Below are positions 1-49,234 of a stretch of DNA of 49,234 nucleotides, piece by piece. A program made the position numbers and the translations under genes. Origin of the DNA: Chthonomonadales bacterium (GTDB taxonomy: Bacteria; Armatimonadota; Chthonomonadetes; Chthonomonadales; CAJBBX01); the NCBI GenBank assembly GCA_020849275.1, contig JADLGO010000042.1:1-49234 (forward strand), given 5' to 3'. Under the pieces are notes generated by a model. The model did not search any database, was not told the origin of the DNA, and saw only the letters and a list, made by a program, of their open reading frames with translations. The stretch's first letter is position 1, and every line of letters begins with the position of its first letter.

Positions 1-2662
1 CGTTGCGACGGATCTGCCCGCTGCCCCAGGCGTAGGCCGCCGTCCAGTTGGAGCCCTGTTTCTCCAGCAGGGGCAGGGTTCCTGCGTAGAGCGTCTCCGT
101 CGTCACCCCGCCCGCCGTGCGGCTGAAGCGCCGGCCCAGCGCGTCGTAGGCGTAATCGACCGTCGCGCCGCCGCTGGTGATGCTCACGAGCTGGCCGTCG
201 TAGTCGTAGCTCAGGCTGTGGCTGGTTCCCGAGAGCGTGCGGCCCGTCTGCTCGCCGTTGTCGTTGTACCCGTAGCTGTTGATGAAGCCGCCCGAGGTGC
301 TCGTCAGCGCGTCGTCCGCGTTGTAGCTGAAGCTCGTGGTGACGTTGTCGATGGTCTGAGAGGTGCGGTTGCCCACCCCGTCCACGCTGTAGGTGGCCGT
401 GAAGGCGTGCGCGCCGGTGCGCGTCTCGCCCACCAGGCGCCCGATCCCGTTGTAGTCCCAGGATACCGTCGAGTTGCCCGCCTCCGTGCAGGAGGTCCGC
501 TGGTTGTCGTCGTCGTAGCCGTAGCTGAAGGAGGAGAGCACCGTGCCGGTGCTGGTGCGGTTGGTCACGCTCGTCAGGCGCCCGGCGTCGTCGTAGGCGC
601 GGGTGGCCGTGGTGCCGTTGGGGTTGCTCAGGCTCGTCTGCGCCCCGGTGGCGTTGTAGCCGTAGGTGGCCGTCCCGGCCGTCTCCGTCACCTGGTAGAG
701 CTCGTTGCGGCCGGTGTAGGCCAGGGTGGTCGTCCGGGAGCTGGCGTCGGTGAAGGAGGAGAGCAGCCCCTTCTTGCCCGTGGCGTCCCAGGCGTAGCTC
801 ACCCGCGTGCTGCCGCCCAGGCTCTCGGCGGTCAGGCGGCCGGCGTTGTCGTAGGTGCGCGCCCACGTGCCTCGTGCGTCCGTCCATCCGATCAGGTGGT
901 TGCCGGCATCCCACGTGAAGCTCGGGTCGGTCCCGGTCGGGTAGTCGATGCCCACCACCCGGTTCCATTCGTCGAGCGTGTAGGTGGTCCCCCGCCCCAG
1001 CGCGTCGGTGCGCCCGGTGCGCGCGCCCAGGGCGTTCACCGCGAACTGCGTCTCGTGGCCCATGTGCGTGGTGACGCTGGTGAGCTGCCCGTGGGTGTCG
1101 TAGCCGTAATCGGTGGTGTGGTCGTTGTCGTCGGTCTTGCTGGCCAGGGTGCCGTTGGTGTTGGGGGTGTAGTCGGTGGTGGAGCGCACCACGCCCCCGG
1201 AGTCCTTGAGCTGCACCCGCGTGAGGTTGCCGCTGGTGTCGTAGGTGCTCACGGCCTGCTTGCCCAGCTCGCTGGTGGCCGTCAGCACCTCGTTGAAGGT
1301 GTTGTAGGTCCACGTGGTGGCGTGGCCGAGCGGGTCGGTGGCGGTGAGCTGGTTGCCGGCGCCGTCGAAGGTGGCGTCCCAGTGCTTGCCCCGTCGGTCG
1401 GTGACGCGCGTGACGAGGTTGGCGCTGTTGTAGGTGTAGCTCTCCGTGTTGTTGAGCGGGTCCACCACGGAGGAGAGCCGCTTGCTCTGCGTATCGTAGT
1501 TGTGCTTGGTCGTCTTGCCGTTGGGGTCGGTGACGGTGGTCTGCCCCATCGTGTAGGCGTAGGTCGTCTGGTTCTGGTAGGGGTCCCTGGCCCAGTCCAG
1601 GCTGTTGTCGGTGTAGTAGGCGAAGGTCCAGCTCTTGCCCCGCGGGTCGGTGAGGCTGGTGATGCAGTGGCTGGCGCTGTAGCCGAGCTCCAGGTCGTAG
1701 GCGGTGGGGGCGCCGCCCACCGTCACCTCGGGCAGTTCGACGCGGGTCAGGTTGCCGGAGGTGTAGGCGAGGCCCCACTGGCGCCCGAGCGGGTCGGTGA
1801 TGTAGTCGACCTTGCCGTTGGAGTAGTGAAGGGTGAGAGTGCGGTTGCTCGGGTCGACGATGCTGGTCAGGTAGCCGTTGGAGCGGTTGAGGCTGATGGT
1901 GTTGCCGTTGCGGTCGGTGATGGTGGCGCAGTACCAGTTGCCGCCGGTGGCGGTGAAGTGGTAGGTCACCTGCTCGCGAGTGGTCAGGTCGAAGGCGGTC
2001 CACTGCAGCGGGTTGCCGCTGGACTCCAGGCGCTCGAAGATCCCGCTCGGGGGCGTCCAGGTAGCGCCGTTGTCGGTGGTGACGAAGCTGTAGGAGAGGC
2101 CGGTGTCCCAGGTGAGGGTGAAGGTGGAGGATGTGGCGACGGCGGCGATGTCGGCGTAGGCCATCGTCCACTTGTAGCCGAGCTCGTCGTTGTGGGAGCC
2201 CTGGCTGTTGTGGTAGAGCGCGAAGCGCACCGGCATGCCGCCCCGGGCCGTCCAGCCGACCAGGGGGAGGGTGGTGAGCTTGTTGCCGTTGCCGGTGTTG
2301 ACGTCGCCGATGCTCCCCTCCCAGGGGTAGCTGGGCCCGGGCGCCGGGCTGAGGGTCACGGCGTGCTGGGGCACGGAGCCGAGCAGGGCGTAGCGGCCCC
2401 GCTCCGGCACGCTCAGGCGCGGCGGGCGGGGCGCGCGGGGGCCGGAGCCGCCCCATGCGGGGCCGGCCAGGCGCCAGGGTCCGCGGCTGGATTCCGGCCG
2501 CGCGCCGCCTGGCGGGGCGTGCGGGCGCTTTGCGGCGCCGGGCCCGGGGCGTCCGGGCGCCGAAGGCAGGGCCAGCGCGGAAACGGTTGACGACCAGAGG
2601 AAGCAGACGGCCACAACGGGCGCCAGTCGGCGCCAGCGCCGCGTCCATCGTCGGCGGTACAT
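1..2662 (-). CDS. RHS/YD-repeat secreted protein, 3' end outside window
   Basis: The reverse strand is open from an ATG at 2662 to the window edge, giving at least 887 residues. It begins with an arginine-rich n-region and a hydrophobic signal peptide (about residues 1-28, LAPVVAVCFLWSS), followed by a Pro/Gly/Ala-rich linker. The rest is typical RHS material: an N-terminal segment with FALYHNSQGSHNDELGYKW, then many YD-type repeats, for example VTDPNGKTTKHNYD and VDYAYDALGRRFSRT near the window edge. RHS proteins form hollow beta-barrel shells that often enclose a C-terminal toxin; that end lies outside the window, so no toxin or immunity gene can be named. A GGGAG ribosome-binding site lies about 11 bases before the ATG. 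The upstream region contains a G15/C15 tract and a perfect TATAAT. RHS-family assignment is firm; role (toxin delivery or surface structure) is unknown. Confidence 0.85.
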   Translation of the reverse strand, partial: MYRRRWTRRWRRLAPVVAVCFLWSSTVSALALPSAPGRPGPGAAKRPHAPPGGARPESSRGPWRLAGPAWGGSGPRAPRPPRLSVPERGRYALLGSVPQHAVTLSPAPGPSYPWEGSIGDVNTGNGNKLTTLPLVGWTARGGMPVRFALYHNSQGSHNDELGYKWTMAYADIAAVATSSTFTLTWDTGLSYSFVTTDNGATWTPPSGIFERLESSGNPLQWTAFDLTTREQVTYHFTATGGNWYCATITDRNGNTISLNRSNGYLTSIVDPSNRTLTLHYSNGKVDYITDPLGRQWGLAYTSGNLTRVELPEVTVGGAPTAYDLELGYSASHCITSLTDPRGKSWTFAYYTDNSLDWARDPYQNQTTYAYTMGQTTVTDPNGKTTKHNYDTQSKRLSSVVDPLNNTESYTYNSANLVTRVTDRRGKHWDATFDGAGNQLTATDPLGHATTWTYNTFNEVLTATSELGKQAVSTYDTSGNLTRVQLKDSGGVVRSTTDYTPNTNGTLASKTDDNDHTTDYGYDTHGQLTSVTTHMGHETQFAVNALGARTGRTDALGRGTTYTLDEWNRVVGIDYPTGTDPSFTWDAGNHLIGWTDARGTWARTYDNAGRLTAESLGGSTRVSYAWDATGKKGLLSSFTDASSRTTTLAYTGRNELYQVTETAGTATYGYNATGAQTSLSNPNGTTATRAYDDAGRLTSVTNRTSTGTVLSSFSYGYDDDNQRTSCTEAGNSTVSWDYNGIGRLVGETRTGAHAFTATYSVDGVGNRTSQTIDNVTTSFSYNADDALTSTSGGFINSYGYNDNGEQTGRTLSGTSHSLSYDYDGQLVSITSGGATVDYAYDALGRRFSRTAGGVTTETLYAGTLPLLEKQGSNWTAAYAWGSGQIRRN

Positions 2663-2738
2663 GGCGGCATGTCTCCCTTTCCGGACTGCTTGCGGGCGCC
2701 AGAGCGCTCCCACTTCGCATTCCGGTACCAGCATTTGC

Positions 2739-2753
2739 GGGGGGGGGGGGGGG
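2739..2753. repeat. 15-base G homopolymer upstream of the RHS gene
   Basis: An uninterrupted run of 15 G on the plus strand (C on the RHS sense strand) lies 77-91 bases upstream of the RHS start codon, in the divergent region between the RHS gene and the Asp-box gene. Tracts of this length are prone to slippage, so the length may vary between cells or may be a sequencing or assembly estimate. Confidence 0.9.
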
Positions 2754-2794
2754 CGAGTCCTTCTTCCGCGCGCCCAGATCCCGAAAAACCGGCA

Positions 2795-2800
2795 ATTATA
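2795..2800 (-). promoter_or_regulatory. Candidate -10 box for the RHS gene
   Basis: The minus strand reads TATAAT here, inside one of the few AT-rich patches of the region. No convincing TTGACA-like box is present 16-18 bases upstream. If used, transcription would start near 2788 and the poly-C tract would lie in the RHS 5' leader. Confidence 0.3.
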
Positions 2801-2909
2801 CGGGGAGGGAACACGATGCGCGTGCGTGTCGCGCGCATCGCCGCCGGAAGGTGAGCGCCGGGGACTCGGCGAACAGGTTCGCGTCCCGCACGCACCCCGG
2901 AGGTCCACC

Positions 2910-5159
2910 ATGCGAACGCTCGCACTCGCCGCCGCAGCCCTGCTGCTCACCACGCTCGCGGCGCGCCGGCCGGCCCGGCAGCCCGTGCGTTGGGAGCCCG
3001 TCGGCCTCTCGGGCGGCGGCGCCATGTTCACGCCGGCCATCAGCCCCGTGGACCCGCAACGGATGCTCGTCAACTGCGACATGAGCGCCGCGTACCTCTC
3101 GGAGGACGGCGCGCGCTCCTGGCGCATGCTGCGCTACGACCAGCTTCGCTCCAACATCCGGTGCCGGCCAGCGTTCCACCCCACCGACGCGCGCACGGTA
3201 TTCGCGGCCGGCGGCTGGGATGGCATGAAGGTGAGCCGCGACGGCGGAGCGACCTGGGAGCCGATCGGCGGCCTGCGAGACGAGCTGCGCGGCGAGATCC
3301 GAATCGACCCCGACGACCCCCGGCGCATGCTCGCGGGCACGGCGGCACACGTGTTCCGCTCCGCCGACGGCGGCGCAACCTGGACCGAGTGCGATGCACC
3401 CCGCGGCGAGCCGATGGCCTTCCACTTCGACCGCACGAGCCCGCCGGGCGCGCGCGTCTGCTTCGCAGCCACCAACGAGGGCATCTGGCGCTCCCGCGAC
3501 GCCGGGCGCACCTGGGAGAGCGCCATGGCCGGCCTGCCTCCGCGTGGCATTCAGGCCTTTGCGGGCGGATCGAGCCCCGGCGGCGAGGTCGTGCTCTACT
3601 GCGCCGTGCCGGGCGAGGAGCGCGAGGGCAGGTACGCGGGCGGTATCTACCGCTCCACCGACCGCGGCGACACCTGGCAGCCGGCGATGGGGCCAGGCCT
3701 CAACGTGGAGACCAGGGCGTTCGACGAATGGGCGATGGGCCCCGTCGCCCAGTACCTGCGGCTGGCCACCTCGGACGCGCGCCCGCGCACGGTCTACGCC
3801 CTCAACTCCAACACCGGCGTGCCTCCCCCACACCACGCCTCGGTCTACCGCTCCGACGACGCCGGAGGCTCCTGGCGGCCCACCTTCCAGGCCGACCCAC
3901 GGTTCCCTGGCTGCAACGTGGAGCCAGACTACACCGTGGCGACCGATGGCCAGTTCTACCAGGATCTGCCGTCGATGGCCGCCTGCTCCACCGACCCGGA
4001 CCGGTTGCTGCTCGTGGACGGCGGACGCTGTTACATCACGAGCGACGGCGGCCGGAGCTGGCGCTGCGGGCACACGCGGCGCGCCGACGCCGGCGGGCGG
4101 CCCGGTCCGGACAGCCGCTGGGTCTGCAACGGTCTGGTGGTGACGACCACCTGGAACACCTACGCGGACCCGCACGCCCCGGCCAACCGCTACATCTGCT
4201 ACACCGACATCGGCTTCGCCCGCTCCACCGACCGCGGCGCCACCTGGCAGTGGTGGCCGCTCCAGGGGCGCGCGCCGTGGCGCAACACCTGCTACGAGCT
4301 GGCGTTCGACCCGGACGCCGCCGGGAAGGTGTGGGGCGCCTTCTCGAACGTGCACGACATCCCCAACGACAACATCATCTCCGGCCGCCACAACAGCCGT
4401 GGCCCCGGCGGCGTCTGCGTGAGCACCGACCACGCCCTGACCTGGACGCCATCGAGTGCCGGCCTCCCCCGGGCCCCGGTGACCTCCGTCGTGGTGGACC
4501 CTCGCAGCCCCCCCGGCCACCGCGTGCTCTACGCCGGCGTCTTCGGCGAGGGGGTCTACCGCTCGACCGACGGCGGGAGTACCTGGGAGGCGCGGAACGC
4601 CGGCCTGGGAGCGCCGGACAACCGGCGGGTGTGCCGCGTGGCGCTGCACCGCGACGGCACGCTGTTCGCGCTCGTGACCGCCATGCGCCGCAACGGGCGC
4701 TTCCTGCCGGAGGGAGTGGGCCTCTACCGCTCGCGCGATGGCGGCGGACACTGGGAGAGCGCCGCGACACGGTTCCTGTGGCCCAAGGACTTCACCGTGG
4801 ACCCGCGCGACAGCCGCACTGTCTACCTGGGCGCCTGCGACGCGAACTCGGAGGAGCAGGGCGGCCTCTACCGGACTCGCGACGGCGGCGCCACCTGGAC
4901 CCGCATCGCGCGCAAGGGCCCGGAGCACTTCGGCGCCTACCTCCACCCGGCGCGCCCCGGATGGATCTACGCCACGCTCACCGAGGGCGCGCCGGGCGCG
5001 GGCCTCTGGCTCAGCCGCGACGGCGGAGCCACCTGGCAGCCGATGCGAGGCCTGCCCTTCGCCAACGCCCAGCGCGTAGCGGTGGACCCGGACGACCCGG
5101 ACCGCATCACCGTGACGACGTTCGGCGGCGGCGTGTGGCGGGGGCCCGCGGCCGGGTAG
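2910..5159 (+). CDS. Secreted Asp-box (BNR) beta-propeller protein, GH74/sortilin-like
   Basis: A 749-residue protein starting at an ATG preceded by CCGGAGGT (6-base spacing). Residues 1-20 (LALAAAALLLTTLAA) form a signal peptide. The body carries about twelve Asp-box motifs of the form S/T-x-D-x-G-x-x-W, such as SRDGGATWEP, STDRGDTWQP, TSDGGRSWRC and STDGGSTWEA. These mark consecutive blades of one or two seven-bladed propellers, as in GH74 xyloglucanases, Vps10/sortilin and sialidase-like proteins. Its length is close to GH74 enzymes, but I could not identify catalytic residues, so a non-enzymatic carbohydrate- or protein-binding role remains possible. It lies 154 bases upstream of the tricorn-like protease on the same strand and may be co-transcribed with it. 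The fold is well supported; the substrate is unknown. Confidence 0.8.
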   Translation: MRTLALAAAALLLTTLAARRPARQPVRWEPVGLSGGGAMFTPAISPVDPQRMLVNCDMSAAYLSEDGARSWRMLRYDQLRSNIRCRPAFHPTDARTVFAAGGWDGMKVSRDGGATWEPIGGLRDELRGEIRIDPDDPRRMLAGTAAHVFRSADGGATWTECDAPRGEPMAFHFDRTSPPGARVCFAATNEGIWRSRDAGRTWESAMAGLPPRGIQAFAGGSSPGGEVVLYCAVPGEEREGRYAGGIYRSTDRGDTWQPAMGPGLNVETRAFDEWAMGPVAQYLRLATSDARPRTVYALNSNTGVPPPHHASVYRSDDAGGSWRPTFQADPRFPGCNVEPDYTVATDGQFYQDLPSMAACSTDPDRLLLVDGGRCYITSDGGRSWRCGHTRRADAGGRPGPDSRWVCNGLVVTTTWNTYADPHAPANRYICYTDIGFARSTDRGATWQWWPLQGRAPWRNTCYELAFDPDAAGKVWGAFSNVHDIPNDNIISGRHNSRGPGGVCVSTDHALTWTPSSAGLPRAPVTSVVVDPRSPPGHRVLYAGVFGEGVYRSTDGGSTWEARNAGLGAPDNRRVCRVALHRDGTLFALVTAMRRNGRFLPEGVGLYRSRDGGGHWESAATRFLWPKDFTVDPRDSRTVYLGACDANSEEQGGLYRTRDGGATWTRIARKGPEHFGAYLHPARPGWIYATLTEGAPGAGLWLSRDGGATWQPMRGLPFANAQRVAVDPDDPDRITVTTFGGGVWRGPAAG

Positions 5160-5313
5160 CTCGCGCGCTCGGGCAAGCGCGATGTTCACCCGCGCGGCGG
5201 CCGACGGCCAACCGCGCCCCGCGGCACCTCCGGCGAAACCGGCGACCTCCGGGAGCAGTCTGAATGCAGGCCGCCTCGCGGCGGCCGTCACCTTCAACCA
5301 TGGGAGATCCAGC

Positions 5314-8300
5314 GTGACCCATCCATCCCGACGGGCGGCGATCGCCCTTGCCTGCTGCATCCTCCTTTCTGGCGCCGCGCGCGCCCGGCCGGCCCGGGCC
5401 GCCGGCCAGGCCGTCAGGCCCCATGCCGGTATGCTGCGCTACCCCGGCATCGGCCCCACGCACATCGCCTTCTCCTACGCCAACCGCCTCTGGCTGGCGC
5501 CCCGCGAGGCCGGCGAGGCCTCGCCCCTCGCCGGCCCGCCCGGGCCCGGCATGTTCCCGCGGTTCAGCGCCGACGGCAAGGCAGTCGCCTTCTCGGCCAA
5601 CTACGACGGTGACCGCGACCTCTACGTGATGCCCGCCGACGGCGGGATCCCGCGCAGAGTGACGCACCACCCCGGCACCGAGGTCCTGTGCGGTTGGACC
5701 CCGGAGGGCAGGCTGCTCTTCTGGATGTCTGGCCTAGCGGGCCTCGGCCGCATGACGCGCCTCTACACGGTCGCGCCGACTGGCGGGATGCCCACGGCGT
5801 TGCCGGTTCCCTACGGCGCCAATGGCTCCATCAGCGCGGACGGTCGATGGCTGGCCTATACGCCCCGCTCCACCGACACGCGCACCTGGAAGCGCTACCG
5901 AGGCGGCATGGCCACCGACATCTGGCTGTTCGACCTGCGCGAGCACAGGTCGCGCCGAATCACCGACTGGGAGGGCACCGACTCCCTGCCGATGTGGCAC
6001 GGAAGCAAGGTCTACTACCTCTCCGATGCCGGTCCCTCGCACCGCGAGAACATCTGGGTTTACGACGTGCCGAGCGGCAAGCGGGCCCAGGTGACCGCCT
6101 TCACGGAGTACGACGTGAAGTGGCCCTCGCTCGGGCCCGGGCCCAGGGGCGCCGGCGAGATCGTCTTTCAGCTTGGCCCCGACCTGAAGATCCTCGACCT
6201 CGAGACGCGCAGGTCGCGAGCGGTGGAGGTGCGGATTCCGGGCGAGCGCGCGACCATCCGACCCCGAGCGGTCGACGCCAGCCGCAACATCGCCGACTGG
6301 TCCGTCTCGCCAAGCGGCAAGCGGGCCGCCATCGAGGCGCGCGGAGACATCTGGACATCGCCGACGAAGGACGGCGTGCCGCGCAACCTAACGCGCACGG
6401 GCGGCGTCGCCGAGCGCAACCCGGCCTGGAGCCCGGACGGGCGCTGGATCGCGTACTTCTCGGACGCCACGGGCGAGTACCAGCTCTACATGACGCAGTC
6501 CGACGGGCGCGGAGAGACGCGCCAGCTCACCAAGGAAGGAGCGACCTTTCGCTACAACCCGACCTGGTCCCCCGACTCCAAACGTGTCGTCTTTACGGAC
6601 AAGTCCGGCGCGATGTACCTCCACACAGTGGAGGGGAGCGCCACGAAGCAGATCGACGTCGACCCGCTGGCCGAGATCCCCTCGCCGAGCTGGTCGCGCG
6701 ACGGCCGCTGGATCGCCTACAGCCGCTCCGACGCGAAGGCGCGCACCTCCGCCATCTGGCTCTATGACGTGGAGAAGGGGGAGCGCCGCCAGGTCACCAG
6801 CGGGACGTTTCCGGACTCGGGGCCGGTGTTCGACCGCAAGGGCGACTTCCTCTTCTTCGTTAGCAGCCGCCAGTTCCAGCCGACCTACGAGGACCTGGGC
6901 ACGACCTGGATCTACGACGGCACGCAGGTTCTGCTGGCCGTGCCGTTGCGCGCCGATGTCGCGTCTCCCTACCTGCCGAAGAGTAACGAGGAAACGTGGA
7001 AGGGAGAGGAGAAGTCCGCCGGCGACAAGCCGAAGGCCGCAGTGACACTCGAGCACGCGGCGGCGGCGGCGGTCGACGACGAGGTGAGCGGGACGTGGAA
7101 CGGCACCGCGACGAGCGACTCCCTGGCCGGCGGCGCGATGGCCTTCAAGATGACGCTGACGCTCGGCCCGGGCAACGCCGTCGCCGGCCGCGCCGAGTCG
7201 CCGATGGGCGCCGGCACCGTCACCGGGAGCTACGACCCCGCCAGCAAGGATCTCCGGCTCTCGGTCGCGATCGGTGGCGACACCGTCGTCGAGTTCGTCC
7301 TGCGCGTGAGCGGCGGCACGGCGTCCGGAACCGCATCGACCATGGGCCAGGTCGCCCAGGTGCGGATGACGCGCGAGGGAGGCGGGCCCGCAAAGCCCGA
7401 CGGGGACGGCAAGCCCGCCGCCGATGACAAGCCTGCCGCCGATGGCAAGCCCGCCGCCGACGGAAAGCCGCAGCCCGTCAAGATCGATCTGGACGGGTTC
7501 GAGGCCCGCGCTATCGAGCTTCCCGTGCGGGCCGGCGGCTTCGGCCGCCTGGCGGTCAATGACCGCAACCAGCTCCTCTTCGTGCGACGCTCCGCGCGCG
7601 GCGCGCAGGAGCCCTCCTCCATTAGGCTGTTCGACCTCAACGACGAGAAGAAGGAGGAGAAGATGGTCGTCTCCGGGGCCCAGGCCTTCGACATTACCCC
7701 GGACGGCAAGAAGCTCCTGGTGATCCGCGGCGCGAGCGCCACCGTGCAGGACGCCTCGCCGGGCGCAACGGGGGAGCCGGTGGTCACCGCTGGCATGACG
7801 ACCGAGATCGACCCGCGCGCGGAGTGGAAGCAGCTCTTCACGGACGCCTGGCGAATCATGCGGGACTTCTTCTACGCCCCCAACATGCACGGGCTCAACT
7901 GGGCCTCCGTGCGCGAGCAGTACGTGCGTATGTTGGACGACTGCGCCACCCGCGAGGACGTGAGCTATGTCATCTCCGAGATGATCTCCGAGCTCAACGT
8001 CGGCCACGCCTACTACTCCGGCGGCGACACGCAAGCGCAGCCAAACGTGCCCGTGGGAATGCTGGGCGCCGATCTCGAGCCGCACGGCGACGCCTACCGC
8101 ATCGCCCGCATCTACAACGGGGGCCCGTGGGACACCGACGCGCGCGGGCCGCTCACCGAGCCCGGCGTGAAGGTGAAGGAGGGCGACTACCTTCTGTCGG
8201 TCAACGGCGTACCGGTGGACCCGAAGGAAGACCCGTGGGCCCCATTCGTCGGCCTGGCCAACAAGGTCGTCACCATCACGGTCAGCGACAAGCCCAAGCG

Positions 8301-9039
8301 CGACCCCGACGCCCGCGAGGTGACGCTGCGCCTGCTCGGGAACGAGGGAAACCTGCGCTACCGCGCCTGGATCGAGCGCAACCGCGCCTACGTCGACGAG
8401 AAGAGCGGGGGGCGCGTGGGCTACATCTACGTGCCGGACACGGGCGTCAACGGCCAGAACGACCTGTTTCGCCAGTTCGTGGGGCAGAAGGGCAAGGAGG
8501 CCCTGATCATCGACGAGCGCTGGAACGGCGGGGGCCAGGTGCCCGCTCGCTTCATCGAGCTCCTCAACCGCCCGGTGACCAACTACTGGACCGGGCGCGA
8601 CGCGCCGCCGATGCCGTGGCCCCCGGATGGCCATTACGGCCCCAAGTGCATGCTCATCAACGGCGACGCCGGCTCGGGCGGCGACCTGTTCCCGTACCTG
8701 TTCCGCGCCGCCGGCCTTGGCAAGCTCATCGGCATGCGCACCTGGGGCGGCGTCGTGGGTATTGGCGGCAACCCGGGCCTGATCGACGGCGGCAGGGTCA
8801 CCGCACCGAACTTCGCCTTCTTCGAGAGCGCCACGAAATGGGGCATCGAGGGGCACGGAGTGGATCCGGACATCGAGGTGGTTGATGACCCGGCGAAGAT
8901 GCTGGACGGTGGCGACCCGCAACTCGATGCCGCCATCGCGCTGATGATGGACGAGGTGAAGCGGCACCCATACGCCATACCGAATCGCCCGCCCTACCCC
9001 GATCGGCGCGGCATGGGCATCCCGCCCTACCAGCGCTGA
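5314..9039 (+). CDS. Tricorn-type protease with an inserted beta domain
   Basis: A 1241-residue S41-family protease related to archaeal tricorn. I chose the GTG at 5314 because GGGAGA lies 6 bases upstream and the product then begins with a signal peptide (IALACCILLSGAARA); the frame stays open to 5182. The amino-terminal half is made of propeller repeats (SADGRWLAYTP, SPDGRWIAYFSD, SRDGRWIAYSRS). The carboxy-terminal half has the C1-PDZ-C2 arrangement: His898 in ELNVGHAYY, a PDZ-like region around residues 910-1010, and the nucleophile Ser1121 in GDAGSGGD. Family members cut peptides released by larger proteases. Unusually, residues about 590-690 form an extra beta-rich domain (starting EVSGTWNGTA) followed by a DGKPAA-type linker repeat. 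The signal peptide implies an envelope or periplasmic location, unlike the cytosolic archaeal enzyme. Confidence 0.88.
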   Translation: MTHPSRRAAIALACCILLSGAARARPARAAGQAVRPHAGMLRYPGIGPTHIAFSYANRLWLAPREAGEASPLAGPPGPGMFPRFSADGKAVAFSANYDGDRDLYVMPADGGIPRRVTHHPGTEVLCGWTPEGRLLFWMSGLAGLGRMTRLYTVAPTGGMPTALPVPYGANGSISADGRWLAYTPRSTDTRTWKRYRGGMATDIWLFDLREHRSRRITDWEGTDSLPMWHGSKVYYLSDAGPSHRENIWVYDVPSGKRAQVTAFTEYDVKWPSLGPGPRGAGEIVFQLGPDLKILDLETRRSRAVEVRIPGERATIRPRAVDASRNIADWSVSPSGKRAAIEARGDIWTSPTKDGVPRNLTRTGGVAERNPAWSPDGRWIAYFSDATGEYQLYMTQSDGRGETRQLTKEGATFRYNPTWSPDSKRVVFTDKSGAMYLHTVEGSATKQIDVDPLAEIPSPSWSRDGRWIAYSRSDAKARTSAIWLYDVEKGERRQVTSGTFPDSGPVFDRKGDFLFFVSSRQFQPTYEDLGTTWIYDGTQVLLAVPLRADVASPYLPKSNEETWKGEEKSAGDKPKAAVTLEHAAAAAVDDEVSGTWNGTATSDSLAGGAMAFKMTLTLGPGNAVAGRAESPMGAGTVTGSYDPASKDLRLSVAIGGDTVVEFVLRVSGGTASGTASTMGQVAQVRMTREGGGPAKPDGDGKPAADDKPAADGKPAADGKPQPVKIDLDGFEARAIELPVRAGGFGRLAVNDRNQLLFVRRSARGAQEPSSIRLFDLNDEKKEEKMVVSGAQAFDITPDGKKLLVIRGASATVQDASPGATGEPVVTAGMTTEIDPRAEWKQLFTDAWRIMRDFFYAPNMHGLNWASVREQYVRMLDDCATREDVSYVISEMISELNVGHAYYSGGDTQAQPNVPVGMLGADLEPHGDAYRIARIYNGGPWDTDARGPLTEPGVKVKEGDYLLSVNGVPVDPKEDPWAPFVGLANKVVTITVSDKPKRDPDAREVTLRLLGNEGNLRYRAWIERNRAYVDEKSGGRVGYIYVPDTGVNGQNDLFRQFVGQKGKEALIIDERWNGGGQVPARFIELLNRPVTNYWTGRDAPPMPWPPDGHYGPKCMLINGDAGSGGDLFPYLFRAAGLGKLIGMRTWGGVVGIGGNPGLIDGGRVTAPNFAFFESATKWGIEGHGVDPDIEVVDDPAKMLDGGDPQLDAAIALMMDEVKRHPYAIPNRPPYPDRRGMGIPPYQR
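7405..7470 (+). repeat. 18-base tandem repeat encoding DGKPAA
   Basis: Three full 18-base units and a partial fourth (7405, 7423, 7441, 7459) encode D-G/D-K-P-A-A repeats (residues 698-719) inside the tricorn-like gene. They form a charged flexible linker between the inserted beta domain and the second propeller. The units differ by only a few bases, so copy number may vary between strains. Confidence 0.85.
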
Positions 9040-9063
9040 CGTCGGCCCGCACCGGCGCAACAT

Positions 9064-9090
9064 GCCCCTCCCGGCCCGACCGGGAGGGGC
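9064..9090. terminator. Bidirectional hairpin between convergent genes
   Basis: An 11-bp perfect GC stem (GCCCCTCCCGG with its complement) and a 5-base loop lie between the stop of the tricorn-like gene (9039) and the stop of the convergent outer-membrane-factor gene (9100). No clear T tract follows on either strand, so intrinsic termination is inferred from position and stem strength. Confidence 0.6.
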
Positions 9091-9099
9091 GCCGGTCGC

Positions 9100-10515
9100 T
9101 CAGCGCGGCAAGATCGGGGCGCCGATGGCGTGCGCCATGGCGGCGCGCGCGAGGTCCACGGCGGAGCGTGCGTTGACGCCGTTCGTGCGCGCTCCCAGGA
9201 GGGCGGCCTGCGCGTCGGTCACCTCCAGGAAGGTGCCGACACCCGCTCGATAGCGGCCCTGGGCCAGGCGCAGCGACTCCTCGGCGTTGGCCGCTTCGGC
9301 GTCCGTGGTGGCGACTTGCTGCTCGGCGGTCCGCAGGTCGAGATAGGCGCGGGCGACGTCCGCCGTGACGCTCAGCCGCGCCGCCTCGAGCTGGGCGCGG
9401 GCGGCGTCGATGGCGCCGCGCGCCTCGCGCACGCGGCCCGCGGTCAGGCCGCTGTCGAAGGGCGTCCACTGGATGCTCGCCCCCACGCTCACGAAGCGAT
9501 TGGCGGGCGGCAGGTTCGGCCCGCGCGCGCCCGCGCCCAGGCTCAGCGACACGCTGGGCGCGTCCGTGGCCCGCGCGGCGTCAGCGCCGTGCTCGGCGGC
9601 CGCCACGCTCTCGCGCGCCTGCACGATCTCGGGCCGCGCGCGCAGGGCCGCATCGACGAGCGCGCCCACCGGCTGGTCCGACGGCGCGGGCTCGCCGCTC
9701 TGCGCCGCGCTCAGCGGCGTGCGCGGGTCGATTCCCATCACCAGTGCGAGGCTCACCCGCGCCTGCGCCGCGTTGTTGCGGGCCACGCTGAGCGCCAGCA
9801 CCGCCGCAGCCACGGCCGTCTGTGCGCGCACCGTGTCGGCCGGGATCCCCAGCCCGGCGGCGAGGCGGGCCTGGGCGAGGGTGAGCTGGTCCTGTCGGCT
9901 CTGCACGTTCGCCTCGTTCACCTGCACGAGCCGCTCGCTCTGGACGTAGGCGTAGAAGGCTTGCTTCACCTCGAACACGGCGTCAAGCTGCGCGCGTGTC
10001 AGGCTGGCCTCGGCCGCGCGCTCCAGCGCGGCCGTCTGCCCCACGAGCTGGCGCGTGCGCTCGAAATCGAAGAGGAGCTGCCGCAAGCTGGCGGTGAGCT
10101 GCCAGCCGGGGAACGAGGCGCCGCCGCCCGTGGCGCCGGCGCCGCCAGCCGACGAGCCACCCGGCCCCTCGGAACGTGTGTAGCCAGCTCCCAGGCCCAG
10201 CGAGGGCATCAGTCCGGACCGTGCCTGCCGGGTGCGGCCGGCCGCGGACTCCGCCGCGGCCCGGGCACTGGCGATGGCCGGCTGGCGCCGCAGGGCGATC
10301 CGCGCGGCCTCCTCGGCCGTCAGCGGCGTCGTCGGCACGCCCTCCCGCCGCGCGGGCGGAGGCGGCAGCACGACCCGCGGGGGCAGCGGGGCCGGCTTCA
10401 GGGCGGGGAGGATCGGGGACGTCTGCTCCTGGCCGCGCGCGCCGATCGGCGCTCGGGCAAGGAGCGCGGCACACGCCAGGGCAGCTCCCAGCCGCCGCGC
10501 TGCCTTCGGAGCCAT
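9100..10515 (-). CDS. TolC-family outer membrane efflux protein
   Basis: A 471-residue outer membrane factor. The ATG at 10515 lies one base after the stop of the RND pump gene (10517-10519), so translation is probably coupled; an upstream in-frame extension would overlap the pump gene. A signal peptide (LGAALACAALLARAPIGARG) is followed by a Pro-rich segment and then two copies of the long-helix repeat typical of TolC, with heptad stretches such as TRAQLDAVFEVKQAFYAYVQ and LTLAQARLAAGLGIPADTVR. It would form the trimeric exit duct of the tripartite pump encoded by the two upstream genes. It is the last gene of the operon and is followed by a hairpin. The Gly/Ser-rich insert near residues 120-140 (GGSSAGGAGATGGG) is a likely strand or loop variation. 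The transported compound is unknown. Confidence 0.9.
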   Translation of the reverse strand: MAPKAARRLGAALACAALLARAPIGARGQEQTSPILPALKPAPLPPRVVLPPPPARREGVPTTPLTAEEAARIALRRQPAIASARAAAESAAGRTRQARSGLMPSLGLGAGYTRSEGPGGSSAGGAGATGGGASFPGWQLTASLRQLLFDFERTRQLVGQTAALERAAEASLTRAQLDAVFEVKQAFYAYVQSERLVQVNEANVQSRQDQLTLAQARLAAGLGIPADTVRAQTAVAAAVLALSVARNNAAQARVSLALVMGIDPRTPLSAAQSGEPAPSDQPVGALVDAALRARPEIVQARESVAAAEHGADAARATDAPSVSLSLGAGARGPNLPPANRFVSVGASIQWTPFDSGLTAGRVREARGAIDAARAQLEAARLSVTADVARAYLDLRTAEQQVATTDAEAANAEESLRLAQGRYRAGVGTFLEVTDAQAALLGARTNGVNARSAVDLARAAMAHAIGAPILPR

Positions 10516-10516
10516 C

Positions 10517-13500
10517 CTAGTCCACGCCCTCCGGGGTGCGCTCCACGATCTCGGGCGGGTGCAGGTCGCGAGGCTCGCGCCGCGCCACGCGCCCGAGGTC
10601 ATCGAAGAGCGTGTAGACCGTCGGCACCACGAAGAGCGTGAGCACGGTGGAGGTCAGCAGGCCACCGATGACGGCGGTGGCCATGGGCGCCTGCGTCTCC
10701 GAGCCACGCCCGACACCGATCGCGATCACCAGCATTCCGAAGACCGTGGCCAGCGTCGTCATCAGGATGGGGCGCAAGCGCGTGGGGCCGGCGGCCAGCA
10801 CGGCGTCGTCGCGCGCCATCCCGCGCCCGCGCAGCACGTTCGTGTAGTCCACGAGCAGGATCCCGTTCTTCACGACGATGCCCACCAGCATCAGCAGCCC
10901 GATGAACGCCGTCAGGCCGAAAGCCCGCCCGGTCAGGAAGAGCGCCAGGATGACGCCCACGGTGGAGAGTGGGACGGAGGCCAGCACCGTCAGCGGGTGC
11001 ACGAACGACTCGAACTGCGACGCCAAGAGCATGTAGATCAGGCAGATCGCCAGCACCACCGCCAGCCACATCCCCGAGAACTCCTGGGCGCGGCGCTTCT
11101 GGTTGCTGCCCCAGTCCCAGTAGTAGCCCTGCGGCGTGTGGAAGCCCGTCAGCGCCCTCTGGATGTCGGCCTGAATCTCCCCGGGCGAGCGGCCCTGCGG
11201 CTGACCCGTCACCGCGATGTAGCGCTGCCGGTTCAGCCGCGTGATCTGACTGGGCCCCATGCCGTACGCCGGGTCGGCTACCTGGCCCAACAGGATGTCG
11301 TCCGAAACTCCGTTGCCGGCGGCCCGCGAGCCGCTCGTCGGGCTGATGGGCAACGTCAGCAGCTCGGGCACGGTCTCGCGCATAGCGAGCGGAAGCTGCA
11401 CCACCACGGGGTACTGAAAGCCGCTCTCCTGATAGTAGGTGGCGATGGTGCCGTTGGTGGCGGTGCCGATGGTCGTGGCCACGTCCTGAAACGACACGCC
11501 GAGCTGGAGCGCCTTCTGCCGATCCACGTGCCACTGAACCTCGGGCGTCGCCTCTTCCCAGTTGACGTCCAGGTTCTCAAGGCCCGCGATGCCGCGCAAG
11601 CGCGCCTGAACGTCACGAGCGAGCTCCGAGAGCTGGCCGAGGTCCGGGCCGAAGATGTCGATCTCGAGGTTGCTCGGGCCGCCCTGGATGATGTTGGAGA
11701 CGACGTCGATCTGATTGGGGAAGATGCGGGCCCCCGCAATGCGGCCGAACTGCCTGCGCAGATCGCCGATCACCTCCAGGGTGCTCTGGCGCCGATCCTC
11801 GCGCAGCTTCACCGTGGCGGACCCCTCGTTGGGCTTCTCCGCGGACGAGGTTCCCCGCAGGCTCAGCGTGGCGCCTGCCGCCGAGAATACCGTCTGCACG
11901 TTCGGGTTGGCCATCAGGATCTTCTCGACCTGCCGCACCGTCTGGTTCGTCTTCTCCAGCGCCGTGCCGGGCGGCATCCGCACGCTCACCTGGAAGTCGC
12001 CGCTGTCGGTCGGCGGCATCAGCTCGGTGCCGATCTGCGAGGCGAGTCCCAAACTCGCGAGCGTGATGGCGGCGGCCCCCGCGAGCACCCAGACCCGGTG
12101 GCTCAGCGCCCACGCAAGGCCGCCGCGATAGCTGGCGTCCAGCGCGTCGAACCAGCGCCCAAAGCGCAGGAACAGGCGCTCCAGCACGCCGCGCGATCCC
12201 TCGCCGGAGAGCAGCTCGTGGTGCGCCTCGCCGTGGATGAGGCGCGAGGCGAGCATCGGCACGACGGTCGTCGCGTCCAGCAGCGAGACCGCCATCGAGA
12301 AGACGACCACCAGGGCGAACTGCGTGAACATCTGGCCGGCCTGCCCCTGGATCAGCAGCAGCGGCAGGAAGACGATCATGACCGTGGTTGTGGAGGCCAG
12401 CACGGCCGACATGATCTCGCTCGCGCCGCTCACCGCCGCGTCGGCCGCGCGCTTGTGGTCGCGCTCGATGTGGCGGAAGATGTTCTCCAGCACCACCACC
12501 GCGTCGTCCACGATGAGGCCCGTCGCAAGCGCCAGCCCTCCCAGCGACATCGTGTTGAGCGAGAACCCGCCCAGGTAGAGGAGCGCGAAGGTGGAGACGA
12601 TCGAGATGGGGATCGACAACGCCACCACGAGCGTGCTGCGAACGTTGCGCAGGAAGAAGAGCAGCACGAGCACGGCGAGCACGCCACCGATGATCGCATG
12701 CTCCTTCAGGCCGTTCACCGACTGCTCAATGAACTGGGCCTGGTTGTAGGCGATGTTGAACGAGAGCTGCGGATAGATGCGCCGCACTTGTTCGATCTTT
12801 CGCTCGATCGCCTCGGCCGTGTCGACCGTGTTGGCGCCGCTCTGCTTGCTGATCACGAGCCCGGCGGCGGGACGGCCGTTCAGACGCGTGTAGATGCGCG
12901 TCTCGGTGTGCGAGTCGCGGACGGTCGCCACGTCGGCCACCGAGACGGTCTGCCCATTGACGGCGCCGAGCGGGACCTGCGCTATCTCCTGCGGGCTTCG
13001 GAACCAGCCCGTGCTCCGAATGGTGTACTCGGTGTTCCCCTGGCGCGCCGTGCCGGCGGGGAGGTTCAGGTTCTCCTGGGCGAGGCGGCGGGTGACGTCG
13101 GCCAGGGAGAGGTTGTGCGCGCGCAGGCGGACCGGATCCACCTCCACCATAATGGCGCGCTCCTGGCCGCCACTGACGTTGACGGCGCCCACGCCGTCCG
13201 CCGACTCGATGATGGGCGCCACCTCGTTGTCGAGCACCGTCCGCAGGCGCACAGGGTCGTCGATTCCGGACACGCCGTAGACCTGGATGGGAAGCTGCGA
13301 GGGGTCGAACTTGACGACGATCGGGTTCTGCAGCGTGGGATCGGTCGGGAACTGGCGCCGCGCCCGCTCCACCTGCTGGAGGACGTCCACCGAGGCGGCA
13401 TCGATGTCGACGCCCCACTGAAACTGCACGCGCACGAAGGCCGAGCCCTCGGAGGAGCTGGAGCTCACCTCGTAGAGGCCGGGGACCGACGAGACGGCCC

Positions 13501-13705
13501 GCTCAATGGGCCGCACCACCTGTGCCTCGATCTCCTCGGGCGCCACGTTCGGCCATGTGGTGATTACGGCCACCGTCGGCAGGGTCACCTTCGGCAGCAT
13601 GTCGACGGGCAGGCGCGTGGCACAGATGGCCCCGAGCAGCACCAGCGCCGCGATGCGCATGGTGACGGCGACCGGGCGCGTGACGGAGAAGCGGGCGATG
13701 TTCAT
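10517..13705 (-). CDS. RND-family efflux pump inner membrane transporter (AcrB/MdtC type)
   Basis: A 1062-residue proton-driven pump. The protein starts MNIARFSVTRPVAVTM, the usual RND amino-terminal amphipathic and TM1 segment, with TM2 around residues 338-352. The proton-relay motif GLIVDDAVVVLENI contains Asp400 and Asp401, matching Asp407/408 of AcrB. The second half repeats the pattern (GRAFGLTAFIGLLMLVGIVV, with NGILLVDYTN following). Length and layout match HAE-type pumps that take drugs, dyes or metabolites from the periplasm or outer leaflet. It lies 82 bases downstream of the membrane fusion gene and immediately upstream of the outer membrane factor, so the three genes form a complete tripartite operon. 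Substrate specificity cannot be read from the sequence. Confidence 0.95.
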   Translation of the reverse strand: MNIARFSVTRPVAVTMRIAALVLLGAICATRLPVDMLPKVTLPTVAVITTWPNVAPEEIEAQVVRPIERAVSSVPGLYEVSSSSSEGSAFVRVQFQWGVDIDAASVDVLQQVERARRQFPTDPTLQNPIVVKFDPSQLPIQVYGVSGIDDPVRLRTVLDNEVAPIIESADGVGAVNVSGGQERAIMVEVDPVRLRAHNLSLADVTRRLAQENLNLPAGTARQGNTEYTIRSTGWFRSPQEIAQVPLGAVNGQTVSVADVATVRDSHTETRIYTRLNGRPAAGLVISKQSGANTVDTAEAIERKIEQVRRIYPQLSFNIAYNQAQFIEQSVNGLKEHAIIGGVLAVLVLLFFLRNVRSTLVVALSIPISIVSTFALLYLGGFSLNTMSLGGLALATGLIVDDAVVVLENIFRHIERDHKRAADAAVSGASEIMSAVLASTTTVMIVFLPLLLIQGQAGQMFTQFALVVVFSMAVSLLDATTVVPMLASRLIHGEAHHELLSGEGSRGVLERLFLRFGRWFDALDASYRGGLAWALSHRVWVLAGAAAITLASLGLASQIGTELMPPTDSGDFQVSVRMPPGTALEKTNQTVRQVEKILMANPNVQTVFSAAGATLSLRGTSSAEKPNEGSATVKLREDRRQSTLEVIGDLRRQFGRIAGARIFPNQIDVVSNIIQGGPSNLEIDIFGPDLGQLSELARDVQARLRGIAGLENLDVNWEEATPEVQWHVDRQKALQLGVSFQDVATTIGTATNGTIATYYQESGFQYPVVVQLPLAMRETVPELLTLPISPTSGSRAAGNGVSDDILLGQVADPAYGMGPSQITRLNRQRYIAVTGQPQGRSPGEIQADIQRALTGFHTPQGYYWDWGSNQKRRAQEFSGMWLAVVLAICLIYMLLASQFESFVHPLTVLASVPLSTVGVILALFLTGRAFGLTAFIGLLMLVGIVVKNGILLVDYTNVLRGRGMARDDAVLAAGPTRLRPILMTTLATVFGMLVIAIGVGRGSETQAPMATAVIGGLLTSTVLTLFVVPTVYTLFDDLGRVARREPRDLHPPEIVERTPEGVD

Positions 13706-13787
13706 GCCGCGAGTCCTGGAGGGCAGCGCCGGTCGCGCGCGGCCCTCATGGCCGCCGCGCCGGCGGCACTCCGATGCGAGAGGCCGA

Positions 13788-15413
13788 TCACGATGACGCG
13801 CCTCCGCTCCCGCGGGCTCCGCCCCCGCGGCCTCCGCCGCGCTCGCCGCCCAGCCGCACGGTGGCGCCGTCCTTGACCGGCGCGACGCTCATCACGACGA
13901 CGCGATCGCCCGGCGACACGCCGGACAACACCGCGTAGCCGGCAGGATCCGAAGCGCCGAGGGTGACCGTGCGCCGGCGCGCCACGAGGTCCGCGTCGAC
14001 GACGACCACGCTGGCCCCCTCGGGGCCCTGCTCCACGGCCTCCCGGGGCACGACGGTCGCGCCGGAGACGCGCTCGGTCACCAGCGAGACGCGGCCGAAC
14101 ATGCCCGGCCGAATGAGGGTGCCCGGGTTCGGCAGCACGACACGAACGGCGAACTGGCGGCTGGAGGGGTCCGCGGACGGGTTGATGCGGCCGACTCGCC
14201 CCGTGAACGAGCGGCCCGGCAGTGCGTCGATGGTGACGGTCGCTGGCTGCCCCGGCCGCAGGCGCTGAACCACGGTTCCCGGCGCCGGCACCGTGACCCA
14301 GACCTCGCGGATCTGCTGGATCGTCAGGATCGGCTGGCCGGGCGAGGCGAGGGACCCGGGGTCCATGGCACGGTCGGAGACGATGCCCTCCATCGGCGCC
14401 GTGAGGGTGGTCTGCGCGCGTCGGGCCTCGGCGTTGTGGAGGGCGGCCCGCGCCTCGCGCACGGCGGCCCGCAAGGCCTGCAGGTTGGCGCGGTAGGCAG
14501 GCACCTGCGCCTGGTTGGCGCGCGCAGCATCGAGCGTCGCCTGCGCCTGTTCCTGCCGGGCTCCCGCCGCGGTGATGCTGGCGGCGCCGCTCGCCTTCAC
14601 CACCTCGGCCTGATGCTCCGCGGCCCGCTCCTGCGCCTGCGCGGAGTCGCGCTGCGCCTTCGCAACGTTGAGCTGCCCACGTGCCACGGAGAGCGCGCCC
14701 TCTTGCACGCGGGCGGCAGTGCGGGCATCGTCCACGTCCTGCGCGGCGATGAAACCCTGCTTGTAGAGGTCCTCCACGCGTCGCTGGCGGGCGCGCGCGT
14801 TCTCGAGGCTGGCCTGCGCGCTGGCGACGGACGCCTCGGCGCTCGTAACGGCGGCCAGGGCGCTCGCGACGCGCCCGCTCATGTCGGCGACGTTGGCGCC
14901 CGCCGCCGCGCGCTCGGCCGCGTCGCTCTGCGTGGCCTTCCGCACGTCGGCCTTCGCGCTGGCGAGCGCCGCCTGCTGCTGGCGAATCTGGCTGCGGACG
15001 GATACGCCCGTGGGGTTCTGGTTGAGGGCCGCCTGGGCCAGGCGCGCCTCCGCCTCCGCCACGGAGGCGGCCTGCTGGCGCACCTGGGCCTCGACCTCGG
15101 AGGGATCGATGCGCGCGATGACCTCGCCGGGGCGCACGCGGTCGCCTTCGCGCGCCGTCAGGTAGACGATGCGGCCCGTCACCTCGGGGGAGAGCTTCAC
15201 ATCGAGCGGCGCCTGCACGGTGCCGATCGTCTCGAACCGCTGCACCACGTCGCGCACCCGCGCGGGCGCCACACCGACCACCACCGGCGCCTGGCGCCGC
15301 GCCGCGCGCTGGCGAACCTGCGCGGCCGCCTCGGCACTCCGAATGGAGACTCGCCAGCCGATCAGCGCGGCCAGAACGGCCAGAGGCACCCCAACGATCA
15401 GCCACCGCTTCAT
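13788..15413 (-). CDS. Membrane fusion (periplasmic adaptor) protein, HlyD/AcrA type, with long hairpin
   Basis: A 541-residue adaptor that would link the RND pump to the TolC-like duct. I chose the ATG at 15413 (MKRWLIVGVPLAVLAALIGW, one membrane anchor); longer in-frame starts add a low-complexity Arg/Pro segment without a membrane signal. The order is anchor, first half of the lipoyl domain (VQAPLDVKLSPEVTGRIVYL), a very long Ala/Gln-rich coiled coil (about residues 110-330), second lipoyl half (APMEGIVSDRAMDPGS), beta-barrel and membrane-proximal domains, and a Gly/Arg-rich tail (ERGGGRGGGARGSGG). Typical adaptors are about 380 residues, and the extra length lies mainly in the coiled coil. 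It is the first gene of the efflux operon and is divergent from purC. Confidence 0.9.
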   Translation of the reverse strand: MKRWLIVGVPLAVLAALIGWRVSIRSAEAAAQVRQRAARRQAPVVVGVAPARVRDVVQRFETIGTVQAPLDVKLSPEVTGRIVYLTAREGDRVRPGEVIARIDPSEVEAQVRQQAASVAEAEARLAQAALNQNPTGVSVRSQIRQQQAALASAKADVRKATQSDAAERAAAGANVADMSGRVASALAAVTSAEASVASAQASLENARARQRRVEDLYKQGFIAAQDVDDARTAARVQEGALSVARGQLNVAKAQRDSAQAQERAAEHQAEVVKASGAASITAAGARQEQAQATLDAARANQAQVPAYRANLQALRAAVREARAALHNAEARRAQTTLTAPMEGIVSDRAMDPGSLASPGQPILTIQQIREVWVTVPAPGTVVQRLRPGQPATVTIDALPGRSFTGRVGRINPSADPSSRQFAVRVVLPNPGTLIRPGMFGRVSLVTERVSGATVVPREAVEQGPEGASVVVVDADLVARRRTVTLGASDPAGYAVLSGVSPGDRVVVMSVAPVKDGATVRLGGERGGGRGGGARGSGGASS

Positions 15414-15510
15414 ACTGGCGCTACGTTCCCTCCCGTTCGCGGCCCCCGGGGCCTGCCCTGGTACAGACCGCGATGCTCGCCGGCCGGTAACCCGCCGGCG
15501 GCCCGAGCGC

Positions 15511-15550
15511 AGGAATCGCCCGCCAGGGCGAGGAATCGCCGGGCAGGGCG
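15511..15550. repeat. Tandem 20-bp direct repeat between the efflux operon and purC
   Basis: Two adjacent 20-base units (15511-15530 and 15531-15550) are identical at 18 positions; each begins AGGAATCGCC and ends AGGGCG. They lie in the 172-base divergent intergenic region, 36 bases upstream of the purC start. Tandem sites of this kind can bind regulators, but no binding protein can be named. Confidence 0.7.
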
Positions 15551-15585
15551 AGCCAGGAGGCCCGTCACCCTGTGAGGAGGGAGCC

Positions 15586-16524
15586 GTGACCGACATCGTC
15601 CTGACCACCGGGATCGCTGGCCTGGAGCGCCATTCCTCGGGCAAGGTGCGCGACATCTACGGCCTGGACGACAGCCTGCTTATCGTGACCACGGACCGGA
15701 TCTCCGCCTTCGACTCGGTGATGCCCGACGGGATACCGGACAAGGGGCGCGTGCTCACCGCCTTCTCGCGCTTCTGGTTCCGCCAGCTTCGCCCCATCCT
15801 GCCGCACCACGCCATCGCCTCCGACGACGCCTACATCGCCGCGCGGCTCGCCGAGCGCGGCGTCGACGTGACGCCCGCGCTGCGGACGATGCTGGCCGGC
15901 CGCTCGATGCTGGTCGTGCGTGCCGAGGTGTTTCCGGTCGAGTGCGTGGTACGCGGCTACCTGGCCGGCTCGCTCTGGAAGGAGTACCGCGAGGCGGGCG
16001 GCCCCGAGCGCGATGCCGCGGTGCACGGCATCCGGCTCCCGGCCGGCCTGCGCGAATCCGACCCCCTCCCGGAGCCGATCTTCACACCGGCCACCAAGGC
16101 CGCGACGGGCCATGACGAGAACATCGGCATGGAGGAGATGCGCTCCATCGTGGGCGCCGCCCATGCGCGCGCGCTCGCGGCGACCAGCCTCTCCCTCTAC
16201 GGCTTCGCCGCCGACCGGGCCCGGGCGCGCGGCATCCTGATCGCCGACACCAAGTTCGAGTTCGGCCTGCACCGCGGCACGCTGACGCTCGTCGACGAGG
16301 CGCTGACTCCCGATTCGTCGCGCTTCTGGGACGCCGCGCGCTACGAGCCCGGGCGCTCACAGCCCTCCTTCGACAAGCAGTACCTGCGAGACTGGCTCGT
16401 CGAGTCCGGCTGGAGCAAGGAGCCGCCCGCGCCGGCTCTGCCGCCCGACGTGGTGGAACGCACCGCGGAGAAGTACCGCGAGGCCTACCGACTGGTCACC
16501 GGCGAGACGCTGCCCTCGACTTGA
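15586..16524 (+). CDS. purC: Phosphoribosylaminoimidazole-succinocarboxamide synthase
   Basis: A 312-residue SAICAR synthetase, which joins CAIR and aspartate using ATP in step 8 of IMP synthesis, in the cytosol. The GTG at 15586 is preceded by GAGGAGGGA at 5-base spacing. Diagnostic motifs are SSGKVRDIYGLDD (residues 18-29, ATP-binding loop), TTDRISAFDSVMPDGIPDKG (about 35-54), VECVVRGYLAGSLWKEY and IADTKFEFG. Its length matches the about 300-residue type found in many bacteria and yeast rather than the shorter 237-residue E. coli form. No other purine gene is adjacent, so it is a stand-alone locus. It ends 9 bases from the stop of the convergent dehydrogenase gene. Confidence 0.96.
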   Translation: MTDIVLTTGIAGLERHSSGKVRDIYGLDDSLLIVTTDRISAFDSVMPDGIPDKGRVLTAFSRFWFRQLRPILPHHAIASDDAYIAARLAERGVDVTPALRTMLAGRSMLVVRAEVFPVECVVRGYLAGSLWKEYREAGGPERDAAVHGIRLPAGLRESDPLPEPIFTPATKAATGHDENIGMEEMRSIVGAAHARALAATSLSLYGFAADRARARGILIADTKFEFGLHRGTLTLVDEALTPDSSRFWDAARYEPGRSQPSFDKQYLRDWLVESGWSKEPPAPALPPDVVERTAEKYREAYRLVTGETLPST

Positions 16525-16533
16525 AGCGGGACC

Positions 16534-17583
16534 CTACTCCGCGAACCGCACGCCGAGCTTGATGGTGGTCTCGGGCCGCGTGAACATCGCCGGCAACGCC
16601 TCCGGCGCCTCGTCGAAGCTCACGATGGGCGTCACCACTCCGCTGCTGGCGATCAGGCCGTCGCGCAGCAGGTCGGCGGCGGCGGCGGAGGCCCGCTCCC
16701 AGTCCCACACCGGGTAGTCGCGGTCCGGATTGCCCCATCCGGGCCACGCCTGGCTTCCCACGAGCGTGGGCCGGTTCAGGTGAAACTCCTCGTCCAGGTG
16801 TAGCTCGGCGCAGTCGCGCGGTCCCCACGGCACGTGCACCACGGTGCCGCACTGGCGAATGCATCGGATCGCCTCGTGGAGCGCGCGCGCGCTGCCGGAG
16901 GTCTCGATCGAGACGTCGACGCCGGCGCCATCCGTCGCCTCCTTGATGGCCAGGGCCGCGTCGCAAGCCAACGGGTCGAGGGCGGCATCGGCACCGTGGG
17001 CGGCCGCGCAGTTGCGGCGCATCTCCAGCGGATCGATCACGAACACGCGCCGGGCCCCTCCCGCCCGCGCGACCTGCGCGGCCATCAGCCCAATGGCGCC
17101 GAGGCCGAAGACGGCCACGTGGTCGCCGATGCGCACCTTGCCGTCGCGCACCGCCACGAACGCGACATGGGCCGGGTCCACGCAGACCGCGTCCTCGTCC
17201 GAGAGGCCCGCCAGCGGCCGCCAGACGTCCTCGAGCGCCTGGTTCACCTCGCGGATTCGCCCATAGCCGAACACCGCGTCGCCCGTCCGCCAACGAGAGA
17301 CCTCTGGCCCCACCTCGGTCACGACGCCGACGGCGATGTTGCCCACCGGGCGCTCGTCGCGCGGGGCAGCGGCCTCCTCCTCCTCGCGAGGGAGGAACAT
17401 GCGCAGACGCCGGTCCCAGCGATTGAAGTCGAACGGGCTGCCGAGGATCGAGTGCGTCTCGGTGCCGTGCTTCGGGGCGGCGAATCGGGTCCGCACGCGC
17501 ACGTCGCGCGGCCCGAGCGGGGGCAACTCCATGGATCGGATGCGAAAGGAGCTCCCGTCGGTCGTCACGATCTCGCGAGGCAT
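16534..17583 (-). CDS. Medium-chain (zinc-type) alcohol dehydrogenase family protein
   Basis: A 349-residue MDR-superfamily oxidoreductase. The ATG at 17583 has AGGGGAGGGA 5 bases upstream. A GroES-like N-terminal domain (GVVTEVGPEVSRWRTGDAVF) is followed by a Rossmann domain with VFGLGAIGLMAAQVARAGG and the acidic FVIDP at the end of the second strand, which suggests NAD preference. The catalytic-zinc region is atypical: the usual C-G-x-D-x-H is replaced by KHGTETHSILGS, so the first Cys ligand is missing and the enzyme may be zinc-free or use other ligands. The second half contains IETSGSARALHEAIRCIR and RPTLVGSQAWPGWGN. Homologues act on sugars, polyols or other alcohols; the neighbouring sulfatase hints at glycan catabolism but does not prove it. 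Confidence 0.85.
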   Translation of the reverse strand: MPREIVTTDGSSFRIRSMELPPLGPRDVRVRTRFAAPKHGTETHSILGSPFDFNRWDRRLRMFLPREEEEAAAPRDERPVGNIAVGVVTEVGPEVSRWRTGDAVFGYGRIREVNQALEDVWRPLAGLSDEDAVCVDPAHVAFVAVRDGKVRIGDHVAVFGLGAIGLMAAQVARAGGARRVFVIDPLEMRRNCAAAHGADAALDPLACDAALAIKEATDGAGVDVSIETSGSARALHEAIRCIRQCGTVVHVPWGPRDCAELHLDEEFHLNRPTLVGSQAWPGWGNPDRDYPVWDWERASAAAADLLRDGLIASSGVVTPIVSFDEAPEALPAMFTRPETTIKLGVRFAE

Positions 17584-17663
17584 GGCGTCCCTCCCCTGGC
17601 GGCCATCGGGCCCGCGCCGCGCGGCCGGGTCTCCTCCTCCATTGTACCGGCGATCCAGGCTAT

Positions 17664-17690
17664 CCGGCCTGCCTGCTGCAGGCAGGCCGG
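17664..17690. promoter_or_regulatory. 27-base palindrome between divergent dehydrogenase and sulfatase genes
   Basis: Two 13-base arms (CCGGCCTGCCTGC and its reverse complement) flank a single central base. The element lies 81 bases upstream of the dehydrogenase start and about 120 bases upstream of the sulfatase -35 box. It could be an operator for a dimeric regulator or a transcript hairpin. It was read directly; its function is inferred. Confidence 0.55.
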
Positions 17691-17811
17691 CGCGGGCGCG
17701 TCCGGAGCGCACTGCGAGGATCGCCCCGGACTTCACGAGCTGCGTCACGTACGCGATGCACGCCCTTTGGCAGACGATGTCCGCCTGTGGGCGCGACACG
17801 CGGCGCGCCGC

Positions 17812-17840
17812 TTGACAGGGAGAGCGCGCGCGAGTAGCAT
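17812..17840 (+). promoter_or_regulatory. Sigma70-like promoter for the sulfatase gene
   Basis: TTGACA (17812-17817), a 17-base spacer, and TAGCAT (17835-17840). Transcription would begin near 17847, giving a leader of about 55 bases before the chosen GTG start. Confidence 0.55.
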
Positions 17841-17900
17841 CGGCTCGTGGGACGCGGCCGCGCGCCGCCCCGCGCAACCGCCGCCACCCAGGAGACGCCC

Positions 17901-19382
17901 GTGAAAGCCATCATGGTGATGTTCGACTCCCTCAACCGACACCTCCTGCCGCCCTACGGCTGCGACTGGACGCACGCGCCCAACTTCCGCCGCCTCGCCG
18001 AGCGCACCGTCACCTTCGACCGCTCCTACGTCTGCTCCATGCCCTGCATGCCCGCCCGCCGGGACCTGCTCACCGGCCGCCCCAACTTCCTGCACCGCGC
18101 ATGGGGACCCATGGAGCCCTTCGACGACGCGTTCCCTGAGATGCTGCGCCGCGCGGGCGTCTACAGCCACTTGGCGAGCGACCACTACCACTACTGGGAG
18201 GACGGCGGCGCCACCTACCACAACCGCTACAGCACCTGGGAGTTCTTCCGCGGCCAGGAGGGCGACACCTGGCGCGGCCAGGTGGCCGACCCGGCGCTGC
18301 CCGACCGCGCCGCCGGCCGCCACGCCGCGCTCGACCCCTACTGTCGTCAGGACCTGGTCAACCGGGAGGCGCTACGCCGAGAATCCGACCAGCCCCAGCC
18401 GCGCACCTTCGCCGCCGGCCTCGACTTCATCCGCCGCAACGCCAGCCAGGAAGGCTGGTTCCTCCAGTTGGAGACGTTCGACCCGCACGAGCCCTTCTTC
18501 TGCCACCGCCGCTACCGCGACCTCTACGGCATGGACGCGGATGGGCTCCTCTTCGACTGGCCCTGCTACCGGCACGTGACGGAAACGCCCGAGGAGGTGC
18601 GGCACGCGCGGCACGCCTACGCCGCGCTGCTCACGCAGTGCGACGCCTACCTGGGCGACGTCCTCGACACGATGGACGAGCTTGCCCTCTGGGACGACAC
18701 GCTGCTGATCGTCTGGACAGACCACGGCTTCCTGCTGGGCGAGCACGACTGCTGGGCGAAGGTCTGGATGCCCTTCTATGAGGAGATAGCGCACACGCCC
18801 TTCTTCCTGTGGGACCCGCGCTGCCGCCGCGCGGGGGAGCGCTGCCCCGCACTGGTGCAGCCGTCGATCGACCTTGGCCCCACGATCCTGGAGTACTTCG
18901 GCGTCGACCGCGCGCCGGACATGCGCGGCGCGCCGCTGCGTGAGACTGTGGCGAGCGACGCGCCCGTGCGCGAGGCCGCGCTATTCGGCATTCACGGCGC
19001 GCAGGTCAACGTGACGGACGGCCGCTACGTCTATATGCGGGCCGCCCGCGACGAGGCCAACGAGCCGCTCCGCAACTACACCCTGATGCCCACCACCATG
19101 CGCGGCTTCCTCTCGCTGGAAGACCTGCGCCGCGCCGAGCTCGCGCCGCCGTTCTCCTTCACGAAGGGGTGCCCGACGCTGCGCCTTCCCGCGCGCGGCT
19201 GGGTGGGGGCCTGCGACGAGGTGCGCCAGACGCTGCTTTGGGACGTGGAGGAGGACCCCGGGCAGGAGCGCTCGCTCTCCGACCCCACGGTCGAGCGGCG
19301 CATGGCCGGCCATATGGCCCGCCTGATGGCCGACTACGACGCCCCGACCGACCAGTTCGAGCGGCTCGGCCTGGCGCCGTGA
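17901..19382 (+). CDS. Sulfatase (alkaline phosphatase superfamily)
   Basis: A 493-residue type I sulfatase that would hydrolyse sulfate esters. The GTG at 17901 (MKAIMVMFDSLNRHLLPPYG) has AGGAGA 5 bases upstream; an in-frame start at 17847 would coincide with the predicted transcription start and is less likely. The formylglycine motif C-x-P-x-R appears as CMPAR with Cys49. The metal site is represented by Asp9 in MFDS, and WTDHGFLLGEHDCWAK carries further ligands. There is no signal peptide, so the enzyme appears cytosolic, unlike many polysaccharide sulfatases. Conversion of the Cys needs a formylglycine-generating enzyme or an anSME, neither of which is in the window. The C-terminal LLWDVEEDPGQERSL is the usual family ending. 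The substrate could be a sulfated sugar, but a phosphonate ester cannot be excluded. Confidence 0.9.
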   Translation: MKAIMVMFDSLNRHLLPPYGCDWTHAPNFRRLAERTVTFDRSYVCSMPCMPARRDLLTGRPNFLHRAWGPMEPFDDAFPEMLRRAGVYSHLASDHYHYWEDGGATYHNRYSTWEFFRGQEGDTWRGQVADPALPDRAAGRHAALDPYCRQDLVNREALRRESDQPQPRTFAAGLDFIRRNASQEGWFLQLETFDPHEPFFCHRRYRDLYGMDADGLLFDWPCYRHVTETPEEVRHARHAYAALLTQCDAYLGDVLDTMDELALWDDTLLIVWTDHGFLLGEHDCWAKVWMPFYEEIAHTPFFLWDPRCRRAGERCPALVQPSIDLGPTILEYFGVDRAPDMRGAPLRETVASDAPVREAALFGIHGAQVNVTDGRYVYMRAARDEANEPLRNYTLMPTTMRGFLSLEDLRRAELAPPFSFTKGCPTLRLPARGWVGACDEVRQTLLWDVEEDPGQERSLSDPTVERRMAGHMARLMADYDAPTDQFERLGLAP

Positions 19383-19410
19383 GCGGGCGCTCGCGCGCCG
19401 AGCGCGGCGC

Positions 19411-19439
19411 TGGACGCGGGGGCCCCAACCTGCTACAAT
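19411..19439 (+). promoter_or_regulatory. Sigma70-like promoter for the small ORF at 19478
   Basis: TGGACG (19411-19416), a 17-base spacer and TACAAT (19434-19439). Transcription would start near 19446, about 30 bases before the small ORF. Confidence 0.45.
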
Positions 19440-19477
19440 CGCGGTGCCGGTAACGGGCGCCCCGGCAAGGAGTGGCC

Positions 19478-19675
19478 ATGGACAGGCGAGCGGTGCGCAT
19501 GGAGACGGAACGCGTGTCCCAGTTGCTCGACGAGATGCTCGCGCGTTACCACAACGGACGCGTCGAGCCGGCGATCATCGAGGCGCTAACGCGCGCGCGC
19601 CTGGCTCTGGGCGAGGCCGCGGCGGCGGCCGACGAGGGCTCCAGCCTCGGCGACACGCGCGACCCGGCCAGGTAG
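19478..19675 (+). CDS. Small helical protein of unknown function (65 aa)
   Basis: A 65-residue ORF with AAGGAG five bases before its ATG and a plausible promoter (TGGACG-N17-TACAAT) just upstream. The sequence is charged and predicted to be mainly helical (METERVSQLLDEMLARYHNG, then IIEALTRARLALGEAAAAAD), with a hydrophilic tail. There is no membrane segment or Cys motif. It stands alone between the sulfatase and the convergent pafA gene. I recognise no family. The combination of promoter, ribosome-binding site and coding-like composition makes it more likely real than not, but its short length keeps confidence moderate. Confidence 0.5.
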   Translation: MDRRAVRMETERVSQLLDEMLARYHNGRVEPAIIEALTRARLALGEAAAAADEGSSLGDTRDPAR

Positions 19676-19778
19676 GCTGCCGGCCGGCACCGCGTCCCGC
19701 AAGTCCGGCGCGCTGACAGCGGAGGCCGCCGGGGCCCGGGCGCGCGCATGGCCCCACCCCTGGCGCGTCGCGCCCGCC

Positions 19779-21257
19779 CTACGGCTGCAGATAGCGGCTC
19801 AGTTTCTCGGCTTCCTTCTCGTAGGTATGGAACGGGTTCTTCATCTCGAGCTGCCGGTTGCGCTCGATGTAGACGCCGTCCCAGTCGATGACGTAGCGGG
19901 CGTGCGGCCGCGCAAGAAGGTTGCTGACGATCACCCCGCGCCCGAGGGCCCGCGTGTTCTCCGGAGGCGTCGTCATCGCTGCCAGCACCTGCGCGGCGCT
20001 GGTCAGCCGCACCATCTCGCCGGCCTCCTCCAGCCCCGCGTGCAGGCTCACGGCCGGGTTCACGTTGTGGTACTCCAGGTCGAGGCTCTGCAGCACGTCG
20101 TCCTGCCAGGCGGCGCTCTCCTCGCGGATGTAGCGCTGGTAGAGGCGCTTCTTGGCCGACCAGTCCAGCCGATCCGCGGTCGACATGGGGTCGCGCTCCA
20201 GGTCGTCCAGCGTGCGCTCCCACTCCCGCAGCACCCAATCCGTCTGCGGGTCCTTGCGGCGGAGGTGCTCGCGCGCGGCCGCAAGGTACCTCCGCTGCAG
20301 GTCGACCGCCGGAATGGTCCGTCCGCCGCGCAGCCGGACGATCCAGCGCATCTCCGGATCGCGCGACACCGAGCGCAGCGTCTCCAGCGGGTCCTGCAGC
20401 TCCACGTCGTCCGGCGCGCACCCCTCCTCGATCATGTCGAGCACCAGCGAGGTCGTGCCGACCTTCAGCTTCGTCGCGTACTCGCTCATGTTCGACTCGC
20501 CGAACAAGATGTGGAGCCGGTGCAGGTTCGAGTACGTGTAGTAGCTGTCCCACTTGGGGTTGATGATGGCGCGGTTGAAGCGGACACGGGATGAGATGGT
20601 CTTGACGATGTGGTCGGCGCGCTGCGAGAGCTGAAAATCGACCGTCGGATCGATCTCCACGCCGTAGAAGTTGCTGACCCAGACGTAGTCGACCTCGTGC
20701 TCGCTGAGGGTCATGATGTTGGAGCGGCTGCTGGGGCGCGTGAGGCGGTGCCCGCCGACCCGTCCGGTGCCGGCGAACACCTGCCGGGTGACGAGGAACG
20801 GTAGCAGGTAGGTCAGGGCGTCGGTGAAGAAGCGATCCTCGATCTGCACGAGGTAGTTCTCGTGACATCCGAACGTGTGGCCGCCGAAGTGGTCGATCGC
20901 GTTGTTGTGGAAGCTCACGGCCTCGGAGAGGCCCAGGCCCTCCAGCAGCGACTGGAGGATGGCGCGGCCCGCCCGATCGTGCACCACGATGTCGTCTAGC
21001 TCGATGCACTCGGGGGTGGCGTACTCCTCGTGGCTGCCGACCGCGTCGATGTAGAGCCGTCCCCCGTTGCGCAGAAAGCCCCCGGCGCGCGCCGGCTCAA
21101 ACGCGTAGTCGCGCGCGTGCAGGTCGATCACTCCCAGCCGCGCCACGTGAAAGGCGTGGTCCTTCACCGTCTCGACCACCTGCTCCGCGTCGCCAGCGAT
21201 CGGGTCGCGCACCAGGCAGCCGAACTCCGTCTCGATCCCGAAGATGCGTTTCTCCAT
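19779..21257 (-). CDS. pafA: Pup/UBact-protein ligase PafA
   Basis: A 492-residue member of the glutamine-synthetase-like carboxylate-amine ligases. It phosphorylates the C-terminal Glu of the small modifier with ATP and joins it to substrate lysines. The hallmark GIETEFG (residues 7-13) supplies the Mg-binding Glu9, and NGGRLYIDAVGSHEEYATPE contains Asp71, equivalent to catalytic Asp64 of M. tuberculosis PafA. FGCHENYL, QLSQRADHI and ILFGESNMSEYATKLKVGTT are also typical. It lacks the long loop that marks Dop, so the assignment as ligase rather than depupylase is secure. The ATG at 21257 has a close GGAGG; an in-frame GTG at 21266 is the alternative. It is the last gene of the proteasome cluster, 53 bases after prcA. 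At 492 residues it is slightly longer than actinobacterial PafA (about 450). Confidence 0.95.
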   Translation of the reverse strand: MEKRIFGIETEFGCLVRDPIAGDAEQVVETVKDHAFHVARLGVIDLHARDYAFEPARAGGFLRNGGRLYIDAVGSHEEYATPECIELDDIVVHDRAGRAILQSLLEGLGLSEAVSFHNNAIDHFGGHTFGCHENYLVQIEDRFFTDALTYLLPFLVTRQVFAGTGRVGGHRLTRPSSRSNIMTLSEHEVDYVWVSNFYGVEIDPTVDFQLSQRADHIVKTISSRVRFNRAIINPKWDSYYTYSNLHRLHILFGESNMSEYATKLKVGTTSLVLDMIEEGCAPDDVELQDPLETLRSVSRDPEMRWIVRLRGGRTIPAVDLQRRYLAAAREHLRRKDPQTDWVLREWERTLDDLERDPMSTADRLDWSAKKRLYQRYIREESAAWQDDVLQSLDLEYHNVNPAVSLHAGLEEAGEMVRLTSAAQVLAAMTTPPENTRALGRGVIVSNLLARPHARYVIDWDGVYIERNRQLEMKNPFHTYEKEAEKLSRYLQP

Positions 21258-21310
21258 ACCCTCCACCGAGCGGCGGTCATCGCGGACCGCGCCGCGCCCC
21301 GGGCGGGCCC

Positions 21311-22102
21311 TCAGTCGCGGAGGCCGCGCAGGACCTCTTGCAGGTCGCTGTCGCCGAGCAAGCGGAACTTGCTCTCGCGCGGCACCGACCGCTCCAGCAC
21401 GCCGACCTCCACATGCGCGCGGCCAAGCTGCTCACGCAGGAAGGCGTCGATCCGCTCCTGCCGCTCGAACGCGTCCTCGCCCGAGCCCTCCTCGGGCTCC
21501 TCCTCGCTCCGGCGGCCGCGCGAGGCGTAGGCGCCTGCCGCCCAGGCGCGCAGCGCGCGGGTGAGCGCCCCGTTCAGCGTGCTATCCGGGCCGAGGCCCT
21601 CCAACTCCGCCAGCATCCGGTCCTCGGCGGCCTGGCTTCCCGCCACCGCCGCGAAGCGCGTGGTCTGCACGAAATCACCATCGTAGTTGAGCACGTAGAA
21701 GACGTCGTCGTGCGGCGTGCGGCCCATCTCGCCGAACACAGCGCGAACCACGGCCGGCGCGCTGAACTGGTCTCCAAAGAGTCGCTTGAGGGGCGGACTG
21801 AGCGAGAAGCCCACGAGCCGCTGGGCGGTCACGTCGTCCGGGCTGCGCTCAAAGCCCTCGCGATGCGCCACGTCGATGGCCCCGATGCGGATCTGCTCCA
21901 CGTCCGACTGGTTGCCGATGGCGGAGAAAACGAGCCGGTCGTAGATCTCGAAGACCTTCCGCTGCGACTTACGCACCGTCAGCAGGAGGATGCCGGCGTC
22001 GTGGCTGACGCCCACCACCGGGCTGCCCTCTCGCAGACCTTCCTCCGCGAACTCGCGCCGCTGCGCGACCGCCTCGTTGAAGTCAAATGGGCTGTAGACC
22101 AT
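21311..22102 (-). CDS. prcA: 20S proteasome alpha subunit
   Basis: A 263-residue alpha-type proteasome subunit that would form the outer, gating heptameric rings. The N-terminus MVYSPFDFNEAVAQRREFAE resembles bacterial PrcA, and EIYDRLVFSAIGNQSDVEQI followed by a regular strand pattern matches the alpha fold. It has no processed Thr nucleophile, as expected. ATG 22102 lies 21 bases after the prcB stop, with GTG 22105 as an in-frame alternative. A charged insert (about residues 198-222, SEEEPEEGSGEDAFERQERI) precedes the last strand and is longer than in Mycobacterium; it may project from the ring. It is encoded directly after prcB and before pafA, the usual order of the actinobacterial cluster. 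Confidence 0.93.
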   Translation of the reverse strand: MVYSPFDFNEAVAQRREFAEEGLREGSPVVGVSHDAGILLLTVRKSQRKVFEIYDRLVFSAIGNQSDVEQIRIGAIDVAHREGFERSPDDVTAQRLVGFSLSPPLKRLFGDQFSAPAVVRAVFGEMGRTPHDDVFYVLNYDGDFVQTTRFAAVAGSQAAEDRMLAELEGLGPDSTLNGALTRALRAWAAGAYASRGRRSEEEPEEGSGEDAFERQERIDAFLREQLGRAHVEVGVLERSVPRESKFRLLGDSDLQEVLRGLRD

Positions 22103-22123
22103 CACCCGATCCCGGCGCCGCGC

Positions 22124-22921
22124 CTAGCGCAGCGCCTCCTTGTTGTCGATCGCGCTCACGATGTGGCGCAACTCGTCGTCCGGCACGTCCGCGATCCCCT
22201 CCTCGCCGATCGTCTTGGCGAGTGGGAGCACCTTGGCCCAGCCCCCGGTGGCGGCGTCCAGGTCGGCGGCGATGTCCAGCAGCAGGAGGGCCTGTGTCAG
22301 CGCTTCATCGCGCTCCATCTCGTGGAACGGACCGCGCGCCTTGACGATGTAGTCGAACACGCCGCGGATCTGGATGGAGCCGGACCCCGCGGCGGCGAAC
22401 TCGGTGCTCTCAAAGCGCGCCCCCAGGCCGTCGTAGAAGAAGATCCGTCCCTCGTCGGCCTGCCGGTCATATGTGCTGAGCAGGGGGATGAAGCCGCCGA
22501 TGCCCTGCATCATCGCCGGCACGCCGGCCGCCACCACGCGCGCCAACTCGGAGAGCTTTCCGTCCAGGCTCATCGGCTGAAGCTGCGAGCGTTCGAAGTA
22601 GCGGAACGAGTGACGCAGGTAGCGTACGACCTCCAGCGCTCGCGCGTAGGAGCCGGAGATGGCCAGCAGAGTGAAGTCGTCGATGGCCAGCACCTTCTCC
22701 GCGCGGTCGTACATCACGGCGAAGTTGGCCGTGGCGCGACGGTCACCCACGTTGATGACGCCCCCGCGGTACTTCACGGCGATGACGGTGGTGCCGTGGA
22801 CCTGGGCGGGCGCGGCGCCGGGCCCCACGCCCGCGAGCGCGTCGGGCGCAGGCAGAACGGGCAGCCGTATCACAGGCTGCCCGCCGGGGCTGATCATGCC
22901 GAGCAGATCGCCGGAGGCCAT
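22124..22921 (-). CDS. prcB: 20S proteasome beta subunit (catalytic)
   Basis: A 265-residue Ntn-hydrolase precursor. Residues 1-43 form a propeptide ending in HG; autoprocessing would expose Thr44 in HG|TTVIAVKYRGG. Counting from that Thr, Asp17 (in NVGDRRAT) and Lys33 (in DRAEKV) fall at the canonical active-site positions, so the subunit looks catalytically intact. The mature chain of 222 residues is of normal length. The ATG at 22921 follows the UBact stop by only two bases, and the GGGGAG ribosome-binding site sits in the UBact 3' end, so the two are probably translationally coupled. It is the degradative core of the cluster, together with prcA immediately downstream. Confidence 0.95.
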   Translation of the reverse strand: MASGDLLGMISPGGQPVIRLPVLPAPDALAGVGPGAAPAQVHGTTVIAVKYRGGVINVGDRRATANFAVMYDRAEKVLAIDDFTLLAISGSYARALEVVRYLRHSFRYFERSQLQPMSLDGKLSELARVVAAGVPAMMQGIGGFIPLLSTYDRQADEGRIFFYDGLGARFESTEFAAAGSGSIQIRGVFDYIVKARGPFHEMERDEALTQALLLLDIAADLDAATGGWAKVLPLAKTIGEEGIADVPDDELRHIVSAIDNKEALR

Positions 22922-22923
22922 GC

Positions 22924-23109
22924 TCACTCCCCGCTGCGCTGCCGGTAGCGCCGGGCGGCGTCCGGGTCCACGCGCTTCATTCGCTTGAGCAGGTCGCTCG
23001 TGTCGGGGCGCTTGACGTCCGGCTTGCCCGGCCCGCCGCCGTCGCCCTCCTTGCGCTCGGGCGTCGTCGGCATGGGCCGCCGGACGCGCTCCTCCATACG
23101 GGTGATCAT
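22924..23109 (-). CDS. UBact/Pup-like protein modifier
   Basis: A 61-residue, highly charged, probably disordered protein (MITRMEERVRRPMP... ending RYRQRSGE). The ATG at 23109 is preceded by GGAAGGAGAG at 8-base spacing; Met5 is a possible alternative. The C-terminal half (KPDVKRPDTSDLLKRMKRVD, then PDAARRYRQRSGE) matches UBact, the Pup-like modifier known from Nitrospirae, Armatimonadetes and other Gram-negative phyla. The C-terminus is Gly-Glu, the form PafA can use directly, so the deamidation step needed for Gln-ending Pup is unnecessary. Two C-terminal-half Lys residues and a helix-forming segment could contact the ARC coiled coil. It sits in the usual place for pup, immediately upstream of prcB. 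It is easy to overlook because of its size and low complexity. Confidence 0.9.
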   Translation of the reverse strand: MITRMEERVRRPMPTTPERKEGDGGGPGKPDVKRPDTSDLLKRMKRVDPDAARRYRQRSGE

Positions 23110-23152
23110 CGTCGTCGCTCTCCTTCCCTGACGCCGCCGCCACGGCGCCCCG

Positions 23153-23818
23153 TCACCGCGCCGCCGGGGCGATCCCGGCCTCGATCGACTGCCAGGCGCG
23201 GCGGGCGGTCTCCGCGTCCCAGCCGATCCACTCTCCATCGGGGCAGACCTCGCCGCGCACGCGGTTCGCCAGATCGGCCATCGTCCGGTACGCCTCCATC
23301 GGCACCGTCGCCATCGCCGGCGGGTCGCGCTCCGTCATGAACACGGTATACACCAGGTGACCCTCGCCCGCCTCCTCCCGGCCGTCATAGGCGCACAGGA
23401 GCGGCGGCCGCCCCTCGTCGCGGGCAAGGCGGTCGGCCAGCCAGTGCCTCACGAGCAGCATCGCCAGGTCGTCCAGCCCCTCGCGCCACACGAGCGCAAG
23501 CTCACGCAGCGCGTTGGCGTCGCGCACGCGGCGCAGGCGATAGCCCGGCCGCGCCGCCGCGGCGGCGGTCGGGGCGGCGATGTCGCCGGCCGGCTCACAG
23601 AGGCAGCAAGCACGGCGCGGGTGGTCGACGTACGCCAATGCGTGGTCGACGGCGACGGCGGCGCGGCACGCCGGGCATGTCGCCTCGCACAGCGTGCCAT
23701 CCAGCAGCTTCGCCACCAGGTCCGGCCTGCCCTCGGCGTCTACGACGGTCCGAACGGTCATCCGTGCGCGGGCGCCGCATGCCGGGCAGGCGAACTCCAG
23801 CGGCAGCGCCTCACGCAC
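23153..23818 (-). CDS. CpXC zinc-finger protein inside the proteasome operon
   Basis: A 221-residue protein whose first 65 residues fit the CpXC domain: two CPAC knuckles (Cys11/Cys14 and Cys48/Cys51) bracket a strand-rich segment with DLVAKLLDGTLCEATCPAC. Further cysteines (Cys71, Cys72, Cys74 in ACCLC) could bind a second metal. The rest is a mixed alpha/beta region of unknown function (RELALVWREGLDDLAMLLVR, LLCAYDGREEAGEGHLVY), perhaps ligand-binding. No signal peptide or membrane segment is present. The GTG start overlaps the dop stop by 8 bases, and 43 bases separate its end from the UBact start, so it is almost certainly co-expressed with the pupylation genes. CpXC is not a standard member of actinobacterial proteasome clusters. 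A role as adaptor, substrate selector or regulator is conjecture. Confidence 0.8.
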   Translation of the reverse strand: MREALPLEFACPACGARARMTVRTVVDAEGRPDLVAKLLDGTLCEATCPACRAAVAVDHALAYVDHPRRACCLCEPAGDIAAPTAAAAARPGYRLRRVRDANALRELALVWREGLDDLAMLLVRHWLADRLARDEGRPPLLCAYDGREEAGEGHLVYTVFMTERDPPAMATVPMEAYRTMADLANRVRGEVCPDGEWIGWDAETARRAWQSIEAGIAPAAR

Positions 23819-25337
23819 CCGCGTCGCTCCCAGGCTCCAGTCCGCGCCGGATCACCGCGACCACATCGTCGAGCGTGCGCGCGGCGGCCAGCTCCTCGTT
23901 CAGCAAGGCTACGCCAGGCCCCACAAGCGGGTTCATGTCGAACAGCAGGTCCTCGCCGTCGTGGTGGAAGGCCACTCCGTTCCAGCCGATGGCGCGCACG
24001 GATTCGGGGAAGCGGCACACGAACATGCCGCGGATCATGGCGCGCGTGTCCGACGGTGGGCAGGAGACGGCCGCCTCCACGAGCGCGTCGCTGACAACGC
24101 GTCGCATCGCCCCGGCCTGCTCCAGGCCGGCGAACAGGCCGGTCTCCGGGTCGAGGTCGTGGTAGGCCAGGTCCAGGCTCTGCATCGCCGGGTCGTCCCA
24201 GCCGATGCCCTCCTCGGCCATGTAGGCCTCCAGTAGTCGTCTCTTTGCCACCCAGTCGACGCGGTCGGATGCCCCCAGCACGTCGCGCTCCAGGTCGTCC
24301 AGCACGGCGCGCCATTCGCGCAGCGCCCAGTCGTCGCCCTCCGATGCGCCGGCCAGGCGCCGCTCGGCCTCCTCCAGGTAGGTCCGCTGCACGTCGACGG
24401 CCCCCATGGTGCGCCCGTCCCCGAGCGTCACCAGCCAGCGCAGCGACGGATCGCGCGACACCTCGCGCAAGGTGGTGACCGGGCTGCGCACACGGAGCGG
24501 CGGCCTCCACCCTTCCTCGAGGAGGCTTAGCACGAGCGAGGTGGCGCCCACCTTCATGGCCGTCGCCCACTCCGACATGTTGGCGTCGCCCACGATCACG
24601 TGCAGGCGCAGGTAGTCGCGCGGCGTCGCGTGCGGCTCGTCGCGCGTGTTGACCAGCGGCCGGTTGTGCAGCGTATCGACGCTGGCCTCGACGGCCACGA
24701 AATCGGCGCGCTGGGAGAGCTGATAGGGAACGGCAAGGGCGCCGGGCTCGCCCTCGACGCCCACCTTGCCGGCGCCGGCGTAGAGGATGCGCGTGACGAG
24801 GAAGGGCGTCAGGCCAGCGATCAGGTCGTCGGCCGGCACGTCGCGGCGCATCAGGTAGCTCTCGTGTGTCCCGTAGCTGGCGCCGTGATAGTCGGTGTTG
24901 TTTTTGTAGAGCGACACCGACACGCCGGCCTCCGCCATGCGGCGGCGCGCGCACTCCCACACGATGCGCTCTCCGGCGCGGTCGTGCGCTACCAGGTCCC
25001 GCAGGCTGGCGCACTCCGGGGTGCTGTACTCGGGGTGACCGTGGTCGTTGTAGAGCCGGGCTCCGTTGGGCAGCACGCGGTCACTGCGCTCGTCGGGCGT
25101 GCCGTGCGCGGCGCGACCCGGCGGGTCGAAGCGGGCATCCTGAGGGTCGCGCGCGAGGTGGTCGACGCGGAATCCGCGCAGGTCGCGTCGCGGGTCCTCG
25201 GCGCGGTAGTTCCACCCGGTGACGTGGCGGCCCGCGTGACAGCGCACCAGAGCGGTGCTCTCGGCCACCAGGTCGCCGGCCGCCCGGCCCTCAACGTGGA
25301 TGCCGTATTCAGTCTCGATCCCGAGCAGTCGTGGCAT
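23811..25337 (-). CDS. dop: Depupylase/deUBactylase Dop
   Basis: A 508-residue glutamine-synthetase-like enzyme, paralogous to PafA. In known systems Dop removes the modifier from substrates and deamidates Gln-ending Pup. GIETEYG (residues 6-12) carries the Mg-binding Glu, and NGARLYNDHGHPEYSTPE contains Asp98, equivalent to the catalytic Asp of Dop. The stretch at about residues 43-85 (through VDHLARDPQDARFDPPGRAA) corresponds to the Dop-specific loop absent from PafA. LYKNNTDYHGASYGTHESYL and VNTRDEPHATPRDYLRLHVI are Dop signatures. Because UBact ends in Glu, deamidation is not required, and removal of the tag is its likely main job. ATG 25337 lies 21 bases after the arc stop, and its own stop overlaps the CpXC start. 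Confidence 0.95.
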   Translation of the reverse strand: MPRLLGIETEYGIHVEGRAAGDLVAESTALVRCHAGRHVTGWNYRAEDPRRDLRGFRVDHLARDPQDARFDPPGRAAHGTPDERSDRVLPNGARLYNDHGHPEYSTPECASLRDLVAHDRAGERIVWECARRRMAEAGVSVSLYKNNTDYHGASYGTHESYLMRRDVPADDLIAGLTPFLVTRILYAGAGKVGVEGEPGALAVPYQLSQRADFVAVEASVDTLHNRPLVNTRDEPHATPRDYLRLHVIVGDANMSEWATAMKVGATSLVLSLLEEGWRPPLRVRSPVTTLREVSRDPSLRWLVTLGDGRTMGAVDVQRTYLEEAERRLAGASEGDDWALREWRAVLDDLERDVLGASDRVDWVAKRRLLEAYMAEEGIGWDDPAMQSLDLAYHDLDPETGLFAGLEQAGAMRRVVSDALVEAAVSCPPSDTRAMIRGMFVCRFPESVRAIGWNGVAFHHDGEDLLFDMNPLVGPGVALLNEELAAARTLDDVVAVIRRGLEPGSDAGA

Positions 25338-25358
25338 GGTCTGTCGCTGGCCGCGTCC

Positions 25359-27065
25359 CTAGATGATGTTGCGGCGCGCGGGCGGCCGGCGCGCGCGGAT
25401 CGGCTTGACCGTCGCCACGTTCTCGGGCTCGTAATCCAGCAGCTTCAGCCAGTCCTCCTGCGTGTCGCTCTTGGGGAAGATCTCGTTCTCCTTGTACTCC
25501 ACACGGACGGCGCGCTGGAGGTCGTCCAGCGTGACGCCCTCCTCCGCCGAGCCCTTCGCGACGCTCCGCTTAATGACGAAGTCCTTCGCGCGCTCCACGA
25601 ACGACTTGACGAGCGCGCCGCTCGCCAGGTCCTTCCAATGGAGCGTCTCGACCCCGCCGCTGCGCAGGTAGACCTCCAGGAACTCGGTCTCCTCGTTGCG
25701 GCGCCACATGTAGTCGATGGTCAGGTCGAGCAACTCATCGCGTCCGGCGACGGCATCGCCCTTGTGCTGGCGCACCAGGTCCGGGTCAATCGGGATGCCC
25801 TCGTGCAGATAGATGCCCAGGATCTCTCGCGAGGCGCGCCGGTCGGGCCGGCCCACCTTCACCTTGCGGTCGATCCGCTCGGGCCGCAGGATCGCCGGGT
25901 CAATGTAGTCCGGGCGGTTGGAGGTGAGCATGACCACGACGTTCTCCAGGCTCACCAGGCCGTCCATCTCGGCGCAGAACTGCGGCACCACCGTGTTGGA
26001 GATGTTGAGCCAGCGCCCCGAGGAGCGAGTGCGCAGCACCGACTCCGCCTCGTCGATGAACAGGAAGACGAGATGGCCGTCCTTGGCTTTCTCGCGCGCC
26101 GTCGCGAAGATCTCGCGGACCATGCGCTCGGTCTCGCCAAGCCACATGTTGAGGACCTTCGGGCCGCTGATGTACATGAAGTACTCTTTGACGTCCCGCT
26201 TCGTGCGCTCGCGGTACTCGCGCGTTAGATTGTAGGCGGTGGCCTTTCCGATCAGCGTCTTCCCGCAACCCGGTGGACCGTAGAGCAGTATGCCCTTGAG
26301 GGGCCTCTTTTCGAAGCGCGCGAACAGCTCCGGATGCAGCAGGGGCAGCTCGATGGCGTCCTTGATGACGTCGATGACCTCTTCCTGCCCGCCAATCTTG
26401 CTCCAGGGCAGGTCCGGCACCTCCTCCAGGAAGTACTCTTGCGTCTCCTGCATCGGGAAGTGCTCGAGCGCCACCTTGAAGTTGGGCTCGACGCGCACCT
26501 CGTCGCCGGGCTTGAGCACGGCGCCGGTCAGGTTGCTCGCGCGGTAGATGACGCGCGACTGCGTGCCCTGCGAGTCCATCGACACGCGCAGCCGCTCGTC
26601 GTCGAGCACGCTGGTGATCTTCACCAGTGGACCGCCCGGGTGGTAGCCCATATCGCCGAGCACGGTGAACGCCTCGTTGACCTTGATGCGCGTGCCCACC
26701 TCGAAGGAGCGCTCCTCCAGCTTCGGGTCCACGTTCGCGACGTACTCCTGGTCGCCCATCGCGATCAACACCGTCTCGTTCTCAAGGTCTCGGATGAACA
26801 CGCCGATGCGGTTCGCGGGCGAGGTGAGCTTGGCGTAGGCCTCCTCGAACTCGGCGATGACCTTCTGGGCCTCCTCGAGTTGCTTCTCATCGGTCGCCAG
26901 TTGGTGCCGCAGCAGAAGCAGATGGTCCAGGCGCGGGTCACCGCGCGGCGTCATGCGGATGACCTCGTTGAGGAGGCCGATCGCCCGCACCTGTGTCTCG
27001 GGCAGATCCCAGGCTTCCTCCTGCGGTCCGTTGCTCGCGCGGCCCCTCTCACGATCGCGTGGCAT
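25359..27065 (-). CDS. arc: Proteasome-associated AAA+ ATPase ARC/Mpa
   Basis: A 568-residue hexameric unfoldase that would recognise UBact-tagged proteins and feed them into the 20S core. Domain order is: coiled coil (about residues 45-80, LRHQLATDEKQLEEAQKVIA), two OB folds (about 85-210), then the AAA+ domain with Walker A GPPGCGKT (263-270), Walker B FLFIDEAE, and a RPERIDRKVKVGRPD arginine-finger region. All catalytic motifs look intact. The C-terminus is RRPPARRNII; it lacks the GQYL tail of mycobacterial Mpa, so docking to the proteasome may differ. The ATG at 27065 is preceded by AGGAAGGAAGAG. It is the first gene of the cluster, divergent from the sigma-factor gene; the region between holds their promoters, but I could not assign clear -35/-10 pairs. 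Confidence 0.95.
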   Translation of the reverse strand: MPRDRERGRASNGPQEEAWDLPETQVRAIGLLNEVIRMTPRGDPRLDHLLLLRHQLATDEKQLEEAQKVIAEFEEAYAKLTSPANRIGVFIRDLENETVLIAMGDQEYVANVDPKLEERSFEVGTRIKVNEAFTVLGDMGYHPGGPLVKITSVLDDERLRVSMDSQGTQSRVIYRASNLTGAVLKPGDEVRVEPNFKVALEHFPMQETQEYFLEEVPDLPWSKIGGQEEVIDVIKDAIELPLLHPELFARFEKRPLKGILLYGPPGCGKTLIGKATAYNLTREYRERTKRDVKEYFMYISGPKVLNMWLGETERMVREIFATAREKAKDGHLVFLFIDEAESVLRTRSSGRWLNISNTVVPQFCAEMDGLVSLENVVVMLTSNRPDYIDPAILRPERIDRKVKVGRPDRRASREILGIYLHEGIPIDPDLVRQHKGDAVAGRDELLDLTIDYMWRRNEETEFLEVYLRSGGVETLHWKDLASGALVKSFVERAKDFVIKRSVAKGSAEEGVTLDDLQRAVRVEYKENEIFPKSDTQEDWLKLLDYEPENVATVKPIRARRPPARRNII

Positions 27066-27307
27066 CCAGCTCTTCCTTCCTGTCGAACCGACCGCGGCGG
27101 ACGGGGCGGCCGACCGGCATACGTGTACTGTACGGAAGCGTGGCGAGCTTAGTTTCTGCCGCGGAGACGCCCCCCCCGCCGCTCGGCCAGCAGCCGGCGA
27201 GGGAGAGGCCCGCGCAAAGATCCTGTCACGGGTCGCCTCTGACAGCGTCCTAAGTGCATGAGAGCTCGGGAGGCCGGCGTCCCCTTCGAGGCGCCCGGGA
27301 GGTCGAC

Positions 27308-27934
27308 GTGATCAACCTGCTGCGTCTGCGAGCCTGGTTGCCTCTTCCCGACGAACCGCGCGTCGGCGCGCTTGCGCGCGACCCCGACGCGCTGTTCGAG
27401 TCTCTAGTCGACAGCCATTACCGCCGCATCTACAGCCTCGCCTACCGCATGGTTGGTTCCGAAGCGGATGCCGCCGACATCACGCAGGAGACCTTCGTCC
27501 GCGCCTACCGGGCGCTGCCCCGTCTGCGCGCGGAGGGCGCCCACAGCGCCTGGCTGCGCCGAATCGCCACCAACCTCTGCCTGGACGCTCTGCGTCGCCG
27601 CCGCACCGCCCTGCCCACGACCTCGCTGGATGCGCCACTCGCCGGGACCGACGCCGGCAGCGGCTGGGACCTTCCCGACGACGGAGCAGACCCCTTCCGC
27701 GCGTGCGCGGCCGGCGAGCGCGCGAGCGTGCTGCGCCGCGCCATCGACTGCCTGCCCCAGGACTACCGCACCGTGATCGTCCTGCACCATCTGGAGGACG
27801 TGCCGGTGGAGGAGATCGCGGCGGCGCTCGGCGAGCCGACGGGCACCGTGAAGTCGCGCCTAAGCCGCGCGCGCAAGGCCCTGCGCCGGCGACTCTCCCC
27901 GTACTTCGACCCCGACCTGGCCGACCGCCGCTAG
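27308..27934 (+). CDS. ECF-family RNA polymerase sigma factor
   Basis: A 208-residue sigma70-family ECF factor. I chose GTG 27308 because GGGAGG lies 5 bases upstream; GTG 27254 is an in-frame alternative. Region 2 is clear (LFESLVDSHYRRIYSLAYRM, then DAADITQETFVRAYRALPRL), as is region 4 (LPQDYRTVIVLHHLEDVPVE, then IAAALGEPTGTVKSRLSRAR), joined by an acidic linker with no region 3. The basic tail RARKALRRRLSPYF is typical. No anti-sigma factor gene is adjacent, so activity may be controlled by transcription or by a distant anti-sigma. It is divergent from the proteasome operon; co-regulation is possible but not shown. Confidence 0.9.
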   Translation: MINLLRLRAWLPLPDEPRVGALARDPDALFESLVDSHYRRIYSLAYRMVGSEADAADITQETFVRAYRALPRLRAEGAHSAWLRRIATNLCLDALRRRRTALPTTSLDAPLAGTDAGSGWDLPDDGADPFRACAAGERASVLRRAIDCLPQDYRTVIVLHHLEDVPVEEIAAALGEPTGTVKSRLSRARKALRRRLSPYFDPDLADRR

Positions 27935-28001
27935 CGCCTCGCCCCGCGCCGCCCTCCTCGGCGCTCGCCTCGCCGGTCCTGACCATGCCGAGGAGCGATC
28001 A

Positions 28002-28029
28002 CGTCACATCATGATCGGATTATGTCACG
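28002..28029. promoter_or_regulatory. AT-rich 28-base imperfect inverted repeat upstream of the DeoR-type gene
   Basis: Arms CGTCACATCAT and ATTATGTCACG pair at 9 of 11 positions around a 6-base centre. The element starts 56 bases upstream of the TTGACA box and is clearly more AT-rich than its surroundings. An autoregulatory operator for the adjacent DeoR-type protein is a reasonable guess. Confidence 0.4.
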
Positions 28030-28057
28030 AATACGAGGCGATCCTGCCATTGTGGGC

Positions 28058-28086
28058 TTGACATCCTGTCTTTCGGTCGCTAGTAT
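28058..28086 (+). promoter_or_regulatory. Sigma70-like promoter for the deoR-type regulator and glmS
   Basis: TTGACA (28058-28063), a 17-base spacer and TAGTAT (28081-28086). Transcription would start near 28093, 29 bases before the ATG at 28122. Confidence 0.6.
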
Positions 28087-28121
28087 GGCGACATGAGACC
28101 ACAGCAACGCAGGCTCGAGCG

Positions 28122-28976
28122 ATGACCGACCAGGCAGCGCTGCGCCGGATGCGCCTGCTGGAGGAGCTGCTCGGCGATGGGTCGGCCCGCGAGATCGACG
28201 ATCTCGCGGGCCGACTCGGGGTGGACGACCGCACTATCCGTCGCGATGTTGCCGCGCTTCAGGAGCTCCTGGCCGGCGTCCAGGGCATCGCGCTGCGCCG
28301 CGGGCGGGTGCATGCCGCGCGCGAGGGCTACGCGCCGGGCTACTTCACCGACCAGCTCGCCCACCAGCGCGCCGAGAAGGAAGCCATCGCCGACGCCGTG
28401 GTCCGCAGCCTCGGCGAGAACCTCGCCATCGCTCTCACGGCCGGGAGCACCACCTACCTCGTGGCGCGCGAGATCCGCCGGGCCACCCTCGCCGAGCAGC
28501 GCCCGCACAACCTGATCGCCTTCACCAACAGCCTGCCAGCGCTGCTCGAGCTCGCCGCGGCCGGAATCTCGACCGGCGCCATCGGCGAGGTCTACAACGC
28601 CGACGACTGCGCCTTCCATTCACACGAGTTCCGGAGCGCCTTCCAGGCCAGCGTCGCCATCGTCGGCGCCAGCGGCGTCGTGCCCAACCCGAGCGCCGGC
28701 GCCATCGACCTCTTCTCCCACCGCGCCGAGGAGGCGTCCTTCCTCAAGCAGCTCCTCGCGCCGATCCCGGAGATCCTGATCGCGGTCGACGCCACCAAGG
28801 TCGGCCGGAGACACCCCTGGTCCTTCACGAGCGCCGGCGTGCTCGCGGGCAAGTCGGTGTGCCTGTTCACCAGCCGCCTGGACGATGCGCACCGGGACCT
28901 GCTCGAGCGACTGGTCGCCTCCGCCCACCGGAGCGGCCTGCAGTTCGCCTACCAGGAGACCGGCCCGGCCGCCTGA
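28122..28976 (+). CDS. DeoR-family transcriptional regulator
   Basis: A 284-residue regulator. The first 55 residues form a DeoR helix-turn-helix (MRLLEELLGDGSAREIDDLA, then RLGVDDRTIRRDVAALQELL). The rest matches the DeoRC sugar-phosphate sensor, a phosphosugar-isomerase-like fold, with NLAIALTAGSTTYLVAREIR and NLIAFTNSLPALLEL. The ATG at 28122 follows a good promoter; its ribosome-binding site is weak. The gene ends 33 bases before glmS, so both are probably in one transcript. DeoR-family proteins commonly sense sugar phosphates, which suggests it tunes GlmS synthesis to fructose-6-phosphate or glucosamine-6-phosphate. The ligand is inferred, not shown. Confidence 0.88.
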   Translation: MTDQAALRRMRLLEELLGDGSAREIDDLAGRLGVDDRTIRRDVAALQELLAGVQGIALRRGRVHAAREGYAPGYFTDQLAHQRAEKEAIADAVVRSLGENLAIALTAGSTTYLVAREIRRATLAEQRPHNLIAFTNSLPALLELAAAGISTGAIGEVYNADDCAFHSHEFRSAFQASVAIVGASGVVPNPSAGAIDLFSHRAEEASFLKQLLAPIPEILIAVDATKVGRRHPWSFTSAGVLAGKSVCLFTSRLDDAHRDLLERLVASAHRSGLQFAYQETGPAA

Positions 28977-29009
28977 CGGCGCGCCCAGGCGGCCACGAGG
29001 AGAGACGCG

Positions 29010-30833
29010 ATGTGCGGCATCACCGGGTACGTGGGCGGCCGACCCGCCATCCAGACGGCCATCGGCAGCCTCAAACGCCTCGAGTACCGCGGCTACGACT
29101 CCGCCGGCGTCGCCTATGCCCTGCCGGACTGCATCGCCATCCGCAAGGCCGCCGGCCGAATCGTCAACCTGGAGGCGGCGCTCGAGAACGCCCTCCCGCC
29201 GTCGAGCGCCGCCGTGGCGCACACGCGCTGGGCCACTCACGGACGCCCGAGCGAGGCCAACGCGCACCCGCACGCCGACTGCCGCCACGACCTGGCCGTC
29301 GTGCATAACGGCATCATCGAGAACCACGGAGAGCTCCGACGCCGCCTGCAGGCGCGGGGACACGCGTTCTCCTCGGAGACGGACACCGAGGTCGTCGCCC
29401 ACCTCATCGAGGAGGGGCTCCCCGACGCGCCGAGCGTCTCCGACTTCGTGCGGGCCGCCCGAGGCGCGATCGCCGCGCTGCGCGGCTCCTACGCGCTCGC
29501 GATCGTCTCGCGGTTCCTGCCCGGCGCCGTGCTGGTGGCCCGGCGCGAGTCGCCGCTCGTGGTGGGCCTCGGCGAGGGCGAGACCTTCCTGGCCTCCGAT
29601 ATTCCCGCCCTCCTCGGCCATGCGCACCGCGTGCTGTCGCTGGAAGACGACGACTGCGCCCTGCTGCGCGCGGAGGGGGTCGAGGTGTTCGGGCTGGACG
29701 GACTGCCGAGGCACCGCGAGCCGATGGAGATCGCCTGGGAGGCCGAGTCCGCGGAGCGCGCCGGCTTCGAGCACTTCATGCTCAAGGAGATCCACGAAGG
29801 ACCGCGCACCGTGCGCGACACGCTGCGCGACCGGCTGCGGTCGGACGGCACCGTGACGCTGGCGGACGCGGGCGCTCGGCCCGAGGAGTGGACCAGCCCG
29901 CGGCGCGTGACGATCGTCGGTTGCGGTACCGCCTACCACGCCGGGCTCGTGGGCAGGCGGCTGCTGGAGCAGGTCCTGCGACGCCCGGTGGAGGCCGCCG
30001 TGGCCTCCGAGTTCCGCTACGGCGACCCGCTGGTGGACGGCGAGGCACTCGTGGTGCTGGTGAGCCAGAGCGGCGAGACGGCCGACACCATCGCCGCGCT
30101 CCGTGAGGCGCGCACGCGCGGCTCGCGCACTCTGGCCGTCGTGAACGTCGTGGGCAGCACGCTGGCCCGCGAGGCCGACGCGGTGCTTTACACGCGGGCC
30201 GGCCCCGAGATCGGCGTCGCCTCCACGAAGGCCTATCTGGCGCAGCTTGCCGCGTTCGCTCTCCTCACGCTGCGCCTGGCGCCCCCGAGCCCCGAGGCGC
30301 GGCGCCTGGCGGCCGCGCTCGCCGACCTGCCCACCCACCTGCGCGAGGCGCTCACCCTGGAGCCGGAGGTGACCTCTCTGGCGGGCCGCCTGGCCGGCCA
30401 CCGCTGTTTCTTCTACCTTGGCCGGGGCTACGATCACGCCGCCGCCGCCGAGGCCGCGCTGAAGATGAAGGAGATCTCCTACATCCACGCGGAGGCCTAC
30501 CCGGCGGGCGAGATGAAGCACGGTCCCCTGGCGCTCGTGGAGCCGGGCGTCGCCGTGGTCGGTCTCTGCACGCAGCAGGCCACGCACGGGAAGATGGCGA
30601 GCAACCTGCGCGAGGTGAAGGCGCGCGAAGGCACCGTGGTCGCGGTGGTCCGCGCGGGGCTCGCGCCGCCCGAGGGCGCCGACCACGTGCTGACCGTGCC
30701 GGAGGCGCCGGACGCGCTGATGCCGGCCGTGGTGATGGTGCCCCTGCAGCTCCTGGCCTACCACGTCGCGCGGCGCCGCGGCTGCGCCATCGACCAGCCC
30801 CGCAACCTGGCGAAGAGCGTTACGGTGGAGTGA
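29010..30833 (+). CDS. glmS: Glutamine-fructose-6-phosphate aminotransferase (isomerizing)
   Basis: A 607-residue enzyme that makes glucosamine-6-phosphate from fructose-6-phosphate and glutamine, the first step toward UDP-GlcNAc for peptidoglycan and lipid A. Cys2 of MCGITGYVG is the amidotransferase nucleophile, with HTRWATHGRPSEANAHPH and VHNGIIENHGELR following. Two SIS domains occupy the second half (IVGCGTAYHAG, LVSQSGETADTI, IGVASTKAYLAQL, FFYLGRGYDHAAAAEAALKM). The C-terminus QPRNLAKSVTVE is the family signature. The start has GAGGAGAG upstream. Length is nearly that of E. coli GlmS (609). It follows the DeoR-type regulator by 33 bases, leaving no room for a glmS ribozyme leader. Confidence 0.97.
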   Translation: MCGITGYVGGRPAIQTAIGSLKRLEYRGYDSAGVAYALPDCIAIRKAAGRIVNLEAALENALPPSSAAVAHTRWATHGRPSEANAHPHADCRHDLAVVHNGIIENHGELRRRLQARGHAFSSETDTEVVAHLIEEGLPDAPSVSDFVRAARGAIAALRGSYALAIVSRFLPGAVLVARRESPLVVGLGEGETFLASDIPALLGHAHRVLSLEDDDCALLRAEGVEVFGLDGLPRHREPMEIAWEAESAERAGFEHFMLKEIHEGPRTVRDTLRDRLRSDGTVTLADAGARPEEWTSPRRVTIVGCGTAYHAGLVGRRLLEQVLRRPVEAAVASEFRYGDPLVDGEALVVLVSQSGETADTIAALREARTRGSRTLAVVNVVGSTLAREADAVLYTRAGPEIGVASTKAYLAQLAAFALLTLRLAPPSPEARRLAAALADLPTHLREALTLEPEVTSLAGRLAGHRCFFYLGRGYDHAAAAEAALKMKEISYIHAEAYPAGEMKHGPLALVEPGVAVVGLCTQQATHGKMASNLREVKAREGTVVAVVRAGLAPPEGADHVLTVPEAPDALMPAVVMVPLQLLAYHVARRRGCAIDQPRNLAKSVTVE

Positions 30834-30930
30834 CGCGCGAAGCGCGGCTCCGCCCGCGCTCGCCACCGCCCATCGCGCGGTGCGTCGCCGGGCGGCAGGG
30901 AACCCGCGCCGGGCCCGCGAAGTCTGGCCC

Positions 30931-32898
30931 ATGAGCACCGCACGCCCCGCCTGTCTCGGCCTGGCCGCTCTCGCCCTCCTCTGCGCCGCCGCCCGCGCGG
31001 CGAACGACGACGCGCCCATCGGCCCTACCCCCATCCCGTTCTACACCGGCAACCTGAGCGTCACACGCTTCATGATGTACTGGGGCACCAGCAAGGGCCC
31101 CATCGGCGACGAGGTGACGCCCGAGCGCATCGCCCTCCTGCGCCGCATCGCCTGCTTCGCCGACTGCGACTATCAGGCGTGGTGCATCGCCCAGCCCGAA
31201 CCGGGGCGCTGGGACTTCTCGCCCTATCGCCGCAACGCCGAGGCGCTCCGCAGGGCCGGGCTGGGCTATGTCCCCTTCTCCTGGGTGCACTTCCCGCCGA
31301 AGTGGTTCCTCGACTCGCCGGACTGGACGCCCTACCGTTGCGGCGAGCACGGCGAGCCGCTGATGCAGCTCTCGCCGTGGGGCCCGAAGACGCTCGACAT
31401 CTACCGCTCGTTCTACCGCGCCCAGCACGCGGCGCTCGGCGACCTCGTCGGCTGGATCCGCGTCGGCACGCCCTCGGACTACGGCGAGGTGGGCTACCCG
31501 GCGGCCATGACCTCGTGGCTGGTCCCGCAGACGCACGCGCACGCCGGCTACTGGTGCGGCGACCTCTACGCCCGGGCCGACTTCCGCTCCGAGATGCGCC
31601 GCCGGTTCGGCGCGCTCGGCGCGCTGAACCGCCGCTGGGGAACCGCCTTCGCCTCGTGGGACGCGCTGGACTACCCGGCATTGGAGGGCGACGCAGGGGC
31701 CGCCGCCGCGCGCGCCAGCGGCAAGCCGACCGACCGGCGCCGCTGGCTCGACTTCGTGGAGTGGTACTACGGCGCCTGGCTGCGCTTCGTGCCGAAGCTC
31801 GTGGGCGTCGTGCGCGAGTCCTACCCGCGCAACCCGCTCATCATCAGCGTCGGCTACGCCTCCGAGCGCGCCTGTTACGGCAACGACTATACGGCGCTGC
31901 CCGCGATGGCGCGCCGACTCGGCATCGCGCTCCAGACGCCCGGCAACGTGTCGTACTACGGGCTCAAGCGAGTCTCGACGGCCTGCCACCACTACGGCGC
32001 GCGCTACTACACCGAGCCGCCAGGCGACGTGCCGCCGGAGGCAGAGGTCGCGCGCGTGTTCAGCGACGTGTCCAACGGCGTCCAGGTCTACTTCGAGTAC
32101 CCGCAGAACCTCGACGGGGCGCGCGCGCAACTCCGGCAGTACAAGCGGTACATGAGCGGGGCGCGGCCGGAGGTGGACCTGGCGCTCTTTAACCCGACGA
32201 TCGACCACCGCCTGGAGGGCGGGGCGGACAGCTTCCCTCGGACCGTGTTCCTGGTCGGCGAGACGGGTCGCGACCTGTTCGACTACGACGTGGTGGACGA
32301 GTTCCTGGCTCGCGACGGCGCGCTCTGCCGCTACCGCGTGCTCGCGTGGCTCGGCGGCCAGGTGACCGAGGGCTTCGCCCTGCGCGCCGTCGAGCGGTGG
32401 GTACGCGGTGGGGGCGTGCTGCTGACGTGCCGGCTCGGCGAGGTCGAGACGGTGGAGGGCGACCGCGCGCCGTGGCGGCGCCTCGCGCCAGATGCCATGC
32501 CGCGGATCGGCGAGATCGCGGGCAGGGCCGTCACGGGCCGGCGCCTTGGCCGGGGCGCGGTGATCCGCGTGGAGGCGGCGCCGGACGCGACGGCGGCGCT
32601 CGTGCGGGCGGTCGAGCGCGCGGCGCACCATCCGGGTGAGTGGCTGCCCGGCTTCCGCGGCGCCCCGCTCATCGACGGCGAGGCGGACGGCGTGCGCGCG
32701 ACCCTGCTGCCGGAGCGCATACTCTACCACAACCCGACGGACCGGCCGATCGTGAGGCGGATCTCCCTGCGCGCGGCGGACTGGAGGGGTCGCCCGCGCC
32801 GCCCCGCCGCGCTCGAGCAGGCCCTCAAGCTGCCGCCGCACTCCATCGCGTCCATCGCGCTGGAGCCGGCGCCTCGCGGCCGCGGCGCCGGCCATTAG
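30931..32898 (+). CDS. Secreted glycoside hydrolase, GH42-like TIM barrel
   Basis: A 655-residue protein with a signal peptide ([20 protein letters not shown]). The catalytic-type barrel starts near residue 30 ([11 protein letters not shown]) and contains [20 protein letters not shown], a pattern of GH42-type beta-galactosidases. It also has [13 protein letters not shown], where the Glu is a candidate acid/base, and [19 protein letters not shown], a common GH42 segment. A likely Rossmann-like trimerization-type domain follows ([18 protein letters not shown]), then a short C-terminal beta domain. I did not identify the nucleophile with certainty, so the fold is better supported than the substrate. 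The ATG at 30931 has only a weak ribosome-binding site and lies 97 bases after glmS, so it may be read through from that operon. Confidence 0.75.
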
Positions 32899-32913
32899 CC
32901 TGGCGAAATCTGG

Positions 32914-32919
32914 TACACT
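32914..32919 (+). promoter_or_regulatory. Candidate extended -10 for the superoxide dismutase gene
   Basis: TGGTACACT contains the TGN extension followed by TACACT. No good -35 box is visible. The start would give a leader of about 110 bases before the ATG at 33038. Confidence 0.35.
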
Positions 32920-33037
32920 GGGGACACAGCACGCGCCGCGAGCGCCAGGGATCCGGGCCGGGCCCCGCGAGCAGCGGCCCGGCCCGTTTCGGAGCAGACC
33001 CGCGGCGCACGGAGCGCCCCATGAAGGGAGATGCCAG

Positions 33038-33646
<609 letters not shown>

Positions 33647-33670
33647 CGGCGCCACGCACCGCGATCCGCT

Positions 33671-33700
33671 CCGGGGCGGGGCCGCGCGGCCCCGCCCCGG
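33671..33700. terminator. 30-base perfect palindrome between convergent sodA and GH99-like gene
   Basis: A 13-bp GC-only stem with a GCGC loop (arms CCGGGGCGGGGCC and complement) lies between two converging stop codons at 33646 and 33716. It should act as a terminator in both directions, although no T tract is present. Confidence 0.65.
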
Positions 33701-33715
33701 CTGCGCCTGACGCGC

Positions 33716-35875
33716 TCAGCGGGCCGTGGGCTCGGCCGCGAACACGTCGCGAATTGCCTCCAGAAAGCCCGGGCCCCACTGCGTGCTCGGCTCCACGTAG
33801 CTGCCCTCCAGCCACTCGTTGAACGCCTCGACCGACACGAAGCGCCGCAGGCCGGCCGCCCGGATCTGCTCCCGAGCGCGCAGCAGCATCTCCCGGTACC
33901 CGTCCGGCGTGGCGGCGCTCACCACGTAGTTGTCGGGGCGCAGCGTCGGCTCCCAGTTCTGCATCGGCATGGTCGCCAGAAGGTAGTCACGGCCGAACTC
34001 CCTGGCCAGCCGCGCCCAGGTGGCCTGCTGCCCGCCGATGCTCTGCGTGCCCCAATCCTCCACGTGATCGCGCAGCAGTCGCTCGCCGGCCCGCCGCGTC
34101 TCCAGGTGGGAGCCGCCCCCGCCCAGGTAGTTGTAGCCCATCACTCCGTCGATGCCGAGAGAGCGCGCGTGCTCCCGACTGCCCGCGCCGTTGACGGCCG
34201 CGACGTAGACGCCGGGAAGGCCGCGCGCGCGGGCGTAGACGCGCATCTCCTCCAGCACGGCGCGCGCCGCGTCCTCGCCCCCAGCGCCACGCACTAGGTC
34301 GTCCACCGACCAGACCGGAAGCAGCGGCTTGTCGTCGACGCGGTAGTAGTTGGGTTGCGAGAAGAACTGATCGACGATGTAGTGCGTCAGGCCCTTGCCG
34401 ATGGCGTTCATCGGCGCGTGGTTGGTCCACATCGTCGCGAACGCGATCTTGCCGGCGAACCGGTTCGTGGCGACCGGCGGACCGCCCAGCCTCGCCTTGC
34501 CAAGAAACCCGTTCTCCAGCGCACGGTTCCCGAAGAAGCCGGCGTCGAAGGCGCCGTCGGCGGCGACCTGAGGATACCAGTCCCACAGCATCAGGTTCAC
34601 GCCGTGCTCGCGCATCCAGTGCACATGCCAGTCAACGACTCGCGGGTTGCTCGAGCGGTAGAACTGGATGCCATTGAAGCGCATCTCGGCGTCGGCCGAG
34701 TCGTAGAGCAGCGGGATGCGCCACGGGGAACGCTCCGCCACCTGCTTCCAGCCGTCCCACGTGTACTCCGGCTCCCAAGCCGCGAAGTACCACATTCCGA
34801 CGGTGTACTCGGTGGCCGCCGCGTGCGTTTGCGGCGGCGCGTGCGAGGCCACGTCGATCCGCGCGGGGGCGACCGGAACGCGGAACTCGCCGCGCCAGAG
34901 CGCGGTCTGCACCGCCAGGCCGGTGGGCGCATCGTTCAGCTTCGGCGCCTCCAGGGCGGCCGACGAGCGCAGGGCGTGCAGCGTGAGCCTGCCGGGCGAC
35001 GGCGACGCCAGACCGAGCTCCACCAGGCCGATCGCGCCCGAGTCGCGCGGATCCAGGCGGACGCAATAGACGCCACGCCCCCCGGACCGCACGCGTACGC
35101 GCACGGAGCGCGTCGCGCCGCCCTCGGCCGGCGTGAGCTCCACCAGGCAGGCGGCCTCGCCGGTTGCCGCGGAGGCAGCGGCCGGGACCGTCACGTCGAG
35201 CGTCAGGTAGGGACGCTCGGCCGACACGAGGCGAATTGGCGGACCGACCAGCCGCGCGCCAGGTCGGGTCGTGTCGAGCGTGATGCCGTCGGGCGCGCTC
35301 ACGGGCGCGTCGCCGTCCCCGGTCGCCCACCCATGCGGGCGGCCGCCATCGAACCGGAAGGCGAGCGCAACGGGAGGCGCGGCGGGCGGCCGCAGAAGCC
35401 GGACCGAGCGGATCGAGCAGCGCACGGAGCCATCGTCCGGCGGGTCGAAGCGAAGGTTCAACAGCGTCTGGCCGGCCTTCCAACGCGGGCGCACGCGCAG
35501 CACCTGCAGCCCCGGGCGCTCCTCGATCGGCACGCCGCAGGAGAGGTCGGGGCTGTATCCGCCGTAAGGCCCCTCCGTCGTGGTGCGCCAGAACCACTGC
35601 GCCAGGCCGGCGCCGGAGGCCGTGAGACGAACCTCCAGCATGTCCAGCGGCCCGGTAACGATCCCGACCCGCGGGCTCACGATCTGCGGGTCGCGCCCGG
35701 TGGGCCGCACGGCCAGCGCGCCGCCGACCGCGTGTAGCGGCCTGGTTCTGACGGACTGCCAGCCGCCCGCCCCGCGAGCGAAGTCCCACTCCCAGGCAGC
35801 GCGCGAAGCCGCTCCGTCGCGCGCGCCGGCCGCCGCCAGTGCCAGGGCCACCACCCACGCTGCCGCCGTTTCCAA
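33716..35875 (-). CDS. Secreted GH99-like glycosidase domain protein, TTG start
   Basis: A 719-residue protein. The TTG at 35875 is chosen because AAGGAGGA lies exactly 5 bases upstream and the product then starts directly with a signal peptide (ETAAAWVVALALAAAGARD); the frame is open to 35953. Residues about 25-340 are beta-rich, probably two jelly-roll or carbohydrate-binding modules. The second half matches GH99-like/WbsX proteins: VGMWYFAAWEPEYTWDGWKQ, WHVHWMREHGVNLMLWDWYP and the late signature EAFNEWLEGSYVEPS. Relatives act on mannose-containing or other extracellular glycans, but the substrate cannot be read. It converges with sodA and diverges from the zinc-finger gene. Confidence 0.8.
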   Translation of the reverse strand: METAAAWVVALALAAAGARDGAASRAAWEWDFARGAGGWQSVRTRPLHAVGGALAVRPTGRDPQIVSPRVGIVTGPLDMLEVRLTASGAGLAQWFWRTTTEGPYGGYSPDLSCGVPIEERPGLQVLRVRPRWKAGQTLLNLRFDPPDDGSVRCSIRSVRLLRPPAAPPVALAFRFDGGRPHGWATGDGDAPVSAPDGITLDTTRPGARLVGPPIRLVSAERPYLTLDVTVPAAASAATGEAACLVELTPAEGGATRSVRVRVRSGGRGVYCVRLDPRDSGAIGLVELGLASPSPGRLTLHALRSSAALEAPKLNDAPTGLAVQTALWRGEFRVPVAPARIDVASHAPPQTHAAATEYTVGMWYFAAWEPEYTWDGWKQVAERSPWRIPLLYDSADAEMRFNGIQFYRSSNPRVVDWHVHWMREHGVNLMLWDWYPQVAADGAFDAGFFGNRALENGFLGKARLGGPPVATNRFAGKIAFATMWTNHAPMNAIGKGLTHYIVDQFFSQPNYYRVDDKPLLPVWSVDDLVRGAGGEDAARAVLEEMRVYARARGLPGVYVAAVNGAGSREHARSLGIDGVMGYNYLGGGGSHLETRRAGERLLRDHVEDWGTQSIGGQQATWARLAREFGRDYLLATMPMQNWEPTLRPDNYVVSAATPDGYREMLLRAREQIRAAGLRRFVSVEAFNEWLEGSYVEPSTQWGPGFLEAIRDVFAAEPTAR

Positions 35876-35932
35876 GGGGGTCCTCCTTGCGCCTTCGGGG
35901 ACCGGCGCGCCAGGACACAGACGTACATCTAC

Positions 35933-35962
35933 TTGACGGGACTCAGGGCACATCCCTATAGT
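35933..35962 (+). promoter_or_regulatory. Sigma70-like promoter for the zinc-finger gene
   Basis: TTGACG (35933-35938), an 18-base spacer and TATAGT (35957-35962). Transcription would begin near 35970, about 50 bases before the ATG at 36022. Confidence 0.5.
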
Positions 35963-36021
35963 GCGAGTGACAGTGCAAGGCTCCGTGTTCGCCTCTCCTC
36001 ACGCGGCGCAAGGAGGGCAAG

Positions 36022-36963
36022 ATGGCGGAATCGACCTGTCCCCGCTGCGGCGACGCGCTCGCCTCGCGCGTGTTCGGCGCCGTGGAGTTAGATGGGTGCC
36101 CGCGGTGCGGAGGCATCTGGTTCGACCGCGACGAGCTCAACCAGGTTACGCGCGACCCGGAGATCGGGCTGATCGAGGTGGAGCGCGCCTTCAAGCGCGT
36201 CCTCGCGCGGTCGGCCTGCCACGGTCCCATGGACTGTCCACGCTGCCGCTCGCGCCTCGTGCCCTACACCTTTCCCCACACGCCGGACATCCCCGTATCC
36301 ATCTGCCTCGCCTGCAAGGGTGTCTGGCTCGACGACGGCGAGGTCGAGCAGCTCGCCGAACGCATCCACGCCCATCGCCGGAACCGGGCGCACGCGCGCG
36401 CGCCCCTGACGGGCGAGGAGTCGCACCGCCATCGCGCGAGCAGCGCCATCGGGTTCCTTCTGTCCGTCGCCTGCCCAGCGTGCGGCGCCACCAGCACCGC
36501 CTCGGCACTCACCTGCGGCATCTGCGGCGCGCCGATCGCCTCGCGCGATGCGCCGCGCCTGTGCCCGCGCTGTGACTGCCCGCTGACGGGGATCGACCTG
36601 ATGGGCATCAAGCTCGAAGCGTGCGGCGCCTGCCGCGGCGGTTGGCTAGAGGAGGGCCGCCTGCCAGTCTTCCTCCAGCTAACGACCGACGAGTGCGCCG
36701 CCCTTCTTGCCGCGCTTCGAGCGGTCGAGGAGGAGGACCCCGTGGGCCGCCCACCCGCGGGCCAGCCCCGCTGCCCGGCCTGCCACCACGAGCTTCAGGC
36801 CCACGCGTTCGGCGCGCAGACGATCGTGGATGTGCATATCTGCGTCCACTGCCGCGGCACCTGGCATGACGCCGGCAAGCTGAAGGCCGCGCACGAGCTC
36901 GTGCAGCGCGAGGGGTTCCTCTCGATGCACGGCGGCGAGAGCGATCTCTGGAGCCGCGGCTGA
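36022..36963 (+). CDS. Multi-zinc-finger protein with four zf-TFIIB units
   Basis: A 313-residue protein with four CPxC...CxxC-x-G-x-W units of the zf-TFIIB type. The Cys pairs are Cys6/9 with Cys26/29, Cys72/75 with Cys95/98, Cys181/184 with Cys201/204, and Cys251/254 with Cys274/277; each second pair is followed by G-x-W-x-D/E. A separate zinc ribbon sits in the middle (Cys151/154 and Cys165/168). AAGGAGGGCAAG precedes the ATG and a good promoter lies upstream. Most bacterial zf-TFIIB proteins have one or two units, so four plus a ribbon is unusual. No enzymatic domain or membrane segment is seen. Its role (protein or nucleic-acid binding, zinc buffering) is unknown. Confidence 0.85.
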   Translation: MAESTCPRCGDALASRVFGAVELDGCPRCGGIWFDRDELNQVTRDPEIGLIEVERAFKRVLARSACHGPMDCPRCRSRLVPYTFPHTPDIPVSICLACKGVWLDDGEVEQLAERIHAHRRNRAHARAPLTGEESHRHRASSAIGFLLSVACPACGATSTASALTCGICGAPIASRDAPRLCPRCDCPLTGIDLMGIKLEACGACRGGWLEEGRLPVFLQLTTDECAALLAALRAVEEEDPVGRPPAGQPRCPACHHELQAHAFGAQTIVDVHICVHCRGTWHDAGKLKAAHELVQREGFLSMHGGESDLWSRG

Positions 36964-37026
36964 GCCTTCTTTGACCCGTTCGCTCCGGGCCGCCGCCAAC
37001 TCCTTCCGCCCTGCCCCGACAGGCTG

Positions 37027-37032
37027 TAGAAT
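37027..37032 (+). promoter_or_regulatory. Candidate -10 for the beta-helix gene
   Basis: TAGAAT lies 54 bases before the GTG start at 37086. No convincing -35 is present. Confidence 0.25.
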
Positions 37033-37085
37033 AGAGGGAACCGCGCGCCCTCGCCGGCGCCGCCACAGCCGTCCCGGAGGGAACC

Positions 37086-38114
37086 GTGCTGCACCTCGTC
37101 GCCTTGCTCGGCCTCGCCATCCCCGCCGCCGCGCCCCCCGCCGACACGGCGCCCGCGCTGCGCGAGGTCCGTACCGCCGCGCAACTCGTCGCGGCCGCCG
37201 CGCGCGTCGGGCGGCTCGGCGGAACGCTGCGCCTGGCGCCCGGGGAGTACCGCATCGACCGCCCACTGCGGTTTCGCGGGCGCAACCACGTGAACATCGT
37301 GGGTAGCGGATGGAACACGACGATTCGGAGGGCCGGCAGGGGAGACGCTCTGGTCTTTGAGGACTGCGGGTTCTGCGCGGTGCGCGACCTGATGGTGGTG
37401 GGAGGAGAGGGCGCAGGATCCGGCATCGTCTTTCGCGGCACCCACTCTAGCTCAAACACCGTCGACACCTGCCGTATTGCCGAGTTTGGAGAGAGCGGCA
37501 TCCGCTTCGAAGGAGACCCGAAGAGCCCGCTGTCGTCGAACACGGTGAGCCGCTGCCATCTGATCGGAAACCGCGGCGACCAGCTCTACAGCCGCTGCAA
37601 CAACGACTTCTTCATCCTCCAGAACCAGTTCGGCACGCATGGCGCCTTCCCCCGCACGGGATGCCTCCTCGATCGCTCGGCCGCCGGCACGTACTCGCTC
37701 AACTACCACTGGGGGAACGTGGTGGCATTGCGGATGGGCGCCGGCTGCCACTTCATCCGCGTCGAGAACAACCGCTTCGAGAACGCCCGTCGCGAGGCCG
37801 TCATCCTCGGCGGACCGAACCCTTACGCGTGCATGTTGACCATCTTCACTGGCAACACGGTGCACACGAGCTCCGAGGAGGCGTCCGGCCGCTACCCGGC
37901 CATCGTGGCGACGAACGTGACGGACATGACCTTCACCTCCAACCAGGTGTTCAGTTGGGACGCGGCCCACGCCAGACACCGCTCGAGTCTGGTGATCGGC
38001 TCGGGATGCCGCAACTGGATCGTGAAGGACTGCGTCTTCCGCCACAACACGGGAAGGTCGCTCGTGTACGAGGAGGACGCGGGGCACATCGTCAAGGACA
38101 ACCTGGCCGATTGA
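37086..38114 (+). CDS. Secreted right-handed parallel beta-helix protein
   Basis: A 342-residue protein with a short signal peptide (HLVALLGLAIPAAA). The start is GTG 37086 with CGGAGGGA upstream. After an initial LREVRTAAQLVAAAARVGRL and GGTLRLAPGEYRIDRPL, the sequence shows successive 20-25-residue rungs with N/I/V-rich turns (NVVALRMGAGCHFIRVENN, VATNVTDMTFTSNQVF, GCRNWIVKDCVFRHN). This is the pectate-lyase-like parallel beta-helix often seen in polysaccharide lyases, epimerases and adhesins. Catalytic residues cannot be assigned. It is probably a surface or extracellular glycan-active protein like its neighbours. Confidence 0.78.
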   Translation: MLHLVALLGLAIPAAAPPADTAPALREVRTAAQLVAAAARVGRLGGTLRLAPGEYRIDRPLRFRGRNHVNIVGSGWNTTIRRAGRGDALVFEDCGFCAVRDLMVVGGEGAGSGIVFRGTHSSSNTVDTCRIAEFGESGIRFEGDPKSPLSSNTVSRCHLIGNRGDQLYSRCNNDFFILQNQFGTHGAFPRTGCLLDRSAAGTYSLNYHWGNVVALRMGAGCHFIRVENNRFENARREAVILGGPNPYACMLTIFTGNTVHTSSEEASGRYPAIVATNVTDMTFTSNQVFSWDAAHARHRSSLVIGSGCRNWIVKDCVFRHNTGRSLVYEEDAGHIVKDNLAD

Positions 38115-38142
38115 GGCCGTGGTCGCGTCGCGGCGCCGCGCG

Positions 38143-38529
38143 TCAGCGGACCGGGCGCGGTTCCATCAGCTCGATCGTCTCGCGGTTCGTCAGAACCCAC
38201 AGCCCGTAGACGCCGACCGCCGTGCCGAACGGGAAGTTCAGCAGGTAGAGGATGGAGACGAGGATCCCCAGGACTCGCGCCCAGGGTGCGTACTGCAGGA
38301 GCCCGACGCCGGCGATCAGGCCCGGCAGCCCCACGATCGCCACGGCAACCAGCAGGAGGCCGGCCAGGAACGCGTACGGGCCAAGATTGGTCGCCGCGCC
38401 CGTGCCGGCCGAGCTCGAAGCGAAGAGCCCCAGCCCTCCGAAGGCGAAGACTGCCAGAAGCCCGAGCAGCAACCCGGCCCCGTCGAGCACGATGTGCAGC
38501 CATGCCAGGACCGTCACGTGCGATCGCAT
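38143..38529 (-). CDS. Small integral membrane protein, four TM segments
   Basis: A 128-residue hydrophobic protein. The ATG at 38529 follows GAGAGGGAGA. Four membrane segments are apparent: VLAWLHIVLDGAGLLLGLLA, PYAFLAGLLLVAVAIVGLPG, ARVLGILVSILYLLNF and FGTAVGVYGLWVLTN. It belongs to a widespread group of small uncharacterised membrane proteins. It lies 98 bases downstream of the PII gene on the same strand. No function can be given. Confidence 0.75.
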   Translation of the reverse strand: MRSHVTVLAWLHIVLDGAGLLLGLLAVFAFGGLGLFASSSAGTGAATNLGPYAFLAGLLLVAVAIVGLPGLIAGVGLLQYAPWARVLGILVSILYLLNFPFGTAVGVYGLWVLTNRETIELMEPRPVR

Positions 38530-38627
38530 CGATTCTCCCTCTCACCCATCGTGTCGCGGGAATGGTCTCCCCAACACATCGACGACGCGCGGGCCTCGCC
38601 GGCTACGCGAGTGAGCCTCGCGCCGCC

Positions 38628-38966
38628 TCAGAGCACCTCGTCGCCGCGCTCGTCGGTGCGGATGCGGACAGCCTCCTCCATCGGCATCACGAAGATCTTG
38701 CCGTCGCCCTGCTCGCCCGTGTGCGCGTGCAGGAGCACTGCCTCGATCACTTTCTCGACCTCCGCGTCGCGCACGACCATCTCGATCTTAACTTTGGTCG
38801 GAAGGTCGATGGCGTACTCCACTCCGCGGTAGCTCTCCCGGTGCCCTCGCTGGCGCCCCGCGCCCCGCACGTCGCTCACCGTCATGCCCGTGACGCCGAT
38901 CTCCCCCAGCGCGATCTTCACCTCGTCGAGCTTCATCGGACGGACAATGCACTCCACGCGCTTCAC
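38628..38966 (-). CDS. glnB: Nitrogen regulatory protein PII
   Basis: A 112-residue PII signal protein, starting at GTG 38966 with GGGGAGG upstream. The sequence aligns from end to end with GlnB/GlnK: MKRVECIVRPMKLDEVKIAL, a T-loop with RESYRGVEY placing Tyr51 at the uridylylation position, and the TGEQGDGKIFV motif with IRTDERGDE at the end. PII trimers sense ATP/ADP and 2-oxoglutarate and regulate ammonium uptake and nitrogen metabolism. No amtB, glnA or glnD is nearby, so GlnB and GlnK cannot be separated by context. TATACT with a TGC extension lies 40 bases upstream. Confidence 0.95.
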   Translation of the reverse strand: MKRVECIVRPMKLDEVKIALGEIGVTGMTVSDVRGAGRQRGHRESYRGVEYAIDLPTKVKIEMVVRDAEVEKVIEAVLLHAHTGEQGDGKIFVMPMEEAVRIRTDERGDEVL

Positions 38967-39005
38967 GTGCTTCGCCTCCCCGCAAGCCGCTCCCCCGGCT
39001 CTCGA

Positions 39006-39011
39006 AGTATA
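39006..39011 (-). promoter_or_regulatory. Candidate extended -10 for the PII gene
   Basis: The minus strand reads TGCTATACT, an extended -10 40 bases upstream of the GTG start. The -35 region is poor, as expected for extended -10 promoters. Confidence 0.4.
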
Positions 39012-39140
39012 GCACGTTGCGCCGGCCGGAAGCCGTGGCCGGCGCAACGGCGTTGCGGGCGCATCCTGCCCACGAGCTCGCGAGCAGTTGGCCGACATCG
39101 GCTGAGCGCGGCGCGCGTCGTCGCCGGCCCGCGCAGGCCG

Positions 39141-40466
39141 TCAGAACAGGGCGCGCCACGCGGGAGGCGCATGCGACGGCCCCACGTCGGGCGCCAGCAC
39201 GGCGAGGGCCTGGCCGGGGCCTTCGCTCGCCGCGAGCGCGCTCGTCCATGCCCGGTAGGCTGCGGCGGGGTCCATTCGCGCCAGAGCGGCCCGCGCGTCC
39301 TCCACGCGTGCGCGCAGGTCCTCCGGCAGCAGGCGCTCCTCGGCCTGCGAGAGGCAGCGCGCGATGTCGATGGCGGGGAACAGCCGCGCCTCGGCCAGGG
39401 GAGTGGAGAGCGCCACCCGCCAGCCAGCCAGGTGCAGCACGTGCTCCGCCAACCGCAGGTGGGGATGCAGCTCGCCCTCTTCCTCGGCCTCAGCGTCCAC
39501 CTCGCGCGCCCACACGGTGCCCACCAGCGTCAGCGATCCTCCGGGCCCGCGCCCGCCTAGCATCTCGCCGCTGAAGCTGCCCGACTGCTGCAGCCATTCG
39601 CGCACGCGAAGGCGCGCCACGGACCGGTCGGCCTCGCGCTGCGCGTCGGCCTCCTCACTCTCCAGCATGGCGGCCCACAGAGCCGTGAGCGAGTCGACGG
39701 CCAGCAGCACGTCGCGGCCCAACTCCGTCTGGCGCATCGCGCAGGCGAGCGCCAGGTCCGCGAAGCGCAGGGACTCCTCGGCGCTCGCGCCGGGGCAGGC
39801 GATCACCTCGGCGCAGGGGAAACGCCGTCGCCACTCGGTGGCCTCCTCGCCCCGCGCGCGCATCAGCAGGACGATGGGCAACACGTCCGGCGCGGCGCGT
39901 GCAACTCCGTCGACGACCGCGAGGAGCGTGCGGGTGAGGCCGGCGCCGTGTCCGCCCAGGATGAGACCGGCATAGCCGAGGGCAAAGGGGGCGGCGAAGT
40001 CGAGGGTGCGGCCGGTCCAATCGTCCGGGCCGCGGGCGAGGCTTACGCGCCGCTCGGGAGGCGTGCGCTCCCAGGCGCTGCGCCGTCGCGGCTGGGGACG
40101 CTCCAGCGCCTCCGCCTCCGGCAGGCCGTTCACCCGGTCGGCGCGTACCAGGCGCTCCGTGGGGCCGATATGGGTGGCGAGCCAGGCGGGAACGCAGCCG
40201 CCGCGAAAGGCGGCCGGCTCATCGAGTTGCTCGTCGTCGACGGGCTCCGGGCCGGCGCACTCCCGCGCGAAGGCGATCGGCTCGGTGGGTCCGGCCACCA
40301 CATCCCCGGACGCCAGGCGCAGGGCGTCGGCCAGGCCCCGGTCGACCTCGATCTCCGTGGCGCGGCCGCCCGTGCGCGAGGGCCGGTAGATGCGCACCAC
40401 GCCGTCGTCGCGGCGCGCGACGATCCCGTGGCGGGCAAGGCCGAGCCGAGGCGCCTCCGGAGTCAA
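39141..40466 (-). CDS. Rho-like protein with degenerate ATPase site
   Basis: A protein of about 441 residues related to transcription terminator Rho. It has an N-terminal nucleic-acid-binding-like region (GVVRIYRPSRTGGRATEIEV, ADALRLASGDVVAG) and a RecA-like domain with DFAAPFALGYAGLILGGHGA, VLLAVDSLTALWAA, GGSLTLVGTVWARE and LFPAIDIARCLSQAEERLL. The last two match Rho segments GGSLTIIATALID and VFPAID. The Walker A is GGHGAGLT where Rho has APPKAGKT, so the Lys is replaced by Leu, and the catalytic-Glu segment DERPEE reads RARGEE. ATP hydrolysis is therefore unlikely. The start is uncertain: TTG 40466 is the longest reasonable choice without overlapping the divergent promoter region, and GTG 40400 is an alternative; neither has a strong ribosome-binding site. 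It is divergent from the tyrosine phenol-lyase gene. Confidence 0.75.
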   Translation of the reverse strand: MTPEAPRLGLARHGIVARRDDGVVRIYRPSRTGGRATEIEVDRGLADALRLASGDVVAGPTEPIAFARECAGPEPVDDEQLDEPAAFRGGCVPAWLATHIGPTERLVRADRVNGLPEAEALERPQPRRRSAWERTPPERRVSLARGPDDWTGRTLDFAAPFALGYAGLILGGHGAGLTRTLLAVVDGVARAAPDVLPIVLLMRARGEEATEWRRRFPCAEVIACPGASAEESLRFADLALACAMRQTELGRDVLLAVDSLTALWAAMLESEEADAQREADRSVARLRVREWLQQSGSFSGEMLGGRGPGGSLTLVGTVWAREVDAEAEEEGELHPHLRLAEHVLHLAGWRVALSTPLAEARLFPAIDIARCLSQAEERLLPEDLRARVEDARAALARMDPAAAYRAWTSALAASEGPGQALAVLAPDVGPSHAPPAWRALF

Positions 40467-40526
40467 CGAGCCGCCGCGCGCCGCGACCGCGCGCGCTCCG
40501 GAGCGCCATATGCCACCATAGGATAG

Positions 40527-41969
<1,443 letters not shown>

Positions 41970-41974
41970 AGCGG

Positions 41975-41993
41975 GCGCGCGGGTCCCGCGCGC
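41975..41993. terminator. Hairpin after the tyrosine phenol-lyase gene
   Basis: A 9-bp inverted repeat (GCGCGCGGG and complement around a single T) begins a few bases after the TPL stop and is followed by TCCTTGC. It is consistent with an intrinsic terminator, although the T run is short. Confidence 0.4.
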
Positions 41994-42049
41994 TCCTTGC
42001 GGCCCTCCACACGGGCCCCGTCCGGGGATCCATGGGAGGAGGGTTACCG

Positions 42050-42334
42050 ATCACCCGACGGCATGCGGCGCGCGCCACGCTGCTCACCAGTCCCGCCTGG
42101 CTCGTCGTCGCGACCGGCCGCGCCAGCCCGGCGGCTCCCGACACGCCCGCGCGCCAGCCTGGCTACGCCTACCGGCGGGAGCACGACCCGGACGGAACCG
42201 GCCATCGCCATGCGGCGCGCGAGATCGCGCAGGTGATGGGCCACGAAGCCGCCGGCTGGCTCGAACGGCCGGAGCGCGGGCAGGAGGAGCGGCCGGGCGA
42301 CGTCGTGGCCGACCTGGGCGCGGGCACCGTATGA
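42050..42334 (+). pseudogene. Remnant of a secreted SAM-dependent methyltransferase
   Basis: About 94 residues resemble the N-terminus of secreted class I methyltransferases: a signal-peptide-like start (ITRRHAARATLLTSPAWLVV), the conserved HAAREIAQVMGHEAAGWLER, then EERPGDVVADLGAGTV and a stop. In intact relatives roughly 15 residues separate the two RP pairs that are fused here, and about 150 residues follow GAGT. Both the internal gap and the missing Rossmann fold indicate deletion. The codon spaced correctly from a strong GGGAGGAGGG is ATC rather than ATG, while the in-frame ATG 42032 precedes that site. It is almost certainly non-functional. Confidence 0.6.
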
Positions 42335-42943
42335 GCGAGGCGCAGACGTGGCGCGAGATGGCGGCTCAGCCGCTCGAGTGGACGGCCGCGCCGGGCGGCC
42401 TGCCGCGCCAGCACGCCCTCGTCTTTCGCAGACCGGCGACGCGTGGACGAGCGGCGCACAGGGGCCGGAGTGCACAGAGGCCGGGGTTGGCGCCCGGCGA
42501 GCACCATGTTACAATGACGATGCCGACCCGTTCGGCTGGTTGGCGCGCACAAGGAGGGAGGCCGTGAGGCCCCTCTTGTTGGCCCCGTCTGATGCCCGCG
42601 CACAGGACCGCGCAGTGCTATCGATATCTGGCGCCACGATGGCCAGCCTCCCGGTCGTCGCTGGTTCGCGTCTTTTGTTCGCCTTCCCGCCCCCCTCCAC
42701 GCCGCCTGCACATTTGCTTCGAGCAATGGCGTCGCGTGTGCGCGACCTGGCCCGCGGTAGGTCGCCGCCGTTGGGCGCCGCCGTCCGCTACGCGCGGGGC
42801 CGAGCCCCCAGTGGCCCAGGCAGCGGCGCTGGGCGGGAACTGGCCGCGAGCACCCCCATGGACTCGGACGTTACCACCGCTCTACCCTCTGCTTCCCCTT
42901 GCTGACGCGGCCTGTCGCCAGTGGCCGCAGAGAGGACCCACAC
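42335..42943. other. 609-base stretch without a recognisable gene
   Basis: Between the methyltransferase remnant and the frameshifted secreted gene no frame resembles a known protein. It does hold a good promoter (42487-42515) and a GTG (42564) with AAGGAGG upstream, opening a 113-codon frame to 42905 that begins VRPLLLAPSDARAQDRAVLS. Its Ser/Pro/Arg-rich composition does not look like a folded protein. The stretch is best read as decaying DNA. Confidence 0.5.
42487..42515 (+). promoter_or_regulatory. Sigma70-like promoter in the decayed region
   Basis: TTGGCG (42487-42492), a 17-base spacer and TACAAT (42510-42515), 49 bases upstream of the GTG at 42564. It may serve the small frame there, the secreted gene at 42944, or nothing. 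Confidence 0.4.
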
Positions 42944-43421
42944 GTGCGAACGCTCATGTTGGTCATCATGGTGGTCACGATCTCCACACTCGTCTGCGGG
43001 ACGGCCCTCGGGACCTCCGAGGTGAGCCCAGCCGCCACGCTCATATCGCCTACAGCCAGCTCCCAGTACAACGGGGTGCCGTACCAACCGGTGCATGTTC
43101 ATTTCGGCAGCTTTCACTACTACTCGCTCGTGGGCGGCCTGCCCTCGACCACATGCTACCTGGATTACGCGGACGCTTGAAGACGACGACGGCGTCCTCG
43201 CTACCGCGAGTGGCACCAAGCCGCTATACACCAACCCGTATGGCGACGGCTTCACGCTCTCGGCGTCCCTCAGCGGCGACCGTTACTACAGACTGCCCGA
43301 CGGATCCCACAGCAAGACCGCAGCGGCCACCTCCGAGATCACGGGCGTCAGCCCGTACGCACTGCCCGTGGTGAACCCAGATTCGGTGGCGAACCCGTTC
43401 CTCGTCTACATCGAGGGGTGA
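42944..43421 (+). pseudogene. Small secreted protein gene interrupted by a +1 frameshift
   Basis: The GTG at 42944 (AGAGGA upstream) starts a signal-peptide protein (MLVIMVVTISTLVCGTALG) that runs to TGA at 43178 after DYADA. The next frame continues directly with EDDDGVLATASGTKPLYTNP and ends in VANPFLVYIEG at 43421. The two halves have similar Tyr/Asn/Ser-rich composition and make one plausible extracellular protein of about 158 residues, so a single base insertion (or equivalent) near 43170-43178 probably split one gene. A sequencing error is possible. I recognise no family. Confidence 0.55.
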
Positions 43422-43499
43422 ACGCGCCCGCCGGAGCGCCGCCGCACCGGTCGTCGAGGCGCGGCCGTGCTTCGGCGCGAAGCCACCGGAGGAGCCCAC

Positions 43500-45176
43500 A
43501 TGCACACACGCTCACTCTGCCTCCTGGCCGCCGTCCTGGGGCTCCTCGCGTCGGCGCTCGCGGGCGCACAGGAGGCGCGCTCGCCCGAGCAGCCCTGCAT
43601 CACCGAGGCGATGCGCCGCGAGGATCCCCGCCTGGAGAAGCCCGTCACCCTCTCCGAGCGCCTGATCGTGGTCGGCGACGCCCTGGTGCGACTGGGAGAG
43701 CAGGCCGGCGTCGCTCTCTCCGCCGGCGAGCGCGACGGCGCTGCCGACGTCTCCCTTGCCCTCTTCCGCCGCGACCAGCCCCTTGCGCGCATCCTCAATG
43801 GCATCTGGTCACTGCTGAGCTACCGAGGGGCCGCCTGGCGCTGGGAGCGCGCGGGCGGCCCCGGCCGCTGCTCCTACCGCCTGACGCAGCCGCGCGCCGC
43901 GCGCGAGCTGGGGCCCAGCCTGACGGCCTGGGTCCAGGCGCGACTGGAGGCGCACGCGCAGCGGCTGCTGGATGCTGCCGATGAGACCGAGACACAGCGG
44001 GCGCAGGCGCTGCGCGACGTGTATGGCACCGACGACATGCTCAAGGTCGCCGCGTGCCCCACGGACCGCTTCTGGCTGGGCGTGCGAGCCTTCCGCGACC
44101 TGTTGACGCCGGCGGAAAAGGCGAGCCTGCTCCGGCGCGATCAGCTCGTCGTGATCCCGAAGTCGCGTGCCGGCCCGGAGTGGTGCGAGCGCATCACCAG
44201 CGCCTGCGGCGATGGGCAGAACCCGCCGAACCAGGTTGCGATGGCGTTCATGCGCGCTCGCGGCGTGTCGGCGCCGCTCGTGGTGGCGCTCTTCCCGGGC
44301 ATCTACTGCCCACAGGTGTTCGGCGGGGTCCCGCTGAATGAGGCCTGTGCAAGGGAGATAGACGCGCTCTGGCAGCTAGATGGAGACGTTCGCGGCGACG
44401 CGGCGATGGCTCGCCCCATCGCCGCGCGCTCGGGCGACCCGGGCCCGTCCTCGACGGCAGAACGCGACGGAGGGCAGTGGATGCTGCGCCGCCTCGGAAT
44501 GGCGCTGGAAGCGATCGCGGAGGGTGCGCGCGTCCCGGTGCTGGCGCGCCTGCCCGAGGGGGCGAACGCGCGCGATGGCCATGTGCCTGACGTGCGCGGG
44601 CGCACACTGCGAGAAGTGGAGCGCGACCTCTGGAGAGAGCCCTGGGTGATGAAGTGGCGCGACAGGGTGCTGCTGATGTCGGCCCGCACCTGGCCGCTCA
44701 ACGAGGCGCCCGTGCCCCAGTGGCTCGTGCACGAGTTGCGCCGCCACGCCCGCCCCGGCGAGTACCTTCCCTTCGACGATCTGACCACCGCGGCGGACCT
44801 CCTCGGTGAATACCAACTCAAGCGGCTTGCCTGGGAGTTCCCCGTGATGGAGCGGGTCGCCTCGGCGCGGCACATCCTGGCGCCTTTCCGCCGCTTCCCG
44901 GCGCTCTGGCGGCGCGCGCGGTCGGCGGCGGGCCTGCCGATCACGCCCGAGGTGGCCGCCGCGCTGCGCCCGCTGATGCCCGCCAACGTGATCGAGGTGT
45001 TCGACCGCGGCGAGCCGGCGGTGCTGCGCGTTGGGCTGCTGGGCGGCCCGAAGCCCGAGGAGCCGGCCCGGCGGCTCACTTTCGAGCTGCGCGCACTGGA
45101 CGGCCGCTTCCTCGTGGGCCACTACTTCGAGGATCGCTGCCAGCCGCTGCCCGAGGAGAAGCCGTCCGCGAAGTGA
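43500..45176 (+). CDS. Secreted protein of unknown function, STN-like N-terminus
   Basis: A 558-residue protein with a signal peptide (SLCLLAAVLGLLASALAGAQ). The ATG at 43500 follows GGAGGAG. The segment after the signal (VTLSERLIVVGDALVRLGEQ, then AGVALSAGERDG) has the look of an STN/secretin-TonB short domain found in periplasmic and outer-membrane-associated proteins. The remaining about 450 residues show no motif I recognise; they contain several Trp-rich helices (WREPWVMKWRDRVLL) and six or seven Cys. It ends 17 bases from the convergent dprA stop. It may be periplasmic or bound to the envelope. Confidence 0.7.
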   Translation: MHTRSLCLLAAVLGLLASALAGAQEARSPEQPCITEAMRREDPRLEKPVTLSERLIVVGDALVRLGEQAGVALSAGERDGAADVSLALFRRDQPLARILNGIWSLLSYRGAAWRWERAGGPGRCSYRLTQPRAARELGPSLTAWVQARLEAHAQRLLDAADETETQRAQALRDVYGTDDMLKVAACPTDRFWLGVRAFRDLLTPAEKASLLRRDQLVVIPKSRAGPEWCERITSACGDGQNPPNQVAMAFMRARGVSAPLVVALFPGIYCPQVFGGVPLNEACAREIDALWQLDGDVRGDAAMARPIAARSGDPGPSSTAERDGGQWMLRRLGMALEAIAEGARVPVLARLPEGANARDGHVPDVRGRTLREVERDLWREPWVMKWRDRVLLMSARTWPLNEAPVPQWLVHELRRHARPGEYLPFDDLTTAADLLGEYQLKRLAWEFPVMERVASARHILAPFRRFPALWRRARSAAGLPITPEVAAALRPLMPANVIEVFDRGEPAVLRVGLLGGPKPEEPARRLTFELRALDGRFLVGHYFEDRCQPLPEEKPSAK

Positions 45177-45193
45177 GGCCCGGAGGTGACCGG

Positions 45194-46285
45194 CTACAGC
45201 GCGCGTACGTAGGAGTTGCCGGGCAGACGGCGCACCAGGCCCGCCAGCTCGAGCATGGTGAGTTGCACGCCGGCGTCCGGCCCGACCACCCCCAGCTCCG
45301 CCGCGATGGCGTCGATGTGCCTGGGCGTCAGGCTCAGGCAGGCCAGCAGGCGCCGCTGTTCCTCCGGCAGGTCCGCGCTGCGCGGGCCGACCACGGGCGG
45401 GCCGGGTGGCGCCTCCAGGGCCAGGATTCCCAGGGTCCGCAGCACGTCGCCGACCTCCTCCACCAGCGAGGCGCCGTCGCGAATCAGGGCGTTGGTTCCC
45501 CGGCTCGCCTCGCGGTCCACGTTGCCGGGCACCGCCAGCACGTCGCGGCCCTGCTCGCCGGCGAGCGACGCGGTCAGCAGCGCGCCGCTGCGCGTTCCGG
45601 CCTCCACCACGACGACGCCCATCGACAGTCCGCTGATCACCCGGTTGCGCTGCGGGAAGCGCCACGGCTCGGGCTGTGCGCCGGGCGCAAACTCGGTGAG
45701 CACGGCCCCGCGGCCGCGCCGCACCACCTCCTCGAACATCTCCTGGTTCTCGCGCGGATAGGGAACGTCCAGCCCGCACCCGAGCACGACGAGCGTGCGC
45801 CCGCCCGCCTCCAGCGTAGCCCGGTGGGCGGCGGAGTCGATGCCCAGCGCGCCGCCGCTCACCACGGTAAGGCCGGCGCGAGCGAGGTCGCGGGCAAGGC
45901 GCGCAGTCACTGTCCGGCCGTATGGCGTCGAGCGCCGCGAGCCCACGAGCGCTACGGCGAAACGGTCCTCGTCCGCGACCTGGCCGCGCACGAAGAGCAC
46001 GGGGGGCGGGTCGGGGATCTGGGCGAGCGGCGGGGGGTAGTCGGGGTCGCGCCAGGCGATCAGGCGGATGCCGAGCCGCTCGACGGCGTCCAGTTGGGCG
46101 CGCGTGGGGGCGTAGGCGGGGTCGGCAAGGCGCCCGGCGAAGCGCGCCGCGCCGTCGGCGGCGCACGCCACGTCGTCGGGAGGCGCCTCGAAGAGCGCGT
46201 CAGGCCCGCCGTAGCGCTCCAGGAGCGCGACGGCGAGCCTGACGGGCAGTTGCAGGTTGGCGAAACGCAGCCAGCTCTCGATCAT
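45194..46285 (-). CDS. dprA: DNA-processing protein DprA
   Basis: A 363-residue protein that loads RecA on incoming single-stranded DNA during natural transformation. An N-terminal helical region leads to the extended Rossmann fold: VALVGSRRSTPYGRTVTARL, SGGALGIDSAAHRATLEAGG, LGCGLDVPYPRENQ and EFAPGAQPEPWRFPQRNRVI. The C-terminal winged-helix domain (LTPRHIDAIAAELGV, MLELAGLVRRLPGNSYVRAL) is present. ATG 46285 has only a weak ribosome-binding site, and 24 bases separate it from the PQQ-propeller gene stop, so translation may depend on the upstream gene. No other competence gene is nearby. Confidence 0.95.
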   Translation of the reverse strand: MIESWLRFANLQLPVRLAVALLERYGGPDALFEAPPDDVACAADGAARFAGRLADPAYAPTRAQLDAVERLGIRLIAWRDPDYPPPLAQIPDPPPVLFVRGQVADEDRFAVALVGSRRSTPYGRTVTARLARDLARAGLTVVSGGALGIDSAAHRATLEAGGRTLVVLGCGLDVPYPRENQEMFEEVVRRGRGAVLTEFAPGAQPEPWRFPQRNRVISGLSMGVVVVEAGTRSGALLTASLAGEQGRDVLAVPGNVDREASRGTNALIRDGASLVEEVGDVLRTLGILALEAPPGPPVVGPRSADLPEEQRRLLACLSLTPRHIDAIAAELGVVGPDAGVQLTMLELAGLVRRLPGNSYVRAL

Positions 46286-46309
46286 GGTGAGCGCGGACGA
46301 CGCGCGAGC

Positions 46310-48061
46310 TCAGTAGGACGATCCGCCCCCCAGCCGGCCCCGGCCGCCGCCGGACCCGCGGCGTCCGCCGATGCCGCCCACCCCGCCCGTGCCGCCCACG
46401 CCGCCGATGCCGCCGCGGCCGCGCCCGGCGCGCCCGGCGCGGCCCGTGTTGCGGTCCTGGGTCCGCGCGCGCGCCACGCGCGCCACCGAGTTGTCCACGG
46501 TCACGGTCCAGGTCTTCGTGGCGGTGTTGCCGGCCCAGTCCCTGGCGACGACGGTGACGATGTGACGGCCGTCGGTCATCGGGCGGACCGTGGAGGCGCC
46601 CGCGGGGACGGGCGTGTCGTAGGTGAGCGTCGAGGTCACGACGTCGTACTTGTAGCCGGGCTTGTCCTCGGAGTCATCGCCGTCGGGGCGCCGGGTGACG
46701 CCCTCGCCGTCGATCATCAGCCGCACGCTCGACGGGTCGATGCCCGAGCCAGGGTCCTCGATCTTTGCCTCGAAGCGAATTGGCGGCTCGCCATTGATGA
46801 CGACGCCCATCGCGGGCTCGATGTCGGAGACGGTGGGCGGGAGCGTATCGATCGCGTCGCTCTTGAAGGCCGCCAGGGAGCCGTCGTCGGCCAGCACCAG
46901 CAGCGCCCCGTCAGCGATGACGGGCGGAGCCGCGATGTTGGTGTACTTGGTGATGACGTCCTCGCGGCTGGACGAGGGCTTCATGCTGTAGATCCACTTC
47001 AGGGCGCCCGTGCCCGTGTCGAAGGCATAGATGCCGCCCTGCACGGTGACGACGAACAGGAGGTTACCGCAAACGGAGGGCGGGGCGATCACGTCGTAGT
47101 CCACCTCGGCGGCCGCCTTCCACTTCCCGCGCCCGTTGCGCAGGTCGAGCGCGTAGATGCGGTTCTCGGTGGTGACCACGTACATCGCGTCCTCGTCGAC
47201 GGCCGGGGTCACGGCCACGTCGGCGGGCATCATCGTCGTCCAGCGCCGCATCAGGTTGCGTCCGAGGAAGGCGGCGACCTGCGAGCCGGCGGCCGCGTAG
47301 ACGTAGTCTCCCATCGCCATCGGGACCATCCCGGCCACGCTGCCCGCCAGGCGCGCGGCCGCGCGTTGCTTGCCGGTGGCCGTTCCTACCGCGTGCAGCA
47401 CGCCGTCGCCCGAGAGCGCGAAGACCATGCCGTTGGCGACGGCCGGCGCGCCGGAGACCTCGTCGCCCGCCGCGAAGCCCTTGGCCCAGGCGGAGACCTC
47501 GGCCCCGGTGCGGCTGTCGATGGCCCACACGTGGCCGTCAGCCGAGCCGAAGTAGATGATGCCGTCCACCACGGACGGCGACGAACTGACGCTGCTGCGG
47601 GTGTCGAACAGCCAGGAGCCCTTGCCGGTCTCCGTGTTGAGCGCGTAGAGCTTGCCGTCCTCCGCGCCGAAGTAGACCATGTTGCCCGAGACAGCGGGGG
47701 AGGTGCGAACGCGGGTGCTCATCGGCTGGTCCTGCGGGTACCGCCACTTCAGGGCGCCGCTCTCCAGGTCGACGGCGTAGACCCGGTCGCCGCAGGCGAA
47801 GTAGGCCGCGTTTCCGGCGACCGCGGGAGAGGAGGGGTTGTTGCCCGCGTAGGTCGCCGTGTATTTCCAGGAGAGCGCCAGCGGCAGCGAGAGCTTCGCA
47901 TCGAACGCGCCGGTCAGGCCGGCGCCGCCCCGATACATCGGCGAATCGGCCCGCGCGGGCAGGGCCGCCATCCAGCAGCCCAGCGCCACGGCGGCGACGG
48001 CGCCGGCACCGGCGCGCACGAACCGAGCCCGGCGCATCGGCTGGCTTCGGGATAGAGCCAT
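46310..48061 (-). CDS. Secreted PQQ-type beta-propeller protein with Gly/Arg-rich tail
   Basis: A 583-residue protein. ATG 48061 has AAGGGGG upstream and gives an Arg-rich n-region and signal peptide (VRAGAGAVAAVALGCWMAAL); ATG 48091 is an in-frame alternative. Residues about 40-400 are PQQ-like propeller blades (AVDLESGALKWRYP, GAEDGKLYALNTETGKGSWL, GSADGHVWAIDSRTG, GGIYAFDTGTGALKW). A cadherin/Ig-like module follows (SDIEPAMGVVINGEPPIRFE, DGRHIVTVVARDWAGNTATK), and the last 40 residues are Gly/Arg-rich (GGIGGVGGTGGVGGIGGRRG). No PQQ-dehydrogenase catalytic residues are evident, so it may be a BamB-like or surface scaffold protein. A strong promoter and a leader of about 240 bases precede it. 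Confidence 0.8.
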   Translation of the reverse strand: MALSRSQPMRRARFVRAGAGAVAAVALGCWMAALPARADSPMYRGGAGLTGAFDAKLSLPLALSWKYTATYAGNNPSSPAVAGNAAYFACGDRVYAVDLESGALKWRYPQDQPMSTRVRTSPAVSGNMVYFGAEDGKLYALNTETGKGSWLFDTRSSVSSSPSVVDGIIYFGSADGHVWAIDSRTGAEVSAWAKGFAAGDEVSGAPAVANGMVFALSGDGVLHAVGTATGKQRAAARLAGSVAGMVPMAMGDYVYAAAGSQVAAFLGRNLMRRWTTMMPADVAVTPAVDEDAMYVVTTENRIYALDLRNGRGKWKAAAEVDYDVIAPPSVCGNLLFVVTVQGGIYAFDTGTGALKWIYSMKPSSSREDVITKYTNIAAPPVIADGALLVLADDGSLAAFKSDAIDTLPPTVSDIEPAMGVVINGEPPIRFEAKIEDPGSGIDPSSVRLMIDGEGVTRRPDGDDSEDKPGYKYDVVTSTLTYDTPVPAGASTVRPMTDGRHIVTVVARDWAGNTATKTWTVTVDNSVARVARARTQDRNTGRAGRAGRGRGGIGGVGGTGGVGGIGGRRGSGGGRGRLGGGSSY

Positions 48062-48436
48062 CGCGTGTCGTACCCCCTTGCTCGCTTGCATATTCGGATT
48101 TCCCTCGCCGGCTCCGTCGTGCTGGCGCCTGAACTCCCTGTGCACCCTCCGGCCTCCAGTGCTCCGTCATCGCGCGCAAGGGCGCGACGCCGACTCGAGC
48201 GGCGGTTGAGGCGGGGCATCGGACGGGGCGTCGGCGGGACGGCCCTCCGCAGGGAGCCTCGCGGCCGGGACGAGCCCACGCGGCGACACGGAACCCGCGT
48301 CTCGACGTGAGTATAGCGGAACCGCTGCCGAGTGTCAAGCGATCGCGCCGGCGGGGAGGCAAGCGAACTCGTCGGCGCTCGCGACGCACCGGGTCGGCAC
48401 GGTCGCGCGAGGATTGGTGGTCGGATCGGGCGGCGC
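48062..48436. other. 375-base region with promoter and long leader of the propeller gene
   Basis: No gene is seen. On the minus strand a strong promoter (48310-48338) is followed by a leader of about 240 bases with several GC-rich inverted repeats. I looked for common riboswitch cores and recognised none. Confidence 0.5.
48310..48338 (-). promoter_or_regulatory. Sigma70-like promoter for the propeller gene and dprA
   Basis: On the minus strand, TTGACA (48333-48338), a 17-base spacer and TATACT (48310-48315). This is the best promoter match in the window; the transcript would start near 48303. Confidence 0.7.
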
Positions 48437-49114
48437 TCAGCGTCCCTGCGCGGCCTGGTTGAGCGCTCGCCGCTCGACCTCGGCAAGGTCCAGGTAGTTG
48501 CCAAAGTAGCCCATCATCCCGGAGATTCCGTGCTCGCGGGCAAGCCGCACGTACGCCAGCCTCCCCTGAGACCCCTTCCCTTGCAGCATGCAGTCGGTGA
48601 AGAGGAGCCACGTCAGGTCCAGGCGCCAGCCGTGGTCCCGCGAGTCGGTCACCGCGACCGCCACGAGAGGGTCATCGGGCGGGCCGCCAGAGCCGCGAGG
48701 GTAGATCGAATAGACCCGCCGGTCGACGGGCCGGTTCTCCCCGGTCTCCGGCTCGATGCGACCGGACGAGACCGGCGGGCGACCCGGGCGCCACAGCGTC
48801 GCGTCGAGCATGGCGGCCACGTTGCGCTCGTTCAGGCGCAGCCGCCGGATCTCCGCGGGGTGGGTCAGCCGCAGAAGGGCGCCGGCGTCGCGGCGATCGA
48901 TCGCATCGAGCGTCAGTCGGCACACGGCCTCCGGCGAGGGCGGGCCGAAGAGCAGGTAGAGGAACGCTCCCGCCAGGAGGACGAACGCGCCTCCCATCGC
49001 GAGCGCGCGCAGCTTCCGAGGCGTCCAGCGCGGGCGCTCGGCCGCGCTCGACTCTCGTCTGGCCCGGCGCCTGGCGGCGCTGTCGGCTCCACCCGGCCCT
49101 GCCCCAATCGTCAC
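48437..49114 (-). CDS. Single-TM protein of unknown function
   Basis: A 225-residue protein. The GTG at 49114 overlaps the stop of the upstream Cys-rich gene (GTGA), with GAGGG upstream, so the two are translationally coupled; an in-frame GTG at 49150 is less likely. An N-terminal basic segment of about 38 residues is followed by one membrane helix (ALAMGGAFVLLAGAFLYLLF), then a domain of about 160 residues outside the membrane (EAVCRLTLDAIDRRDAGALL, WRLDLTWLLFTDCMLQGKG). The layout resembles proteins with a DUF4878/NTF2-like extracytoplasmic domain, but I cannot assign a family. Confidence 0.65.
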   Translation of the reverse strand: MTIGAGPGGADSAARRRARRESSAAERPRWTPRKLRALAMGGAFVLLAGAFLYLLFGPPSPEAVCRLTLDAIDRRDAGALLRLTHPAEIRRLRLNERNVAAMLDATLWRPGRPPVSSGRIEPETGENRPVDRRVYSIYPRGSGGPPDDPLVAVAVTDSRDHGWRLDLTWLLFTDCMLQGKGSQGRLAYVRLAREHGISGMMGYFGNYLDLAEVERRALNQAAQGR

Positions 49115-49234
49115 TCGCAGTAGCCCTCGCCGCTGCCGGCGGTCGTGCACTCGGCGTACGGGTACGAGATCACCTCGCCCTTGCAGTCGGAGCAGTTAGT
49201 GGGAAGGCCAGGGCAGGATCCCTCGTAGACGTGC
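49111..49234 (-). CDS. C-terminal tail of a Cys-rich protein, start outside window
   Basis: Forty residues are visible, with five Cys: VYEGSCPGLPTNCSDCKGEV, then EVISYPYAECTTAGSGEGYCE and a TGA at 49111-49113. The Cys spacing and Gly/Ser/Thr content suggest a secreted disulfide-rich or pilin-like end. The gene continues beyond the right edge. Its stop overlaps the start of the following one-TM gene by four bases. Confidence 0.65.
   Translation of the reverse strand, partial: HVYEGSCPGLPTNCSDCKGEVISYPYAECTTAGSGEGYCE

What the first reader, a model, noticed from the sequence alone, without database searches (positions are those of the whole stretch)
2739..2753. G15 tract ahead of an RHS gene: possible phase-variable expression
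A 15-base homopolymer lies in the likely 5' leader of the RHS gene, between a perfect TATAAT (2795-2800, minus) and the start codon. Such tracts change length by slippage and commonly tune surface genes. No other homopolymer of this length is seen in the window.
Basis: partly seen in the sequence, partly recalled or inferred. Interest (0 to 1): 0.5.

Follow-up and report, generated by a model that had tools for sequence, protein, structure and literature searches.

The report
Slippery G-run before an RHS gene
A run of 15 G's sits in front of a large RHS (surface or toxin-type) gene in an Armatimonadota-like bacterium, and because RHS genes across that phylum repeatedly carry such slippery runs at their front ends, it is most likely part of a genetic on/off or dimmer switch rather than a random stretch.

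Summary
The G15 run (2739-2753) is real. It is the longest homopolymer in the window and the longest G/C run in the 4.8-Mb genome. It lies in a 247-nt divergent intergenic region, 76 nt upstream of the RHS start (ATG at 2662, minus strand), downstream of the only TATAAT in the window. On its own the locus cannot show phase variation, but relatives give strong support. Among RHS genes sharing this N-terminal module in the phylum, 22 of 93 have a G/C run of 8 or more within 450 nt of the module, against 1 of 60 for secreted binding-protein genes from the same genomes (p about 1e-4). In many, the run lies between a Shine-Dalgarno start and the RHS body and puts the body out of frame. One has a heptanucleotide repeat there instead; in one genome two copies have C10/C11 behind a perfect TTGACA. 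Two genomes differ by three G's in the run, the only indel in 2.1 kb. So RHS genes here look like contingency loci. The window's own tract is of the leader type: it does not shift the frame, and how length would act is inferred. Confidence 0.6 for this locus, higher for the phylum pattern.

The parts
2739..2753 (+). G15 homopolymer (C15 in the RHS transcript)
   Evidence: unique at this length in the genome
2795..2800 (-). TATAAT, candidate -10 element of the RHS promoter
   Evidence: only perfect match in the window, 0.30 expected; no -35 found; not conserved in the C56 copy
2673..2680 (-). Shine-Dalgarno-like AAAGGGAG of the RHS gene
   Evidence: read
2..2662 (-). RHS-repeat gene, 5' 887 codons, Sec-like signal peptide at the N terminus; 3' end beyond the contig
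   Evidence: gene caller; Pfam RHS_repeat 1.7e-44, DUF6531 0.00056, the latter below its cut-off
1..199 (-). RHS core end that is repeated on other contigs (C56 96% over 199 nt; C43 98.5% over 137; C30 100% over 87)
2712..2776 (.). about 65-nt segment holding the tract, absent from the paralogous leader on C56, bounded by GCGCtCCC / GCGCgCCC
2663..2909 (.). divergent intergenic region
2910..5159 (+). divergent gene, BNR/sortilin-type beta-propeller protein

Best explanation
The G15 run is a hypermutable simple sequence repeat in the 5' control region of an RHS gene. Slipped-strand mispairing would change its length from cell to cell. Because it sits in the leader (or around the promoter) and not inside the reading frame, a length change would raise or lower RHS expression, through promoter or leader geometry or access to the ribosome site, not by frame switching. 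It belongs to a wider habit of this phylum (Armatimonadota) of placing mutable G/C runs at the 5' ends of RHS genes. Shown: the tract, its place, the recurrence of tracts at RHS 5' ends, out-of-frame arrangements and length differences in relatives. Inferred: slippage at this locus, effect on expression, and benefit (only some cells showing a costly, polymorphic surface or toxin protein).
For: Longest homopolymer of the window and longest G/C run of the genome, in the RHS leader. G/C runs >=8 within 450 nt 5' of the RHS N-terminal module: 22 of 93 RHS loci (21 of 92 without the window) against 1 of 60 SBP_bac_8 loci from the same set of genomes, Fisher p=1.0e-4; 20 of 91 after also dropping G017:C158, which I had seen with a tract beforehand, p=1.6e-4. 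In the 80 fetched loci, 17 such runs in 31.4 kb at -400..0, 2 in 64.5 kb at -1500..-600, none in 45 kb inside the module. 14 genes have an SD-bearing start codon upstream of an SSR that precedes the RHS body (13 homopolymers, one heptamer), in several families. G019 has (CCCAACG)7 at the place where its relatives have G or C runs. G148 paralogs have TTGACA-TA-C10/C11 upstream of the start. G178 and G183: 95.8% identical over 2141 nt with 3 gap columns; tract G8 against G11 with 100/100 identity on each side. A second leader-type case in the same family: G005 RHS with G12 168 nt before its ATG.
Against: No second strain of this species was available, so length variation here is unseen (one search found nothing; own records may be left out). 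Tract is in a non-frame position, and no -35/-10 pair brackets it (read). Leader RNA does not fold better than shuffles (z=+1.6). The C56 paralogous leader, next to an RHS remnant, lacks the tract. 71 of 93 RHS loci show no G/C run >=8. G runs >=12 occur in 127 of 291 genomes of the phylum, also near other genes. Genus-level test is weaker: 13 of 43 against 1 of 28, p=0.005; strict 10 of 43, p=0.023.
Confidence: 0.6

Rival explanations
1. Neutral homopolymer: G runs grow by slippage in GC-rich intergenic DNA, where nothing selects against them, and this one happens to lie before an RHS gene.
For: G>=12 runs occur in 127 of 291 genomes of the phylum. In G000, 9 of the 11 runs >=9 away from contig ends are intergenic by my gene caller: 8 of the 10 listed, plus this one. 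The paralogous leader lacks it.
Against: Excess at RHS 5' ends over a matched secreted-protein control; runs inside the 5' coding part of several RHS genes, where neutral runs should be removed; a heptamer repeat at the same place in one gene.
Confidence: 0.27
2. The tract serves the divergent BNR/sortilin gene (start 2910, 156 nt from the tract) or both genes, for example as a G-quadruplex-prone or promoter-upstream element.
For: It lies in the shared divergent region; fifteen G's are, from general knowledge, just enough for a one-base-loop quadruplex. In genus g7 two genomes have G13/G14 upstream of orthologous GH42-like genes in divergent regions.
Against: The recurrence across genera is with RHS genes; I did not see an RHS-BNR pairing in the relatives that I read, though I did not search for it systematically. 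The only TATAAT points to RHS.
Confidence: 0.08
3. Assembly or sequencing artefact (poly-G calls or wrong length).
For: Draft genome of 73 contigs; G/C runs lie at the very ends of contigs C7 and C11, as assembly breaks at such runs would give.
Against: The tract is internal; both its flanks align with the C56 leader; similar runs occur in many independent assemblies, including single-contig G015 (C8).
Confidence: 0.05

Closest known systems
Transcriptional phase variation by poly-C in the promoter spacer (Neisseria fetA, PMC5320596 passages seen; porA seen there by passage and reference; Bordetella fim recalled)
   Same: Homopolymeric G/C tract 5' of a surface protein gene; length thought to set expression. 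G148 RHS paralogs have the run directly behind TTGACA.
   Different: In the window no -35/-10 pair brackets the tract; it lies 41 nt downstream of the only TATAAT. Phylum and gene family differ.
Translational (frame) phase variation of contingency genes (Neisseria, Haemophilus, Campylobacter; search listing)
   Same: Relatives' RHS genes have a start codon, then an SSR, then the body out of frame.
   Different: Window tract is upstream of the start codon and cannot switch the frame.
RHS main gene with displaced orphan tips (Salmonella, PMC3967940 abstract; Ornithobacterium, PMC13183296 passages)
   Same: Window RHS core end is repeated in other contigs, next to tandem copies of the core-end repeat on C30 (4 copies) and C43 (6 copies), with different sequence between them.
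   Different: There variation comes by recombination; an SSR switch at the 5' end of RHS genes is not mentioned in the passages read.

Membership tests
SSR contingency locus (phase-variable gene) | Long repeat tract beyond chance | tested here: met
SSR contingency locus (phase-variable gene) | Tract length varies between closely related copies | tested here: inconclusive
   Met in relatives (G8/G11 with identical flanks, C10/C11, C10/C7); no second copy of this locus with a tract
SSR contingency locus (phase-variable gene) | Length change switches or tunes expression | not testable with these tools
   needs reads and reporters
Frame-switch (translational) type | Tract lies between start codon and body of the gene | tested here: not met
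   Start with SD at 2662 lies 76 nt downstream of the tract; no SD-bearing start upstream
Promoter-spacer (transcriptional) type | Tract between -35 and -10 boxes | tested here: not met
   0 sigma-70-like sites in 2200-3200; other sigma types not covered
RHS/YD-repeat polymorphic protein | RHS repeats | tested here: met
   PF05593 1.7e-44, 4 stretches
RHS/YD-repeat polymorphic protein | Conserved core followed by exchangeable C-terminal tips, with displaced tips nearby | tested here: inconclusive
   Repeated core ends on C30, C43, C56, C66; linkage to C42 is inferred from overlaps, not assembled
RHS/YD-repeat polymorphic protein | Toxin activity of the tip and immunity by its neighbour | not testable with these tools
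   Pfam gives no recognised toxin family for 10 cassette ORFs; one HEAT-repeat and one WD40 ORF among them

The most novel reading that the evidence does not exclude
RHS genes throughout Armatimonadota are contingency loci. The mutable repeat has moved, or arisen again and again, between promoter spacer, leader and 5' coding region, and has even changed type (G, C, heptamer), while the switch itself is kept. Combined with orphan-tip arrays this makes a two-layer system: stochastic on/off at the 5' end and tip exchange at the 3' end, with most genes caught in the off frame.
Probability: 0.5. Interest if true: 0.75.

Novelty: new variant of a known kind. Interest (0 to 1): 0.58.

Why it matters
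SSR phase variation is best known from host-adapted pathogens. Its recurrent use on RHS genes in a little-studied phylum would suggest that contingency switching also serves competition between microbes, and would explain why many RHS genes in these genomes look frameshifted: they may be switched off, not dead. In the papers searched I found no report of SSR phase variation of RHS genes or of phase variation in Armatimonadetes (no paper with both terms; the name Armatimonadota was paired only with Rhs: two papers listed, not read).

Tried and rejected
Frame-switch reading for the window: rejected, because the start with SD and signal peptide lies downstream of the tract and upstream starts lack SD. 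Promoter-spacer reading: no boxes. Leader hairpin: fold no better than shuffles; the minimum-energy fold pairs part of the C run with the GGG of the SD, but this structure has ensemble frequency 0.0039 and that pairing is absent from the centroid. G-strand DNA fold: z=-0.47. Rfam: nothing in the window. A mobile unit carrying the tract: the region is single-copy apart from C56. Programmed frameshifting instead of phase variation: disfavoured, because the frame offset is not constant (1, 2 and 0 occur) and one gene has a heptamer, but the bias to out-of-frame (13 of 14) keeps it open; P(at most 1 in frame of 14 at 1/3) = 0.027, with related genes counted separately. One search's output was cut between L242 and L254, so tracts of 7 in that stretch were not read.

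Biases in the counts: the 93 loci are 13 loci from all E<=1e-10 hits in 31 genomes of the order (the 14th row there is the second half of one G006 gene) plus 80 loci from the listed rows. I took rows down to E about 1e-38 with the N-terminal module present; that list was itself cut. One row (G017:C158) was added out of order and its contig had been seen with a tract; counts without it are given. L242 (Gly-rich coding) and L271 (N beside the tract) are doubtful; without them, the window and G017:C158 the count is 18 of 91 with p=4.8e-4, or 18 of 89 with p=4.0e-4. Genera without a control locus remain in the genus test; among the 28 genera shared by both sets it is 8 against 1. The control rows were chosen by me from the listed rows, spread over genomes, before their 5' ends were seen.

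Full report
Observation. The window is the whole of contig C42 (49,234 nt) of a 4.8-Mb, 73-contig genome, 71% G+C. The G15 at 2739-2753 is the longest homopolymer in the window and the longest G/C run in the genome. A codon-based gene caller written here places the RHS gene at 2-2662 on the minus strand, open at the contig end, and a BNR/sortilin-type gene at 2910-5159 on the plus strand (Pfam). The RHS protein begins with what I read as a Sec-like signal peptide, behind AAAGGGAG. The tract is therefore in the 247-nt divergent region, 76 nt before the RHS start, and would be read as C15 in the leader if TATAAT (2795-2800) is the -10. That hexamer is the only perfect one in the window (0.30 expected), but no -35 is seen.

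A second copy of the leader. Contig C56 carries an RHS core-end remnant (96% over 199 nt with window 1-199), followed by a stretch 77% identical over 102 nt to window 2768-2869. In a gapped alignment the C56 copy lacks about 65 nt (2712-2776) that hold the tract; the missing stretch is bounded in the window by GCGCtCCC and GCGCgCCC, and TATAAT is not kept. Since the C56 RHS piece has no N-terminal part, its leader may be decaying; the comparison does not say whether the tract was gained here or lost there.

Relatives in the order. The N-terminal 330 residues were searched in the 31 genomes of the order; 11 have a match at E<=1e-10. At 13 loci I read the 5' ends. Tracts of 8 or more near the start: window C15 (RHS sense); G005:C5 G12, 168 nt before the ATG; G018 G10, G013 G12 and G015 C8, all between an SD-bearing ATG and a twin-arginine-type signal (my reading). 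G019 has seven CCCAACG units at that same place. In these four frame-type genes (G018, G013, G015, G019) the first SD-ATG is out of frame with the RHS body at the assembled length. G013 also has a second frame break further on. No tract near the start in G005:C15, G001, G021 (C9 1147 nt upstream), two G006 loci, G024 and G017:C288.

Phylum. A profile from ten of these (A2) matches 120 of 291 genomes at E<=1e-12; the best named match is an Armatimonadetes MAG (L192), which is how I name the phylum. I fetched 80 further 5' regions. G/C runs >=8 number 17 in 31.4 kb at -400..0 of the module, 2 in 64.5 kb at -1500..-600 and none in 45 kb inside it. A first-order Markov model of the 600 nt upstream gives 6.5 runs on average, at most 15 in 200 draws, against 19 seen. 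As a matched control I took 60 SBP_bac_8 (secreted binding protein) 5' regions from genomes of the same set: 1 of 60 has such a run, against 22 of 93 RHS loci (21 of 92 without the window, p=1.0e-4; 20 of 91 without a row whose tract I had seen before, p=1.6e-4). Mean G+C of the two sets of 5' regions is alike, 0.589 and 0.572. By genus: 13 of 43 (window's genus left out) against 1 of 28, p=0.005.

Anatomy in relatives. In genus g23 and family f29 a start with a strong SD and a signal-like segment is followed by a run of 7-12 G's, after which the RHS body usually continues in another frame. Counting genes with an SD-bearing start and an SSR (run >=8 or the heptamer), 13 of 14 are out of frame: L157, L158, L159, L161, L226, L229, L230, L264, L282, L283, L284, L286, L298; in frame: L292. 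The skew is mild (p=0.027 if one third were expected in frame). In G148 two paralogs have a perfect TTGACA, then TA and C10 or C11, 38-40 nt before their start, the layout of spacer-type promoters such as fetA (PMC5320596, passages). Length differs between near copies: L282/L283 are G8/G11 with 100 of 100 identical bases on each side, and only 3 gap columns occur in 2141 aligned bases at 95.8% identity; L229/L232 G8/G7; L254/L290 C10/C7; L225/L227 C10/C11.

What this says of the window. The general claim, that RHS genes of this phylum carry mutable switches at their 5' ends, is well supported by position, frame, type change and length change. The window's tract is one of two leader-type cases in its own family (the other is G005:C5). 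By analogy it should tune or switch RHS expression; how is open. Its C run can pair with the SD in one low-weight fold, but the leader as a whole is no more structured than shuffles.

RHS context. The RHS core end is repeated 4 times on C30, 6 times on C43, and at the ends of C56 and C66, with different sequence between copies, as in orphan-tip arrays of other bacteria (PMC3967940 abstract; PMC13183296 passages). Ten cassette ORFs gave no recognised toxin family; one is a HEAT-repeat and one a WD40-repeat ORF. That the array follows the window's gene is inferred from the overlaps.

Literature. Searches pairing Rhs or polymorphic toxins with phase variation, homopolymeric tracts, SSRs or slipped-strand mispairing, and Armatimonadetes with phase variation, gave no report of this. 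Passages read in PMC1574311, PMC3352902, PMC6211672, PMC4287609 and PMC9263626 did not describe it either; most listed papers were seen as listings only, and supplements were not read.

Noticed in passing
L145 (C30) 2868, 4176, 5193, 6678; L146 (C43) 737, 1963, 2887, 4416, 5404, 6465; L086 (C56) 1-432; L147 (C66 end): Array of repeated RHS core ends (186-229 nt, 73-94% alike) with different ORFs between them: orphan RHS tips, with a HEAT- and a WD40-repeat ORF among them.
   Followed up: partly
L145 1-127 and 7498-7624: Contig C30 has identical 127-nt ends: a closed loop in the assembly graph, either an array artefact or a small circle carrying four RHS tips.
   Followed up: no
window 2816-2854 (+); L086 507-545 (+): Twelve-codon ORF with an SD (MRVRVARIAAGR*) that keeps start, stop and length in the C56 copy (MRARGACLAAGG*) without indels; 5 of the 12 residues differ.
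   Followed up: partly
L095 4081-4093 (G009), L096 4097-4110 (G011): G13/G14 in divergent regions upstream of orthologous GH42-like genes in two species of one genus; homology stops at the tract on one side.
   Followed up: partly
L104 4072-4083 (G007), L105 3362-3373 (G010): Conserved C12 (coding sense) inside the 3' part of a sigma-70 region 4 gene in two species: possible phase-variable regulator.
   Followed up: no
L098 4056, L101 4020, L103 3531 (G008, G005): Three homologous loci with G12/G19/G13 at matching places in a roughly 700-nt conserved region with only short, doubtful ORFs; Rfam finds nothing.
   Followed up: partly
L302 (G017:C158), sense -219..-202 and -133..-124: Second RHS locus of this genome with C17 and A9 runs ahead of a Tat-like signal, and a stop inside the matched part.
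   Followed up: partly
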